Assembly: GCA_027484575.1 (NCBI GenBank) | Contig: JAIXSQ010000004.1 | Span: forward strand, 186,001 to 250,000 | From: Comamonadaceae bacterium | GTDB taxonomy: Bacteria > Pseudomonadota > Gammaproteobacteria > Burkholderiales > Burkholderiaceae_C | Reading direction: 5' to 3' | Length of the DNA stretch: 64,000 nucleotides | Shown: piece by piece, positions 1 to 64,000 of the stretch | Layout: the number at the start of each line of letters is the position of its first letter | How positions within the stretch are numbered: the first letter of the stretch is position 1 | The notes under the pieces: model-generated | Seen by the model: only the letters and a program-made list of their open reading frames with translations | Database searches by the model: none | Told to the model about the DNA's origin: nothing | Made by a program: the position numbers and the translations under genes

Positions 1-671
1 AGCGGCCGGTCGCTGCCGCGCCCGGTCTCCTTCTCCACGATGCTGGCCAGCACCAGCGCCTCCTCGGCCGACTTGACCGACGCCCGCGGCGCGCGCTGCT
101 CCCAGGCCTGGGCCAGCCGCTTGTCCATGGCGCGCAGGGCGCGGCGCAGCAGCGCGGTGTCGCTGCTGCCCTTGGCGTAGGTGTAGGTGTCGGGAAAGAA
201 CCGCCCCTCGGGGTGCTGGCCCGGCCGTCCCAGCAGTGCCATCAGCGCCGCATCGTCCAGGCCGCGGGTGTCGCCCTTGAGCCCCTCCTCCCTGGCCAGC
301 GCCGCGCGCACCTGGCGGAAGGTCCAGCCTTCCACCAGCGTCACGGCCCGCAGGCTCTCCTCGCCCCGGGCCAGCTTGTCCAGCAGCCGGCGCGGCGTGA
401 TGCCCGCCTCCAGTTCGTAGCTGCCGGCCTTGATCTGCCGCGCTTGGCCCGACAGCCGGAACCACCAGAACAGCAGCTCGGGCGAGGTGTCCACGCCCGC
501 GTCGGCCACCGCCTGGGCGACGCCGCGCGGCAGCGTGCCCGGCTCGATCGACAGGTCCACGGGCGCCGAGCGCAGCGCCAGCGGCTGGCCGACCCACCAC
601 CAGGCCCAGCCCGTGCCTGCCGCAGCCAGCACCAGCAGCGCCAGCAAGACCGTCGTGAAGAAGCGCCGCAA
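1..671 (-). CDS. mltG: Endolytic murein transglycosylase MltG (YceG-like), C-terminus outside window
   Basis: Partial gene: the first 223 codons lie here and the rest is beyond the left edge. The product would be a membrane-anchored lytic transglycosylase that cuts nascent peptidoglycan glycan strands. A hydrophobic anchor follows the start (FFTTVLLALLVLAAAG), then the LysM-like region, the conserved EGRFFPDTYTY segment and LASIVEKETG, which in the family holds the catalytic Glu. No ATG is in frame; TTG at 671 follows AGGGA nine bases upstream and fits best. It diverges from ygfZ, 46 bp away, the usual neighbourhood in Burkholderiales. Family assignment is firm; the start is an inference. Confidence 0.88.
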   Translation of the reverse strand, partial: MRRFFTTVLLALLVLAAAGTGWAWWWVGQPLALRSAPVDLSIEPGTLPRGVAQAVADAGVDTSPELLFWWFRLSGQARQIKAGSYELEAGITPRRLLDKLARGEESLRAVTLVEGWTFRQVRAALAREEGLKGDTRGLDDAALMALLGRPGQHPEGRFFPDTYTYAKGSSDTALLRRALRAMDKRLAQAWEQRAPRASVKSAEEALVLASIVEKETGRGSDRP

Positions 672-705
672 CCCCGTGAGTCCCTGAGTGGAAAGAGCCG
701 GCCAT

Positions 706-711
706 GATAAT
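706..711 (+). promoter_or_regulatory. -10 element (GATAAT) for ygfZ, leaderless geometry
   Basis: GATAAT ends six bases before the ATG at 718, so transcription would begin at or next to the start codon. No Shine-Dalgarno is seen before that ATG and no good -35 is visible. The same arrangement occurs before map and dapC in this window. Confidence 0.5.
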
Positions 712-717
712 CGGGCG

Positions 718-1629
718 ATGGACCTGCTTCCCGATGGCACCACCGCCCTCGCCCACCTCGGCGTGATCCGCGCCCAGGGCGAGGAGGCCGCGCGCTTCCT
801 GCACGGCCAGCTCACCCAGGACGTCGCCCTGCTGCGTCCCGACCAGGCCCGCCTGGCCGCATTCTGCAGCGCCAAGGGCCGCATGCTGGCCAGCTTCGTG
901 GCCCTGCAGCGCGCGCCCGACGACCTGCTGCTGGTCACCCCGCGCGACCTGCTCGCGCCCACGCTCAAGCGGCTGTCGATGTTCGTGCTGCGGGCCAAGG
1001 TCAAGCTGTCCGATGCCACCGCCGACTGGGCCCTGCACGGCCTGGCCGGCAGCGCCGCGGCGCCGTCCGACGGCCTGGCGCCCTGGGGCAAGCGCGACGT
1101 GGGCGAGGCCTCGGTGGTGCGGCTGTACCCCGCCGGTGGCGTGGCCCGCGCGCTGCACGTGGCGCCCACCGGAGCGGCGGCGCCGGCCGGCCCCGCGCTC
1201 GATCCCGCGCTCTGGGCCTGGGGCGAGGTGCGCAGCGGCATCGCCTGGATCACCCAGTCGGTCACCGAGGCCTTCGTGCCGCAGATGCTCAACTACGAGT
1301 CGGTCGGCGGCGTCAACTTCAAGAAGGGCTGCTACCCCGGCCAGGAGGTCGTCGCGCGCAGCCAGTTCCGCGGCACGCTCAAGCGCCGCGCCTTCGTCGC
1401 CCACGCCGATGCACCGCTGGCCGCCGGCCAGGAGGTGTTCCACGATGCCGACCCCGGCCAGCCCTGCGGGCTGGTGGCCCAGGCGGCCGGCGCGCCGGGC
1501 GGCGGTTGTGATGCCATCGTCTCGCTGCAGCTGACCGCCACCGAGGGCGGCCGGCTCACGGTGGGCGGTGCGGACGGTCCCGCGCTGCAGCTGCTGCCGC
1601 TGCCCTACGACCTGCTCGCCGACGTCTGA
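718..1629 (+). CDS. ygfZ: Folate-binding YgfZ/GcvT-like protein
   Basis: A 303-residue tetrahydrofolate-binding protein of the GcvT fold that supports assembly or repair of certain Fe-S enzymes. The diagnostic motif KGCYPGQE is present with the key Cys at residue 205. The N-terminus (LAHLGVIRAQGEEAARFLHGQ) and the segment SGIAWITQ are also typical. ATG 718 is preferred over an upstream GTG at 688 because GATAAT sits just ahead of it and family members begin about there. It diverges from mltG and faces the thioesterase-GNAT fusion convergently, with two REP-like palindromes between them. Confidence 0.93.
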   Translation: MDLLPDGTTALAHLGVIRAQGEEAARFLHGQLTQDVALLRPDQARLAAFCSAKGRMLASFVALQRAPDDLLLVTPRDLLAPTLKRLSMFVLRAKVKLSDATADWALHGLAGSAAAPSDGLAPWGKRDVGEASVVRLYPAGGVARALHVAPTGAAAPAGPALDPALWAWGEVRSGIAWITQSVTEAFVPQMLNYESVGGVNFKKGCYPGQEVVARSQFRGTLKRRAFVAHADAPLAAGQEVFHDADPGQPCGLVAQAAGAPGGGCDAIVSLQLTATEGGRLTVGGADGPALQLLPLPYDLLADV

Positions 1630-1640
1630 GGCGCCTCGTC

Positions 1641-1660
1641 ATCCCCGCGCAAGCGGGGAT
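1641..1660. repeat. REP-like palindrome, copy 1
   Basis: Perfect inverted repeat ATCCCCGC-GCAA-GCGGGGAT in the gap between the convergent ygfZ and fusion genes. It belongs to a family with related copies at 1694, 20228, 36331, 41025, 41078 and 52901. It may also act as a bidirectional terminator, though no T-run follows. Confidence 0.75.
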
Positions 1661-1693
1661 CCACGCGCCACCACGCCCTGCCGGATCGTGGGG

Positions 1694-1709
1694 CCCCGCC
1701 TGCGCGGGG
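1694..1709. repeat. REP-like palindrome, copy 2
   Basis: Inverted repeat CCCCGC-CTGC-GCGGGG, 33 bp after copy 1 and in the opposite sense (loop CTGC instead of GCAA/GCAG). Paired opposite copies are typical of REP/BIME elements. Confidence 0.65.
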
Positions 1710-1726
1710 ACGGCGCAGCCTGACGC

Positions 1727-2599
1727 TCAGCCCCGCACCAGCGGCAGCGGCGCCACCATCGTCACGTGCGGGATGCCCACCTCGTCGAAGGGCTCGCCGT
1801 CCACGCTGAAGCCCAGGCGCCGGTAGAAGCCCTCCGCGCTGCGCTGCGCATGCAGCACCAGGTCGCCGTCGCCGCGCTCGGTGGCCGCTGCCGCCAGCGC
1901 CTGCAGCACCGCGCTGCCCACGCCGGCGCCGCGCAGCACCGGGTGCACGGCCATGCGCCCCACCTTGCCGATGCCCGGCTCGGGTTGCAGCAGCCGGCCG
2001 GTGGCCACCGGCATGCCCAGCCGGTTGTAGGCCACCGCATGCAGCGCGGTCCGGTCGTCCGCGTCCCACTCCATGTCGGCCGGGATGCCCTGCTCCTGCA
2101 CGAACACCTGGGTGCGCAGGGTGGCCGCGTCGTCGCCCAGCGTGGCCCAGTCGCCGGTGCGCACCTGCAGCACCGGCTCGCCGGCCTCGTAGCCGGTGAG
2201 GATGTCGCGCAGGGCCGCCGGCACCGGCCGCGAGGTCTGGGTCGCCGGATCGGCGAACACGTAGACCAGATCGCCGGTGATCAGCAGCTGCTCGCCCCGG
2301 TAGATGGCGCCCACGAACTGCATCGACGAGGTGCCGATGCGCGCGCAACGCAGCGCGATGTCCAGCTGGTCGTCCATGCGCGCCGAGGCGTGGAACTCCA
2401 CCGTCGCCTTCTTCACGTACAGGTCGCCCTGCAGCTGGTGCATGGCCGCCTCGTACGGCAGCGCCAGCGCCCGCCAGTAGTCCGCCACCGCCGTGTCGAA
2501 GTACATCAGGTAGTGCGCGTTGAAGACGATCTTTTGCATGTCCACCTCGGCCCAGCGCACGCGCAGGCGGTGGAAGAAGCGGAAGTCAGAGCGTGTCAT
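1727..2599 (-). CDS. Fusion: YbgC/FadM-type acyl-CoA thioesterase + GNAT acetyltransferase
   Basis: A 290-residue two-domain protein. Residues about 5-140 are a 4-hydroxybenzoyl-CoA-type hot-dog thioesterase (VRWAEVDMQKIVFNAHYL, with the catalytic-type Asp at 20). Residues about 148-285 are a GNAT acetyltransferase, with the acetyl-CoA loop LRGAGVGSA near 222-230 and a C-terminal GFYRRLGF. The first domain would hydrolyse short acyl-CoAs; the acceptor of the second is unknown. The start codon overlaps the stop of the upstream hydrolase as ATGA, implying translational coupling. No stop or frameshift separates the domains, so I read a true fusion. Confidence 0.88.
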   Translation of the reverse strand: MTRSDFRFFHRLRVRWAEVDMQKIVFNAHYLMYFDTAVADYWRALALPYEAAMHQLQGDLYVKKATVEFHASARMDDQLDIALRCARIGTSSMQFVGAIYRGEQLLITGDLVYVFADPATQTSRPVPAALRDILTGYEAGEPVLQVRTGDWATLGDDAATLRTQVFVQEQGIPADMEWDADDRTALHAVAYNRLGMPVATGRLLQPEPGIGKVGRMAVHPVLRGAGVGSAVLQALAAAATERGDGDLVLHAQRSAEGFYRRLGFSVDGEPFDEVGIPHVTMVAPLPLVRG

Positions 2600-3555
2600 G
2601 GAGCAGCGGTGGTGAAGGCCTGGGCCAGCGCCGCGGCGGCCGCGGCATGGGCCGCGCGCGCCTCGGGCAGGGCCCGGCCCATCTTGATGAACTCGTGGGT
2701 GACGCCGCGCCAGACCTCCAGCTGCACCGGCACCCCGGCCGCGCGCAGTGTATCGGCCCAGCCCACGCCGTCGTCGAACAGCGGGTCGCACTCGGCCAGC
2801 CCGATCCAGGCCGGCGCCAGGCCCTCGTGGTCGGCGGCGCGCACCGGCGCGAACCGCCAGTCCTCGCGCTGCGCCAGGTCCACGTAGTGGCCGAAGAAGT
2901 ATTCCAGGTGCGCCTGCTCCAGCACCAGGCCGCTGTGCCAGCGGCGGTGCGAGGCGCTGTCGTGCCGCGGCTGCGTGCCCGGATAGAACAGCAGCTGCAG
3001 CGCCAGCGCCAGCCCGGCGTCGCGGGCCTGCAGCGCGCAGACCGCGGCCAGCGTCCCGCCCGCGCTGTCGCCGCCCACGGCCAGCGGGGCCGCAGGGTCC
3101 AGGCCCAGGGCCGTGCGCTGCGCCGCGAGCCACTGCAGCGCGTCCCAGGCGTCGTCGACCGCCACCGGGAAGCGGTGCTCCGGCGCCAGCCGGTAGCCCA
3201 GCGACAGCACATGGCAGCCGGCCAGCGCCGCCAGTTCGCGGCAGAGGATGTCGTGGCTGGCGATGCTGCCCACCACGAAGCCGCCGCCGTGCAGGTACAG
3301 CAGCACGCCGCGCGGCATGCCGCCGGGCCCGTAGAGCCGGGCCGGCAGGGCCGTGCCGTCGCGTGCGGGCAGCTGCAGGTCCTGCACGCGGGGCAGCGGA
3401 CGCCGCGGCACCTCCAGCACATCGGCCGACTGCGCGTAGGCCGCCCGCGCCTGCGCCGGCGTGAGCAGGTGCAGCGGCGGGCGCCGCACGCGCGCCATGC
3501 GCTCGAGCACGCCGCGCATCGCGGGCGTGAGCTCGGGAAACTCGGGCAGGAACAT
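2596..3555 (-). CDS. Alpha/beta hydrolase, hormone-sensitive-lipase family
   Basis: A 319-residue esterase/lipase of the HSL group. It carries the oxyanion motif HGGGFVVGS, the nucleophile elbow GGDSAGG, an acidic residue in ECDPLFDDG and the catalytic His in GVTHEFIKM, so the triad is complete. It probably cleaves small acyl esters; the natural substrate cannot be read from sequence. ATG at 3555 is chosen; an in-frame GTG at 3582 would add nine residues, and neither has a clear ribosome site. It is coupled to the thioesterase-GNAT fusion downstream and diverges from the iron alcohol dehydrogenase over about 120 bp. Confidence 0.9.
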   Translation of the reverse strand: MFLPEFPELTPAMRGVLERMARVRRPPLHLLTPAQARAAYAQSADVLEVPRRPLPRVQDLQLPARDGTALPARLYGPGGMPRGVLLYLHGGGFVVGSIASHDILCRELAALAGCHVLSLGYRLAPEHRFPVAVDDAWDALQWLAAQRTALGLDPAAPLAVGGDSAGGTLAAVCALQARDAGLALALQLLFYPGTQPRHDSASHRRWHSGLVLEQAHLEYFFGHYVDLAQREDWRFAPVRAADHEGLAPAWIGLAECDPLFDDGVGWADTLRAAGVPVQLEVWRGVTHEFIKMGRALPEARAAHAAAAAALAQAFTTAAP

Positions 3556-3677
3556 GGGGGATGGCGGCACCGGCGGGATCACGTGGGCGACAGCGGCGCG
3601 GTGTCCACGAGGGTGCGCCCGGTGGCGGGTGCCCAGGCACGCGGCTACAGTCGGCGCCGCATCTTAGCGAGAGCGCC

Positions 3678-4814
3678 ATGGCCTTCATCAACTACGTCAC
3701 CCAGATCCAGTTCGACTACGGCGCCGTGCAGCTGCTGCGGCAGGAATGCGCGCGCGTGGGCATCGGCAAGCCGCTGATCGTCACCGACGCCGGCGTGCGC
3801 GCCGCGGGCGTGCTGGCCCAGGCCGAGGCCGCGCTCGGCGACCTGCCGCATGCGGTGTTCGACCAGACCCCCTCCAACCCCACCGAGGCCGCCGTGCGTG
3901 CCGCGGTCGCGCTGTACAAGGCGCAGGGCTGCGACGGCCTGATCGCCGTGGGCGGCGGCTCGGCCATCGACTGCGCCAAGGGCGTGGCGATCGCGGCCAC
4001 GCACGACGGCCCGCTGACCCACTACGCCACCATCGAGGGCGGCTCGCCGCGCATCACCGACCGGGTGGCGCCGCTGATCGCGGTGCCCACCACCAGCGGC
4101 ACCGGCAGCGAGGTCGCGCGCGGCGCCATCCTCATCGTCGACGACGGCCGCAAGCTCGGCTTCCACTCCTGGCACCTGGTGCCCCGCACCGCCATCTGCG
4201 ACCCGGGCCTGACCCTGGGCCTGCCGCCCAAGCTCACGGCGGCCACCGGCATGGACGCCATCGCGCACTGCATGGAGACCTTCATGGCCGGCGCCTTCAA
4301 CCCGCCGGCCGACGGCATCGCGCTCGACGGCCTCGAGCGTGGCTGGGCGCACATCGAGCGCGCCACCCGCGACGGCAGCGACCGCGAGGCCCGCATGGCG
4401 CTGATGAGCGCCTCGATGCAGGGCGCCATGGCCTTCCAGAAGGGCCTGGGCTGCGTGCATTCGCTCAGCCACAGCCTGGGCGGCATCGATCCGCGGCTGC
4501 ACCACGGCACGCTCAACGCGGTGTTCCTGCCGGCGGTGATCCGCTTCAACGCCGAGGCCGAGTCGGTGCGCAAGGACCGCCGGCTCGAACGCATGGCCCA
4601 TGCGATGGGCGTCGCTTCGGCCGGCGACCTGCCCGAGGCGGTGCGCGACATGACCGCGCGCCTGGGCCTGCCCACCGGCCTGGCCGCCATGGGCGTGGAC
4701 CGCTCCATGTTCCCGAAGATCATCGAGCACGCCCTGGCCGACCACTGCCACAAGACCAATCCCCGCCTGGCCTCGCGCGAGGACTACGAGGCCATGCTGG
4801 CCGCGTCGCTCTGA
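3678..4814 (+). CDS. Iron-containing (group III) alcohol dehydrogenase
   Basis: A 378-residue NAD(P)-dependent, metal-dependent alcohol dehydrogenase. The nucleotide-binding motif GGGSAIDCAK (residues 92-101) and TTSGTGSE (138-145) are present. Metal ligands fall at Asp193, His197, His261 and His276, matching the usual spacing of the family. The nearest functional types reduce aldehydes or oxidise hydroxy-acids such as 4-hydroxybutyrate, but specificity is not readable. ATG 3678 gives the standard N-terminus. It is transcribed divergently from the HSL hydrolase pair and ends 25 bp from the convergent patatin gene. Confidence 0.92.
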   Translation: MAFINYVTQIQFDYGAVQLLRQECARVGIGKPLIVTDAGVRAAGVLAQAEAALGDLPHAVFDQTPSNPTEAAVRAAVALYKAQGCDGLIAVGGGSAIDCAKGVAIAATHDGPLTHYATIEGGSPRITDRVAPLIAVPTTSGTGSEVARGAILIVDDGRKLGFHSWHLVPRTAICDPGLTLGLPPKLTAATGMDAIAHCMETFMAGAFNPPADGIALDGLERGWAHIERATRDGSDREARMALMSASMQGAMAFQKGLGCVHSLSHSLGGIDPRLHHGTLNAVFLPAVIRFNAEAESVRKDRRLERMAHAMGVASAGDLPEAVRDMTARLGLPTGLAAMGVDRSMFPKIIEHALADHCHKTNPRLASREDYEAMLAASL

Positions 4815-4839
4815 AGCACCGCGGCGCCCGGCCGCCGCC

Positions 4840-5937
4840 TCAGAGCGGCTCGAGCCGCGACGGGTCGCAGCCGCCGGCCAGCCAGGCCTCGAACTCGTCG
4901 GCCAGCTGCCGCGCCGCGGCCGTGCCGGCGCGCCAGGCGGCCATGCGGGCGGCCAGGTCCGTGCCGTAGCGGGTGAAGTCGGTGCGGTCGGGCAGCTTGC
5001 CGCCGGGCAGCCGCTCGCGCACCCACTGCGGGTCGGGCGCGAGCACCACCGTGCTGTCCAGGAAGGGCGTGGCGCCGTGCCGCCAGCGCCAGGCCTTGTC
5101 CAGCCAGCCCGGCACCACCGCCTGCTGGAAGTGCGGGTACAGCACCAGCCCGTCGGGATGGCGGCTGGCGTAGTCCAGGTGCAGGTGGTAGTCGGTGATC
5201 CCGCCGTCCCAGTACGCGCCCGACGGTGCCCCCGGGATGTCGTGCACGGCCTGCAGCACGAACGGGATCGAGCAGCTGGCCTGCAGGGCCGGCTGGAAGT
5301 TGGCCTCGTCCAGCGCCACCCGGCGGGTGCGGAAGTCGGCGTCGTCGAACGGCAGGGCGGCGTCCTGCGGACCGCTGGAGAACACCACCCGCTCGAGCCA
5401 CAGCCCCAGCGCCCGCCGGTGCGCGCCGTTGCACAGCCAGGCGCCCAGGTAGCCCAGGGGCGTGCGCACGCGGTGCTCGCGGTTGAGCAGGTGGCGACCG
5501 CGCGAGGTGACGATGTGCACGCGAAAGCGCGGGTGCTGCAGCACCTGGCCCAGCCTGCCGCCATAGAAGGCCTGGAGGTTGGCCGCGAAACGCTCGCTGA
5601 CCTGCCGGGCGCTGGGCATCCTGCGGCCCGGCTCGGGCTCGTAGTCCTGCGCGATGTAGTCGCGTTCCAGCCGCTCGAAGGCCGCCACGCAGTCGTCCAG
5701 GCAGGCGGTGGCCATGCGCCAGGCGCCGATCGAGGCGCCCACCAGGTGCACCGGCTGCGCGGACTGCGGCAGCCAGCGGCCGAACACGAAGCGATCCAGC
5801 GGCCCGAGCACCAGGCCCTTGGGCCCGCCGGCCGCGCCGGGCACCACGGCGATGTCCTGCGGCCGCAGGCCGTGCTGCGCGATGTGGCGCCGGGCCCGGG
5901 GGCCGGCGTGGATGCGCAGGGCGGGCGTGGCGGCCAT
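4840..5937 (-). CDS. Patatin-like phospholipase
   Basis: A 365-residue predicted serine acyl-hydrolase with a Ser-Asp dyad. The oxyanion-type loop is AAGGPKG (residues 35-41), the nucleophile is in GASIG (Ser69), and the partner Asp is in YWDGGITD. No signal peptide or transmembrane segment is obvious, so it is probably cytoplasmic or peripheral. It starts 4 bp after the tex stop and is surely co-transcribed with it, although no functional link to tex is known to me. Likely substrate is a lipid ester; exact activity is unknown. Confidence 0.87.
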   Translation of the reverse strand: MAATPALRIHAGPRARRHIAQHGLRPQDIAVVPGAAGGPKGLVLGPLDRFVFGRWLPQSAQPVHLVGASIGAWRMATACLDDCVAAFERLERDYIAQDYEPEPGRRMPSARQVSERFAANLQAFYGGRLGQVLQHPRFRVHIVTSRGRHLLNREHRVRTPLGYLGAWLCNGAHRRALGLWLERVVFSSGPQDAALPFDDADFRTRRVALDEANFQPALQASCSIPFVLQAVHDIPGAPSGAYWDGGITDYHLHLDYASRHPDGLVLYPHFQQAVVPGWLDKAWRWRHGATPFLDSTVVLAPDPQWVRERLPGGKLPDRTDFTRYGTDLAARMAAWRAGTAAARQLADEFEAWLAGGCDPSRLEPL

Positions 5938-5941
5938 GGCC

Positions 5942-8263
<2,322 letters not shown>

Positions 8264-8414
8264 GCGGGAGTGCGGAAACGGACGGGCCAGCCCGGGAACG
8301 GCGGGCGAGTGTGCCACAGGGGTCCCGCACAGCCCGACGGGTTGTCCGCTGACACGGCAGGCCCGGCGGCGCTTCCCAGAATCGGTCGCATCACCTGTCG
8401 TCCGGAGGACACAC

Positions 8415-8984
8415 ATGCGCGCCCGACTGTTGCTGCTGGTGTTGGCGGTGCTGGCCATCGCCGGCTTCGCCTACCAGAACTGGAGCGAGATCACCCGCCC
8501 CACCCTGCTGAACTTCGGCGTCCTGCAGTCGCAGGCGCCGCTCGGCCTGATCCTGCTGACCCTGCTGGGCCTGACCCTGGTGGTGTTCGCCGCCAGCCTG
8601 GCCTCGGTGCGCACCCGCGCGCTGCTCGAATCGCGCCAGCATGCCAAGGCGCTGCATGCCCAGCGCGAGCTGGCCGACAAGGCCGAGGCCTCGCGCTTCA
8701 CCGACCTGCGCATGCTGCTGGACCAGCACCTGCGCGACGAGAAGCAGCGCGAGACCATCGCGGCGACCGAGATGGACAAGACGCTGTCGCTGCACCAGCG
8801 CGAGCTGCGCAGCCAGATCGAGCAGATGTACCACCTGCTCACCTCGCGCCTGACGGAGCTGGAACGCCGGCTGGACGGGCGCCCGCAGCGGGTGGCCGAG
8901 CCGGCGGTGCTGGAGCGGCGGCCCGAGACCGTCCACGTGCAGCCGCAGGCGCCCGCCGCCGGCGTGCCGCGCGAGCGCGTCTGA
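8415..8984 (+). CDS. LapA-like membrane protein with coiled coil
   Basis: A 189-residue protein with two N-terminal membrane spans (about 3-21 and 42-62) joined by the NWSEITRPTLLNFG loop. A long charged helix (about 75-155) with heptad character and a disordered, Pro/Arg-rich tail follow. This layout resembles LapA/DUF1049 inner-membrane proteins, but similarity is weak and function is unknown. A strong ribosome site GGAGG lies seven bases before the ATG. It diverges from tex and runs convergently into ogt with a 4 bp gap. Confidence 0.75.
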   Translation: MRARLLLLVLAVLAIAGFAYQNWSEITRPTLLNFGVLQSQAPLGLILLTLLGLTLVVFAASLASVRTRALLESRQHAKALHAQRELADKAEASRFTDLRMLLDQHLRDEKQRETIAATEMDKTLSLHQRELRSQIEQMYHLLTSRLTELERRLDGRPQRVAEPAVLERRPETVHVQPQAPAAGVPRERV

Positions 8985-8988
8985 GCCG

Positions 8989-9549
8989 CTAGACGTCGAA
9001 CAGCCCGGCGCCCTGCCCCGCCCCGCCCAGGCGCGCGCCTTCGATCTGCAGCAGGCGCAGCTTGGTGCGGGTGCCCCCGGTCGCCGAGAAACCGCCGGCC
9101 CCGCCCCCGGCGGCCAAGATGCGGTGGCAGGGCACCAGCGGCGCATAGGGGTTGGCGCCCAGCGCCTGCCCGACGGCGCGGGCCGCCCCAGGAGCGCCCA
9201 GTTGCGCGGCCAGCTCGCCGTAGCGGCGCACCTGGCCGGGCGGGATGGCACGGGCGGCGGCGTAGACCCGGCGCGCGAACGCCGGGATGCCGTCCTCGTC
9301 GAGCACCACGTCGCACAGCGGATCCGGCTGGCCCGCCAGCGCGGCCTGCAGCCTCGTGGCCACGGCCTGCACCACCGGCGGGGGCTGCGCCTCGGGCGCG
9401 GCAACCGCGCGCCGGCGCAGCCGCGCCAGCGTGGCCGCATCGTCGGCCTCGGGCAGCTGCACCGCGTGGATGCGGCCGTCGGCCGTCCACGCCAGCCCGA
9501 TCCGTCCGATCGCCGTGCCGACCAGGCAGCAGCCGGCGGCGGCCGCCAC
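8989..9549 (-). CDS. ogt: Methylated-DNA--protein-cysteine methyltransferase (Ogt type)
   Basis: A 186-residue suicide repair protein that takes alkyl groups from O6-alkylguanine. The active-site motif PCHRI is present, preceded by the DNA-binding GEVRRYGELA-like helix (here GQVRRYGELAAQLG) and RAVGQALGANP. No Ada N-terminal zinc domain exists. The GTG start at 9549 follows GAGG and lies 5 bp after the SDR stop, making ogt the last gene of the long acyl-CoA operon. The N-terminal domain is short and divergent, as usual. A DNA repair gene here is unexpected, but note the AidB-like gene in the same unit. Confidence 0.9.
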   Translation of the reverse strand: MAAAAGCCLVGTAIGRIGLAWTADGRIHAVQLPEADDAATLARLRRRAVAAPEAQPPPVVQAVATRLQAALAGQPDPLCDVVLDEDGIPAFARRVYAAARAIPPGQVRRYGELAAQLGAPGAARAVGQALGANPYAPLVPCHRILAAGGGAGGFSATGGTRTKLRLLQIEGARLGGAGQGAGLFDV

Positions 9550-9554
9550 GCGCC

Positions 9555-10460
9555 TCAACCCTCGCGCAGGGCTTGGCGCAGCGCCACGCCGATGTCCGGC
9601 CGTTCCTGGAACGGGTCGGGCGGGTTGCGGCCGTCGACGATGGCCTCCATGCGCGTGCGCACGTTGCCCAGCGCCTTGGGATGGCTGTAGACGTAGAAGC
9701 TGTCCGCCGCGATGGCGTCGAACACCTTCTGCGCCACCTCGGCCGCGCTGACCTTGCCCGAGCTGACCGCCTTGTCGCTCATGGCCTGGCCGATCAGCTG
9801 GCTGCGCGTGGGCCTGGCGGCCGGCAGCTCGCCCGGCCGGTTGCGGTGGCTCTGGCTGATGCCGGTGGGCACGAAGTACGGGCACAGCACGCTGGCCGAG
9901 ACCTGGTCGGTCACCAGGCGCAGGTCCTGGTACAGCGTCTCGGTGAGCGCGACCACCGCATGCTTGCTCACGTTGTAGATGCCCATGTTGGGGGCCGTGA
10001 GCAGGCCGGCCATGCTGGCGGTGTTGACGATGTGGCCCTGGTACGCCGGGTCGCGCTGCGCGGCCTCGACCATCATGGGCGTGAACAGGCGCACGCCGTG
10101 CACCACCCCCATCAGGTTGACGCCCAGCACCCAGTCCCAGTCGGCCAGGGTGTTCTCCCAGACCAGACCGCCGGCGCCCACGCCGGCGTTGTTGAAGACG
10201 AAGTGCGGCGCGCCGAAGCGCTCGCGCACGGCGGCGGCCAGCTGCTCCATCTCGGCGGCCTTGGACACGTCGACGCGCCGGGCCAGCACCTGGCAACCGG
10301 CGGCCTGCATCTCGGCGGCTGCTTGGTCCAGCGCGTCCTGCTGCACGTCGACCAGCACCAGCTGCATGCCCAGGCGCGCGCCGATGCGGGCGCATTCGAG
10401 CCCGAAGCCCGAGCCGGCGCCGGTGAGCACCGCGGTCTTGCCCTTGAAGTCCGGAATCAT
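9555..10460 (-). CDS. Short-chain dehydrogenase/reductase
   Basis: A 301-residue classical-type SDR. The cofactor motif is TGAGSGFGLECA near residue 12, the NNAG motif is present, and the catalytic Tyr-Lys is in YNVSKHA, preceded by a Ser in NTASMAG. It would oxidise or reduce a hydroxyl/keto group with NAD(P); the substrate is unknown. The C-terminus extends about 40 residues beyond a minimal SDR. Its ATG overlaps the stop of the upstream GST-like gene (ATGA), so the two are translationally coupled. Confidence 0.92.
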   Translation of the reverse strand: MIPDFKGKTAVLTGAGSGFGLECARIGARLGMQLVLVDVQQDALDQAAAEMQAAGCQVLARRVDVSKAAEMEQLAAAVRERFGAPHFVFNNAGVGAGGLVWENTLADWDWVLGVNLMGVVHGVRLFTPMMVEAAQRDPAYQGHIVNTASMAGLLTAPNMGIYNVSKHAVVALTETLYQDLRLVTDQVSASVLCPYFVPTGISQSHRNRPGELPAARPTRSQLIGQAMSDKAVSSGKVSAAEVAQKVFDAIAADSFYVYSHPKALGNVRTRMEAIVDGRNPPDPFQERPDIGVALRQALREG

Positions 10461-11413
10461 GGGGAGCTTGCCTTTCTCAGCACGTAGCCGATGCGGGGGA
10501 AATGCACATGCACGGTGCCTGCGCGCGGGTCGGTGCGGCGCAGGCTGTAGTGGGTGCGGGTGGCGGCCACGAGCACGCCGACCGTGGCCTCGGGACCGAA
10601 GGATTCGGGCGCGATGGTGACCTCGTCGCCCAGCGCGATGCCGTGGTCGTCCTGGAACGCGCTGTCCACCAGGAGGTTGTCGCCCGGCGCCGCCGGCTCC
10701 GCGTTGGCGGCGACGGTGATCGCGGCCTCGGGCGTGAGCTTGTCGAAGCGGCCGTGGCCGATGGCGGCCATCCGGTCCATCCACTCGAGCAGCGAGGGCG
10801 TGGGCTGCAGGATGCCGGCCATGGCCGGCACGCGGTGCCGCGTGAACCACAGCGGGTGGTAGGCCGAGAAGTCGGCCACGCAGGGCTGGGCGCCGAACAG
10901 GAAGTCGTGCTCGTCGGCCATGTGGGCCAGCCGGCGCAGGTACGAGCGGTAGGCGCTGGCGGCATCCTGGGGCCGCAGCTGCGTCTGGTTGTGCCGCATG
11001 GCCTGGCGGTCGGCCAGGAAGACCCGGGCGATCTCCTCGCTGGGAAACAGCCCGGCCGCCGAGCGCGGCTGGATGTTGTAGGCCATCGCCGCCCAGAACA
11101 GCGTGGTGTCGGCCCACTGCGCCAGGATGCGGGCCGCGCCCTTGAGGTGCGGCGGGTACAGGGCCGGCTCGGGCTGCACGTGCTCGAGCACGTCGCAGAT
11201 CAGGGCCGTGTCGCAGTAGATGTCGGCACCGACCTGCAGGAACGGCGTGCGGCGGTAGCCGCCGGTCAGCGCCACCACGTCCGGCTTGGGCGAGACCGAG
11301 GGCACGCGCACCGAATGCCAGGCCAGCTGCTTGGCGCCCAGCACCAGGCGGACCTTCTCGGAGAACGGCGACTCGGGATAGTGGTGCAGGATCAGCTGCG
11401 GGGTCACGGCCAT
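10457..11413 (-). CDS. Glutathione S-transferase family protein with C-terminal extension
   Basis: A 318-residue protein whose first ~80 residues form a GST thioredoxin-like domain (HHYPESPFSEKVRLVLGAKQ, then GGYRRTPFLQVGADIYCD). A GST helical domain follows to about 220 (ADFSAYHPLWF). A further ~90 residues (about 225-318) resemble a small beta-rich domain not found in ordinary GSTs. Enzymatic role is unknown; such genes often accompany acyl-CoA or aromatic catabolism. A strong AAGGAG ribosome site precedes ATG 11413. The stop overlaps the SDR start. Confidence 0.82.
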   Translation of the reverse strand: MAVTPQLILHHYPESPFSEKVRLVLGAKQLAWHSVRVPSVSPKPDVVALTGGYRRTPFLQVGADIYCDTALICDVLEHVQPEPALYPPHLKGAARILAQWADTTLFWAAMAYNIQPRSAAGLFPSEEIARVFLADRQAMRHNQTQLRPQDAASAYRSYLRRLAHMADEHDFLFGAQPCVADFSAYHPLWFTRHRVPAMAGILQPTPSLLEWMDRMAAIGHGRFDKLTPEAAITVAANAEPAAPGDNLLVDSAFQDDHGIALGDEVTIAPESFGPEATVGVLVAATRTHYSLRRTDPRAGTVHVHFPRIGYVLRKASSP

Positions 11414-11423
11414 GGGAACTCCT

Positions 11424-13067
11424 TCAGCGCGGGCGGGCCCGCGCGACGATGGCATCGAGGTCGGCGGCCCCCGGCAGCATGCCGAAGGCCTGGCCCCAGT
11501 CGCCGCCCAGGCGCGAGGCGCAGAACGCATCGACCACGGCGGCGGGGGCGGATCGGGCGAGGAGCGCGGCCTGCATGGCGAGCGCCACGTCCTGGGCCAG
11601 GCGCCGGGCCTCGCCCTCGGTGGCCATGGCCTCGATGCGCGCCGGCAGCGCGGCCGCGAGCCGGTCGAGGGCCGGATGGGCGCCGCGCGCGGGGGCCAGC
11701 TCCTGGGCGAGCGCCGCGGCGGCATCGGCCTTCCTGAGCGCGCGCAGCAGGTCGAGCGCCATGATGTTGCCGGCGCCCTCCCAGATCGAGTTCAGCGGCA
11801 TCTCGCGGTAGATGCGGGCCATCACGCCCTCGCCGCCCTCCTCCACGTAGCCGTTGCCGCCCAGGCATTCCATCGCCTCCTGGGCGAAGTGGCTGCCGCG
11901 CTTGCAGACCCAGAACTTGGCCACCGGCGTGAGCAGCCGCGCCATCACCGCCTCGAACGGGTCGTCGCGGCGGTCGAAGGCGCGGGCCAGCCGGATCGCC
12001 AGCGCGGTGGCCGCCTCGCTCTCCAGCGCCAGGTCGGCCAGCACGTTGCGCATCAGCGGCTGCTCGGCCAGCCGCTTGCCGAAGGCCTGGCGCTGCGCCG
12101 TGTGGTCGATGGCCAGCGACAGCGCCTGCCGCATCAGGCCGGCGGTGCCCAGCGCGCAGTCCAGCCGGGTCAGCATGCCCATCTCGAGGATCTGCGGCAC
12201 GCCCCGGCCCTCGTCGCCCACCAGCCAGCCGGTGGCGCCGTGGAACTCGACCTCGGAGCTGGCGTTGGCGCGGTTGCCCAGCTTGTCCTTGAGCCGCTGC
12301 ACCCGGATGCCGTTGCGGCTGCCGTCGCCCAGCAGGCGCGGCACGAAGAAGCACGACAGCCCCGCGGGCGCCTGCGCCAGCACCAGGTGGGCGTCGCACT
12401 GCGGCGCCGAGAAGAACCACTTGTGGCCGGTGATGCGCCAGCGGCTGCCCCAGGCATCGTCGCCCTCGCGCACTGCCATCGTGGTGTTGGCCCGCACGTC
12501 GGAGCCGCCCTGCTTCTCGGTCATGCCCATGCCCATGGTCACGCCGGCCTTGGCGTGCCAGGGCGCGGTGGCCGGGTCGTAGCTGCGCGAGACCAGCCGC
12601 GGCCCCCAGTCGGCCGACAGCGCAGCGTTGGCCCGCAGCGCCGGCGTGACCGCATAGGTCATCGACACCGGGCAGAGCACCGAGGGCTCCAGCTCGGTGA
12701 ACAGCATGAAGCCGGCCGCCCGCAGCACGTGGGCGTCGGCGCCGCCGGCCCACGGCGTGCCGTGCAGCCCGGCGCCGACGGCCGCGTGCATGAGCGCGTG
12801 GTAGCTGGGGTGGAACTCGACCTCGTCGAGGCGCCGGCCCTGCCGGTCGTGGCTGCGCAGCTGCGGGCCGTGCACGTTGGCCAGCCGGGCGTGGCCCTGC
12901 ATAGCGGCGCTGCCCACCAGCCGGCCCAGCGCCTGCAGGGGCGCGGTGTCCAGGCCGGGGGCGTTCAGCCGCAGCGCGGCCTGCAGCCCCGCGTTGCCGG
13001 CGTACAGGTCGGCATCGACCAGCGGCTCGGGCTGGTTGAGCACATCGTGCGTGACCAGGGCGGACAT
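11424..13067 (-). CDS. AidB-like acyl-CoA dehydrogenase
   Basis: A 547-residue flavoprotein close in length to E. coli AidB (541). Typical segments are MGMTEKQGGSDVRANTT, the FAD-contact region ITGHKWFFSAP, GGNGYVEEGG and IWEGAGNIMALDLLRAL near the C-terminus. AidB is linked to protection from alkylating agents and has weak isovaleryl-CoA dehydrogenase activity; paralogues in catabolic operons may simply oxidise acyl-CoAs. The gene lies 10 bp before the GST-like gene and in the same transcript as ogt. I name the family but not the in vivo substrate. Confidence 0.9.
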   Translation of the reverse strand: MSALVTHDVLNQPEPLVDADLYAGNAGLQAALRLNAPGLDTAPLQALGRLVGSAAMQGHARLANVHGPQLRSHDRQGRRLDEVEFHPSYHALMHAAVGAGLHGTPWAGGADAHVLRAAGFMLFTELEPSVLCPVSMTYAVTPALRANAALSADWGPRLVSRSYDPATAPWHAKAGVTMGMGMTEKQGGSDVRANTTMAVREGDDAWGSRWRITGHKWFFSAPQCDAHLVLAQAPAGLSCFFVPRLLGDGSRNGIRVQRLKDKLGNRANASSEVEFHGATGWLVGDEGRGVPQILEMGMLTRLDCALGTAGLMRQALSLAIDHTAQRQAFGKRLAEQPLMRNVLADLALESEAATALAIRLARAFDRRDDPFEAVMARLLTPVAKFWVCKRGSHFAQEAMECLGGNGYVEEGGEGVMARIYREMPLNSIWEGAGNIMALDLLRALRKADAAAALAQELAPARGAHPALDRLAAALPARIEAMATEGEARRLAQDVALAMQAALLARSAPAAVVDAFCASRLGGDWGQAFGMLPGAADLDAIVARARPR

Positions 13068-13110
13068 GGCGGACTCCCCGTGCGGTGCGGCGCCGGCGGG
13101 CGCCGCGGGA

Positions 13111-14127
13111 TCAGGCCAGCTTGACCAGCTGCTTGCCGAAATTGCGGCCCTTGAGCAGGCCGATGAAGGCCTCGGGCGCGCTGTCCAGGCCCTGCGCCAC
13201 GCTCTCGCGCGGCCGCAGCTTGCCGCTGCCCACCAGCTGGCCCAGCTCGTTGAGGGCGTCGGCCCAGACCTCCATGTGCTCGCTGACGATGAAGCCCTCG
13301 ATGCGCATGCGGTTCACCAGGATCAGCTGCGGGAACTGCATGGGGATCGGCTGGCCGTCGTAGCCGGCGATCATGCCGCACATGGCGATGCGCGAGAACG
13401 CGTTGGCGCGCAGCATCACCGCGTCCAGGCACATGCCGCCCACGTTCTCGAAGTAGCCGTCGATGCCGTCGGGGCAGGCCTGCTTGAGCGCCTTGGAAAG
13501 CGAGTGGGCGTCCTTGTGCTCCTTGTAGTCGATGCAGGCGTCGAAGCCCAGTTCGTCGGTCACGTAGCGGCACTTGTCCGGCCCGCCCGCGATGCCCACG
13601 GCACGGGCGCCGCGCACCTTGGCCAGCGCGCCGACCGCACTCCCCACCGCGCCGCTGGCGGCGCTGACCACCACGGTCTGGCCGGGCTTGGGATCGATGA
13701 TCTTCACCAGCCCGTACCAGGCGGTCACGCCGGGCATGCCGACCGCGCCCAGGTAATGCGACAGCGGCACGTGGGTGGTGTCCACCTTGCGCAGCGCGCC
13801 GGGCTGGTTGGCGTCGACCACGCTGAACTCCTGCCAGCCGCCCATGCCCACGACCCGGTCGCCGGCCTTGAACTTGGGGTGCCGGCTATCGGCCACCTCG
13901 CCGACGGTGCCGCCGATCATCACCTCGCCCAGCGGCTGCGGCTGGGCGTAGCTCTTGCCCTCGTTCATGCGGCCGCGCATGTAGGGGTCGAGGCTGAGGA
14001 AGTGGTGGCGCACCAGCACCTGGCCGTCCTGCAGCGCGGGCGTCTCGGTGGTGACCAGCTTGAAGTTGGACGGCGTGACCTCGCCGGTGGGGCGGTTGTC
14101 GAGCACGATCTGGCGGTTGGCGGGCAT
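13111..14127 (-). CDS. NADP-dependent oxidoreductase, CurA/MDR zinc-independent family
   Basis: A 338-residue medium-chain reductase without zinc ligands. The N-terminal LSLDPYMRGRM and the later VVSAASGAVGSAVGALAK Rossmann motif, plus YFENVGG, are signatures of the CurA / leukotriene B4 12-hydroxydehydrogenase group, which reduce activated double bonds (enones or enals) with NADPH. In this operon it could reduce an unsaturated intermediate. It is 28 bp after the PaaI thioesterase gene and 43 bp before the AidB-like gene. Confidence 0.92.
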   Translation of the reverse strand: MPANRQIVLDNRPTGEVTPSNFKLVTTETPALQDGQVLVRHHFLSLDPYMRGRMNEGKSYAQPQPLGEVMIGGTVGEVADSRHPKFKAGDRVVGMGGWQEFSVVDANQPGALRKVDTTHVPLSHYLGAVGMPGVTAWYGLVKIIDPKPGQTVVVSAASGAVGSAVGALAKVRGARAVGIAGGPDKCRYVTDELGFDACIDYKEHKDAHSLSKALKQACPDGIDGYFENVGGMCLDAVMLRANAFSRIAMCGMIAGYDGQPIPMQFPQLILVNRMRIEGFIVSEHMEVWADALNELGQLVGSGKLRPRESVAQGLDSAPEAFIGLLKGRNFGKQLVKLA

Positions 14128-14155
14128 GGCGGTCTCCTGGTGGGTGTCGGTGGGG

Positions 14156-14611
14156 TCAGTCGGTGGGGACGTTCAGCGGCTGCGTGGAGGTCGGCCCCGT
14201 GGGCAGCCGCTTGACGTACTTGAAGGTGCCGGTGGCATGGGCGCAGGCCTGGCCGTTCGCGTCCAGCACCTTGGCCTCGACGAAGGCCATGGTGGCGGTA
14301 CGGTGCAGCAGCAGGCCCTCGCCGGTGATGCGGCCGGTGGACGGGCGCATGAAGCTGGTCTTCATCTCGATGGTGACCACGCCCAGCGCGCGGTCGACGC
14401 TGCGCGCGGCCACCGCCATGGTGACGTCCAGCAGCGTCATCACGCCGCCGCCGTGCACCACGTCGAAGGAGTTCAGGTGCTCGGGTTTCGGGTCCCAGGC
14501 CAGGCGCGACCGCCCGCCCTCCATCAGCTCGAGCTCGAAGCCGAGCAGCGAGACGAACGGGATGCGCGCGCCGAAGGTGGTGCTGACGGAATCGCCCACG
14601 CGCTCAGCCAC
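14156..14611 (-). CDS. PaaI-family thioesterase (hot-dog fold)
   Basis: A 151-residue hot-dog thioesterase. The signature HGGGVMTLLDVTMAVAA matches the PaaI/DUF4442-like loop that carries the catalytic acid. The last 20 residues are a Pro/Thr-rich tail. It likely releases CoA from stalled or dead-end acyl-CoAs of the pathway. The GTG start at 14611 overlaps the stop of the upstream SDR by 8 bases; a second in-frame GTG follows four codons later and cannot be excluded. Confidence 0.87.
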   Translation of the reverse strand: MAERVGDSVSTTFGARIPFVSLLGFELELMEGGRSRLAWDPKPEHLNSFDVVHGGGVMTLLDVTMAVAARSVDRALGVVTIEMKTSFMRPSTGRITGEGLLLHRTATMAFVEAKVLDANGQACAHATGTFKYVKRLPTGPTSTQPLNVPTD

Positions 14612-15395
14612 CCGTGATCACCGAGACGCCGCCGTCGACCGCCAGCCACTGGCCGGTGATGTGCTTGCCGGCGTCCGAGGCGAACAGCACCGCGGTGCCC
14701 TTGAGGTCCTCGTCGTCGCCGAGCCGGCGCAGCGGCGCGTGCGCGGCCAGCTTGTCCTCCCCCAGGCGCTCGAGCGTGCCCATGGTCATCTTGCTCGGGA
14801 AGAAGCCCGGGCAGATCGCGTTGACGGTGATGCCGTGGCGGCCCCACTCGCAGCCGAGAGCGCGGGTGAAGTTGATGACCGCGCCCTTGGAGGTGTTGTA
14901 GGCCAGGGTCTGCATCTCGGGCGGGTTGCCGCCCAGCCCGGCGATGGACGCGATGTTGATGATGCGGCCCGAGCGGGCTGGGATCATCGACTTCTTGGCG
15001 ATGTGCTGGCTGAGGATGAAATAGCCGCGCACGTTCAGGTTCATCAGCTTGTCCCAGGCCTCCACCGGGTGGTCCTCGGCCGGGGCGCCCCAGGCGGCGC
15101 CGGCGTTGTTCACCAGGATGTGGACGTCGCCCATGCGCTGCAGGGTCTCGTCGGCCATGCGGCGGATGTCCTCCTCCTTCGAGGCGTCGGCCGCGATCCA
15201 GCGCGCGTCGATGCCGGCGGCCTGCAGTTCGGCGGCCGACTCCTCCAGGTCGCCGGCCTTGCGCGAGGTCAGCATGATCTTCGCGCCGGCCTCGCCGAGC
15301 GCGTGCGCGATCTGCAGGCCCAGGCCGCGCGAGCCGCCGGTCACCAGGGCGGTCTTGCCCGTCAGGTCGAAGAGTTGCTGGACGGTGCGGGTCAT
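14604..15395 (-). CDS. Short-chain dehydrogenase/reductase (FabG-like)
   Basis: A 263-residue classical SDR. Cofactor motif TGGSRGLGLQIA (about 19-30), NNAG, Ser in NIASIAG, and catalytic YNTSKGA are all present; the C-terminal half (CPGFFPSKMT, QWLAVDGGVSV) is FabG-like. It probably interconverts a 3-hydroxyacyl and 3-ketoacyl group or a related alcohol. The start is preceded by GGAG and overlaps the stop of the small membrane-protein gene as ATGA. Confidence 0.93.
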   Translation of the reverse strand: MTRTVQQLFDLTGKTALVTGGSRGLGLQIAHALGEAGAKIMLTSRKAGDLEESAAELQAAGIDARWIAADASKEEDIRRMADETLQRMGDVHILVNNAGAAWGAPAEDHPVEAWDKLMNLNVRGYFILSQHIAKKSMIPARSGRIINIASIAGLGGNPPEMQTLAYNTSKGAVINFTRALGCEWGRHGITVNAICPGFFPSKMTMGTLERLGEDKLAAHAPLRRLGDDEDLKGTAVLFASDAGKHITGQWLAVDGGVSVITGG

Positions 15396-15622
15396 TCGTG
15401 TCTCCGTGGGGATGGGGTGTCGGAAGGGTCGTGCAGGCGCGCGCGCACCCAGATCAGCAGCACGCCGGCGACGGCGGCGATGCCGCCGACGGTGCCGAGC
15501 GACCAGCCCGCGATGCGGTGGCTGCCGCCAGTGGCGATGCCCAGCACCAGCGTGAGCAGGCCGCCGTAGACCAGGGTCCACACGGCGCGGTCCAGCCAGG
15601 CGAGCGTGCGGGCGGAGGCCAT
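15392..15622 (-). CDS. Small two-span membrane protein
   Basis: A 76-residue protein with two hydrophobic segments (about 14-32 and 39-58) and a basic, polar C-terminus. I recognise no family. It is wedged between an acyl-CoA dehydrogenase (stop 15627, 4 bp before this start) and an SDR with an ATGA overlap, so the gene is very likely real despite its size. A role in anchoring pathway enzymes is only a guess. Confidence 0.7.
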   Translation of the reverse strand: MASARTLAWLDRAVWTLVYGGLLTLVLGIATGGSHRIAGWSLGTVGGIAAVAGVLLIWVRARLHDPSDTPSPRRHE

Positions 15623-15626
15623 GGGC

Positions 15627-17471
15627 TCAGAACGCGTCCTCGGGCATGTCCAGGCAGGTGGTGTCGCGGCTCTCCACCACCGGCAGCCAGGCGGCGACCC
15701 TGGGCAGCTCGTAGCGGAAGAAGTAGCGGCCGGCCTGCAGCCGGCCCACCTGCATCGGGCTGCGCCCGGCGGCGGCGGCCGGCACGGTGAGCATCAGGTC
15801 CAGCCAGATCCAGGCCAGCACCACGTGGCCGAAGGCCTGCATGTAGGGCACGGCATTGGCCAGCGCGGCGCTGGCGTCACCAGTGGCCCAGGCCGCGCGG
15901 GTGGCGGCCCCCACGCGCTGCAGGGCCTGCGCGAGCGCCGTCGCGTCCTCGGCCAGGTCGGCGCGCTGCAGGGCCCGCTCGATCGTGGCGTTGATGCGGC
16001 CGGCCACCAGCTGCAGGCCCTTGCCGCCCTCCATCAGCACCTTGCGGCCCAGCAGGTCCGCGGCCTGGATGCCGTGGGTGCCCTCGTGGATCATGTTCAG
16101 GCGGTTGTCGCGCCAGTACTGCTCGACCGGGAAGTCGCGCGTGTAGCCGTAGCCGCCGTGCACCTGGATGGCCAGCGAGTTGGCCTCCAGGCACCACTCG
16201 CTGGGCCAGCTCTTGGCGATGGGCGTGAGCACCTCCAGCAGCAGCCGGGCCTCGTCGGCCTGCTCGGGCGTGCCGGTCTTCTGCTCGTCGACCAGCAGCG
16301 CGCAGTACAGCATCAGCGCCAGGGCGCCCTCGCCATACGACTTCTGCGCCAGCAGCATGCGCTTGACGTCGGCGTGCTCGACGATGCGCACCTGCGGCTG
16401 CGCGGGGTCCTTGCCCGCCGGGCCCACCGGCCGGCCCTGGGGCCGGTTCTTCGCGTAGTCGAGCGAGGCCTGGTAGCCGGCCAGGCCCAGCGCCGTGGCC
16501 GCCATGCCGATGCCGATGCGGGCCTCGTTCATCATGTGGAACATGCAGCGCAGGCCCTCGTGCGGCTTGCCCACCAGGTAGCCGATCGCGCCCGCCCCAC
16601 CCCGCACGGGATAGGTGCCCTCGCCGAAGTTCAGCAGCGTGTTGGTCGTGCCGCGCCAGCCCAGCTTGTGGTTCAGGCCGGCCAGCGCCACGTCGTTGCG
16701 CTCGCCGGTCAGCTGCCCGTCCGTGCCCACCAGCTTCTTGGGCACGATGAACAGCGAGATGCCCCGCGTGCCCGGGATCAGCTTGCCGTCGGGACCCGGG
16801 ATCTTGGCCAGCACGAGGTGGACGATGTTCTCGCCCAGCTCGTTCTCGCCGGCCGAGATCCACATCTTGTTGCCCTTGAGGCGAAAGCGCGGACCCAGCG
16901 GGTCGCGCTCGAAGTCCGCCCCGTCGGGCGTGGCCCGGGTGGTGATGTCCGACAGCGAGGAGCCGGCCTGCGGCTCCGACAGGCACATGGTGCCGGTGAA
17001 CCGGCCGGCGAACTCGTTGCGCGCGAACACCTGCTTCTGCATCTCGGTGCCGTGCACCATCAGCAGGTTGGCGTTGCCCTTGGTCAGCAGGCTGGAGCCG
17101 ATGCTGACCGAGGCCACCGCGAAGAAGGCATTGGCCGCCGCCTCGATCGTGTAGGGCAGCTGCATGCCGCCCTCCTCGTAGTCCTGCGCGGCGCTGACCA
17201 TGCCCGACGCCACGTAGGCCTTGTGGGCCTCGTGCGTCGCCTGGGGCAGCACCACCTTCAGGCCGCCCTGCCCGTCGTCGACGGCGCGCGGCTCCTCGGT
17301 GTCGACCAGCCGGTTGAACGGCGCGTACTTGTCGCGGGCGATGCGCTCGCAGGTGTCCAGCACCGCGTCGAAGGTCTCGCGCGAGTGGTCGGCGTAGCGG
17401 GCGCGTTCCTGCAGCCGCTCGGCGTGCAGCCAGTCGTACAGCAGGAAGTCGAGGGTGGGACGCAGGGACAT
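15627..17471 (-). CDS. Acyl-CoA dehydrogenase with extended C-terminal domain
   Basis: A 614-residue member of the large acyl-CoA dehydrogenase class (FadE-like/DmdC-like). FAD and substrate motifs include MCLSEPQAGSSLSDI, KMWISAGEN and QVHGGYGYTRDFPVEQYW. IHEGTHGIQAADLLG holds the region of the catalytic base, and about 120 further residues form the extra C-terminal domain. It would make the first, desaturating step of beta-oxidation. A 20 bp perfect palindrome lies just upstream of its start, between it and the thiolase gene. Confidence 0.94.
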   Translation of the reverse strand: MSLRPTLDFLLYDWLHAERLQERARYADHSRETFDAVLDTCERIARDKYAPFNRLVDTEEPRAVDDGQGGLKVVLPQATHEAHKAYVASGMVSAAQDYEEGGMQLPYTIEAAANAFFAVASVSIGSSLLTKGNANLLMVHGTEMQKQVFARNEFAGRFTGTMCLSEPQAGSSLSDITTRATPDGADFERDPLGPRFRLKGNKMWISAGENELGENIVHLVLAKIPGPDGKLIPGTRGISLFIVPKKLVGTDGQLTGERNDVALAGLNHKLGWRGTTNTLLNFGEGTYPVRGGAGAIGYLVGKPHEGLRCMFHMMNEARIGIGMAATALGLAGYQASLDYAKNRPQGRPVGPAGKDPAQPQVRIVEHADVKRMLLAQKSYGEGALALMLYCALLVDEQKTGTPEQADEARLLLEVLTPIAKSWPSEWCLEANSLAIQVHGGYGYTRDFPVEQYWRDNRLNMIHEGTHGIQAADLLGRKVLMEGGKGLQLVAGRINATIERALQRADLAEDATALAQALQRVGAATRAAWATGDASAALANAVPYMQAFGHVVLAWIWLDLMLTVPAAAAGRSPMQVGRLQAGRYFFRYELPRVAAWLPVVESRDTTCLDMPEDAF

Positions 17472-17489
17472 GCGGGCAGGCTCGCTGGA

Positions 17490-17509
17490 GGCCCGCCCGC
17501 GGGCGGGCC
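17490..17509. repeat. 20 bp perfect palindrome between thiolase and acyl-CoA dehydrogenase genes
   Basis: GGCCCGCCCG followed by its exact complement CGGGCGGGCC. It lies in a 45 bp intergenic gap inside the operon. It could fold in the mRNA and stabilise the upstream message or attenuate transcription; no T-run follows, so it is not a standard terminator. Confidence 0.6.
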
Positions 17510-17516
17510 GGGGGAC

Positions 17517-18692
17517 TTACAGGACTTCGAACACGCCGGCGGCACCCATGCCGCCGCCGATGCACATGGTCACGCAGACGCGCTTGGCGCCGCGGCGCTT
17601 GCCTTCGATCAGGGCATGGCCGGTCAGGCGCTGGCCCGACACGCCGTAGGGGTGGCCGACGGCGATGGCGCCGCCGTTGACGTTCAGGCGGTCGGCCGGG
17701 ATGCCCAGCTTGTCGCGGCAGTACAGCACCTGCACCGCGAACGCCTCGTTCAGCTCCCACAGGTCGATGTCCTGCACGGTCAGGCCCAGCTTCTTGAGCA
17801 CCTTGGGCACGGCGAACACCGGGCCGATGCCCATCTCGTCGGGCTCGCAGCCCGCCACCGCGAAGCCCAGGAACCGGCCGATGGGCTTGAGGTTGTGGGT
17901 GCTGGCGTAGGCCTCGCTGACCACCACGCAGGCGCCGGCGCCGTCGGAGAACTGGCTGGCGTTGCCGGCCGAGATCACGCCGCCAGGGATGGCGGGCTTG
18001 ATGCCGGAGATGCCTTCCTTGGTCGTGCCCTCGCGCAGGCCTTCGTCGCGGTCGACGGTCACTTCCTTGGTGCGCAGGCCCATGACGGGGTCGGCGACGC
18101 CGGCTTTGACGGTGATGGGCGCGATCTCGTCGTTGAACTTGCCGGCGGCCTGGGCGGCGCAGGCCTTCTGCTGGCTGGCGGCGCCGTACTCGTCCATCAC
18201 GTCGCGGCTGATGCCGTAGCGCTTGGCCACCTGCTCGGCCGTCTGCAGCATGTTCCAGTAGATCTCGGGCTTCTTCTTCTCGAGGTCCAGGTCCTTGAGC
18301 ATGTGCAGGTTCATCTCCTGCTGCACGCAGGAGATGCTCTCGACGCCGCCGGCCACGTAGACGTCGCCCTCGCCGGCGATCACGCGCTGGCTTGCCATCG
18401 CGATGGTCTGCAGGCCCGAGGAGCAGAAGCGGTTGACGGTCACGCCCGAGACGGTGATGGGCAGGTCGGCCATCAGCGCGATCTGGCGCGCGATGTTCGA
18501 GCCGGTGGCGCCCTCGGGGTTGGCGCAGCCCATGAGCACGTCCTCGATCGCGCCCGGGTCGATGCCGGCGCGCTGCACCGCGTGCTTGACGGCATGGCCG
18601 CCCAGCGTGGCGCCGTGCGTCATGTTGAACGCGCCCTTCCAGCTCTTGGTCAGGGGGGTGCGGGCGGTGGAGACGATGACAGCGTTGGTCAT
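17517..18692 (-). CDS. Acetyl-CoA C-acyltransferase (thiolase)
   Basis: A 391-residue thiolase that splits 3-ketoacyl-CoA with CoA. The acyl-accepting Cys90 sits in NRFCSSGLQ, the His in [11 protein letters not shown] and the second catalytic Cys in [11 protein letters not shown], so the active site is complete. It is the partner expected for the FadJ-like enzyme two genes upstream. ATG 18692 is 25 bp after the M20 peptidase stop. Degradative (FadA-type) function is more likely than biosynthetic given the neighbours. Confidence 0.95.
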
Positions 18693-18717
18693 GGCAAGGG
18701 CCTTTCGGACAAGGAAA

Positions 18718-20193
18718 TCAGGTGGCGGGAACGTCGAGCCCGGCCAGCAGCTGGTGGTAGAAGCGCACCAGCTCGGCCAGGTTGCGGATGGAGATGCGCT
18801 CGTTCGTGCCGTGCAGGCGCGGCAGGTCGGCCGGCGTGGCACGGATCGGCGAGAAGCGGTAGATGGCGTCGGCGATGGGAACGAAGTGCTGCGAATCGGA
18901 GCCGGCCACGTACAGGGCGGGCGCGACCACGGTGTCGGGAAACAGCGCGCGCAGCGTGCGCTCCAGGTGCCGGTACGAGGCCGCATCGGTGGGCGTGACC
19001 GGCGTGGGGTCGGTGCTGCCGCCGACGGCCTGCACCTCGACGTCGGGGCCCACGCGCGCACGCACGTGGCGCAGCACGTCCTCGCGGGTGTCGCCCGGCA
19101 GGATGCGGAAGTCCAGCACCGCCTGGGCCTGGCCGGGAATGACGTTGAACTTGTTGCCGGCGTTCACCATCGTCAGGGCCGTGGTGGTGCGCAGCATGGC
19201 GTTGGTGGAGGGCGCCTTGGCCAGCTGCGCCTCGACCAGCGGCCTGGTCAGCCACAGGTTGGACAGCACCACCCGCTGCAGCCCGCCCATCTCGGGCGCC
19301 AGCGTGTCGAACAGTTCGCGCGCCACGCCTTGCAGCGCGGGCTTGAACTGGTCCTGGTCCAGCCGCTGCAGCGCGGCCGACAGCTTGGCAATGGCGCTGG
19401 TGCCGGCCGGCGGCGGCATCGAGCCGTGGCCGGGCGCGGCCTTGGCCGTCAGCTGCACCGTGATGTAGCCCTTCTCGGCGACGCCCACCAGGGCGGCGGG
19501 GGCCTGCAGGCCCGGCACCACGCCCTCGGTGAGCACCAGGCCCTCGTCGATCACGAATTCGAAGCGCTGGCCACGCGCCTTCAGCAGCTTGACGATCTCG
19601 GCCGCGCCGCGCAGGCCGCCCAGCTCCTCGTCGGCGCCCGAGACCAGCACGATGGTGCGGCGGGGCTGGTGGCCCGCGGCCAGCAGCGTCTCGATCGCCT
19701 GCAGCTGCGCGACCAGGTTGCCCTTGTCGTCCCAGGTGCCGCGGCCCCAGACATGCCCGTCGGCGATGCGTCCCTCGAAGGCCGGCACGGTCCAAGCCGA
19801 CTCGGTGCCCGGTGCGACCGGCACCACGTCGTGGTGCGCCATGAGGGCCACGGGCCGGGCAGACGGATCGCTCCCCTTCCACGTGTACAGCAGGCTGAAG
19901 TCGCCCACCACCTCGCGCTGCAGCGACGCATGCACGCGCGGGAATCGTTTCTGCAGTTCGGCATGCAGCGCCCGGAATTGGTCGGCGTTGGCCTGCGGCT
20001 CGCCCACCACCGACACCGTGCGCAGCCGCACCAGGGCGGCCAGGGTGTCGGCCACGGCAGCCTCGTCCACCTGCACCACCGGTGCGGGCGGCACCTGCAG
20101 CTGGCGCGAGCCCTGGCGCAGCGTGTTGGCTGCCACGGCGGCGGCCAGCACGGCGAGCAGGGCCAGCAGGCCGAGGAGGAGGCGCTTGGACAT
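18718..20193 (-). CDS. M20 family metallopeptidase (carboxypeptidase S-like)
   Basis: A 491-residue zinc peptidase/amidohydrolase. An N-terminal hydrophobic segment (about 4-22) suggests a signal anchor or export. Metal-binding motifs are [18 protein letters not shown] and GADEELGG, with a late His in GSDSQHF. The family removes C-terminal residues or deacylates N-acyl amino acids. Its position between the FadJ-like and thiolase genes suggests release of a fatty acid or amino acid that feeds the pathway, but that is inference. Confidence 0.9.
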
Positions 20194-20227
20194 CGGGGAT
20201 GCGTGGAGGCGGCGGAGGTGACTGTGG

Positions 20228-20247
20228 GTCCCCGCCTGAGCGGGGAC
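20228..20247. repeat. REP-like palindrome, copy 3
   Basis: GTCCCCGC-CTGA-GCGGGGAC in the 91 bp gap between the FadJ-like and M20 peptidase genes, inside a same-strand operon. Opposite orientation to copies 1 and 36331 by its loop and flank. Confidence 0.75.
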
Positions 20248-20284
20248 GACGAGGGCGGGCCCTTGCCCTGCCCCCGTGCGGCGA

Positions 20285-22390
20285 TCAGCCGCTGAACCCC
20301 TTGCCCTCGGCGACCAGCTTCTTGATCAGCGGCGCCGGTTCCCAGAACGCGGCGTCGTCGCGCGGGTTCTGCTGGAAGCGCTTCATGGCCTGCATCACGT
20401 TGAACAGGCCCACCTGGTCGGCGTACAGCATGGGGCCGCCGCGGTGGATCGGGAAGCCGTAGCCGGTCAGGTAGACCATGTCGATGTCGCTGGCGCGCGA
20501 GGCGATGCCCTCCTCGACGATGTGCGCGCCCTCGTTGACCAGCGCGAACACCAGGCGCTGCACGATCTCCTCGTCGGAGATCCTGCGCGGCTCGATGCCC
20601 AGCGACTTGCGGTGCTCGGCGATCATGTCCTCGACCAGCCTGGAGGGGATGGCGTCGCGCTTGCCGGCCTGGTAGTCGTACCAGCCCGCGCCGGTCTTCT
20701 GGCCGAAGCGGCCCAGCTCGCACAGCTTGTCGGCCGTCTTGCTGTACTTCATCTCGGCCCGCTCGGTGGCGCGGCGCTTGCGGATCGCCCAGCCGATGTC
20801 GTTGCCGGCCAGGTCGCCCATGCGGAACGGGCCCATGGCGAAGCCGAACTTCTCGATCGCGCGGTCGACCTGGGCGGGGGTGCAGCCCTCGTCCAGCAGG
20901 AAGCCGGCCTGGCGGCTGTACTGCTCGATCATGCGGTTGCCGATGAAGCCGTCGCACACGCCCGAGACGACGGCGGTCTTCTTGATCTTCTTGCCGATGT
21001 CCATGACGGTGGCCAGCACGTCCTTGGCCGTCTTGGCGCCGCGCACCACCTCCAGCAGCTTCATCACGTTGGCCGGGCTGAAGAAGTGCATGCCGACCAC
21101 GTCCTGGGGACGCTTGGTGAAGGCCGCGATCTTGTCGACGTCCAGCGTCGAGGTGTTGGACGCCAGGATGGCGCCGGGCTTGGCGACCGCGTCCAGCGTC
21201 TCGAACACCTTCTGCTTGACGCCCATCTCCTCGAACACCGCCTCGATGATCAGGTCGCAGTCCTTCAGGTCGTCGTAGCTCAGCGTGGTGGACAGCAGGG
21301 CCATCCGCTGCTCGTACTTGTCCTGCTTGAGCTTGCCCTTCTTGACCTGGGCCTCGTAGTTCTTGCGGATCGTGCCGATGCCGCGGTCCAGCGCCTCCTG
21401 CTTCATCTCCAGGATGGTCACCGGGATGCCGGCGTTCAGGAAGTTCATCGAGATGCCGCCGCCCATGGTGCCGGCGCCGATCACGCCCACCTTGGTGATG
21501 GTGCGCTTGGGGGTGTCGTCGGCCACGTCGGGGATCTTGGAGGCCGCGCGCTCGGCCATGAAGATGTGGCGCAGCGCCCGGCTCTCGGGCGTGAGCATCA
21601 GCGCCATGAAGATCTCGCGCTCGAAGACCATGCCGTCGTCGAACTTCTTCTTCGTCGCGGCCTCGACCGCATCGACGCACTTGCCGGGCGCGGGGAAGTT
21701 CTTGGCCATGCCCTTGACCATGTTGCGCGCGAACTGGAAGTACGCGTCGCCCATCGGGTGCTTGCACGGCAGGTCGCGCACGCGCGGCAGCGCGCCGCCC
21801 TTGGCGGCCACGTCGCGTGCGAACGCCAGAGCCTCGTCCATCAGCGACTCGCGCGAGGCGGCCAGCTTGTCGAACAGCTTCTGGCCGGGCAGCTGGGCCA
21901 GCATCTCGCTCTTGACCGGCTCACCCGAGACGATCATGTTCAGCGCGGTCTCCACGCCCAGCACGCGCGGCAGGCGCTGCGTGCCGCCGGCGCCGGGGAT
22001 CAGGCCCAGCTTGACCTCGGGCAGCGCCACGTTGGTGCCGGGTGCGGCCACGCGGTAGTGGCAGCCCAGGGCCAGCTCCAGGCCGCCGCCCATGCACACC
22101 GAGTGGATCGCGGCCACCACGGGCTTGGAGGTGTTCTCCAGCGCCAGGATCACCGACAGCAGGTTGGGTTCGGCGATCGCCTTGGGCGAGCCGAACTCCT
22201 TGATGTCCGCACCGCCCGAGAACGCCTTGCCGGCGCCCGTGACCACGATCGCCTTGACGGCCGGATCGGCCTGCGCCTGCTCCAGCCCGGCCGTGATGCC
22301 CTGCCGCGTGGCCAGGCCCAGGCCGTTGACCGGCGGGTTGTTCAACGTGATCACGGCGACATCGCCGTGGACCTGGTAGTCAGCCGACAT
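20285..22390 (-). CDS. Multifunctional enoyl-CoA hydratase / 3-hydroxyacyl-CoA dehydrogenase (FadJ/FadB-like)
   Basis: A 701-residue fusion enzyme. Residues 1-190 are crotonase-like with both hydratase glutamates (Glu105 in GGGLE, Glu125 in LPEVKLG). The NAD-binding motif GVIGAGTMGGG lies at about 302-312, followed by two HCDH C-terminal domains (CDGFIGNRM, GYGFPIHRGGP). It hydrates 2-enoyl-CoA and oxidises the 3-hydroxy product. ATG 22390 has a strong AGGAG ribosome site. It is the first gene of the 12-gene operon and lies behind a good promoter with an inverted-repeat operator candidate. Confidence 0.95.
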   Translation of the reverse strand: MSADYQVHGDVAVITLNNPPVNGLGLATRQGITAGLEQAQADPAVKAIVVTGAGKAFSGGADIKEFGSPKAIAEPNLLSVILALENTSKPVVAAIHSVCMGGGLELALGCHYRVAAPGTNVALPEVKLGLIPGAGGTQRLPRVLGVETALNMIVSGEPVKSEMLAQLPGQKLFDKLAASRESLMDEALAFARDVAAKGGALPRVRDLPCKHPMGDAYFQFARNMVKGMAKNFPAPGKCVDAVEAATKKKFDDGMVFEREIFMALMLTPESRALRHIFMAERAASKIPDVADDTPKRTITKVGVIGAGTMGGGISMNFLNAGIPVTILEMKQEALDRGIGTIRKNYEAQVKKGKLKQDKYEQRMALLSTTLSYDDLKDCDLIIEAVFEEMGVKQKVFETLDAVAKPGAILASNTSTLDVDKIAAFTKRPQDVVGMHFFSPANVMKLLEVVRGAKTAKDVLATVMDIGKKIKKTAVVSGVCDGFIGNRMIEQYSRQAGFLLDEGCTPAQVDRAIEKFGFAMGPFRMGDLAGNDIGWAIRKRRATERAEMKYSKTADKLCELGRFGQKTGAGWYDYQAGKRDAIPSRLVEDMIAEHRKSLGIEPRRISDEEIVQRLVFALVNEGAHIVEEGIASRASDIDMVYLTGYGFPIHRGGPMLYADQVGLFNVMQAMKRFQQNPRDDAAFWEPAPLIKKLVAEGKGFSG

Positions 22391-22429
22391 GGGGGTCTCC
22401 TGGGAGGATGCGGAAGGGGTGCGAAAAAA

Positions 22430-22441
22430 GAACGGTCGTTC
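22430..22441. promoter_or_regulatory. Inverted repeat GAACG-GT-CGTTC, candidate TetR-type operator
   Basis: A perfect inverted repeat with a 2 bp centre, 40 bp upstream of the FadJ-like ATG and just downstream of the predicted -10. Fatty-acid degradation genes in Betaproteobacteria are known to be controlled by TetR-family repressors such as FadP, which bind short palindromes; that this is such a site is inference. No regulator gene of this type lies in the window. Confidence 0.55.
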
Positions 22442-22452
22442 GCTCGGCGGCG

Positions 22453-22480
22453 ATTCTAGGAGCGGGATGCTGCGCCGCAA
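22453..22480 (-). promoter_or_regulatory. Sigma-70-like promoter of the acyl-CoA operon
   Basis: On the minus strand, TTGCGG (22480-22475) and TAGAAT (22458-22453) are separated by 16 bp. The start point would fall near 22446, next to the inverted repeat at 22430-22441, leaving a leader of about 55 bases. This is the best-formed promoter seen in the window. Confidence 0.6.
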
Positions 22481-22579
22481 TGATCGCTTGTCACGGGTGG
22501 GACTGGCCCCGAGAAAGCCCGAAGGACCGCAGCGAAAGCGGGCGTCCGCGCGGAATAGCATGCAGCGCGGACACCTCTT

Positions 22580-22611
22580 GAGGAAGGATCCGGCTTCGCC
22601 GGTCCTTCCTC
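22580..22611. terminator. Strong hairpin in the FadJ/LivF intergenic gap
   Basis: GAGGAAGGATCCGGC and GCCGGTCCTTCCTC pair around TTC with a single bulged T. No T-run follows on either strand. It lies upstream of the operon promoter and downstream of the liv terminator, so it may insulate the two units; it could equally be a dispersed repeat. Confidence 0.45.
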
Positions 22612-22621
22612 AACTGATCAG

Positions 22622-22657
22622 AAAAACCGCAGGGAAAACGCGCAGCGTTTTGCCTGC
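22622..22657 (-). terminator. Rho-independent terminator of the liv operon
   Basis: Read on the minus strand just after the livF stop: GCAGG-C-AAAACGC, loop TGC, GCGTTTT-C-CCTGC, then GGTTTTT. The stem has one C-C mismatch and the T-run spans 22626-22622. It ends the ABC importer transcript before the acyl-CoA operon. Confidence 0.8.
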
Positions 22658-22659
22658 GA

Positions 22660-23361
22660 CTACACCTCCAGCCACTCCTTGCGCGTGTACGCATCGGCCC
22701 GCAGCGACTCCGGCGTGCCCTGGAACACGATGCTGCCGTGGCCCATCACCAGCGCGCGGTCGGAGATGGCCATCGCGATGGTGAGCTTCTGCTCGATCAG
22801 CAGCACCGAGATGCCGCGCTCCTTGAGCTTCTTGAGGTACTCGCCCACGAGCTCGACGATCTTGGGCGCCAGGCCCTCGGTGGGCTCGTCGATGATGATC
22901 AGGTCGGGGTCGCCCATCAGCGTGCGGCACAGCGTGAGCATCTGCTGCTCGCCGCCGGACAGCACGCCCGCCTCGGTGTGCTGCCGCTCCTTCAGGCGCG
23001 GGAACATCGCGTACATGTCGTCGAAGCTCCAGCGGCCCTTCTGCCCCGCCTTCTTCTCGCCCAGCTGCAGGTTCTGGTGCACGGTGAGCTTGGGGAAGAT
23101 GTCGCGGTTTTCGGGCACGTAGCCGATGCCCAGGTGGGCGATCTCGTAGGGCTTGCGGCCCAGCACCTGCTGGTTCTTCCAGTGCACGTGGCCGGTGCAC
23201 TCGACCATGCCCATGATGGCCTTGGCCGTGGTGGAGCGGCCCGAGCCGTTGCGGCCCAGCAGGGCCACGATCTCCCCCGGATGCACCTCGAACTGCACGC
23301 CGTGCAGCACGTGGCTCTTGCCGTAGAAGGCGTGCAGGTTCTCGACTTTGAGCATGGTCAT
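22660..23361 (-). CDS. livF: Branched-chain-type ABC importer ATPase LivF, with Arg in Walker A
   Basis: A 233-residue ATP-binding subunit. The Walker A reads GRNGSGRSTT, with Arg in place of the invariant Lys; the bases clearly give CGC. The signature LSGGEQQM, Walker B LIIIDEPTEG and the LivF-type switch region LLIEQK are normal. Because ABC subunits pair head-to-tail, this weakens only the site formed by this Walker A and the LivG signature. The ATG overlaps the livG stop by one base (TGATG). Confidence 0.93.
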   Translation of the reverse strand: MTMLKVENLHAFYGKSHVLHGVQFEVHPGEIVALLGRNGSGRSTTAKAIMGMVECTGHVHWKNQQVLGRKPYEIAHLGIGYVPENRDIFPKLTVHQNLQLGEKKAGQKGRWSFDDMYAMFPRLKERQHTEAGVLSGGEQQMLTLCRTLMGDPDLIIIDEPTEGLAPKIVELVGEYLKKLKERGISVLLIEQKLTIAMAISDRALVMGHGSIVFQGTPESLRADAYTRKEWLEV

Positions 23362-24137
23362 CAGTGGCCCCCCGCCTGCGCGTCGGCGACATGCGAGCCC
23401 AGGTAGGCCTCCTGCACGCGCTGGTTGGCGCGCACGCGCTCGGGCGTGTCGAAGGCGATCACCTCGCCGTAGACCACCACCGCGATCTTGTCGGCCAAGC
23501 CGAACACCACGCCCATGTCGTGCTCGACGGTCAGCAGGGTCTTGCCCACGGTCACTTCCTTGATCAGCTCGATGAAGCGCCGGGTCTCGCTCTTGCTCAT
23601 GCCGGCCGTGGGTTCGTCCAGCAGGATCACGCCTGCGCCGCCGCCGATGGTGATGCCGATCTCCAGCGCGCGCTGCTCGGCATAGGTGAGGTTCATCGCC
23701 AGCACGTCGCGCTTCTTGTCCAGGCGGATCATGTGCAGCAGTTCCTCGGCCCGGTCGTTGGCGTCCTCGAGGTCGGCCAGGAACTTCAGGAAGGTGTAGC
23801 GGTAGCCCAGCGACCACAGCACGCTGCAGCGCAGGTTCTCGAACACCGACAGCTTGGGGAAGATGTTGGTGATCTGGAAGCTGCGCGACAGGCCCATGCG
23901 GTTGATCTCGTACGGCTTCTTGCCGTCGATGCGCCGGCCGCCCAGCAGCACCTCGCCGCTGGTGGGCGCGAAGCGGCCCGAGATCAGGTTGAACAGCGTG
24001 GACTTGCCCGCGCCGTTGGGGCCGATGACGGCCACCCGCTCGCCGGCGCGCACCTGCAGGTTGGCGCCGCGGATGATCTCGGTCTTGCCGAAGCTCTTGC
24101 GCAGGTCCTTGAGTTCGAGCGCGAATTCGGTGCTCAT
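23361..24137 (-). CDS. livG: Branched-chain-type ABC importer ATPase LivG, with degenerate signature
   Basis: A 258-residue ATP-binding subunit. Walker A is canonical (GPNGAGKSTL), Walker B is VILLDEPTAG and the H-loop is VEHDMGVVFG. The ABC signature is NLTYAEQRALEIG, lacking the LSGGQ glycines. Its signature would pair with the unusual LivF Walker A, giving one normal and one degenerate ATP site. It sits between livM (ATGA overlap) and livF (1-base overlap). Confidence 0.93.
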   Translation of the reverse strand: MSTEFALELKDLRKSFGKTEIIRGANLQVRAGERVAVIGPNGAGKSTLFNLISGRFAPTSGEVLLGGRRIDGKKPYEINRMGLSRSFQITNIFPKLSVFENLRCSVLWSLGYRYTFLKFLADLEDANDRAEELLHMIRLDKKRDVLAMNLTYAEQRALEIGITIGGGAGVILLDEPTAGMSKSETRRFIELIKEVTVGKTLLTVEHDMGVVFGLADKIAVVVYGEVIAFDTPERVRANQRVQEAYLGSHVADAQAGGH

Positions 24138-25429
24138 GCGAGGGCCTCCCGGCGCTTGATCTCTTTCTCGATGTCTTCCTGGATACGGCCCCACTGCGCC
24201 ACGAAGTGGCGGCGGGTCACCTCGAACAGGCCCAGGCCGGTCAGGAACACGAAGCCGCAGGCGAACCAGCTGTCCACCGCGTGGGCGTTCAGCGTCGCGC
24301 CCAGGAACGGCAGCTGCGGCCCCAGCGCAGGGTTGAGCTTGAGGTGGTAGACCATCTCGATCATCCCGGCCGCGCCCAGCAGGGCCACCAGGGCGGTGAT
24401 GCCCAGCGCCAGGTAGCTGACCCACAGCTCGCGCAGCCGCCCGAACGAGGCCACCCGCAGGTTCATCATGATCAGGCTGGCGATGCCGCCCGGCGCGTAC
24501 ATCACCATGAACAGGAACACCAGGCCCAGGTACAGCAGCCAGGCCTTGGTGAGCTCGGACAGCAGCACGAAGGCCAGCACCATCAGCACCGCGCCGATGA
24601 TCGGCCCGAAGAAGAAGGTGGCGCCGCCCAGGAAGGTGAACAGCAGGTAGGCGCCCGAGCGCGGTCCGCTGACCACCTCGGAGGTGACGATCTCGAAGTT
24701 CAGCGCCGCCAGGCCACCCGAGACGCCGGCGAAGAACGCCGCGATCACGAAGGCGATGTAGCGCACGACCTGGGTGTTGTAGCCCACGAACTCGACCCGC
24801 TCGGGGTTGTCGCGCACCGCATTGAGCATGCGGCCCAGCGGCGTGCGGGTGAAGGCGAACATCAGGGCCGTGCACACCAGGGTGTAGACCGCGATCAGGT
24901 AGTACAGCTGGATCTGCGGCCCGAAGGTGATGCCCAGCGGCTTGGCGCCGGTGACCCGGTTGCCCGAGATGCCGCCCTCGCCGCCGAAGAACTCGGGGAA
25001 CATCAGCGCCGAGGCCCACACCAGCTCGCCCACGCCCAGCGTGATCATCGCGAACGGCGTGGCCGCCTTCTTGGTCGTCACCCAGCCGAACAGCAGCGCG
25101 AACAGCACGCCGGCCAGGCCACCCACCACGGGGATCAGGCTCACCGGGATGGGCAGGCTGCCCTTGCTCACCAGGTTCAGCGTGTGGATGGCCAGGAACG
25201 AGCCCATGCCCGAATACACCGCGTGGCCGAAGGACAGCATGCCGCCCTGCCCCAGCAGCATGTTGTACGACAGGCAGACGATGATCGCGATGCCCATCTG
25301 GCTGAGCATCGTGTGCGACAGCGAGCTGGTGAACAGCATCGGCGCCACGGCCAGCAGCAGCGCGAACAGGGTCCAGATGATCCAGCGGCCGACGTTGTAC
25401 GGCCGGAATTGGTAATGCGTGTGTGCCAT
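24134..25429 (-). CDS. livM: Branched-chain-type ABC importer permease LivM
   Basis: A 431-residue inner-membrane permease, longer than the usual ~330-350 residues of LivM by a C-terminal segment with extra hydrophobic stretches (about 320-400). The conserved core CLSYNMLLGQGGMLSFGHAVYSGMG and the cytoplasmic loop TPLGRMLNAVRDNPERVEFVGYN that contacts the ATPases are present. About nine to eleven spans are visible by hydrophobicity. It follows livH by 4 bp. Confidence 0.92.
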   Translation of the reverse strand: MAHTHYQFRPYNVGRWIIWTLFALLLAVAPMLFTSSLSHTMLSQMGIAIIVCLSYNMLLGQGGMLSFGHAVYSGMGSFLAIHTLNLVSKGSLPIPVSLIPVVGGLAGVLFALLFGWVTTKKAATPFAMITLGVGELVWASALMFPEFFGGEGGISGNRVTGAKPLGITFGPQIQLYYLIAVYTLVCTALMFAFTRTPLGRMLNAVRDNPERVEFVGYNTQVVRYIAFVIAAFFAGVSGGLAALNFEIVTSEVVSGPRSGAYLLFTFLGGATFFFGPIIGAVLMVLAFVLLSELTKAWLLYLGLVFLFMVMYAPGGIASLIMMNLRVASFGRLRELWVSYLALGITALVALLGAAGMIEMVYHLKLNPALGPQLPFLGATLNAHAVDSWFACGFVFLTGLGLFEVTRRHFVAQWGRIQEDIEKEIKRREALA

Positions 25430-25433
25430 GGCC

Positions 25434-26381
25434 TCAACCCTCCCGCGTGCCGAGCAGGCCCTTGGGCCGGAAGATCAGGATCAGCACCAGGAACACGTAC
25501 GGCAGGATGGGCGCGATCTGGCTGATCTTGAGCTTCCACAGCGCCCAGCCGAAGGTCTCGGGCGTGATCGCCAGCCCCAGCTTGCCCAGCGCCCACACCA
25601 GCGAGGCGTCGATGCCCACCGCGAAGGTCTGCACGATGCCGATCAGCAGCGAGGCGACGAAGGCGCCGGACAGCGAGCCCATGCCGCCCACCACCACCAC
25701 CACGAAGATCACCGAACCCACGGTGGCGGCCATGCCCGGCTCGGTGACGAAGGCGTTGCCGCCGATCACCCCGGCCAGGCCCGCCAGCGCGGCGCCGCCG
25801 CCGAACACCAGCATGAACACCCGCGGCACGTTGTGGCCCAGGGCCTCGACCGTCTCGGGGTGCGTGAGCGCCGCCTGGATCACCAGCCCGATGCGGGTGC
25901 GGGTGAGCAGCAGCCAGATGGCGATCAGCATCAGCACCGCCACCAGCATCATGAAGCCGCGGTACAGCGGGAACTGCGTGCCGTACAGCGTGAAGAGCGG
26001 CCCCGACAGCAGGGCCGGCACGCGGTAGTCGACCGAGCTGGTGCCCCACACCAGCTGCACCATCTCCAGGATGATGAAGCTCAGGCCGAAGGTGATCAGC
26101 AGCTCTGGCACGTGGCCGAACTTGTGCACCCGGCGCAGGCAGTAGACCTCGAAGGCCGCGCCCAGCACGCCCACCAGCAGCGGCGCGACCACCAGCGCGG
26201 GCCAGTAGCCCACCAGCTGCGCCACGGTGAAGGCGAAGTAGGCGCCCAGCATGTAGAAGCTGGCGTGCGCGAAATTCAGCACGCCCATCATGCTGAAGAT
26301 CAGCGTGAGGCCGGAACTGAGCATGAACAGCAGCAGCCCGTAGCTGATGCCGTTCAGGAGCGAGACGGTGAAGAACTCCAT
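25434..26381 (-). CDS. livH: Branched-chain-type ABC importer permease LivH
   Basis: A 315-residue permease with about eight spans. The N-terminus (LLNGISYGLLLFMLSSGLTLIFSMM then GVLNFAHASFYMLGAY) and the coupling-loop region TRIGLVIQAALTHPETVEALGHN are characteristic. It is separated from the binding-protein gene by a rho-independent terminator, so its expression should be lower than that of the binding protein. Confidence 0.94.
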   Translation of the reverse strand: MEFFTVSLLNGISYGLLLFMLSSGLTLIFSMMGVLNFAHASFYMLGAYFAFTVAQLVGYWPALVVAPLLVGVLGAAFEVYCLRRVHKFGHVPELLITFGLSFIILEMVQLVWGTSSVDYRVPALLSGPLFTLYGTQFPLYRGFMMLVAVLMLIAIWLLLTRTRIGLVIQAALTHPETVEALGHNVPRVFMLVFGGGAALAGLAGVIGGNAFVTEPGMAATVGSVIFVVVVVGGMGSLSGAFVASLLIGIVQTFAVGIDASLVWALGKLGLAITPETFGWALWKLKISQIAPILPYVFLVLILIFRPKGLLGTREG

Positions 26382-26404
26382 GGAACCTCGACGGTGCCGG
26401 ACAA

Positions 26405-26440
26405 GAAAAAGCCGGGAACGCGGTCAGGCGCGCTCCCGGC
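26405..26440 (-). terminator. Internal terminator/attenuator between binding-protein and livH genes
   Basis: On the minus strand GCCGGGA and TCCCGGC form the stem ends (26440-26411), followed immediately by TTTTTC. It lies 24 bp before livH, in the middle of the operon, and would let only part of the transcripts proceed to the permease and ATPase genes. Confidence 0.78.
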
Positions 26441-26492
26441 TCGTGGCAGGTGGCCGCCCGCGCGGCACCACCTGCGCTTCCGGAGGCGGGTG

Positions 26493-27827
26493 TCAGCCCG
26501 CCGGGCGCTTCATCTGGCAGCTAGTGGGCGTGCTGGACACGTACGGGTCCATCTGCTTGATCTGCACGAAGGTGTAGCCGGTGTTCTCGACGTTGTACTC
26601 GCCGGCCTTGGCCTTCTGCCACTTGGTGATGTACATCGACTGCTGCAGCTGGTGGTCGGAGGCGCGCATCTGCACGTCGCCGCCGAAGCTCTTGACCGTC
26701 AGGTTCTCCATCGCCTTGGCGACCTTGACCGGGTCGGTGGAGCCGGCCTTGGCCATCGCGCCGTTGAGCAGGTTGATGCCGTTGTAGGTGGCGTAGGTGT
26801 AGTAGTCGTCGTTGAACTTCTTCTTGAAGTCCGCCGCCATCTTGCCGATCTCGCCGGTGTGGTTGGCATGGCCATAGGCCACCACGTACACCTCGCCGTC
26901 GCCGCCGGCGGCCAGCGCCGTGGGCGTGCCCGTCACCTGGGCGTAGTAGGTGTACATCGGGATCTTCAGGCCGGCGTCGTTCAGCGCCTTGACCAGCAGC
27001 GTCAGGTCCTGGCCCCAGTTGCCGGTGACGATGGTGTCCGCGCCCGACTGCTTGATCTTGGCCACGTAGGGCGCGAAGTCCTTGACCTGGCCGATCGGGT
27101 GCAGGTCCTCGCCCACGATCTTGACGTCGGGGCGCTTGGACTGGATGCGGTCCTTGAAGTACCTGGCGACCTGCTGGCCGTGCGAGTAGTTCTGGTTGAT
27201 CAGGAAGACGTTCTTGACCTTGGGCTGGTCCTTCATGAAGGAGGTCAGCGCCTCCATCTTCATGGAGGTGTCGGCGTCCAGGCGGAAGTGCCAGTAGTCG
27301 CACTTCTCGTTGGTCATCGCGGGGTCGACCGCGGCGTAGTTGAGGTACACGACCTCCTTGCCGGGGTTGCGCTCGTTGTGCTTGGCCACGGCGTCCAGGA
27401 TGGCCAGGCCGGCGCCCGAGCCGTTGCCCTGGGTGACGTAGCGGAAGCCCTGGTCGATGGCGGCCTTGAGCGTGTTCAGGCTCTCCTGGGGGGAGCCCTT
27501 GTTGTCGAAGCCCACGACCTCGAACTTCACGCCCGAGGGTGCGCGGCCCGACAGCTGCTCGGCGGCGAACTGCCAGCTCTTGAGCTGGTTCTGGCCCACG
27601 TTGGCGAAGGGACCCGACAGCGGGTCCATGAACGCGATGCGAACGGACTGGCCCTTGAGCGGGCCACCCATGGCCGCGGGGGCGGCCGCAGGGGCGGCAG
27701 CGGCGGCAGGCGCAGCGGCCTTGGCGGCGGAAGCACCGGCCTTGGGCGCCTGCTGCGCATGGGCGAAGCCAGCACCGGCCATGGCGAGCACGGCAGCGAC
27801 GGTGACGTGGCGGATCGCGAATTCCAT
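26493..27827 (-). CDS. Periplasmic binding protein of the LivK/HAAT family
   Basis: A 444-residue type I periplasmic binding protein. A signal peptide ends near residue 24 (GFAHA-QQ). A low-complexity Ala/Pro-rich linker (about 27-53) is followed by the mature fold (VRIAFMDPLSGPFANVGQN). It delivers its ligand to LivHM. Homologues bind amino acids, aromatic acids or other small carboxylates, and given the neighbouring acyl-CoA ligase and beta-oxidation genes a carboxylic acid is plausible. AGGAGA precedes the ATG. Confidence 0.92.
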   Translation of the reverse strand: MEFAIRHVTVAAVLAMAGAGFAHAQQAPKAGASAAKAAAPAAAAAPAAAPAAMGGPLKGQSVRIAFMDPLSGPFANVGQNQLKSWQFAAEQLSGRAPSGVKFEVVGFDNKGSPQESLNTLKAAIDQGFRYVTQGNGSGAGLAILDAVAKHNERNPGKEVVYLNYAAVDPAMTNEKCDYWHFRLDADTSMKMEALTSFMKDQPKVKNVFLINQNYSHGQQVARYFKDRIQSKRPDVKIVGEDLHPIGQVKDFAPYVAKIKQSGADTIVTGNWGQDLTLLVKALNDAGLKIPMYTYYAQVTGTPTALAAGGDGEVYVVAYGHANHTGEIGKMAADFKKKFNDDYYTYATYNGINLLNGAMAKAGSTDPVKVAKAMENLTVKSFGGDVQMRASDHQLQQSMYITKWQKAKAGEYNVENTGYTFVQIKQMDPYVSSTPTSCQMKRPAG

Positions 27828-27877
27828 CGATGTCTCCTGTGGGTTGCGAATGCCGCGTACGGTAGCGTTTTTGTGCA

Positions 27878-27913
27878 GTGCACCGCTCAGGGAATGCCCT
27901 GAACGCGGTGCAC
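27878..27913. repeat. Long inverted repeat upstream of the binding-protein gene
   Basis: GTGCACCGC+TCAGGG pairs with CCCTGA+GCGGTGCAC around a 4-base loop, with a 2-base bulge. It lies 51 bp upstream of the binding-protein ATG and 35 bp after the ligase stop. No T-run follows on either strand, so it may be an operator or an mRNA-stabilising element rather than a terminator. Confidence 0.55.
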
Positions 27914-27947
27914 CGCTATCGCCGAGGCGACATGCGCGCCGAACGCA

Positions 27948-29576
27948 TCAGGCGCTGGGCAGCTTGTAGTCGCGCAGCTGCTCGCGCAGCTTGGTCTTGA
28001 GCATCTTGCCGGTGGCGCCCAGCGGGATCGCGTCGACGAAGACCACGTCGTCGGGCACCTGCCACTTGGCGATCTTGCCTTCGTAGAACTTGAGCAGCTC
28101 CTCGCGCGAAACGTCCGTGCCGGGACGCTTGACGACCACGACGATGGGGCGCTCGTCCCACTTGGGATGCGCCATGCCCACGCAGGCGGCCATGGCCACC
28201 GACGGGTGCGCCATCGCGATGTTCTCGACGTCGATGCTGCTGATCCATTCGCCACCGCTCTTGATCACGTCCTTGCTGCGGTCGGTGATCTGCATGTAGC
28301 CGTCGGCGTCGATGGTGGCGACGTCGCCGGTGGGGAACCAGCCGTCCACCAGCGGGTCGCCGCCTTCGCCCTTGAAGTACTCGCGCACGATCCACGGGCC
28401 CTTGACGAGCAGGTCGCCGTAGGTCCTGCCGTCCCAGGGCAGCTCCTGGCCGCCCTCGCCCACGATCTTCAGGTCGACGCCGTAGATCGCGCGGCCCTGC
28501 TTGAGGCGGATCTTCATCTGCTCGTCGGCGGGCAGCGCGTTGTGCTTGTTCTTGAGCGTGCACAGCGTGCCCAGCGGGCTCATCTCGGTCATGCCCCACG
28601 CGTGCAGCACCTCGACGCCGTACTCCTCGCGGAAGGCGTGGATCATGGCCGGCGGGCAGGCCGAGCCGCCGATGACGGTGCGCTTGAGCGTGGAAAAGCG
28701 CAGCCCGTTGGGCTTGAGGTGCCCCAGCAGCATCTGCCACACGGTGGGCACGCCGGCGGCGTAGGTCACGCCCTCGGCCTCGATCAGCTCGTACACCGAC
28801 TTGCCGTCCAGCGCGGGGCCGGGGAACACCAGCTTGCAGCCGGTGAGCGCGGCCGAGTACGGGATGCCCCAGGCGTTGACGTGGAACATCGGCACGACCG
28901 GCAGCACCGAGTCGCGCGCCGACAGCGACATCACGTCGGGCAGCGCGGCCGCGTAGGCATGCAGGATGGTCGAGCGGTGGCTGTACAGCGCCGCCTTGGG
29001 GTTGCCGGTGGTGCCGCTCGTGTAGCACATGGACGAGGCCGAGTTCTCGTCGAAGCTGGGCCAGGCGTAGTCGGTGGGCTGGGCGCCGATCCAGTCCTCG
29101 TAGGCGACCAGGCCGGGGATGCCGCTGTCGGCCGGCAGCTTGCCGCTGTCGCACAGCATCACCCACTGCCTGACGGTGGGGCACTTGGCATGCACGGCCT
29201 GCACCAGCGGCAGGAAGGTGGCGTCGAAGCACAGCACTTGGTCTTCGGCGTGGTTGGCGATCCAGGCGATCTGCTCGGGATGCAGGCGCGGGTTGATGGT
29301 GTGCAGCACGCGGCCCGAGCCGGAGACGCCGAAGTACAGCTCGAGGTGGCGGTAGCCGTTCCAGGCCAGCGTGGCCACGCGGTCGGAGAACAGCAGGTTC
29401 ATGCCGTCCAGGGCCCGCGCCACCTGCCGCGACCGGCGCGCCACGTCGCGCCAGGTGTAGCGGTGGATGTCCCCCTCGACCCGGCGCGAGACGATCTCGC
29501 CGTCCCCGTGGTGGCGGTCGGCGAACTCGATCAGCGACGAGATCAGCAGGGGTTGGTGTTGCATCAGGCCGAGCAT
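27948..29576 (-). CDS. Fatty-acid--CoA ligase (AMP-forming)
   Basis: A 542-residue acyl-adenylate-forming enzyme. The P-loop CYTSGTTGNPKAALYSH, the motif WGMTEMSPLG and the hinge-type GWFPTGDVATID with the C-terminal lysine in GATGKMLKTKL are all present. Length and sequence resemble medium-chain (AlkK-like) ligases. It would activate the imported acid before the beta-oxidation genes act. AAGGAG precedes ATG 29576. It shares its direction with the importer genes and lies 120 bp upstream of them. Confidence 0.93.
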   Translation of the reverse strand: MLGLMQHQPLLISSLIEFADRHHGDGEIVSRRVEGDIHRYTWRDVARRSRQVARALDGMNLLFSDRVATLAWNGYRHLELYFGVSGSGRVLHTINPRLHPEQIAWIANHAEDQVLCFDATFLPLVQAVHAKCPTVRQWVMLCDSGKLPADSGIPGLVAYEDWIGAQPTDYAWPSFDENSASSMCYTSGTTGNPKAALYSHRSTILHAYAAALPDVMSLSARDSVLPVVPMFHVNAWGIPYSAALTGCKLVFPGPALDGKSVYELIEAEGVTYAAGVPTVWQMLLGHLKPNGLRFSTLKRTVIGGSACPPAMIHAFREEYGVEVLHAWGMTEMSPLGTLCTLKNKHNALPADEQMKIRLKQGRAIYGVDLKIVGEGGQELPWDGRTYGDLLVKGPWIVREYFKGEGGDPLVDGWFPTGDVATIDADGYMQITDRSKDVIKSGGEWISSIDVENIAMAHPSVAMAACVGMAHPKWDERPIVVVVKRPGTDVSREELLKFYEGKIAKWQVPDDVVFVDAIPLGATGKMLKTKLREQLRDYKLPSA

Positions 29577-29645
29577 GGGGTCTCCTTGTGCGCTTGGTGT
29601 CCGGGATGGGGTTGCGGACGCGGATGCTACGGCCAAAACGGCCGC

Positions 29646-29674
29646 GTTACGGGCGCCCGTCGCCCCGGTGACAA
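29646..29674 (-). promoter_or_regulatory. Possible promoter of the acyl-CoA ligase gene
   Basis: TTGTCA (29674-29669) and a weak CGTAAC (29651-29646) are 17 bp apart on the minus strand. A small inverted repeat CGGCC-AAAAC-GGCCG (29630-29644) overlaps the expected start point. The -10 is poor, so this is tentative. Confidence 0.3.
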
Positions 29675-29693
29675 CCCGGCGGCGCGGGCGCGC

Positions 29694-30845
29694 TCAGGCG
29701 GGCTGGCCCGGCTCGACGCCGCGCTCGAAGCGCAGGGTGACGCAGGTGCCCTGCCCCGGCTGCGACGCGACCTCCACCAGGCCGCCGGCGTCCTGCAGCA
29801 CGCGCTGGCAGAACAGCAGGCCCATGCCGTTGCCCCCGCGCGTGCTGGGCACCGGCTCGCGCGTCAGGCGCGGCAGCAACTCGGGCGGGATGCCGCGCCC
29901 GTTGTCGGAAAACCGGATCCAGCCGCGCGGTGCGGGTCCCGCCGCCTCGCAGCCGGCCTCGATGCGCAGCCGCGGCTGCGGATGCCCGCGCAGCGCCTGC
30001 AGCGCGTTCTTGGCCAGCGTGGTCAGCACCAGGTACAGCAGGTCGCGGCGTGCGGTGAGGCGGAAATCCTGCTGCACCTGCGCCACCACCCAGCAGCGCT
30101 CGTCGTGCTCGAACGGGAACTCGTCGAGCAGCGACTGCAGCAGCCCCGAGGCGGACACCGAGGGGCTGGCGCGCCCCGGGTAGGCATCGCGGGCGGACTG
30201 CACGAAGCTGGAGACCAGCGACTGGCAGTACAGCGCGCGGCGTTCGGCGCGCTCCAGCGCCTCGAGCAGCTCGCCCGGGTGGTGTTCCTCGACCAGCGCG
30301 GTGCCCGGCGGCAGGCCCGGCACCGGCGGACGCAGCCGGCCCGCGATGGTGGAGACCACGCCGCGCACGGTGGCCAGCGGCGTGTTCAGCTCGTGCGCCA
30401 GGAAGCCCAGGGTCTCGCGCAGGGCCGACACCCGGCCCTCGTTGAGGGCGCGCTCCAGCGCCTGGGACCGGTAGGTGGCCAGCGCCTCGCGCAGGGCCTC
30501 GCGTGTGGCGGCGTCCTCCAGGGGCTTTTCGAGCAGGCGGAAAACGCGGCCCTGGTTGACCGCGGCGATCGCCACCTGCTTTTCGGCATAGGCGGTGACC
30601 AGCAGCCGCAGCAGGTGGCGGTGCGCCTGGTGCACCTGGCGCAGCAGCTCCAGGCCGTCCATGCCCGGCATGCGGTAGTCGGTGACGACGGCGGCGATGC
30701 CCGCGCCGGGCGCGGCCAGCTGCGCCAGCGCCTCCTCGCCGGAGGCGGCGACGGCGATGTCGAACTCGCCGCCGAAGGCGCGCGCGAACCACTTGCGCGA
30801 GGTGGCCTCGTCGTCGACGAACAGGATGCGGCGTGCTTCGGGCAT
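29694..30845 (-). CDS. Soluble hybrid: receiver domain followed by histidine kinase
   Basis: A 383-residue cytoplasmic protein. Residues 1-115 are a receiver (FVDDEATSR; phospho-acceptor Asp56 in VVTDYRMPG; KP at 108-109). A kinase core follows: H-box FLAHELNTPLATV with His151, N-box LAKNALQAL, G1 FSDNGRGIP and G2 GGNGMGLLFC. There is no membrane segment or DNA-binding domain. It starts 14 bp after the CqsS-like kinase stop and is the last gene of the signalling operon. It probably receives phosphate from the membrane kinase HPt; its own output partner is not in the window. Confidence 0.9.
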   Translation of the reverse strand: MPEARRILFVDDEATSRKWFARAFGGEFDIAVAASGEEALAQLAAPGAGIAAVVTDYRMPGMDGLELLRQVHQAHRHLLRLLVTAYAEKQVAIAAVNQGRVFRLLEKPLEDAATREALREALATYRSQALERALNEGRVSALRETLGFLAHELNTPLATVRGVVSTIAGRLRPPVPGLPPGTALVEEHHPGELLEALERAERRALYCQSLVSSFVQSARDAYPGRASPSVSASGLLQSLLDEFPFEHDERCWVVAQVQQDFRLTARRDLLYLVLTTLAKNALQALRGHPQPRLRIEAGCEAAGPAPRGWIRFSDNGRGIPPELLPRLTREPVPSTRGGNGMGLLFCQRVLQDAGGLVEVASQPGQGTCVTLRFERGVEPGQPA

Positions 30846-30859
30846 GGCGGTGGCCGATG

Positions 30860-33367
30860 CTAGCGGCCGGCCGCCTCGCGCGGCTGCCGCGCCGCATAGG
30901 CACGCAGCGCGTCGGAGGTGCGCGTGGCCAGTGCCTGCAGCCGGCCGAGCCAGCCGGCCTCGGGCGGCCAGCGCCGCTCCTCGAGCACCGGCACGTACAG
31001 CCGGCGCACCTCGCGGTACAGCGCCTGCGCGCCGGCCTCGCCGCTCATGCCCAGCAGCGCGTGCAGGGCGTCGCGGGCGGCATCGAGCTGGCCGTCGCGC
31101 ACGGCCTCGCCGAGCACGCCCACCAGGCGGTCGATCTCGGGCAGGTAGTCGGCCAGCAGCTCGTCGAGCATGCCCAGGCGCTGGTAGCCGGCGAGCCGGC
31201 CCTCGTTGAGCAGGGGCAGCTCGTCGCCGGCCACCGGCTCGACCGCCGGCAGGGGCGGCAGCGAGCCGGGACGCGGCACCGGGCGCGCGCCGGCCAGCAG
31301 GTGGCGCACCGACTCGACCAGCTGCGCCGCATCGACCGGCTTGACCAAAAAGCCGTCCATGCCCGCGCGCCGGGCCGCCTCGATGGTGGGCGCGTCGGAG
31401 TGGGCGGTGAGCGCCACCAGCGGCACGCCGGCCCAGGGCTGGCCGCTGCCGCGGATGGCCCGCGCCGCCTCGAGCCCGTCCAGGCCCGGCATGTTCAGGT
31501 CCATGAGCACGGCGTCGATGCCGCCGGCCTGCAGGCGCGCCAGCGCGGCCGCGCCGTGGTCGGCCTCGGCGACCTCGGCGCCGGCCTCGCGCAGCCAGGC
31601 CCCCACGGCGCGGCGGTTGAAGGCGCTGTCGTCGGCCAGCAGCAGCCGCGCGCCGCGCAGCTGCCCGGCCTGCGCCCCCGGCGGGCGCTGCTGCAGCACC
31701 CGCTGCAAGCCGCGCGCCAGCGCCAGGGCCTCGCAGGGCTTGGCGACAAAGCCGTCCATGCCGGCGCGCTGGGTCTTGACCCGGGCCACGTGGACCGGCT
31801 CGCTGGTGTGGGCCACGATGCGCACGTCGCGGTTGGCCGGCACCTCGCCGCCGCGGATGCGCTGGGCCAGCTGGTAGCCGTCGAGCACCGGCATGGTCAG
31901 GTCCAGCAGCACCAGGTCGTAGGCATGCCGGGCCAGCAGTTCGAGCGCGCGCTGGCCGTCGACAGCCTCGTCGACGTGCAGCTCCAGCGGGCGCAGCTTG
32001 TGCCGGGTGGTCAGGCGCTGCGCGGCGTCGTCCTCGACCAGCAGCAGGCGCCGCCCGGCCAGCACCGTGCGCGCCTCGCGCAGCACCTGCGCCCGGTGCG
32101 CCTCGCGGTCGGCCTCGGGCACCGGCGGCAGCCGCAGGGTGAAGAGCGTGCCCTCGCCCGGCTGCGACGTGCAGCGGATGTCGCCGCCGAAGGCCTTCAT
32201 CACCCGCTGGCAGTAGGCCAGGCCCAGCCCGGTGCCGCCGGTCTTGCCGGTCGAGCGGAAGGGCTGGAACAGCTGCGCCAGCTGCTGCTCGGGGATGCCC
32301 GGGCCGTTGTCGCGCACGTGCACCGCCCCGCTGCCCACCGTGATGCGCACGTGCAGGCGCGGCTGCAGCCCGGCGTAGTACAGGGCGTTCTTGATCAGGT
32401 TGAACAGCACGAACAGGAACGCGGTCTCGTCGCCGCGGAACTCGAAGTCGTCGGCCACGTTCACCGACACCCGGCCGCGGGCCTCCTCGGAGTCGTAGGT
32501 GTACTCGTCCACCGCCTTGCCGACCACCTCGGCGGCCGACAGCACGGAGAAGGTCGCCGGGTCGGGCGGACGGGCGCTGACCTCGTCGAGCGTCATCGAG
32601 ATCACCTGCAGGCCCCGCTCGATCGCCTGCTCGCCCTGCGCTAGGTGCCGGTACAGCGCCTCGACCGCGGGCGCGGGCACCGGCGGCATCGCACCGCTGG
32701 CCCCCGGGGGCGGCAGCACCTTCTGCATGCCCTCGAGGCTGTGGCGGATGCGCGCCAGCGGATAGCGCAGCTCGTGCGCGATCGAGCCGGCCAGCGCCTG
32801 CGTGGCGCGCAGCTTGCGCTCGGTCTCGATCTGCTCGGTCGAGAACTTGAACAGGTTGGCGCCCACCGCGATCACCAGGTAGGCGGGCACCTGGGCCAGC
32901 AGGTCGGGCGGGACCGGCCGGCCGGGGTCGACCAGCTCGTACACGCCTGCCGCCGCCAGCGTGCCCACCACCAGCATCAGGAAGGTGTTGCGCCAGTCGG
33001 TCAGCATCACGGTGAAGCACAGCGCGATGAAGCCGTTGGAGATGGCCGGCACGCCGCCGCCGCGCTCCAGCGCCGTGAACACGGTGAAGAACGGCAGGCT
33101 CAGGACGATCGCGAACCAGGCGAACGGGATGTACCAGGGCTTGAGCCGCTCGGGCCAGAAGTCCTTGGCCGCCAGCCCGGCCATGGCCAGCAGCACCAGC
33201 AGGCGCAGTTCGACGTCGTCCAGCGGCTGCGGGTTCGGCCGCGTGAAGCGGATGAAGTAGAACGCGCTGAAGGCTGCCAGCCCCAGCCAGCCCATGTACT
33301 TCAGCCGCGGCGGGCCGTAGGCGTGGTAGTCGTGGAAGTGGCGGTAGAAGTAGCGCACCAGCTTCAT
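30860..33367 (-). CDS. CqsS-like membrane hybrid histidine kinase (TM-HK-REC-REC-HPt)
   Basis: An 835-residue sensor. About six membrane spans lie within residues 25-175; the opening [20 protein letters not shown] and the following pattern strongly recall the ligand-sensing domain of CqsS/LqsS quorum-sensing kinases. The H-box is [14 protein letters not shown] with His198, near the position of the CqsS phospho-His, then N-box [16 protein letters not shown] and [10 protein letters not shown]. Two receivers follow (LLDLTMP and LMDLNMP) and a C-terminal HPt motif [12 protein letters not shown]. The ATG overlaps the stop of the GNAT-like gene (ATGA). No cqsA-type synthase is adjacent. Confidence 0.88.
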
Positions 33368-34046
33368 TGCAGCACCAGGGGCCGGCGGGCCGGCAGGTCG
33401 TCGCCGATCGCGCGCTCGATCGCGTCCACGTCGCCGTGGATCAGGACGTACGGCTCGTCACCGGGGCAGCCGCCCAGGTCGCGCGCGATGACCTCCATGC
33501 CGAAGCGGCGGTACAGCCGGGCCAGCGCGGGACGGCAGGAGGCGAAGAAGTGGCGCGCATCGGTGTGGTCCATGACATGCGCCAATGTGAGGCACAGGCA
33601 GCGCCGCAGCAAGTCGGGACCTCCACGGTGGCCGGGGTCCAGCACCAGCCGGCCGACCTCCCAGGCGTTCTCGCGCAGGGCGGGCGGGATGCCGCCGGCC
33701 CGCTCGAGCAGCGCGTCGCAGGGGGCGATGCCCTGCCCCATGGGCAGCACGCGGATGGTGCCGAACACCGTCCCGGCCCAGTCGAAGGCGCCTACGACGC
33801 CCAACGCGTCTCTTTTTTTTCGAGCCGAGCGAAGTCCGGGGCCGCCCGCAGCTCGGCGGGCAGCGCGATCTCTTCGCGCAGGTGGGCCACCCGGCGCAGC
33901 TGGGCCGCGCCCCGGGCGCGCAGGAAGCGCACCTCGTCGGGCGCGATGGCCGCCGGCACGGACGGCGGCAGCGCGGCCGCGGGATGTGGAACGAGGACGG
34001 GACCGGACGGCGCCGCGGGCGCGGCACCGGCGATGGACAGGCTCAT
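33364..34046 (-). CDS. FeeM/LuxI-like GNAT protein, read through a -1 frameshift at a run of eight A
   Basis: Two overlapping frames make one 227-residue product. The first frame starts at ATG 34046 (AGGGAG ribosome site) and would stop at 33792 after only 84 residues. Just before that, codons GAA AAA AAA (run 33820-33813) allow a -1 slip into the frame that ends at 33364. The downstream part ([10 protein letters not shown], then [16 protein letters not shown], and [15 protein letters not shown]) has the E-x-x-R-L pattern and layout of N-acyl amino acid synthases and autoinducer synthases of the GNAT fold. The 3' end is ATGA-coupled to the CqsS-like kinase. A stem GACGC-GTTGG-GCGTC follows the run by two bases. 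Sequencing error or a true pseudogene remain possible. Confidence 0.65.
33813..33820 (-). other. A8 slippery run (candidate programmed -1 frameshift or transcriptional slippage site)
   Basis: In the coding sense CTC GAA AAA AAA GAG contains the A-AAA-AAA heptamer in register. A -1 shift continues as AGA GAC GCG TTG into the long downstream frame. A homopolymer this long is exceptional in so GC-rich a sequence. The predicted stem-loop downstream occupies 33810-33796. Confidence 0.6.
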
Positions 34047-34139
34047 CTGGAACTCCCTGGGGGCGTGGTCGCCCTGTTGTGTGTGGGGATGGGACCGGCT
34101 CGGCCGGACCCGCAACCATTATCCGGAACACGACAGTCG

Positions 34140-34151
34140 GGGGCTAGCCCC
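34140..34151. promoter_or_regulatory. Perfect 12 bp palindrome in the signalling operon upstream region
   Basis: GGGGCTAGCCCC lies midway in the 244 bp gap between the divergent signalling operon and msrB. It could be a regulator site. On the minus strand a GATAAT (34123-34118) is a possible -10, but no fitting -35 is seen. The rest of the gap shows no other clear element. Confidence 0.3.
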
Positions 34152-34290
34152 TGCGCGACGGTGCCGGGCCGGCCGCCCCGGTTCCCGCGGGGCCGGCCGC
34201 GGCCCGCGCCGCCATGCACTACGATGCGCGGCTGCCGGCGCCGGCCCTGCCTCTTGCGGCGGGCGCCGCGCCCCCCACCTGCCCATCGCC

Positions 34291-34701
34291 ATGACCTATC
34301 CCGTGCACAAGACCGACGCCGAATGGCGTGCCCACCTCGCGGCCAAGGGCGCCGAGCCCGGTGCCTTCGAGGTCACCCGCCGCGCCGCGACCGAGCGTCC
34401 GTACACCGGCAAGTACGAGCAGGTCTGGGCCGACGGCAGCTACCACTGCATCTGCTGCGGCAACCAGCTGTTCGACGCCGGCACCAAGTTCGACGCCGGC
34501 TGCGGCTGGCCCAGCTTCTCGCTGGCGGTGCCCGGCGCGATCGAGGAGCGGCGCGACGTCAGCCACGGCATGGTGCGCGTCGAGACCGTCTGCGCACAAT
34601 GCGGCGCGCACCTGGGCCACGTGTTCCCCGACGGCCCGGCGCCCACGGGGCTGCGCTACTGCATGAACTCGGCCGCGCTGGACTTCGCGCCCAAGGCATG
34701 A
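34291..34701 (+). CDS. msrB: Peptide-methionine (R)-S-oxide reductase MsrB
   Basis: A 136-residue repair enzyme that reduces methionine-R-sulfoxide. The catalytic Cys is in [11 protein letters not shown]. The two zinc CxxC pairs are CICC and CAQC, and GWPSF plus HLGHVF are conserved. ATG 34291 gives the normal N-terminus. The stop overlaps the yciB start (ATGA), beginning a four-gene plus-strand run. Confidence 0.96.
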
Positions 34702-35228
34702 AGCTGCTGCTCGACTTCCTGCCGATCGCGGTCTTCTTCGCCGCGTTCAAGCTGTTCGACATCTGGGTCGCCACTGGCGTGGCCATCGCGGCGACCGTGG
34801 CCCAGATCGCCTGGCTGCGCTGGTCCACGGGCAAGGTCGAGCCCATGCAGTGGCTGTCGCTGGGCGTGATCGTCGTCTTCGGCGGCGCCACGCTGCTGGC
34901 CCACGACGAGGCCTTCATCAAGTGGAAGCCCACGGTGCTGTACTGGCTGATGGGCGGCGCGCTGGTGGTGGGCCAGCTGCTGCTCAAGCGCAACTTCATC
35001 CGGCTGCTCATGGGCGGGCAGATGCAGCTGCCCGAGGCCGCCTGGCGCGCGCTGAACTGGAGCTGGGCCGCGTTCTTCCTGGCGATGGGCGCGGTCAACC
35101 TCTGGGTGGCGCACAGCTTCGACACCGCGACCTGGGTGAACTTCAAGCTGTTCGGCGGGCTGGGCCTGATGGCGCTGTTCGTGGTGGCGCAGGCCGTCTG
35201 GCTGTCGCGCCACATGAAGGCGGACTGA
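34698..35228 (+). CDS. yciB: Inner-membrane septation protein A (YciB/IspZ family)
   Basis: A 176-residue membrane protein with about five spans. Family hallmarks are the N-terminal [18 protein letters not shown], the central [15 protein letters not shown] and NLWVAHSF. It is linked to cell-envelope elongation and septation. It is coupled to msrB by ATGA and lies 3 bp before bolA, a conserved order in this group. Confidence 0.96.
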
Positions 35229-35231
35229 GCC

Positions 35232-35498
35232 GTGGCGACCGGCATCACCGCCGACGCCGTCGCGCAGTGCCTGCGCGAGCGCTTCGCGCCGACCACGCTG
35301 GAGGTGCTCGACGAGAGCTGGCAGCACGCCGGCCATGCCGGTGCCGACGGCAGCGGCGCTGGCACCCATTTCCGGGTGCGCATCGCCGCTCCCGCCTTCG
35401 ACGGCCTGCCCCGCTTGGCGCGACATCGCCTTGTGTATGATGCCCTGCGCCATTTCATCGACGGCGGGCTCCACGCCCTGGCCATCGAGACAATCTGA
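35232..35498 (+). CDS. BolA family protein
   Basis: An 88-residue BolA/IbaG-like protein that with monothiol glutaredoxins takes part in Fe-S handling and stress response. The central FRVRIAAPAFDGLPRLARHRLVYDAL, including the helix and invariant RH, is present; the C-terminus HALAIETI is typical. GTG 35232 is the start, 3 bp after yciB. A short insertion (HAGADGSGAGTH) lies in the loop where Cys or His ligands often occur. Confidence 0.93.
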   Translation: MATGITADAVAQCLRERFAPTTLEVLDESWQHAGHAGADGSGAGTHFRVRIAAPAFDGLPRLARHRLVYDALRHFIDGGLHALAIETI

Positions 35499-35533
35499 CT
35501 TCCGAACCGCCCCCTCGAAAGGGAAACTCCCGC

Positions 35534-36313
35534 ATGAAGAAGCATCTCCTGGCGGCTGTCGCCGCAGCCTCCCTGTGTGCCGCCCTGCCCGCCCTGGCCC
35601 AGAACGTGGCCATCGTCAACGGCAAGCCCGTGCCCAAGGCGCGCGTCGACACGCTGGCGTCGCAGATCACCAAGTCGGGCCGGCAGGTCACGCCCGACAT
35701 GGAAGGCCAGCTGCGCGAGGAGGTGATCGCCCGTGAGATCTTCATGCAGGAAGCGCAGAAGCGCGGCCTGGAGGCCACCGACGACTTCAAGGCGCAGATG
35801 GAGCTGGCCCGCCAGACCATCCTGATCCGCGAACTGTTCGCCGACTACCAGAAGAAGAACCCGGTCACCGACGCCGACATCAAGGCCGAGTACGACAAGT
35901 TCGCCAAGGCCAACGGCGGCCGCGAGTACCGCGCGCGCCACATCCTGGTCGAGAAGGAAGACGAGGCCAAGAAGATCATCGCCGACCTGAAGAAGGGCGC
36001 GAAGTTCGACGAGCTGGCCAAGAAGCAGTCCAAGGACCCGGGCTCGGGCGCCAACGGCGGCGACCTCGACTGGGCCAACGCCAACAGCTACGTGCCCGAG
36101 TTCTCCGAGGCCCTGGTCAAGCTGCAGAAGGGCCAGCTCACGCAGGCGCCGGTCAAGAGCCAGTTCGGCTGGCACGTGATCCGCCTGGACGACGTGCGCG
36201 AGGCGCAGCTGCCCAAGATCGACGAGATCCGCCCGCAGATCGCGCAGCAGCTGCAGCAGCAGAAGCTGGCCAAGTTCCAGCAGGACCTGCGGCAGTCGGC
36301 CAAGGTGGAGTGA
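35534..36313 (+). CDS. Periplasmic parvulin-type peptidyl-prolyl isomerase
   Basis: A 259-residue chaperone/isomerase with a signal peptide (cleavage near residue 22, ALA-QN). An N-terminal SurA/PrsA-like helical part precedes the parvulin domain at about 132-225 (RARHILVEKEDEAKKI, GSGANGGDLDW, VKSQFGWHVIRLDD). It assists folding of envelope proteins. It is the last gene of the msrB-yciB-bolA-ppi run and is followed by a REP-like palindrome and a good terminator. Confidence 0.94.
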   Translation: MKKHLLAAVAAASLCAALPALAQNVAIVNGKPVPKARVDTLASQITKSGRQVTPDMEGQLREEVIAREIFMQEAQKRGLEATDDFKAQMELARQTILIRELFADYQKKNPVTDADIKAEYDKFAKANGGREYRARHILVEKEDEAKKIIADLKKGAKFDELAKKQSKDPGSGANGGDLDWANANSYVPEFSEALVKLQKGQLTQAPVKSQFGWHVIRLDDVREAQLPKIDEIRPQIAQQLQQQKLAKFQQDLRQSAKVE

Positions 36314-36330
36314 CGCTCCCCTGCCCCGTC

Positions 36331-36350
36331 GTCCCCGCGCAGGCGGGGAC
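36331..36350. repeat. REP-like palindrome, copy 4
   Basis: GTCCCCGC-GCAG-GCGGGGAC, 17 bp after the isomerase stop. Same orientation as copy 1. Confidence 0.75.
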
Positions 36351-36357
36351 CCAGGAA

Positions 36358-36383
36358 GCGGCCCCTCGGGCCGCTTTTCCTTT
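36358..36383 (+). terminator. Rho-independent terminator after the isomerase gene
   Basis: GCGGCCC-CTC-GGGCCGC followed by TTTTCCTTT. A seven-base-pair GC stem with a triloop and T-rich tail is a standard intrinsic terminator for the plus-strand operon. Confidence 0.85.
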
Positions 36384-36389
36384 GGGGGC

Positions 36390-37133
36390 TCAGCGTTTGA
36401 GCAGCGGCGTGGCCACCGTCAGCACGCCGATCAGCACCGGCTGGTGCAGCATGTACCAGCTCAGGCTCCAGCGTCCCAGCCAGGCCAGCGCGCCGCCGCC
36501 GGCGGGCAGCCCACCGGCGAGCCAGGCGGGCCGCCGCGCCAGCAACCACTGCCCCGCGGCCAGCCCCCACCACACCATCCCCAGCCACGGGAACAGCGGC
36601 ACGTAGTCCTCGGTGATCGGCTTGCGGCCGACGAGCCCCAGCACCGCCAGCGGCGCCTGGTTCAGCGGCTCGAGCAGCGCCGGCCAGGACGCATGCGCCG
36701 CGCGCGCCGCCCAGGGCAGCGCCAGGGCCACGGCCCCCGCCGGCCACAGCCAGCGGCCCCAGCCCGCGCTCAGGCGGGCCACGACCAGCATGACCGCGAT
36801 GCCGTGCAGCACGCCGAACCAGATCCAGCTGCGCGGGAACATCCACCAGGAGCCGATGGACACCAGCAGCGCGCAGCCCGCCACCTGGGCCCAGCGCCGC
36901 CAGAAGCGCGGCCAGCGTTGCCCCTGGCCCAGCGCCACCGCCTGCGACAGCCCCGCGCAGAACAGGAACAGGCTGACGATGCAGGCCCGCTGCCAGGTCC
37001 ACGCCGGGTCGCGGTAGAAGTCCTGCCGGATCCAGCCGAAGTGGTTCAGGTCGAAGCAGAAGTGGAAGGCCGTCATCCAGACGATGGCGGCGCCGCGCAG
37101 GGCATCGAGGCGGTCGAGACGGGCGGCGGGCAT
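36390..37133 (-). CDS. DUF1624 / heparan-alpha-glucosaminide acetyltransferase-like membrane protein
   Basis: A 247-residue polytopic membrane protein with about six to seven spans. The N-terminal RLDRLDALRGAAIVWMTAFH is the hallmark of the acyltransferase-3-like/DUF1624 group, with the conserved His. The loop ITEDYVPLFPWLGMVWWG is also typical. It probably transfers an acyl group across or at the inner membrane; the target is unknown. It faces the isomerase gene convergently and diverges from the lipoprotein gene over about 100 bp. Confidence 0.88.
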   Translation of the reverse strand: MPAARLDRLDALRGAAIVWMTAFHFCFDLNHFGWIRQDFYRDPAWTWQRACIVSLFLFCAGLSQAVALGQGQRWPRFWRRWAQVAGCALLVSIGSWWMFPRSWIWFGVLHGIAVMLVVARLSAGWGRWLWPAGAVALALPWAARAAHASWPALLEPLNQAPLAVLGLVGRKPITEDYVPLFPWLGMVWWGLAAGQWLLARRPAWLAGGLPAGGGALAWLGRWSLSWYMLHQPVLIGVLTVATPLLKR

Positions 37134-37232
37134 GGCCGTGCGAGTGTAGACAGGCCCGAGGGTCCGCCCGGCTCGCGCTGGCGGCCCGGCGCTGCTCCAA
37201 TCGCACCATCCGCGCCCGCGACGTCGCCCTCC

Positions 37233-38081
37233 ATGCCCCACGCCCCCTCCTCAAGCCGCCGCCACCTGCTGGCCGCCGCCACCCTGCCCTGGCTGCTGGC
37301 CGCCTGCGGCAGCCGCCCGCCCGCGGCGGTCGCCGTGCTGCGCCACGAACTGGCGCCCACCGGCCGCCTGCGCGCCGCCATCAACCTGGGCAATCCGGTG
37401 CTGGCCAGCACCGCGCCCGACGGCCAGCTGCGCGGCGTCTCGGTCGACCTGGCCCGCGCGGTGGCCGAGCGGCTGTGGCTTCCGCTGGACCTGCTGCCCT
37501 TCCCGTCGGCCGGGCGCACGGTCGAGGCCGTGCAGGCCGGCCAGGTCGACCTGGCCTTCGTGGCCATCGACCCGGGCCGGGCCGCGGGCGTCGACTTCAC
37601 GCCACCCTACGTGGTGATCGAGGGCGCGTACCTGGTGCGCGCCGGCTCGCCCCTGCAGCGCAACGACGAGGTCGACCGCGCCGGCACCCGGGTCGCGGTG
37701 GGCCGCGGCAGCGCCTACGACCTGTACCTCTCGCGCGCGCTGCGGGCGGCCACGCTGGTGCGGGTGCCGACCTCGCCACAGGTCGTCGACGAGGTCCTGG
37801 CGCAAGGGCTGGAGGTCGCTGCCGGCGTGCGCCAGCAGCTCGAGGCCGACGCCCGCCGCATCGGCCCGTCGGTGCGCCTGCTGCCCGGCCGCTTCATGGT
37901 GATCGAGCAGGCGCTGGCGGTGCCGGCCGGGCGGCCGCGGGCCCGCGACTGGCTGGCCGGCGTGGTCGAGGAGGCCAAGGCCGACGGGGTGGTGGCACGG
38001 GCACTCCAGCGCCATGGCATCGACGGGGCGACGGTGGCGCCGCCCGCCAGCCGCCCGGCGCGGCCGGAGCCCGGCCGGTAA
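37233..38081 (+). CDS. Solute-binding lipoprotein (type 2 periplasmic binding fold)
   Basis: A 282-residue binding protein. The N-terminus SSRRHLLAAATLPWLLAACG combines a twin-Arg-like pair with a lipobox ending at Cys, so it is likely a lipoprotein. The body is like amino-acid ABC binding proteins (GRLRAAINLGNPVL, GVSVDLARAVAERL, VDFTPPYVVIEGAYLV). No permease or ATPase gene is adjacent, so it is an orphan receptor or works with a distant transporter. A possible promoter -10 TAAAAT for the next gene overlaps its stop codon. Confidence 0.85.
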   Translation: MPHAPSSSRRHLLAAATLPWLLAACGSRPPAAVAVLRHELAPTGRLRAAINLGNPVLASTAPDGQLRGVSVDLARAVAERLWLPLDLLPFPSAGRTVEAVQAGQVDLAFVAIDPGRAAGVDFTPPYVVIEGAYLVRAGSPLQRNDEVDRAGTRVAVGRGSAYDLYLSRALRAATLVRVPTSPQVVDEVLAQGLEVAAGVRQQLEADARRIGPSVRLLPGRFMVIEQALAVPAGRPRARDWLAGVVEEAKADGVVARALQRHGIDGATVAPPASRPARPEPGR

Positions 38082-38139
38082 AATCACGCGCCCCGCGCGA
38101 GAGCGCGCCGACCGCCCCCGCCGCCCGGGGCCCGCCCCC

Positions 38140-40140
38140 ATGTCCCTCGAATTCCACCAGCTCGAGCTGCTCGCGCCGGCCCGCGACGCCGACATCGGCA
38201 TCGCGGCGATCGACCACGGTGCCGATGCCGTCTACATCGGCGGCCCCGATTTCGGCGCCCGGGTGTCGGCGGGCAACAGCGTGCAGGACATCGAGCGGCT
38301 GGCCCGGCATGCCCACCGCTGGGGCGCCCGCATCTTCGTGACCCACAACACCATCCTGCGCGACGACGAGCTCGAGGCCGCGCGCCGGATGGCCTGGGAC
38401 GTCTACCACGCGGGCGCCGACGTGCTGATCGTGCAGGACATGGGCCTGCTCGAGCTGGACCTGCCGCCCATCCAGCTGCATGCCAGCACCCAGACCGACA
38501 TCCGCACGCCCGAGAAGGCGCGCTTCCTGCAGGACGTGGGCTTCTCGCAGATGGTGCTGGCGCGCGAGCTGGACCTGGCGCAGATCCGCGCGATCCGCGA
38601 CGTGATCGACCCGCAGCGCTGCAAGCTCGAGTTCTTCATCCACGGCGCGCTGTGCGTCGCCTACTCGGGCCAGTGCTACATCAGCCATGCCCACACCGGC
38701 CGCAGCGCCAACCGCGGCGACTGCAGCCAGGCCTGCCGCCTGCCTTACCACGTGGTCGACGGCCAGGGCCGCTTCGTCGCGCACGACAAGCACGTGCTGT
38801 CCATGAAGGACAACAACCAGAGCGCCAACCTGGGCGCGCTGGTGGACGCCGGCATCCGCAGTTTCAAGATCGAGGGCCGCTACAAGGACATGGGCTACGT
38901 GAAGAACATCACCGCCCACTACCGCCTGCTGTTCGACCGGCTGATCGAGGACCGCGAGGGCAGCGACTTCCCGGTGGCGCGCGCCTCCAGCGGCCGCACG
39001 ACCTTCACGTTCACGCCCGACCCGAACCTGAACTTCAACCGCGAGTTCACCGACTACTTCGTCAACGGGCGGCAGGACGACATCGGCGCCTTCGACACGC
39101 CCAAGAACCCCGGCCAGGCCATCGGCTGGGTCACGAAGGTGGGGCCGGACTGGGTCGAGCTCGAATGCAGCGACCCCGCCACCGTGCTGCACAACGGCGA
39201 CGGGCTGTGCTACTACGACCTGCAGAAGGAGCTGGTGGGCGTGGCCATCAACCGCGCCGAGGCCCTGCCCCGCCCCGGCCACTGGCGCGTGGTCCCCAAG
39301 GACCCGGTCGCCGGCCTGCGCGACCTGCGCAAGGGCACGACGGTCAACCGCAACCGCGACATGGACTGGGTGCGGGTGCTCGAGAAGAAGTCCAGCGATC
39401 GCCGCATCGGCGTCTGGGCCCAGCTGGCCGAGACCGCGGACGGGTTCGCGCTGACCCTCACCGACGAGGACGGCCATGTCGGGCGTGCCGCGGTGGCCCA
39501 TGCCAAGGAGCCCTCGCGCGACGCCGCCCGGGCCGAGGCGGCGCTGCGCGAGCACCTGGGCCGCTTCGGCGCGACGATCTTCGCGCCGCTGGACATCACG
39601 CTGCAGCTGTCGGCGCCGTGGTTCCTGCCCGCCTCGCTGCTCAACCAGCTGCGCCGCGAGGCCTGCGAGGCGCTGGAGGCGGCCCGCGCCGCCGCCTACG
39701 TGCGGCCCGCGCGCGGCGTGCCGCTCGAGCCGCCGGTGCCCTACCCCGAGGACACCCTCAGCTACCTGGCCAACGTCTACAACCAGAAGGCGCACGACTT
39801 CTACGCCAGGCACGGCGTGCGGGTGATCGACGCGGCCTACGAGAGCCACGAGGAAGAGGGCGAGGTCAGCCTGATGATCACCAAGCACTGCGTGCGCTGG
39901 TCCATGAGCCTGTGCCCCAAGCAGGCCAAGGGCGTGGTCGGCGTCAAGGGCACGATCAAGGCCGAGCCGCTGCAGCTGGTCAACGGCAAGGAGAAGCTCA
40001 CCCTGCGCTTCGACTGCAAGCCCTGCGAGATGCACGTGGTGGGCCGCATGAAGACGGCCGTGAAGAACCAGCGTGCGCGCGAGCTGGCCGAGCAGCCGCT
40101 GGTGTTCTACCGCACCCGGCCGCAGGGCACGCCGGCCTGA
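38140..40140 (+). CDS. Peptidase U32 family protein, RlhA (YdcP)-like
   Basis: A 666-residue protein of U32 type with the extra C-terminal DUF3656-like half, matching RlhA (about 650 residues), which is needed for hydroxylation of a 23S rRNA cytidine, better than the shorter TrhP. The signature FFIHGALCVAYSGQCYIS is followed by GRSANRGDCSQACRLPY, whose cysteines may bind an Fe-S cluster; later CVRWSMSLCPKQ and FDCKPCEM supply more. The assignment to rRNA rather than tRNA modification rests on length only. Confidence 0.87.
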   Translation: MSLEFHQLELLAPARDADIGIAAIDHGADAVYIGGPDFGARVSAGNSVQDIERLARHAHRWGARIFVTHNTILRDDELEAARRMAWDVYHAGADVLIVQDMGLLELDLPPIQLHASTQTDIRTPEKARFLQDVGFSQMVLARELDLAQIRAIRDVIDPQRCKLEFFIHGALCVAYSGQCYISHAHTGRSANRGDCSQACRLPYHVVDGQGRFVAHDKHVLSMKDNNQSANLGALVDAGIRSFKIEGRYKDMGYVKNITAHYRLLFDRLIEDREGSDFPVARASSGRTTFTFTPDPNLNFNREFTDYFVNGRQDDIGAFDTPKNPGQAIGWVTKVGPDWVELECSDPATVLHNGDGLCYYDLQKELVGVAINRAEALPRPGHWRVVPKDPVAGLRDLRKGTTVNRNRDMDWVRVLEKKSSDRRIGVWAQLAETADGFALTLTDEDGHVGRAAVAHAKEPSRDAARAEAALREHLGRFGATIFAPLDITLQLSAPWFLPASLLNQLRREACEALEAARAAAYVRPARGVPLEPPVPYPEDTLSYLANVYNQKAHDFYARHGVRVIDAAYESHEEEGEVSLMITKHCVRWSMSLCPKQAKGVVGVKGTIKAEPLQLVNGKEKLTLRFDCKPCEMHVVGRMKTAVKNQRARELAEQPLVFYRTRPQGTPA

Positions 40141-40147
40141 GCGCGGC

Positions 40148-40957
40148 TCAGGCCGCCGCGGCCGCGCGCTCGGGCCCGTCCCAGCGGAAGCAGCCGCGGT
40201 AGGCCTGCCAGCTGGCGCAGCCCAGCCACGGCCCCACCAGCAGCACCCCCAGCTGCCAGGGCAGCAGCAGCGCCCCCAGCAGGAGCGCGACGATCAGCAG
40301 GCCCCACCAGACCATCACGCCGGTGCGGTCGGCCACCGCCTGCAGGCTGGCGATGCCGGCGGTGATCGCGTCGGTGTCGCGGTCCAGGATCATGGGGATG
40401 GACACCACGCAGGTGGAGAACACCAGCGCCGCGAAGACGCCGCCCACCAGCGCGTAGACCGCCACGAACCGCCAGTTGCGCGGGTCGAACACGGCCTGCA
40501 GCACGCTGGCCGTGCTGGGCATGCCGGTGTCGAAGAAGACCGCGAACACCACCAGCGAGGCGCGGCCCCACAGCAGTTCCAGCAGGGTCAGCACCAGCAC
40601 CAGCGTGCCCATGCTGCCCAGGTGCCGGTCCCAGCAGGTCAGCGAGGCCCCCAGCGAGGGCGGCAGCCCCGCCTCGCGCCGCCGGCTGAGCTCGTACAGC
40701 CCCATGGCCAGGAACGGCCCGACCAGGAAGCAGCCGCAGACGAAGGACATCGTGTACTCGGGCATGCGCCGGAACACCGCGCCCAGCAGCGCCGCCATCG
40801 ACCAGAAGCAGGCGCCGTAGAACAGCGCGATGCCGGGCGCCGCCCGCAGGTCCTGCGCCCCGCGCGCGAGCCAGCGCAGCGGGTCGGCCAGGGACAGGGG
40901 TTGCAGGATGCGACGGGCGGCCGGTGCGAGGGTCGGGGGCGTGGTCGTGCTGGACAT
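40148..40957 (-). CDS. DUF2189 integral membrane protein
   Basis: A 269-residue membrane protein with about six hydrophobic spans. APGIALFYGACFWSMAALL and the paired glycine-rich helices that follow fit DUF2189, a family of unknown function. It ends 7 bp from the convergent U32 gene and precedes nothing obvious functionally; two REP-like palindromes lie upstream of it, between it and purL. Confidence 0.8.
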   Translation of the reverse strand: MSSTTTPPTLAPAARRILQPLSLADPLRWLARGAQDLRAAPGIALFYGACFWSMAALLGAVFRRMPEYTMSFVCGCFLVGPFLAMGLYELSRRREAGLPPSLGASLTCWDRHLGSMGTLVLVLTLLELLWGRASLVVFAVFFDTGMPSTASVLQAVFDPRNWRFVAVYALVGGVFAALVFSTCVVSIPMILDRDTDAITAGIASLQAVADRTGVMVWWGLLIVALLLGALLLPWQLGVLLVGPWLGCASWQAYRGCFRWDGPERAAAAA

Positions 40958-41024
40958 GCCAGGGCATTGCACAACCGCGGCTACTGCCTGGGCATCGGGG
41001 GGAACCCGCCCGGAAGTTCCGTCG

Positions 41025-41042
41025 CCCCGGCGAAGGCCGGGG
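41025..41042. repeat. REP-like palindrome, copy 5 (CCCCGGC subtype)
   Basis: CCCCGGC-GAAG-GCCGGGG. A variant of the same element with a different stem, paired with the opposite copy 35 bp away. Confidence 0.65.
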
Positions 41043-41077
41043 CCCAGCGACTTCAGCGCGTCGCCGCAAGTCACTGG

Positions 41078-41097
41078 ATCCCGGCTTCCGCCGGGAT
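41078..41097. repeat. REP-like palindrome, copy 6 (CCCGGC subtype)
   Basis: ATCCCGGC-TTCC-GCCGGGAT, facing copy 5 in the gap between purL and the DUF2189 gene. It sits 12 bp after the purL stop and may also serve in termination. Confidence 0.7.
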
Positions 41098-41108
41098 GAC
41101 GGGGGCTG

Positions 41109-44100
41109 TCACCCCACCCACTTGCGCGCGTTGCGCCAGATCCGCATCCAGGGGCTGGCGGCCGAGATGTCGCCGCCGGTCCAGGACATCTGCACGTTGC
41201 GGAACACCCGCTCGGCGTGCGGCATCATGGCCGTGAAGCGGCCGTCGGCGGTGGTCACCGCGGTCAGGCCGCCGGGGCTGCCGTTGGGGTTGAGCGGGTA
41301 GCGCTCGGTGGGCTGGCCGGCGTGGTCGACGTAGCGCATCGCGGCGATCGCCTGCGCGGGGTCGCCGCGGTGGGCGAAGTTGGCATAGCCCTCGCCGTGC
41401 GCCACCACGATGGGCAGGCGGCTGCCTTCCATGCCGGCGAAGAAGATGCTGGGCGAGGCCAGCACCTCGACCTGCGACAGCCGGGCCTCGTAGCGCTCGC
41501 TGCGGTTGGTGGTGAAGCGCGGCCAGGCCTGCGCGCCCGGGATGATGTCGGCCAGCTCGGCCAGCATCTGGCAGCCGTTGCACACGCCCAGCGCGAAGGT
41601 GTCGGGCCGCTCGAAGTAGGCGCGGAAGCGCGCCGACAGCTCGGGGTGGAAGGTGATGCTGCGGGCCCAGCCGATGCCGGCGCCCAGCGTGTCGCCGTAG
41701 CTGAAGCCGCCGCAGGCGACGACGCCGCGGAACTCGTCCAGCCGCGCGCGGCCGGCCAGCAGGTCGGTCATGTGCACGTCGACCGCCTCGAAGCCCGCGC
41801 TGTCGAAGCACCAGGCCATCTCCACGTGCGAGTTCACGCCCTGCTCGCGCAGGATCGCCACCTTGGGCCGGGCCAGGTTCAGGAACGGCGCGGCGGGGTC
41901 CTCGGCGACGTCGAACGCCGGCGCGAACTGCAGGCCCGCGTCCTGCGGGTCGCCGGCGCCGGCATGCTCCTGGTCGGCGCACTGCGGGTTGTCGCGCTGC
42001 TGGCAGATCTTCCAGCTGACGCTGTCCCAGACCTGGTGCAGGTCGGCCAGCGTCGCGGCGAACACCGCCTTGGTGTCGCGCCACACCTGCACCTCGCCCT
42101 TGCCCACGTCGATGGGCGAGGACTGCGGCCGGGTGCTGCCGACGAAATGGCTGTCCCTGGACAGCCCGTGCCGGCGCAGCACCTGCATGACCTCGTTGCG
42201 CTCGGACGTGCGCACCTGCAGCACCACGCCCAGTTCCTCGTTGAACAGGGCCTGCAGCGTCAGCTCCTCGCGGCGGGCCGAGACCTGCTTGCTCCAGTTC
42301 TTGGCGTCGCCGTACTCGGCCCGGCTGTCGCCGATGCCGTCGCCCTCGGTCACCAGCAGGTCGACGTTGAGCGCCACGCCCACCCGGCCGGCGAAGGCCA
42401 TCTCGCAGGCCGCCGCCAGCAGGCCGCCGTCGCTGCGGTCGTGGTAGGCCAGCAGCTTGCCCTGCGACCGCAGCTCGTTGACCGCGTCCACCAGGCGCAC
42501 CAGGTCCTGCGGGTCGTCCAGGTCGGGCACGGCGCCGCCGGGCTGGCCCAGCACCTGCGCCAGGATGGAGCCGCCCATGCGGCGCCGGCCCCGGCCGAGG
42601 TCGACCAGCACCAGCGTGGTGTCCTGGCTGGCGTCCAGCTGCGGCGTGAGCGTGCCCCGCACGTCGGCCAGCGTCGCGAAGGCGGTGATCACCAGGCTGA
42701 CCGGCGCCACCACCTTCTTGTCCTGCGCGCCCTCGGTCCACTGGGTGCGCATGGACAGGCTGTCCTTGCCCACCGGGATGGAGATGCCCAGCGCCGGGCA
42801 CAGCTCCAGGCCGACCGCGCGCACGGTGTCGTACAGCGCCGCGTCCTCGCCGGGCTCGCCGCAGGCGGCCATCCAGTTGGCCGACAGCTTGACGCGCGGC
42901 AACGCGATGGGCGCGGCCAGCAGGTTGGTGATGGCCTCGGCCACCGCCATGCGGCCCGAGGCCGGGGCGTCGATGGCCGCCAGCGGCGTGCGCTCGCCCA
43001 TGGCCATGGCCTCGCCGCCGAAGCCGCTGAAGTCGGCCAGGGTCACGGCCACGTCGGCCACCGGCACCTGCCAGGGGCCGACCATCTGGTCACGGTGCGT
43101 CAGGCCACCCACGGTGCGGTCGCCGATGGTGACCAGGAAGCGCTTGGAGGCCACGGTGGGATGCGACAGCACCCGGATCACCGCGTCCTGCAGGTCCACG
43201 CCGCTCAGGTCCAGCGGCGGCACCTCGCGGGGCACGCGGGTCACGTCGCGGTGCATCTTCGGCGGCTTGCCCAGCAGCACGTCCAGCGGCATGTCCACCG
43301 GGGCCAGCGGGCCCTGCGGGTCGGCCACCACCAGCTGGCGCTCCTCGGTGGCCACGCCCACCACGGCGAACGGGCAGCGCTCGCGCTCGCAGAAGGCGCG
43401 GAAGCGCTCCAGCGACTCGGGCGCGATCGCCAGCACGTAGCGCTCCTGGCTCTCGTTGCACCAGATCTCCTTGGGCGCCAGGCCGCTCTCCTCCAGCGGC
43501 ACCTGGCGCAGGTCGAAGCGGGCGCCCCGGCCCGCATCGTTGGTCAGCTCCGGGAAGGCGTTGGACAGCCCGCCCGCGCCCACGTCGTGGATGGCCAGGA
43601 TCGGGTTGTCGGCGCCCAGGGTCCAGCAGTGGTTGATGACCTCCTGCGCCCGGCGCTCGATCTCGGGGTTGCCGCGCTGCACCGAGTCGAAGTCCAGCTC
43701 GGCCGCGTTGGCGCCGCTGGCCATGGAGCTGGCCGCGCCGCCGCCCATGCCGATGCGCATGCCGGGGCCGCCCAGCTGCACCAGCAGCGTGCCGGGCGGG
43801 AACGGGATCTTGTGGGTCAGGCCGGCGTCGATGCTGCCCAGGCCGCCGGCGATCATGATCGGCTTGTGGTAGCCGCGGACCACCCCGGCCACCTCCTGCT
43901 CGTAGCTGCGGAAGTAGCCGCCCAGCGCGGGCCGGCCGAACTCGTTGTTGAACGCGGCCCCGCCCAGCGGACCCTCGGTCATGATCTGCAGCGGGCTGGC
44001 GATGTGCGCCGGCCGGCCGTTGGGGCTGTCCCAGAGGCTGGACACCGAGAACCCGGTCAGGCCCGCCTTGGGCCTGGCCCCGCGGCCGGTGGCGCCCTCG

Positions 44101-45089
44101 TCGCGGATCTCGCCGCCGGCGCCGGTGGAGGCGCCCGGGAAGGGCGAGATCGCCGTCGGGTGGTTGTGCGTCTCCACCTTCATCAGCACGTGGTGCGTGG
44201 CCGCGCGCCGCTGGTAGGCGCTGGGCGCGTCGCCGCGCTGGGGCAAGAAGGCCTCGACGGCGTGGCCTTCCATGACGGCGGCGTTGTCCGAATAGGCCAC
44301 CACCGTGTGCTGCGGGTGCGTGCGGTGGGTGTGGCGGATCATGCCGAACAGGCTCAGTTCCTGCCGCTGGCCGTCGATGGTGAAATCGGCGTTGAAGATC
44401 TTGTGCCGGCAGTGCTCGCTGTTGGCCTGCGCGAACATCATCAGCTCGACGTCGGTGGGGTTGCGTCCCAGCTGGCCGAAGGCGTGCATCAGGTAGTCGA
44501 TCTCGTCGTCGGCCAGCGCCAGGCCGAAGGCGGTGTTGGCCTGCACCAGGGCGGCGCGGCCGCCGGCCAGCACGTCCACCTGCGCCATCGGCGCCGCATC
44601 CAGCTCGGTGAACAGGCGGTGGGCGCCGGCGCGGTCGGCCAGCACGCTCTCGGTCATGCGGTCGTGCAGCAGCGCGGCGACGGCCTCGCGCTGCGCGGCC
44701 GACAGCTGGGGCTTGCCGCCCAGCAGGCCGCCCTTGAGCTGCACCCGCACCTCCATGGCGCGCTCGATGCGCCGCACCGCGATGCCGCAGCCGTGCGCGA
44801 TGTCGGTGGCCTTGGACGCCCAGGGCGAGACGGTGCCCAGGCGCGGCGTCACCACGAACGGCTCGCCGCCCTCGGCCGGCGCGTCGGCGGGCTCCCCGTA
44901 GGTCAGCAGCGCGGCCAAGCGCTCGCGCTCCTGGTCCGACGGTGCATGGTCCCAGGCCGCCAGGTGCACCCAGCGGGCCGACAGGCCGCTGGCCTTGTCG
45001 TGGATGCCCTGCAGGGCCGGGAGCAGGTGCTGGATGCGGAAGCCGCTGAGGGCGCGGCCGCCCTCGTGTTCGGTGATGTGCAGGGTCAC
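41109..45089 (-). CDS. purL: Phosphoribosylformylglycinamidine synthase (FGAM synthetase)
   Basis: A 1326-residue single-chain enzyme of purine synthesis, the long Gram-negative form. It has the N-terminal domain, two AIRS-like ATP-binding halves ([35 protein letters not shown]) and a C-terminal glutaminase with the catalytic Cys in [10 protein letters not shown] and the later His in VAHGEGY. It converts FGAR plus glutamine to FGAM. A minus-strand TAAAAT (45158-45153) about 65 bp upstream may be its -10. Confidence 0.97.
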
Positions 45090-45211
45090 TGGGGGGTTCT
45101 CTCGGGGGGGCCGGACGCTGGCCGCTGACTGGGGCCGGCGCGGGAAGCCGCGATTTTACCGGCCGGGCTGCGGTCACCCCGCCGCCGCCTGCGGCCACGG
45201 GGGCCCTCTGG

Positions 45212-45217
45212 GATAAT
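45212..45217 (+). promoter_or_regulatory. -10 element (GATAAT) for map, leaderless geometry
   Basis: GATAAT ends eight bases before ATG 45226. The flanking bases GGGATAATC and CGCCCCATGA are nearly identical to those before dapC. No Shine-Dalgarno is present, so a leaderless or one-to-two-base leader mRNA is likely. Confidence 0.5.
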
Positions 45218-45225
45218 CCCGCCCC

Positions 45226-46032
45226 ATGAGCATCACCTTCAAGGACGCCGAAGGCATCCAGGGCATGCGCACCGCCGGGCGCCTCGCCGCGGAGGTGCTC
45301 GACCACCTGACCCCCCACATCAAGCCGGGCATCACCACCCGGGAGATCGACCGCCTGGCCTCCGAGCACATGGCCAAGCAGGGCAGCATCTCGGCCACGC
45401 TGGGCTACCAGCCGGCCGGCTACCCGCCCTACCCGGCCTCGCTGTGCACCTCGGTCAACCACGTGGTGTGCCACGGCATCCCCAACGACAAGCCGCTGAA
45501 GAAGGGCGACATCGTCAACGTCGACGTCACCGTCATCAAGGACGGCTGGTACGGCGACACCAGCCGCATGTTCGTCGTCGGCGAGGCGTCCATCGCGGCG
45601 CGCCGCCTGGTCGGCGTCACCTACGAGGCGATGTGGCACGGCATCGTGCGCGTCAAGCCCGGCGTGCGGCTGGGCGACATCGGCTTCGCCATCCAGCAGT
45701 TCGCCGAAGGCGCGGGCTTCTCGGTGGTGCGCGAGTTCTGCGGCCACGGCATCGGCCGCAACTTCCACGAGGAGCCCCAGGTGCTGCACTACGGCCGCCC
45801 GGGCACGCTCGAGGAACTCAAGCCGGGCATGACCTTCACCATCGAGCCCATGATCAACGCCGGCCGCAAGGAGGTGAAGGAACTGGGCAACGACGGCTGG
45901 ACCATCGTGACCAAGGACCACTCGCTGTCGGCCCAGTGGGAGCACACCGTGCTGGTCACCGAGACCGGCTACGAGGTGCTGACCCTGTCGGCGGGCAGCC
46001 CGCCGCCGCCGGCCTTCGTCACCGCGGCCTGA
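45226..46032 (+). CDS. map: Methionine aminopeptidase, type I
   Basis: A 268-residue metalloenzyme that removes the initiator Met. The metal ligands are visible as Asp in [17 protein letters not shown], His in [12 protein letters not shown] and Glu in FTIEPMIN and [21 protein letters not shown] is also conserved. It precedes glnD by 7 bp, a common pairing in proteobacteria, and diverges from purL over 136 bp. Confidence 0.97.
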
Positions 46033-46039
46033 GTCGACC

Positions 46040-48676
46040 GTGCAGCCGGCCGCCCTCCCCGTTCCCGCGGCCGAGGCCGCGCCGGCCAGCCGCTGCGCCG
46101 CGCTGCGCGAGCAGCTCAAGGCCCAGAAGCAGGCGATCAACGCCGCGCTGCTGACCCACGGCAATCCCACCCGGCAGGTCGGCGCCATCCTGCGCCGGCT
46201 GGCCCGCCACGTCGACGGCGCGCTGCGCACCCTCTGGTGCGACGCGGGCTTCGCCCCCGACTTCGCCCTGGTGGCCGTGGGCGGCTACGGCCGCGGCGAG
46301 CTGTTCCCCCATTCCGACGTCGACGTGCTGGTGCTGCTGCCCGACGGCGTGCAGCCCGACCGGGACGAGGCGCTGCGCCAGCGCCTGGAAGGCTTCATCG
46401 GTGCCTGCTGGGACATCGGGCTGGAGATCGGCTCCAGCGTGCGCACGGTGGACGACTGCGTGGCGCAGGCGGCGGACGACGTGACCGTGCAGACCGCCCT
46501 GCTCGAGTCGCGCCTGCTGGCCGGCGACGCCGCGCTGTACGCCCGCTTCGAGGCGGGCTTCCGCGCCGGGCTGGATCCGCGCGCCTTCTTCATCGCCAAG
46601 ACGCTGGAGATGCGCCAGCGCCACACCAAGTTCGAGAACACGCCCTACTCGCTGGAGCCCAACTGCAAGGAGTCGCCCGGCGGGCTGCGCGACCTGCAGG
46701 TGATCCTGTGGGTGGCGCGGGCCGCCGGCCTGGGCAGCAGCTGGGCCGAACTGGCCGAGCGCGGCCTGGCCACGCGCTTCGAGGCGCAGCAGATCCAGCG
46801 CAACGAGGCCCTGCTGAGCCTGATCCGCGCCCGCCTGCATGCGGTGGCCGGCCGGCGCGAGGACCGGCTGGTGTTCGACCTGCAGACCCCGGTGGCCGAG
46901 CGCTTCGGCTACGGCTCGCTGGTCAGCGCCGACGGCCGGGTGCTGCAGCGCGCCAGCGAGGCGCTGATGAAGCGCTTCTACTGGGCCGCCAAGGCGGTGA
47001 CCCAGCTGAACCAGATCCTGCTGCTGAACATCGAGGAGCGGCTGCTGCCCGGCGGCGGCGCGGTCGAGCCGCTGAACGAGCGCTTCGGCATCCGCAGCGG
47101 GATGATCGAGGTGGCCAGCGACGACCTGTACCAGCGCGACCCGCACGCCATCCTCGAGACCTTCCTGCTGTACCAGACCACGGTGGGCGCCAAGGGGCTG
47201 TCGGCGCGCACGCTGCGGGCCCTGTACAACGCCCGCAACGTGATGGACGCGCGCTTTCGCAGCGACCCGGTGAACCACGCCACCTTCAAGGCGATCCTGG
47301 TGCAGCCCTCGGGCATCACGCACGCGATGCGGCTGATGAACCAGACCTCGGTGCTGGGCCGCTACCTGTGGGTGTTCCGCCGCATCGTCGGCCAGATGCA
47401 GCACGACCTGTTCCACGTCTACACGGTGGACCAGCACATCCTGATGGTGCTGCGCAACGTGCGCCGCTTCTTCATCGCCGAGCATGCGCACGAGTACCCG
47501 TTCTGCTCGCAGCTGGCGGCCGGCTACGACCGCCCCTGGGTGCTGAGCGTCGCGGCGCTGTTCCACGACATCGCCAAGGGCCGCGGCGGCGACCACTCCG
47601 ACCTGGGCGCCGCCGAGGTGCGCGCGTTCTGCCGCCAGCACGCGATCGGGGCCGACGACTGCAAGCTGATCGAGTTCCTGGTGCGCGAGCACCTGACCAT
47701 GAGCCGGATCGCGCAGAAGGAGGACCTGAGCGACCCCGAGGTCATCGCCGCCTTCGCCGCCCGGGTGGGCAACGAGCGCTGGCTGACCGGCCTGTACCTG
47801 CTGACCGTGGCCGACATCCGCGGCACCAGCCCCAAGGTGTGGAATGCCTGGAAGGGCAAGCTGCTGGAGGACCTGTACCGCGCCACGCTGCGGGCGCTGG
47901 GCGGCCACCGGCCTGACAACGCCGCCGAGATCGAGGCGCGCAAGCACGAGGCCCTGGTGCAGCTGCAGCTGCATGCGCAGCCGCACGAGTCGCACAAGCC
48001 GCTGTGGGACACGCTGGACGTGGGCTACTTCATGCGCCACGACGCCGGCGAGATCGCCTGGCACACCCGGCAGCTGTCGCGCCACGTGGGCGCGGGCCAC
48101 GCGGTGGTGCGCGCGCGGCTGTCGCCGGTGGGCGAAGGGCTGCAGGTGGTGGTCTACACGCCCGACCAGCCCGACCTGTTCGCCCGCATCTGCGGCTACT
48201 TCGACCAGGCCGGCTTCTCGATCCTGGACGCGCGCATCCACACCGCGCGCAACGGCTATGCGCTGGACACCTTCCAGGTGGTCACCGCGCTGGTGCCCGA
48301 GCACTACCGCGAGCTGGTCAGCATGGTCGAGTCGGAGCTGGCCGCCACGCTCCAGCGGGCCGGCCCCCTGCCCGCGCCCAGCCGCGGGCGGGTGTCGCGC
48401 CGGGTCAAGAGCTTTCCCGTGGCGCCGCGGGTGCAGCTGGCCCCCGACGAGAAGGCCCAGCGCTGGCTGCTGACCATCAGCGCCAGCGACCGGGTCGGCC
48501 TGCTCTATTCCATCGCGCGGGTGCTGGCGAACCACAAGATCAACCTGCAGCTGGCCAAGGTCACCACGCTGGGCGAGCGCGTCGAGGACACCTTCCTGGT
48601 CGACGGCGCCGAACTGCAGCAGAACCGCAAGCAGATCGCGATCGAGACCGAGCTGCTGGCCGCGGCGCAGGGCTGA
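46040..48676 (+). CDS. glnD: Bifunctional PII uridylyltransferase/uridylyl-removing enzyme
   Basis: An 878-residue nitrogen-sensing enzyme that uridylylates or deuridylylates PII. The nucleotidyltransferase motif [19 protein letters not shown], the HD-domain [18 protein letters not shown] and two C-terminal ACT domains (about 690-870, [17 protein letters not shown] and [17 protein letters not shown]) are all present and intact. GTG 46040 is the start, with no strong ribosome site. It ends convergently with def. Confidence 0.96.
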
Positions 48677-48689
48677 GCGGCCCGACCGC

Positions 48690-48704
48690 CGTCCGCAGCG
48701 GACG
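48690..48704. terminator. Small palindrome between convergent glnD and def
   Basis: CGTCCGC-A-GCGGACG in the 33 bp gap between the two stops. It could stop transcription from both sides, but lacks a T-run, so this is weak. Confidence 0.3.
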
Positions 48705-48709
48705 CGGCC

Positions 48710-49255
48710 TCAGTCGTCGTCGGCGTTCGGGTCCAGCTCGGGAAACAGCACCTCGGTGAAGCCGAACTGCGCGAAGTCCCGCACCCGCATCGGGTAGAGC
48801 TTGCCCAGCAGGTGGTCCACCTCGTGCTGCACCACCCGGGCATGCCAGCCTTCGACCGTGCGGTCGATGGGCTCGCCGAACGGATCCACGCCCGTGTAGC
48901 GGATCCGGGTCCAGCGCGGCACCACGCCGCGCATCCCGGGCACCGACAGGCAGCCTTCCCAGCCGTCCTCCTCCTGCGCGCCCAGCGGCGTGATCACCGG
49001 GTTGCACAGCACGGTGCGCGGCACGGCCGGGCGGCCGGGGTAGCGCGGGTTGCTGTTGGCCTCGTTGCCGAAGATCACCACCTGCAGGTCCACGCCGATC
49101 TGCGGCGCGGCCAGACCCGCGCCGTTGGCGGCCCGCATGGTGTCGAGCATGTCGGCGACGAGCCGGTGGAGCGCGTCGGTGTCGAACGCGGTGACGGGCT
49201 GGGCGACGCGCAGCAGGCGCGGATCGCCCATCTTCAGGATCTCTCGGACGGCCAT
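48710..49255 (-). CDS. def: Peptide deformylase
   Basis: A 181-residue metalloenzyme that removes the N-formyl group of new proteins. The three motifs are complete: [17 protein letters not shown] and [12 protein letters not shown] 49255 gives the expected [15 protein letters not shown]. Its companion fmt is not in the window, but map, the next enzyme in N-terminal processing, lies 3 kb away across glnD. It diverges from the YbaN-like gene over 36 bp. Confidence 0.97.
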
Positions 49256-49291
49256 GCGGCGAGCATAGCGGCGCGGCGACAATGGGCCGCG

Positions 49292-49705
49292 ATGGCCCGT
49301 CACGACCGCGTCACCGACCTGCACCTGCGCTCGCCGCGGCTGGTGCGCTGGCTGCTGTGGCTGCTGGCCGTCACCAGCCTGGGGCTGGGCATCCTGGGCA
49401 TGTTCCTGCCCGTGCTGCCCACCGTGCCCTTCGTGCTGCTGTCGGCCTGGGCGGCCGCGCGCAGCTCGCCGCGGCTGGACCGCTGGCTGGTCACCCACCC
49501 GCAGCTGGGCCCGCACATCGTGCGCTGGCGCCGCGGTGGCGTGGTGCCGCGGCGCGCCAAGTGGCTAGCCAGCGGGATGATGACCGCGAGCGGCGTGGTG
49601 ATGCTGCTGGCCATCGGGCCCCGCTGGCACGTGGGGGCCGCCTGCGCGACGATGGCCGCGGTGGCGGCCTGGCTGTGGCGGCGCCCCGAGGTGGAGCCGG
49701 ACTGA
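49292..49705 (+). CDS. DUF454 (YbaN-like) inner-membrane protein
   Basis: A 137-residue membrane protein. The motif [21 protein letters not shown] in two abutting segments, followed by [17 protein letters not shown], defines the YbaN/DUF454 family. About three to four spans are seen. Function is unknown. It ends 15 bp from the convergent ligA. Confidence 0.88.
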
Positions 49706-49720
49706 GCGGCTCCTCGGGGC

Positions 49721-52857
<3,137 letters not shown>

Positions 52858-52900
52858 GCGGTGATCCTGGGAACCGAGGGGCAGGCGCCCCGTCGCTGGC

Positions 52901-52918
52901 TCCCCGCCATCGCGGGGA
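52901..52918. repeat. REP-like palindrome, copy 7
   Basis: TCCCCGC-CATC-GCGGGGA, in the 100 bp gap between smc and zipA. The flanks CTGGC and TGACGGGG match other copies. Confidence 0.65.
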
Positions 52919-52957
52919 TGACGGGGTGGTGGACGGTCGCGGCGAGGACGGCCGTCC

Positions 52958-55900
52958 TCATGCCACCTCGGCCATGGAGACGGCCGATTCCATGTCCACG
53001 GCCACGATGCGCGAGACGCCCTGCTCCTGCATGGTCACGCCGATCAGCTGCTCGGCCATCTCCATCGCGATCTTGTTGTGCGAGATGAACAGGAACTGCG
53101 TGCTGCGGCTCATGCTGGCCACCAGCTTGGCGTAGCGCTCGGTGTTGGCGTCGTCCAGCGGCGCATCGACCTCGTCCAGCAGGCAGAACGGGGCCGGGTT
53201 GAGCTGGAAGATGGCGAACACCAGGGCGATGGCGGTCAGCGCCTTCTCGCCGCCGGACAGCAGGTGGATGGTCTGGTTCTTCTTGCCCGGGGGCTGCGCC
53301 AGCACCTGCACGCCGGCGTCCAGGATCTCCTCGCCGGTCATCACGAGCCTGGCGTTGCCGCCGCCGAACAGCTCGGGGAACATGCGGCCGAAGTGCTCGT
53401 TGACGGTCTTGAAGGTGCCGCCCAGCAGCTCGCGGGTCTCGCCGTCGATCTTGCGGATCGCGTCCTCGAGCGTGGTGATCGCGTCGTTCAGGTCCTGGCT
53501 CTGGGCATCGAGGAACTGCTTGCGCTCGCGCGCGGTGGTCAGCTCCTCGAGCGCGGCCAGGTTCACCGCGCCCAGCGCGGCGATCTCGCGGTGCAGGCGG
53601 TCCACCTCGCCCTGCAGGCCGGCCAGCCGCACGTTGCCTTCCTGCACCGAGCGGGCCACGGCCTCGAGGTCGGCGCCGGCCTCGGCCAGCTGCTGCGCGT
53701 ACTGCTCCACGCCCAGCCGCGCGGCCTGCTCCTTGAGCTGCATCTCGGTGATGCGCTGGCGCAGGGGGTCCAGCGCGCGTTCCAGCTGCAGCCGGCGCTC
53801 GTCGGCGGCGCGCAGCTTGGCGGTCAGGTCGTCGTACTCGCTGCGGCGCGCGCCCAGCGCGGCCTCGCGCTCGCCCTTGAGGTTCAGCGCGTCCTGCAGC
53901 CCGCCCTGCGCGGCGGCATCGTTCAGCCGCTCCAGCTCGGCGCGGGCGCGCTCCTCCTCGCCCACCAGGCTGCGCGCCTGCTGGGTGGCGGTCTCGATCG
54001 CACGCTGCAGCTCGCCGCGCCGCGCCTCCAGCGCGCGCCGGGTGAACTGGGCCTCCTGGGCCTGGCGCTCCAGCGTGCGCTGCTGCTCGCGCGCCTGGGC
54101 CAGCCGGCGCTCGGCCTCGATCACGCGCTCGTCGAGCTGGGCATGGCGCTCCTGGCTGTCGGCCAGCTGCATGTCCAGCTCCTCGAAGCGCGCCTCGGCG
54201 GTGACGCGGCGCTCCTGCAGTTCCTCCAGCAGCGCGTCGACCTCGGCCAGGTCGCCCTCGATCTGCGCGCTGCGGGCGCGGGCCTGCTCGGCCTGCTGCG
54301 ACAGGCGCAGCGCCTCGACCTGCACCGCATGCGCGGCCGACTGGGTCTCGGCGGCCTCGCGCCGCACCGTCACCAGCCGCTGGGCGGCATCGGCATAGGC
54401 GGCCTCGGCCCGCACCAGCGCGGCGCGCGATTCCTCGGCCAGCAGCTGCTGGGCGCGCAGCTGGCGCTCCAGGTTCTCGATCTCCTGCTGGCGGGCCAGC
54501 AGGCCGGCCTGCTCGCTGTCCTGGGCGTAGAAGCACACGCCGTGGGCGGTCACGCAGTGGCCGGCGGCCACGTAGATCGCCTCGCCGGGCTTGAGCTGCG
54601 CGCGGGCGGCCAGCGCGTCCTCGAAGCTGGCGGCGGTGTGGCAGCCGTGCAGCCAGTCGCCCAGCAGCGCCCGCAGGCCGGCATCGTTCAGGCGCAGCAG
54701 GTCGGCCAGCCTGGGCAGCGCGGTGGCGGGCTCCGGTGCGGCCGCGGCCGGCGGGCTGTGGAAGGCCAGCTTGGCCGGCGGCGCGTCGGCCGCGAAGGAG
54801 CGCACCATCTCCAGCCGCGAGACCTCCAGCGACGCCAGCCGCTCGCGCAGCGCGGCCTCCAGCGCGTTCTCCCAGCCGGGCTCCACGTGGATGCGGCTCC
54901 ACAGGCCCTGCAGGCCGTCCAGGCCGTGCCTGGCCAGCCAGGGCTGCAGCTTGCCGTCGGTGCGCACCTTCTCCTGCAGCGTGCGCAGGGCCTCGAGCCG
55001 GGCCGACAGGTCGGCCTGCTTGTGCGATTCGGCATTGGCCTGCTGCTGCCGGCCGCGGCGCTCCTCGTCCAGCCGGGGCACCGTCTCCTGCAGCTCGTGC
55101 AGCCGGGCGTCGGCCTCGGCGGCGGTCTCCTGGGCCGCGGCCAACTGGGCCTGCAGCGCCGCGACGCGCTGCTCGTCGGGCGCGTCGAGCTGGTTGCGGT
55201 CGGCCACCAGCCGCTCGCGCCGCTGCGTGAGCTGGCGGCTCTGCTCGTCGATGTTGCGCTGGTCGGCCGCCAGCACCTGGATCTGCTGCTGCACCTGGCC
55301 CACGGCCGTGCGCTGCTCGGTGCTGCGGGCCTGGACCTGGCGCAGCGCGTCCTCCAGGTCGGGCAGCGCCAGCGCCTGCTCCTCGACCTGCGCGGCCAGC
55401 ACGGTGGCCTGCTCCTCGGCCTGCTCGCCCTGCTCGGCCAGCGTCTCCAGCTCGGCGGCGGCGTCCTGCTCGCGGCCGGCCCACTGCGCGGCCTGGTCCT
55501 TGAGCTGGGCCAGCCGCTGCTCGATGCGCTGGCGGCCCTCGACCACGAAGCGGATCTCCGCCTCGAGGCGGCCGACCTCGGCGCTGGCCTCGTAGAGCTG
55601 GCCCTGCGCCTTGTTCACCTGGTCGCCGGCGGCGTAGTGGGCCTGGCGCACGGTCTCCAGCTCGCTCTCGACATGGCGCAGGTCGGCCACGCGCGACTCG
55701 AGGTCGTTGACGGCCTGGTCGGCGTCCTGCTTGAGCCGCGCCTGGTCGGCCTCGGCCTCGGCGCGCTTGAGGAACCACTGCTGGTGCTGCTTGAGCGTGG
55801 CCTGTGCCTGCAGCGCGTTGTAGCGGGCGGCGACCTCGGCCTGCTTTTCCAGCCGCTCGAGGTTGGCGTTGAGCTCGCGCAGGATGTCCTCGACGCGGGT

Positions 55901-56473
55901 GAGGTTCTCGCGCGTGTCCTGCAGGCGGTTCTCGGTCTCGCGGCGGCGTTCCTTGTACTTGGAGACGCCCGCGGCCTCCTCGAGGAAGAGGCGCAGCTCC
56001 TCGGGCTTGGACTCGATGATCCGGCTGATCGTGCCCTGGCCGATGATGGCGTAGGCGCGCGGGCCCAGGCCGGTGCCCAGGAACACGTCCTGCACGTCGC
56101 GCCGGCGCACCGGCTGGTTGTTGATGTAGTAGCTGCTGGTGCCGTCGCGCGTGAGCACGCGCTTGACGGCGATCTCGGTGAACTGGTTCCACTGGCCGCC
56201 GGCACGGTGGTCGGCGTTGTCGAACACCAGCTCCACCGAGGAGCGCGAGGCCGGCTTGCGCGTGGTGGTGCCGTTGAAGATCACGTCCTGCATGGACTCG
56301 CCGCGCAGTTCGCTGGCCTTGGACTCGCCCAGCACCCAGCGCACCGCATCCATGATGTTGGACTTGCCGCAGCCGTTGGGGCCGACCACCCCGACCAGCT
56401 GGCCGGGCAGCAGGAAGTTGGTGGGCTCGGCGAAGGACTTGAAGCCGGAGAGCTTGATCGAGGACAGGCGCAC
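52958..56473 (-). CDS. smc: Chromosome segregation protein SMC
   Basis: A 1171-residue condensin ATPase. The N-terminal IKLSGFKSFAEPT and Walker A GPNGCGKSN (about 32-40), two long coiled coils, a hinge near 510-660, the signature LLSGGEKALTAIAL and Walker B FCLLDEVDAPLDDANTERY are all present. The start is GTG 56473, preceded by AAGGG; no ATG fits the conserved N-terminus. Tandem GC hairpins lie 30-80 bp upstream. Confidence 0.97.
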   Translation of the reverse strand: MRLSSIKLSGFKSFAEPTNFLLPGQLVGVVGPNGCGKSNIMDAVRWVLGESKASELRGESMQDVIFNGTTTRKPASRSSVELVFDNADHRAGGQWNQFTEIAVKRVLTRDGTSSYYINNQPVRRRDVQDVFLGTGLGPRAYAIIGQGTISRIIESKPEELRLFLEEAAGVSKYKERRRETENRLQDTRENLTRVEDILRELNANLERLEKQAEVAARYNALQAQATLKQHQQWFLKRAEAEADQARLKQDADQAVNDLESRVADLRHVESELETVRQAHYAAGDQVNKAQGQLYEASAEVGRLEAEIRFVVEGRQRIEQRLAQLKDQAAQWAGREQDAAAELETLAEQGEQAEEQATVLAAQVEEQALALPDLEDALRQVQARSTEQRTAVGQVQQQIQVLAADQRNIDEQSRQLTQRRERLVADRNQLDAPDEQRVAALQAQLAAAQETAAEADARLHELQETVPRLDEERRGRQQQANAESHKQADLSARLEALRTLQEKVRTDGKLQPWLARHGLDGLQGLWSRIHVEPGWENALEAALRERLASLEVSRLEMVRSFAADAPPAKLAFHSPPAAAAPEPATALPRLADLLRLNDAGLRALLGDWLHGCHTAASFEDALAARAQLKPGEAIYVAAGHCVTAHGVCFYAQDSEQAGLLARQQEIENLERQLRAQQLLAEESRAALVRAEAAYADAAQRLVTVRREAAETQSAAHAVQVEALRLSQQAEQARARSAQIEGDLAEVDALLEELQERRVTAEARFEELDMQLADSQERHAQLDERVIEAERRLAQAREQQRTLERQAQEAQFTRRALEARRGELQRAIETATQQARSLVGEEERARAELERLNDAAAQGGLQDALNLKGEREAALGARRSEYDDLTAKLRAADERRLQLERALDPLRQRITEMQLKEQAARLGVEQYAQQLAEAGADLEAVARSVQEGNVRLAGLQGEVDRLHREIAALGAVNLAALEELTTARERKQFLDAQSQDLNDAITTLEDAIRKIDGETRELLGGTFKTVNEHFGRMFPELFGGGNARLVMTGEEILDAGVQVLAQPPGKKNQTIHLLSGGEKALTAIALVFAIFQLNPAPFCLLDEVDAPLDDANTERYAKLVASMSRSTQFLFISHNKIAMEMAEQLIGVTMQEQGVSRIVAVDMESAVSMAEVA

Positions 56474-56503
56474 GGCGGACCCTTGGAATGCGTCGGGCGG
56501 GGC

Positions 56504-56522
56504 GCGCCGGCAGGACCGGCGC
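56504..56522. repeat. Tandem hairpin repeat upstream of smc, unit 1
   Basis: GCGCCGGC-AGG-ACCGGCGC, followed 29 bp later by a near-identical unit. Both lie in the smc leader or promoter region. Confidence 0.6.
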
Positions 56523-56532
56523 CCAAATGGAC

Positions 56533-56551
56533 GCGCCGGCAGGGCCGGCGC
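56533..56551. repeat. Tandem hairpin repeat upstream of smc, unit 2
   Basis: GCGCCGGC-AGG-GCCGGCGC, differing from unit 1 at one base. A protein-binding or RNA-structure role is possible. Confidence 0.6.
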
Positions 56552-56614
56552 AGTAGCGGTGATGATACCTGTTGAGTCTTGGCGTCCCCATCGGCACTGC
56601 AACAGGCTGTCTCC

Positions 56615-56628
56615 CGTGGCATGCCACG
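56615..56628. promoter_or_regulatory. Perfect 14 bp palindrome in the smc/MHYT divergent region
   Basis: CGTGGCATGCCACG lies near the middle of the 291 bp divergent gap. CTGTTGAGT also occurs twice (56569-56577 and 56689-56697). The right third of the gap is unusually AT-rich for this genome and probably holds the promoter of the MHYT gene, though no clean -35/-10 pair is seen. Confidence 0.4.
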
Positions 56629-56764
56629 TGCGCCTGCGGTTTGCACGGTCCGGTTGCAGATGTCCGACTAAGCGGTATTCGTTTTGAACTGTTGAGTTGT
56701 AGCTAAAACCGTTCAGTCGTGACAATTCGCGTCCGCACTCTCCCCAACACCAGGACCGAACCGC

Positions 56765-57550
56765 ATGACCCCCGTCCCGATGCCCGCCGAGTACAGCGCC
56801 GCCTGGGTGGCCCTGTCCTTCCTGATCTCCGCCGTCGGTGCCTTCGTCGGCCTGACCGCCGTGGCCCAGCTCAACGCAGCGCGGACCGCCCAGGCCCGCG
56901 CCCTGAACCTCGCGGCCGCCGCGCTCGCCCTGGGCGGCATCGGCATCTGGGCCATGCACTTCATCGGCATGCTGGCCGTGCGCCTGAACATGGGCGTCAG
57001 CTACTCCCTGCCCGAGACCCTGGGCTCGCTCGTCGCCGCCGTGGGTGCCAGCGCCGCGGCGCTGCACTGGGTGGCCAGCCGCCCCAGCACGGGCCGCGTC
57101 CTGGGGGCCGGCCTGCTGCTGGGCGCGGCGGTGCTGGTGATGCACTACCTGGGCATGGCCGGCATGCGCTTCGCCGGCTTCATCGCCTGGTCGTCGCCGG
57201 TCGTGCTCGCCTCGGTCGCGATCGCCTTCGCGGCTGCCATCGCGGGGCTGTGGCTGGCGTTCGTGGTGCGCGGCACCCGCGCCCGCGCCGCAGCCTCGGG
57301 TGTCATCGCGGTGGCCGTCTGCGCGATGCACTACACCGGCATGGCCGCCGCGGACTTCCTGTGCACCTCGCCCACGCCCTGGGCCTTCCCCACGGGCAGC
57401 GGGCTGCTGACCTCGCTGGAGCTGCCGGCCGTGGTGACCGCGGCGTCGCTGGGCATGGCGGTGCTGATCGGCGTGGACCAGATGCTGCAGCGCGTGGGCA
57501 ACGCCGGCGGGGCCCGGGTGCCCCAGCCCGTGCGCGGCCGGGCCCGCTGA
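56765..57550 (+). CDS. MHYT-domain membrane sensor
   Basis: A 261-residue seven-span protein. The three diagnostic motifs are MHFIGM, MHYLGM and MHYTGM, which in the family are proposed to bind copper and sense a gas or redox signal. Unlike many MHYT proteins it has no GGDEF, EAL or kinase domain; it stops after a short basic tail. It diverges from smc and ends 12 bp from the convergent LuxR-type gene. Confidence 0.92.
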   Translation: MTPVPMPAEYSAAWVALSFLISAVGAFVGLTAVAQLNAARTAQARALNLAAAALALGGIGIWAMHFIGMLAVRLNMGVSYSLPETLGSLVAAVGASAAALHWVASRPSTGRVLGAGLLLGAAVLVMHYLGMAGMRFAGFIAWSSPVVLASVAIAFAAAIAGLWLAFVVRGTRARAAASGVIAVAVCAMHYTGMAAADFLCTSPTPWAFPTGSGLLTSLELPAVVTAASLGMAVLIGVDQMLQRVGNAGGARVPQPVRGRAR

Positions 57551-57562
57551 GGGCCTGCCGCG

Positions 57563-58348
57563 TCAGGCGACCCCGCCGCCCACCAGCAGGGCGGCGAGCT
57601 GGTTGCGGAAATGGATGCCCAGCCGGGCGAAGGCCCGGTTGCGGTAGGTCTTGACGGTCGGCACCGACAGGCCCAGGTCCCGGGCGATGCCCTCCTGGGT
57701 CAGGCCGCGCACCAGCCGCTCGCACACGTCGAGCTCGCGGGCCGTCAGCGCCGGGCACCGCTGCGCCAGCCGCTCGCGCGGACCTGCGGAGGCCGCCGGC
57801 GCGGCCGCGAACGCCGCCAGCGCGAGGTGCTTGCGCGTGGCCGCCAGCACCGCCGGCGCGAAGCCGGCGAAGTCGTCCAGCTGCGCGTCGGTGTACGGCC
57901 GCTGGTGCGCATGGCGGTAGAAGTTCACCGCGAACAGCCCGCCCGGGGCGTCGGGATCGGGCTCCACCACCGACACCCGCTCGACCACGCCGTGCGGCTC
58001 GTAGACGCGGGCCCGGTGCTCGGGCGGCACCTCGCCGGCGGTCACGTGGCACACGCGGGTGCCGGCCGGCTCGGCCCCGTGCGGGCCGGCGCGCAGGCTG
58101 CGGTCGTGGCGGAAGGGGCCGCTCAGGTAGGCCTGCCAGCAGGCCTGCGTGGTGTCGGGCACGCCCAGGCTGTCGGACAGCAGCAGGGCCGGCCGCGGCC
58201 CGATCCGGTAGACCGAGCAGGAGGCCGCCGGCACCAGGGCCTGCACCTGCTCGAGCAGGGTGCGCCGGAAGCCGGGCTGGCCCAGCGCGCCCACCAGCCC
58301 GGCCGCCAGGGCGCCGGTGCTGCGGTGCGGTGGAACCCACTGTCGCAT
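57563..58348 (-). CDS. LuxR-family transcriptional regulator
   Basis: A 261-residue regulator. The C-terminal helix-turn-helix (LTARELDVCERLVRGLTQEGIARDL, then LSVPTVKTYRNRAFARLG) is a clear GerE/LuxR domain at about 198-260. The N-terminal ~180 residues look like a GAF-like or novel sensory domain; I do not see the AHL-binding residues of quorum-sensing LuxR. An AAGGAG ribosome site precedes ATG 58348. It diverges from the DUF3237 gene, with a long inverted repeat between them. Confidence 0.9.
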   Translation of the reverse strand: MRQWVPPHRSTGALAAGLVGALGQPGFRRTLLEQVQALVPAASCSVYRIGPRPALLLSDSLGVPDTTQACWQAYLSGPFRHDRSLRAGPHGAEPAGTRVCHVTAGEVPPEHRARVYEPHGVVERVSVVEPDPDAPGGLFAVNFYRHAHQRPYTDAQLDDFAGFAPAVLAATRKHLALAAFAAAPAASAGPRERLAQRCPALTARELDVCERLVRGLTQEGIARDLGLSVPTVKTYRNRAFARLGIHFRNQLAALLVGGGVA

Positions 58349-58384
58349 CTGTCGTCTCCTTGCCGTCTGCTGCGGCTCGCGCCG

Positions 58385-58410
58385 GCCTGTCGTCTTCGGG
58401 GATGACAGGC
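58385..58410. promoter_or_regulatory. Inverted repeat in LuxR/DUF3237 divergent region
   Basis: GCCTGTCGTC and GATGACAGGC form 10 bp arms (one mismatch) around TTCGGG, placed 36 bp from the LuxR start and 32 bp from the DUF3237 start. It is a good candidate operator for the LuxR-type protein. It shares GGGGATGAC with the REP-like elements, so a relic of those is an alternative. Confidence 0.45.
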
Positions 58411-58442
58411 GCCGGGGCCGGGCGATCTTAAGCTGCGCCGCC

Positions 58443-58928
58443 ATGACGACCGCCCCTGCCGACGCCCTCGCCGCCCCGCCGCTGCGGCCCTTCGCCGACC
58501 TGGCCGTGCAGGTGGCCGCACCGCTGGAGGTGGGCGCCACGCCGCGCGGCCGCCGGCGGGTGATCCCGATCACCGGCGGCACGGTGCGTGGCGCGGCGGG
58601 CTGGACGGCCCGCGTGCTGCCCGGCGGCGCCGACTTCCAGCGCATCGTGGGCGACACGCTGGCCGAGCTGGAGGCCCGCTACGTGCTGGAGACCGACGGC
58701 GGCGACCTGCTGTACGTGCACAACGACGCGATCCGCGTCGCGCCCGCCGAGGTGACCGCCCGGCTGCTGCGCGGCGAGCCGGTGGACCCGGCCCAGGTGT
58801 ATTTCCGCTGCCTGCCGCGGCTGGAGACCGCCAGCCCCGCGCTGGCCTGGGTCAACGAACGGCTGTTCGTGGGCGTGGGCGTGCGCCACCCGGGCGAGGT
58901 GGTGATGCGATTTTTCGAACTGGCCTGA
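58443..58928 (+). CDS. DUF3237 family protein
   Basis: A 161-residue single-domain protein. GRRRVIPITGGTVRG, YVHNDAIR and VYFRCLPRLETASPALAWVN are the usual conserved blocks of DUF3237, a beta-barrel family of unknown activity often near catabolic genes. It precedes a TctC-type binding protein by 27 bp and diverges from a LuxR-type regulator, so the three may form one small regulated unit. Confidence 0.88.
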   Translation: MTTAPADALAAPPLRPFADLAVQVAAPLEVGATPRGRRRVIPITGGTVRGAAGWTARVLPGGADFQRIVGDTLAELEARYVLETDGGDLLYVHNDAIRVAPAEVTARLLRGEPVDPAQVYFRCLPRLETASPALAWVNERLFVGVGVRHPGEVVMRFFELA

Positions 58929-58955
58929 GCACGGGCCCCACGAGGAGACGAGACG

Positions 58956-59963
58956 ATGACCCCTTCCACCCTGCGCCGCCACCTGCTGGCGCTGCTGGCC
59001 CTGGGCGCCCTGGCGCCCGCGGCCCAGGCCCAGGCCCAGGCCAACACCGCGGCGGCCGCCGCCTACCCGAGCCGGCCGGTGCGCATGATCGTGGGCTTTC
59101 CGGCCGGCACCGGGCCCGACATCGTGGCGCGCCTGCTGGCGCAGAAGCTCTCGGAAGGCTGGGGCGGCCAGGGCGTGGTCGTGGACAACAAGCCGGGCGC
59201 CGGCGGCCTGATCGCCGCCTCGGAGGCGGCCCGCGCCGCGCCGGACGGCTACACGATCATGCTGGGCGAGACCGGCCAGCTGGCCATCGCGCCCAGCAGC
59301 TACACCAAGCTGCCGTACGACCCGGCCAAGGACTTCGTGCCGGTCAGCCAGGTGGTCGAATCCAACTTCGTGCTGCTGGTCAACCCGCAGAAGACGCCGG
59401 CGAAGACCGCCCGCGAGTTCGCCGACTGGGCCCGCCAGCAGAAGGGGCTGTTCATGGCCACCTTCGGCGCCGGCACGCCGGGCCATTTCGGCGCCTACAT
59501 GTTCGGCGAGGCGATCCGGCTCAAGCCGGAGGCGGTGCATTACAAGAGCACCGGCGACGCGCTGGGCGGCATGTTCGCCGGCGACGTGCAGGCGGTGTTC
59601 GCCAGCGTGGGCCTGGCCGCCCCGAACGTGAAGGCCGGCAAGCTGCTGGCACTGGGGGTCAGCGGCGCGGAGCGCTCGGCCGCCCTGCCCGACGTGCCCA
59701 CGCTCAAGGAGCAGGGCTACCCGGGGCTGCAGTTCAACTCGTGGTTCGGCATCGTCGCGCCGGCCAGGACGCCGCCGGAGATCGTGGCGAAGCTGCAGGC
59801 CGACATCGTCAAGGCCATGCAGTCGGCCGACGGGCGCCGCAAGATCGAGGAGGCGGGCTTCCGGGCGACGGGCACGACGCGCGAGCAGTTCGCCCGGCTG
59901 ATCGCCGAGGACACCGTGACCTGGGGCAAGGCCGTCGCGGCCACCGGCTTCAAGGCCGACTGA
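58956..59963 (+). CDS. TctC/Bug-type tripartite tricarboxylate binding protein
   Basis: A 335-residue periplasmic binding protein with a signal peptide (cleavage near residue 24-28 in the AQAQAQA stretch). The conserved [34 protein letters not shown] and [14 protein letters not shown] regions define the Bug family, greatly expanded in Comamonadaceae and Alcaligenaceae. No TctA or TctB membrane gene is adjacent, as is usual for Bug orphans. GGAG precedes the ATG. Confidence 0.94.
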
Positions 59964-59965
59964 GC

Positions 59966-59982
59966 GCCGGCCCCGGGCCGGC
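59966..59982 (+). terminator. GC palindrome after the TctC-type gene
   Basis: GCCGGCCC-C-GGGCCGGC begins 3 bp after the stop. It has no T-run, so intrinsic termination is uncertain. Confidence 0.35.
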
Positions 59983-60002
59983 GGGGGACCGGGGCGCGCA
60001 GG

Positions 60003-60008
60003 GATAAT
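60003..60008 (+). promoter_or_regulatory. -10 element (GATAAT) for dapC, leaderless geometry
   Basis: GATAAT ends eight bases before ATG 60017, in the same context GGGATAATC and CGCCCCATGA as map. No Shine-Dalgarno precedes the ATG. Confidence 0.5.
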
Positions 60009-60016
60009 CGCGCCCC

Positions 60017-61228
60017 ATGAATCCCCTCCTGGCCCGGCTGCAGCCCTATCCGTTCGAGCGGCTGCGGCAGCTGTTCGCGGGCGTCACCCCCAACCCGGCC
60101 CTGCGGCCGATCAGCCTGGGCATCGGCGAGCCCAAGCACCCCACCCCGCCCTTCATCAAGCAGGCGCTGAGCGACGCGCTGCACCAGCCGGGCCACGACC
60201 TGGCCGCCTACCCGCCCACCATCGGCAGCCCCGCGCTGCGCGAGGCCTTCACCGGCTGGCTGCAGCGGCGCTACGGGCTGGCGCTGGATCCGGCCACGCA
60301 GGTGCTGCCGGTCAACGGTTCGCGCGAGGCGCTGTTCGCCTTCGCGCAGACCGTGGTCTCGCCCGGGCAGGTGGTGGTCTGTCCCAATCCGTTCTACCAG
60401 ATCTACGAGGGCGCGGCCCTGCTGGCCGGGGCCACGCCGCACTACGTGCCCAGCGACCCGGCGCGCAACTTCGCGGTCGACTGGGACGGCGTGCCCGAGG
60501 CCACCTGGGCGAAGACGGGACTGGTCTACGTCTGCTCGCCGGGCAACCCCACCGGCGCCGTGATGCCGCTGGACGAATGGGCCCGGCTGTTCGCGCTGTC
60601 GGACCGGCACGGCTTCGTGATCGCCGCCGACGAGTGCTACTCGGAGATCTTCTTCCGCGACGAGGCGCCGCTGGGCGGGCTGGAGGCGGCGGCCCGCCTG
60701 GGCCGCACGGACTTCGCGCGGCTGGTGGCCTTCACCAGCCTGTCCAAGCGCTCGAACGTGCCCGGCCTGCGCAGCGGCTTCGTCGCCGGCGACGCGGCCA
60801 TCCTCCGGCAGTTCGCGCTGTACCGCACCTACCACGGCAGCGCCATGGCGCCCCCGGTGGCGGCCGCCAGCATCGCCGCCTGGGGCGACGAGGCCCACGT
60901 GGAGGACAACCGCGCCCAGTACCGGCGCAAGTTCGCCGAGGTGATGCCGATCCTGGCGCCCGTGCTGGACGTCAGGCTGCCCGACGCCGCCTTCTACCTG
61001 TGGGCCGGCGTGCCGGGGGGCGACGACCAGGCGTATGCCCGCGACCTGCTCGCTCACTACAATGTCACCGTCTTGCCGGGCAGCTTCCTCGCCCGCGAGA
61101 GCGGCGGCCGCAACCCCGGCGCCGGCCGCGTGCGCATGGCCCTCGTGGCCGAGGCCGCCGAGTGCATCGAAGCCGCCCGGCGCATCGCCGACTTCACCCG
61201 CCAACACTTCCCCCGAGCAACGCCATGA
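60017..61228 (+). CDS. dapC: Succinyldiaminopimelate transaminase
   Basis: A 403-residue fold-type I PLP aminotransferase in lysine/peptidoglycan precursor synthesis. [28 protein letters not shown] and [17 protein letters not shown], with the PLP Lys in SLSKRS, are present. Function is fixed by context: its stop overlaps dapD (ATGA) and dapE follows two genes later. A leaderless promoter is likely just upstream. Confidence 0.95.
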
Positions 61229-62049
61229 GCCAACAGCTGCAGCAGACCATCGACACCGCCTGGGACGACCGGGCCGCCCTGTCCCCCACCAGCGCGCCGA
61301 AGGAGGTGGTCGACGCGGTCGAGCACGTCATCGCCGAACTGAACGCCGGCCGCCTGCGCGTGGCCACCCGCGAGGCCGTCGGCCAGTGGACCGTGCACCA
61401 GTGGATCAAGAAGGCGGTGCTGCTGTCGTTCCGGCTGAAGGACAACGAGCTGATGCGCTCGGGCGACCTGGCGTTCTTCGACAAGGTGCCCACCAAGTTC
61501 GCCCACCTGTCGCCCGAGGAGCTGAAGGCCACCGGCGTGCGCGTGGTGCCGCCGGCCGTGGCGCGCCGCGGCAGCTTCGTCGCCAAGGGCGCGATCCTGA
61601 TGCCCAGCTACGTGAACATCGGCGCCTACGTCGACGAGGGCACCATGGTCGACACCTGGGCCACCGTGGGCTCGTGCGCGCAGGTCGGCAAGAACGTGCA
61701 CCTGTCCGGCGGCGTGGGCCTGGGCGGCGTGCTCGAGCCGCTGCAGGCCAACCCGACCATCATCGAGGACAACTGCTTCATCGGCGCGCGCTCGGAGATC
61801 GTCGAGGGCGTGATCGTCGAGGAGAACTCGGTGGTCTCGATGGGCGTGTACATCGGCCAGAGCACCCCGATCTACGACCGCGCCACCGGCGAGATCAGCT
61901 ACGGCCGCGTGCCGTCCGGCTCGGTGGTGATCTCCGGCAGCCTGCCCAAGGACGGCGGCAAGTACAGCCTGTACGCCGCGGTGATCGTCAAGCGCGTGGA
62001 CGCCCAGACCCGCGCCAAGACCAGCCTGAACGACCTGCTGCGCCCGTAA
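61225..62049 (+). CDS. dapD: Tetrahydrodipicolinate N-succinyltransferase
   Basis: A 274-residue left-handed beta-helix acyltransferase, the usual length. The hexapeptide-repeat core ([58 protein letters not shown]) is complete. It succinylates tetrahydrodipicolinate before DapC acts. It is coupled to dapC and lies 33 bp before pilU. Confidence 0.97.
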
Positions 62050-62082
62050 GGCGCCGCACCGCACGCACCCCGGAGACCGACG

Positions 62083-64000
<1,918 letters not shown>

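Follow-up and report, generated by a model that had tools for sequence, protein, structure and literature searches.

Two questions are raised by a locus on the minus strand of the 64-kb stretch of DNA analyzed here (the window): what might a GNAT protein contribute beside a CqsS/LqsS-type membrane sensor, and how is that protein made when its gene is divided between two reading frames? As had been proposed in a preliminary description of this DNA, the sequence contains three linked genes, encoding the GNAT protein, a hybrid kinase and a receiver-kinase, with the GNAT stop overlapping the kinase start (ATGA) and the receiver-kinase starting 14 bp past the hybrid kinase stop. The features are as follows.

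33813..34046, minus strand: N-terminal GNAT part; zero frame; 78 codons, beginning with the ATG at 34046 and running through the second AAA of the slip site
33808..33821, minus strand: slip site GAAAAAAAAGAGAC; zero frame GAA AAA AAA GAG, with the -1 frame resuming AGA GAC
33364..33813, minus strand: catalytic GNAT part, FeeM/AHL-synthase-like; -1 frame, 149 codons plus TGA
30860..33367, minus strand: hybrid histidine kinase of 835 amino acids with a CqsS/LqsS-type membrane sensor, H198, D489, D623 and HPt-like H769
29694..30845, minus strand: soluble receiver and histidine kinase of 383 amino acids with D56 and H151; PhcR-like domain order

The split GNAT gene and its slip site

The GNAT product had been described as a 227-residue protein, and this length holds when two frames are joined (78 + 149 residues), but it is not the product of a single ORF, the gene being split by a -1 shift. 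Read without shifting, the zero frame from the ATG at 34046 ends after 84 amino acids at a TAG (33794-33792) just beyond a run of eight A's, and the remainder of the gene lies in the -1 frame and ends at the TGA at 33366-33364. The A8 run (33820-33813, minus strand, within GAAAAAAAAGAGAC) is the point of the -1 shift that joins both frames; it is the sole A8 run in the window (chance expectation 0.01), and GAAAAAAAAGAGA occurs once in the 4.4-Mb genome. This conserved frameshift, which was absent from the preliminary description, is the most unusual feature of the cassette.

The same slip site and -1 shift were found at 36 of 41 Ramlibacter loci (scoring two apparently poor assemblies, L082 and L089, as lacking the site) and at 35 of 43 named loci from at least five genera, among them Polaromonas, Caenimonas, Paraburkholderia and Hydrogenophaga; the two sets overlap, and their counts are not additive. 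Statistics on 35 loci refer to 34 named loci plus the window, with the R. terrae locus L128, which is broken further on, counted within the 35 of 43 but excluded from the statistics. At 30 of these 35 loci the site reads GAAAAAAAAGAGAC; three have GAGAT, one has GGGAT, and one combines A9 with a change close by, so that a -1 shift is still required. Homologous zero-frame N-terminal parts are present in relatives, and mismatches between sequences peak at codon position 3 of the zero frame upstream of the site and of the -1 frame downstream of it. The arginine codon at the slip site is AGA at 33 of the 35 loci, compared with 20 of 439 arginine codons elsewhere in the GNAT C-terminal parts. An in-frame Hydrogenophaga homologue, L125, encodes ELEKKRD in one frame, exactly the predicted junction. 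The gene has a conserved slippery site with conservation of both frames, as in programmed -1 frameshifting.

A motif search independent of protein similarity matched 12 of 399 family genomes (5 of 399 for the reversed control), and nine of the 12 matches, from five genera, were the GNAT gene. In the GNAT tree (midpoint-rooted, junction columns included), all 35 slip-site rows fell inside one 38-row clade with 100/100 support, together with three in-frame rows, and the slip-site state required three changes, a number as low as which was reached in 0 of 500 shuffles. When the shift does not occur, reading ends 3–84 codons past the site across loci (median 19). Judged from these comparisons, the A8 split is best read as conserved recoding, either a ribosomal -1 shift or RNA-polymerase slippage, and not an error. 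Relatives were found with an alignment query, a single-protein query of genome contigs having returned no match; when the GNAT alignment was searched across the order, with at most nine candidates scored per genome, none of the 398 other genomes gave a match at E ≤ 1e-15. The carriers of the cassette are bacteria of soil and water.

What drives the shift? A Shine-Dalgarno-like element was found upstream of the slip site at 0 of 35 loci, compared with 39 of 315 background windows. No RNA structure was clearly conserved around the site in eleven windows over 46 sequences, for which the mean fold z ranged from 0.13 to -0.86 with its lowest value upstream of the site; these z-scores are weak for a structural stimulator. 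Because neither a Shine-Dalgarno-like element nor conserved downstream structure was detected, the A-run alone seems to be the recoding signal. These same absences favor a transcriptional route, in which RNA polymerase would slip on A8 and the resulting nine-A transcripts would be read unshifted into the same protein, and runs of more than seven A's are among the transcriptional realignment sites given in the GeneTack paper (PMC3711429). However, that paper also gives the heptamer A_AAA_AAA as a ribosomal -1 site and cites measured shifts of 10% and 40% for A-runs of seven and nine A's, respectively, in magnesium chelatase cassettes, and polymerase slippage alone leaves the conserved GAGA after the run unexplained. 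We regard the transcriptional route, which is a variant of our best explanation and compatible with its other parts, as quite possible though short of an even chance. A different way to reach the catalytic part would be an internal start. Where the -1 frame lies open before the slip site, it holds an ATG at 3 of 35 loci (the window included) and any of ATG, GTG or TTG at 11 of 35, so such starts are possible at those loci.

The GNAT protein, the sensor kinase and the ligand

The preliminary description had likened the GNAT protein to FeeM and LuxI synthases, and profile searching placed its catalytic half in the Pfam family FeeM (PF21926; 39.2 bits against a cut-off of 27, E 7.5e-10). Five of the six in-frame relatives given also passed this cut-off, L125 being without a Pfam match. 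LuxI (PF00765) was not listed for the GNAT product at E up to 1, NCBIfam returned no family for the N-terminal or catalytic part, and the top PDB sequence match, TofI, was weak (E 0.016). We examined the fold on a model of L125 (pLDDT 90.2), which matched FeeM (Z 15.2, 169 residues aligned), LasI (Z 15.1, 167 aligned) and RpaI (Z 14.3, 171 aligned); the matches to FeeM, LasI, TofI and RpaI spanned 159–171 residues of the model. Z alone cannot single out the LuxI/FeeM group, because generic GNATs reach similar values over about 140 residues: SACOL1063 gave Z 15.5 over 140, and generic GNATs headed the Foldseek list, with LasI eighth. As modelled in this relative, the structure agrees with the LuxI/FeeM-type GNAT fold along the greater part of the protein.

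The neighbouring genes are conserved with it. A kinase homologue lies 3' of the GNAT gene, directly or after one redox-enzyme gene, at all 40 Ramlibacter loci fetched (G045, although it matches the genus, lies outside these 40), upholding the gene pair that had been noted in the window, and a receiver-kinase homologue (57–70% identical) follows the kinase at 35 of the 40, contig ends accounting for two of the five misses. A kinase homologue also follows the GNAT gene in distant paralogous cassettes (L126, L129-L131 and L133). The GNAT gene lies near a PF14518 redox enzyme at 21 of 84 cassette loci; in some relatives an iron-dependent redox enzyme adjoins it, and a GNAT homologue is also found in a biosynthetic-looking cluster on a Pseudomonas plasmid.

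All of the phosphorelay residues listed above were confirmed from the sequence as first described, with the hybrid kinase scoring 23.5 for Pfam Hpt (cut-off 24.6) and 17.7 for HisKA (cut-off 26.9). The six membrane spans assigned before H198 are plausible only, since three of the six windows from a simple hydropathy scan overlap one another. The receiver-kinase contains Response_reg, HisKA and HATPase_c domains and, by Pfam, no DNA-binding domain. A profile of the cassette sensors picked up further sensors, the best E values reaching 9.4e-38 and 5.1e-37, and by profile and synteny together the sensor region is homologous to those of CqsS and LqsS, a resemblance already noted in the preliminary description; a PDB sequence search with this region returned no meaningful match. 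CqsA occurs at 19 of 35 CqsS/LqsS-type sensor loci fetched outside the cassette group, with the window's gene order in 14 of 17 CqsA-bearing loci, and was not seen in the fetched stretch at the other 16, some of which are cut by contig ends. A CqsA encoded elsewhere could have supplied the ligand, but none was found in the window's own genome (NF005526, E ≤ 0.001) or, by tblastn at 1e-10, at any of the 84 cassette loci.

These observations bear on whether the GNAT protein makes the ligand of the adjacent kinase, as we infer it probably does. It might instead acylate some other metabolite or a protein, leaving the kinase to sense a foreign alpha-hydroxyketone or something else. The equal Z of generic GNATs allows for such a role, as does the breadth of the FeeM family, of which 189 of the 299 family genomes searched have members (131 above the cut-off), mostly copies outside the studied set. 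Nevertheless, the constant pairing with the kinase, in Ramlibacter and in the distant paralogous cassettes alike, the location of the GNAT gene next to the sensor, a place frequently taken by cqsA, and the biosynthetic look of the neighbouring enzymes make this alternative unlikely.

A proposed signalling cassette

We consider it quite probable that the locus is a small-molecule signalling cassette, in which a FeeM-like GNAT synthase is made through a -1 shift and a CqsS/LqsS-type kinase does the sensing. In this proposal the FeeM/AHL-synthase-like GNAT would produce an acylated signal, the presumed product of the enzyme. The full enzyme would come only from those ribosomes (or transcripts) undergoing the -1 shift at the A8 site, and unshifted reading would give a truncated protein lacking the catalytic domain, so the shift may set or regulate synthase dose. 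The adjacent hybrid kinase would sense the signal and relay it through its two receivers, the HPt-like domain and the separate receiver-kinase. Whether this amounts to a new class of quorum sensing, pairing a CqsS-type sensor with an acyl signal from a FeeM/LuxI-like GNAT whose production is gated by programmed frameshifting, we put at close to an even call, leaning slightly against. If it does, the state of translation (or transcription) would set the signalling threshold, and recoding in the putative synthase would make the ribosome or polymerase a control point for cell-cell signalling.

A homopolymer within a gene that probably serves signalling also brings to mind phase variation, known for poly-A tracts (PMC3711429), in which changes of run length in the DNA would turn the synthase on or off in subpopulations. 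Such a switch should display both on and off lengths and is therefore disfavored: 34 of 35 loci have exactly A8, out of frame, and the lone A9 locus still needs the shift. With run length lacking the expected variation we rejected phase variation as highly improbable. Decay of the gene or a sequencing error, which the split at a homopolymer and the long branch of the window copy (1.12) might suggest, is scarcely credible and was rejected, given that the same site recurs in dozens of Comamonadaceae and Burkholderiaceae genomes, that both GNAT halves are conserved, and that the window copy keeps the invariant residues of the catalytic-part alignment.

Relation to known systems

In the open-access literature we found no description of the cassette and no case of recoding within a signal synthase; the main text of the GeneTack paper (PMC3711429), when searched for the names, contains neither Polaromonas nor Ramlibacter, and its supplements may include a cluster of this GNAT family. 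The closest sensors are those of CqsA/CqsS (Vibrio) and LqsA/LqsS/LqsR (Legionella), which by profile and synteny belong to the same membrane sensor family as the cassette kinase. In CqsS, which is likewise a hybrid kinase, the phosphorylated residue is His194, and in LqsS it is His200 (PMC3376566), compared with phospho-His198 in the cassette kinase. Unlike those systems, the cassette has no detected CqsA/LqsA PLP synthase and has in its place a frameshift-split FeeM-like GNAT, while its relay comprises an HPt-like domain, a pair of receivers and a receiver-kinase encoded separately. PhcBSRQ of Ralstonia likewise clusters a synthase, a sensor kinase and a soluble receiver-kinase, PhcR, which consists of a receiver and a histidine kinase and has no DNA-binding domain; PhcB is a methyltransferase (PMC8578825, PMC10653808), whereas the candidate synthase here is a GNAT. 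The cassette has a partner protein of the same receiver and histidine kinase composition as PhcR, a likeness of domain order.

The GNAT protein shares the Pfam FeeM family and fold with the N-acyl amino acid synthase FeeM and LuxI-type AHL synthases but differs from them in that its gene appears to need recoding and its putative partner is a two-component sensor rather than LuxR. An A-run with recoding is also found in dnaX and transposases, and the -1 direction in magnesium chelatase (PMC3711429, PMC5009743); in contrast to these, the cassette gene encodes a putative signal synthase whose catalytic domain appears to be reached through the shift. A programmed frameshift in a quorum-sensing-controlled system is reported for FseA of a Mesorhizobium ICE (msi172/msi171; PMC5009743), although that shift is +1 and in a transcription activator, as opposed to -1 in a putative synthase.

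Genes frameshifted in this way will probably be split or missed by gene-finding programs, and the synthase partner of the cassette sensors may therefore have been overlooked. The cassette also raises the possibility that unrelated synthases of several kinds (a PLP enzyme, a GNAT and perhaps iron-dependent redox enzymes) serve CqsS-type sensors, which, if true, would make sensor specificity testable over a natural series.

A GNAT gene split over two frames

Three linked genes make up the cassette; their products are a GNAT protein, a hybrid histidine kinase and a receiver-kinase.

Features of the cassette
34046 (ATG) to 33794-33792 (TAG), minus strand: GNAT gene, zero frame, 84 aa
-1 frame, open to 33366-33364 (TGA), minus strand: GNAT catalytic part
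33367-30860, minus strand: hybrid histidine kinase (H198, D489, D623, H769)
30845-29694, minus strand: receiver-kinase (D56, H151)

Both kinases carry the phosphorelay residues that the preliminary description assigned them, and the ATGA overlap of GNAT stop and kinase start, like the 14-bp gap between the second and third genes, is present as it had reported. The GNAT product that it gave as 227 residues has the right length only after a -1 shift, because the gene is split over two frames. These join at GAA AAA AAA GAG AC, where shifting yields 78 + 149 = 227 residues. The A8 run is the single one in the whole window (0.01 expected), and the 4.4-Mb genome contains just one copy of GAAAAAAAAGAGA. 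The N-parts of relatives show homology in the zero frame, and mismatch by codon position was.51/.45/.60 upstream (zero frame) and.40/.34/.58 downstream (-1 frame); judged from these sequences, both halves are coding. In alignment A2 the N-parts finish at EKK and the C-parts start at KKRD or KKKD, while in-frame homologues continue through, as in the Hydrogenophaga homologue L125, which encodes ELEKKRDACG across the junction within a single frame.

Upstream of the site, the open -1 frame contains an ATG in only 3 of 35 slip-site loci, and any of ATG, GTG or TTG in 11 of the 35; the window is among the loci with an ATG, so an internal start may be used there. The shift may be ribosomal or transcriptional: ribosomes are known to slip by -1 at A_AAA_AAA, and longer A runs are also used for polymerase slippage (PMC3711429, PMC5009743). 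No Shine-Dalgarno-like element was found at the 35 slip-site loci, whereas 39 of 315 background windows had one; a search of 46 sequences gave no convincing RNA structure.

Conservation of the frameshift

A GNAT match (E ≤ 0.001) was present in 42 of 59 genomes of the genus, taken as Ramlibacter with Caenimonas included. Both the run and the need for the same shift were found in 36 of 41 loci (40 fetched genus loci plus the window), and the catalytic parts of these relatives are about 37–58% identical to the window's. Three genus loci (L085, L087 and L090) have a single frame without the run, and the remaining two, L082 and L089, appear to be poor assemblies. In Ramlibacter terrae CP053418 (L128/L089), several indels beyond the A8 site break the cassette genes and are probably assembly errors. 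At L126/L087 (Ramlibacter monticola), two pairs of GNAT and shorter hybrid kinase lie in tandem; the GNAT examined is in frame without the A8 site, and the cassette is paralogous.

In an overlapping set of 43 named loci the site was found in 35, among them Polaromonas, Paraburkholderia, Caenimonas and Hydrogenophaga, and eight had an in-frame GNAT. One site is A9, with an adjoining change that leaves the -1 shift still needed. A protein-independent motif search matched 12 of 399 family genomes, nine of them within the GNAT gene and in five genera; the reversed-motif control matched 5 of 399. All 35 slip-site genes fell within one 38-gene clade (support 100/100) that includes three in-frame genes, and frame state required three changes on the tree, a number as low in none of 500 shuffles. 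The slip site is best read as one old gain followed by two or more losses, a direction that we infer, because the tree root is a midpoint.

A putative synthase beside its proposed sensor

The proposed FeeM-like character was borne out by profile: the catalytic half exceeds the Pfam FeeM cut-off (39.2 bits versus 27), as do five of the six in-frame relatives given, the exception being L125, whose protein had no Pfam match. The best PDB sequence match of the catalytic-half profile was the AHL synthase TofI, a weak one (E 0.016) that pairs RD, the RL.P segment and WE..R. The predicted structure of L125 (pLDDT 90.2, pTM 0.84) matched FeeM (Z 15.2, 169 residues), LasI (15.1, 167), TofI (14.8, 159) and RpaI (14.3, 171); generic GNATs reached equal Z over about 140 residues, and Foldseek placed seven GNATs above LasI.

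By sequence profile and synteny the kinase sensor is of the CqsS/LqsS kind. Among 369 class genomes searched with the A3 profile (the first ~192 kinase residues, 24 rows) at E ≤ 1e-3, 17 had such a sensor, as did 17 of 399 order genomes at E ≤ 1e-8, own genome counted in each. CqsA was present in 19 of 35 stretches fetched around other sensors: 5 of 18 in the class set (L176, L182, L183, L186 and L189; NF005526 over cut-off), and in the order set 14 of 17 (by tblastn only, with one of those five as query, at 45–54% identity). Short contig ends account for several of the 16 CqsA-negative stretches. None of the 84 cassette loci, including a 20-kb part of the window, matched CqsA by tblastn (E 1e-10), and a CqsA profile search of the own genome gave no match. 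A FeeM-like GNAT thus occupies, in the cassettes, a place that CqsA often takes beside such sensors. The simplest account is a recoded synthase beside its own sensor, in which the GNAT protein made by shifting would produce a signal, the adjacent kinase would sense it, and shifting may regulate the synthase.

At L178:5179-5907, L179:6571-7284 and L187:4601-5287, CqsS/LqsS-type sensors adjoin a PF14518 iron-containing redox enzyme, and CqsA was not found in these fetched stretches; the redox enzyme is perhaps another type of synthase for this sensor family. A YcaO-domain gene at L188:1608-2792, from a class member whose genome is low in GC, is flanked by two CqsS-like sensors.

Neighbouring genes

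An iron-containing redox enzyme lies between GNAT and kinase, or directly before GNAT, in 21 of the 84 loci, a count that includes repeats of the same genome and an assignment to PF14518 tested on one of the 21 enzymes. PF14518 has two matches elsewhere in the window's genome. Distant GNAT relatives (31%) occur on 23 Pseudomonas plasmid records; in the two examined, the GNAT adjoins a phenylacetate-CoA-ligase-family gene and a gene annotated as an iron-containing redox enzyme, and such neighbours suggest small-molecule synthesis. These plasmids, of Pseudomonas amygdali (L147) and P. coronafaciens (L148), also carry anthranilate synthase genes, and L148 additionally a flavodoxin, an EamA transporter and a hydrolase; the gene groups look like biosynthetic clusters.

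The receiver-kinase is next in order in 35 of 40 genus loci, and none at >40% identity was seen in the fetched Polaromonas, Paraburkholderia or Hydrogenophaga loci. In domain order it matches PhcR. Outside the cassette, msrB and genes for a septation protein, an acyl-CoA ligase and a transporter recur in many loci, and the cassette therefore keeps a stable place in Ramlibacter. In some Ramlibacter an LqsR-like regulator lies on the opposite strand a few kb from the cassette (L115:11319-12098, L116:11299-12111).
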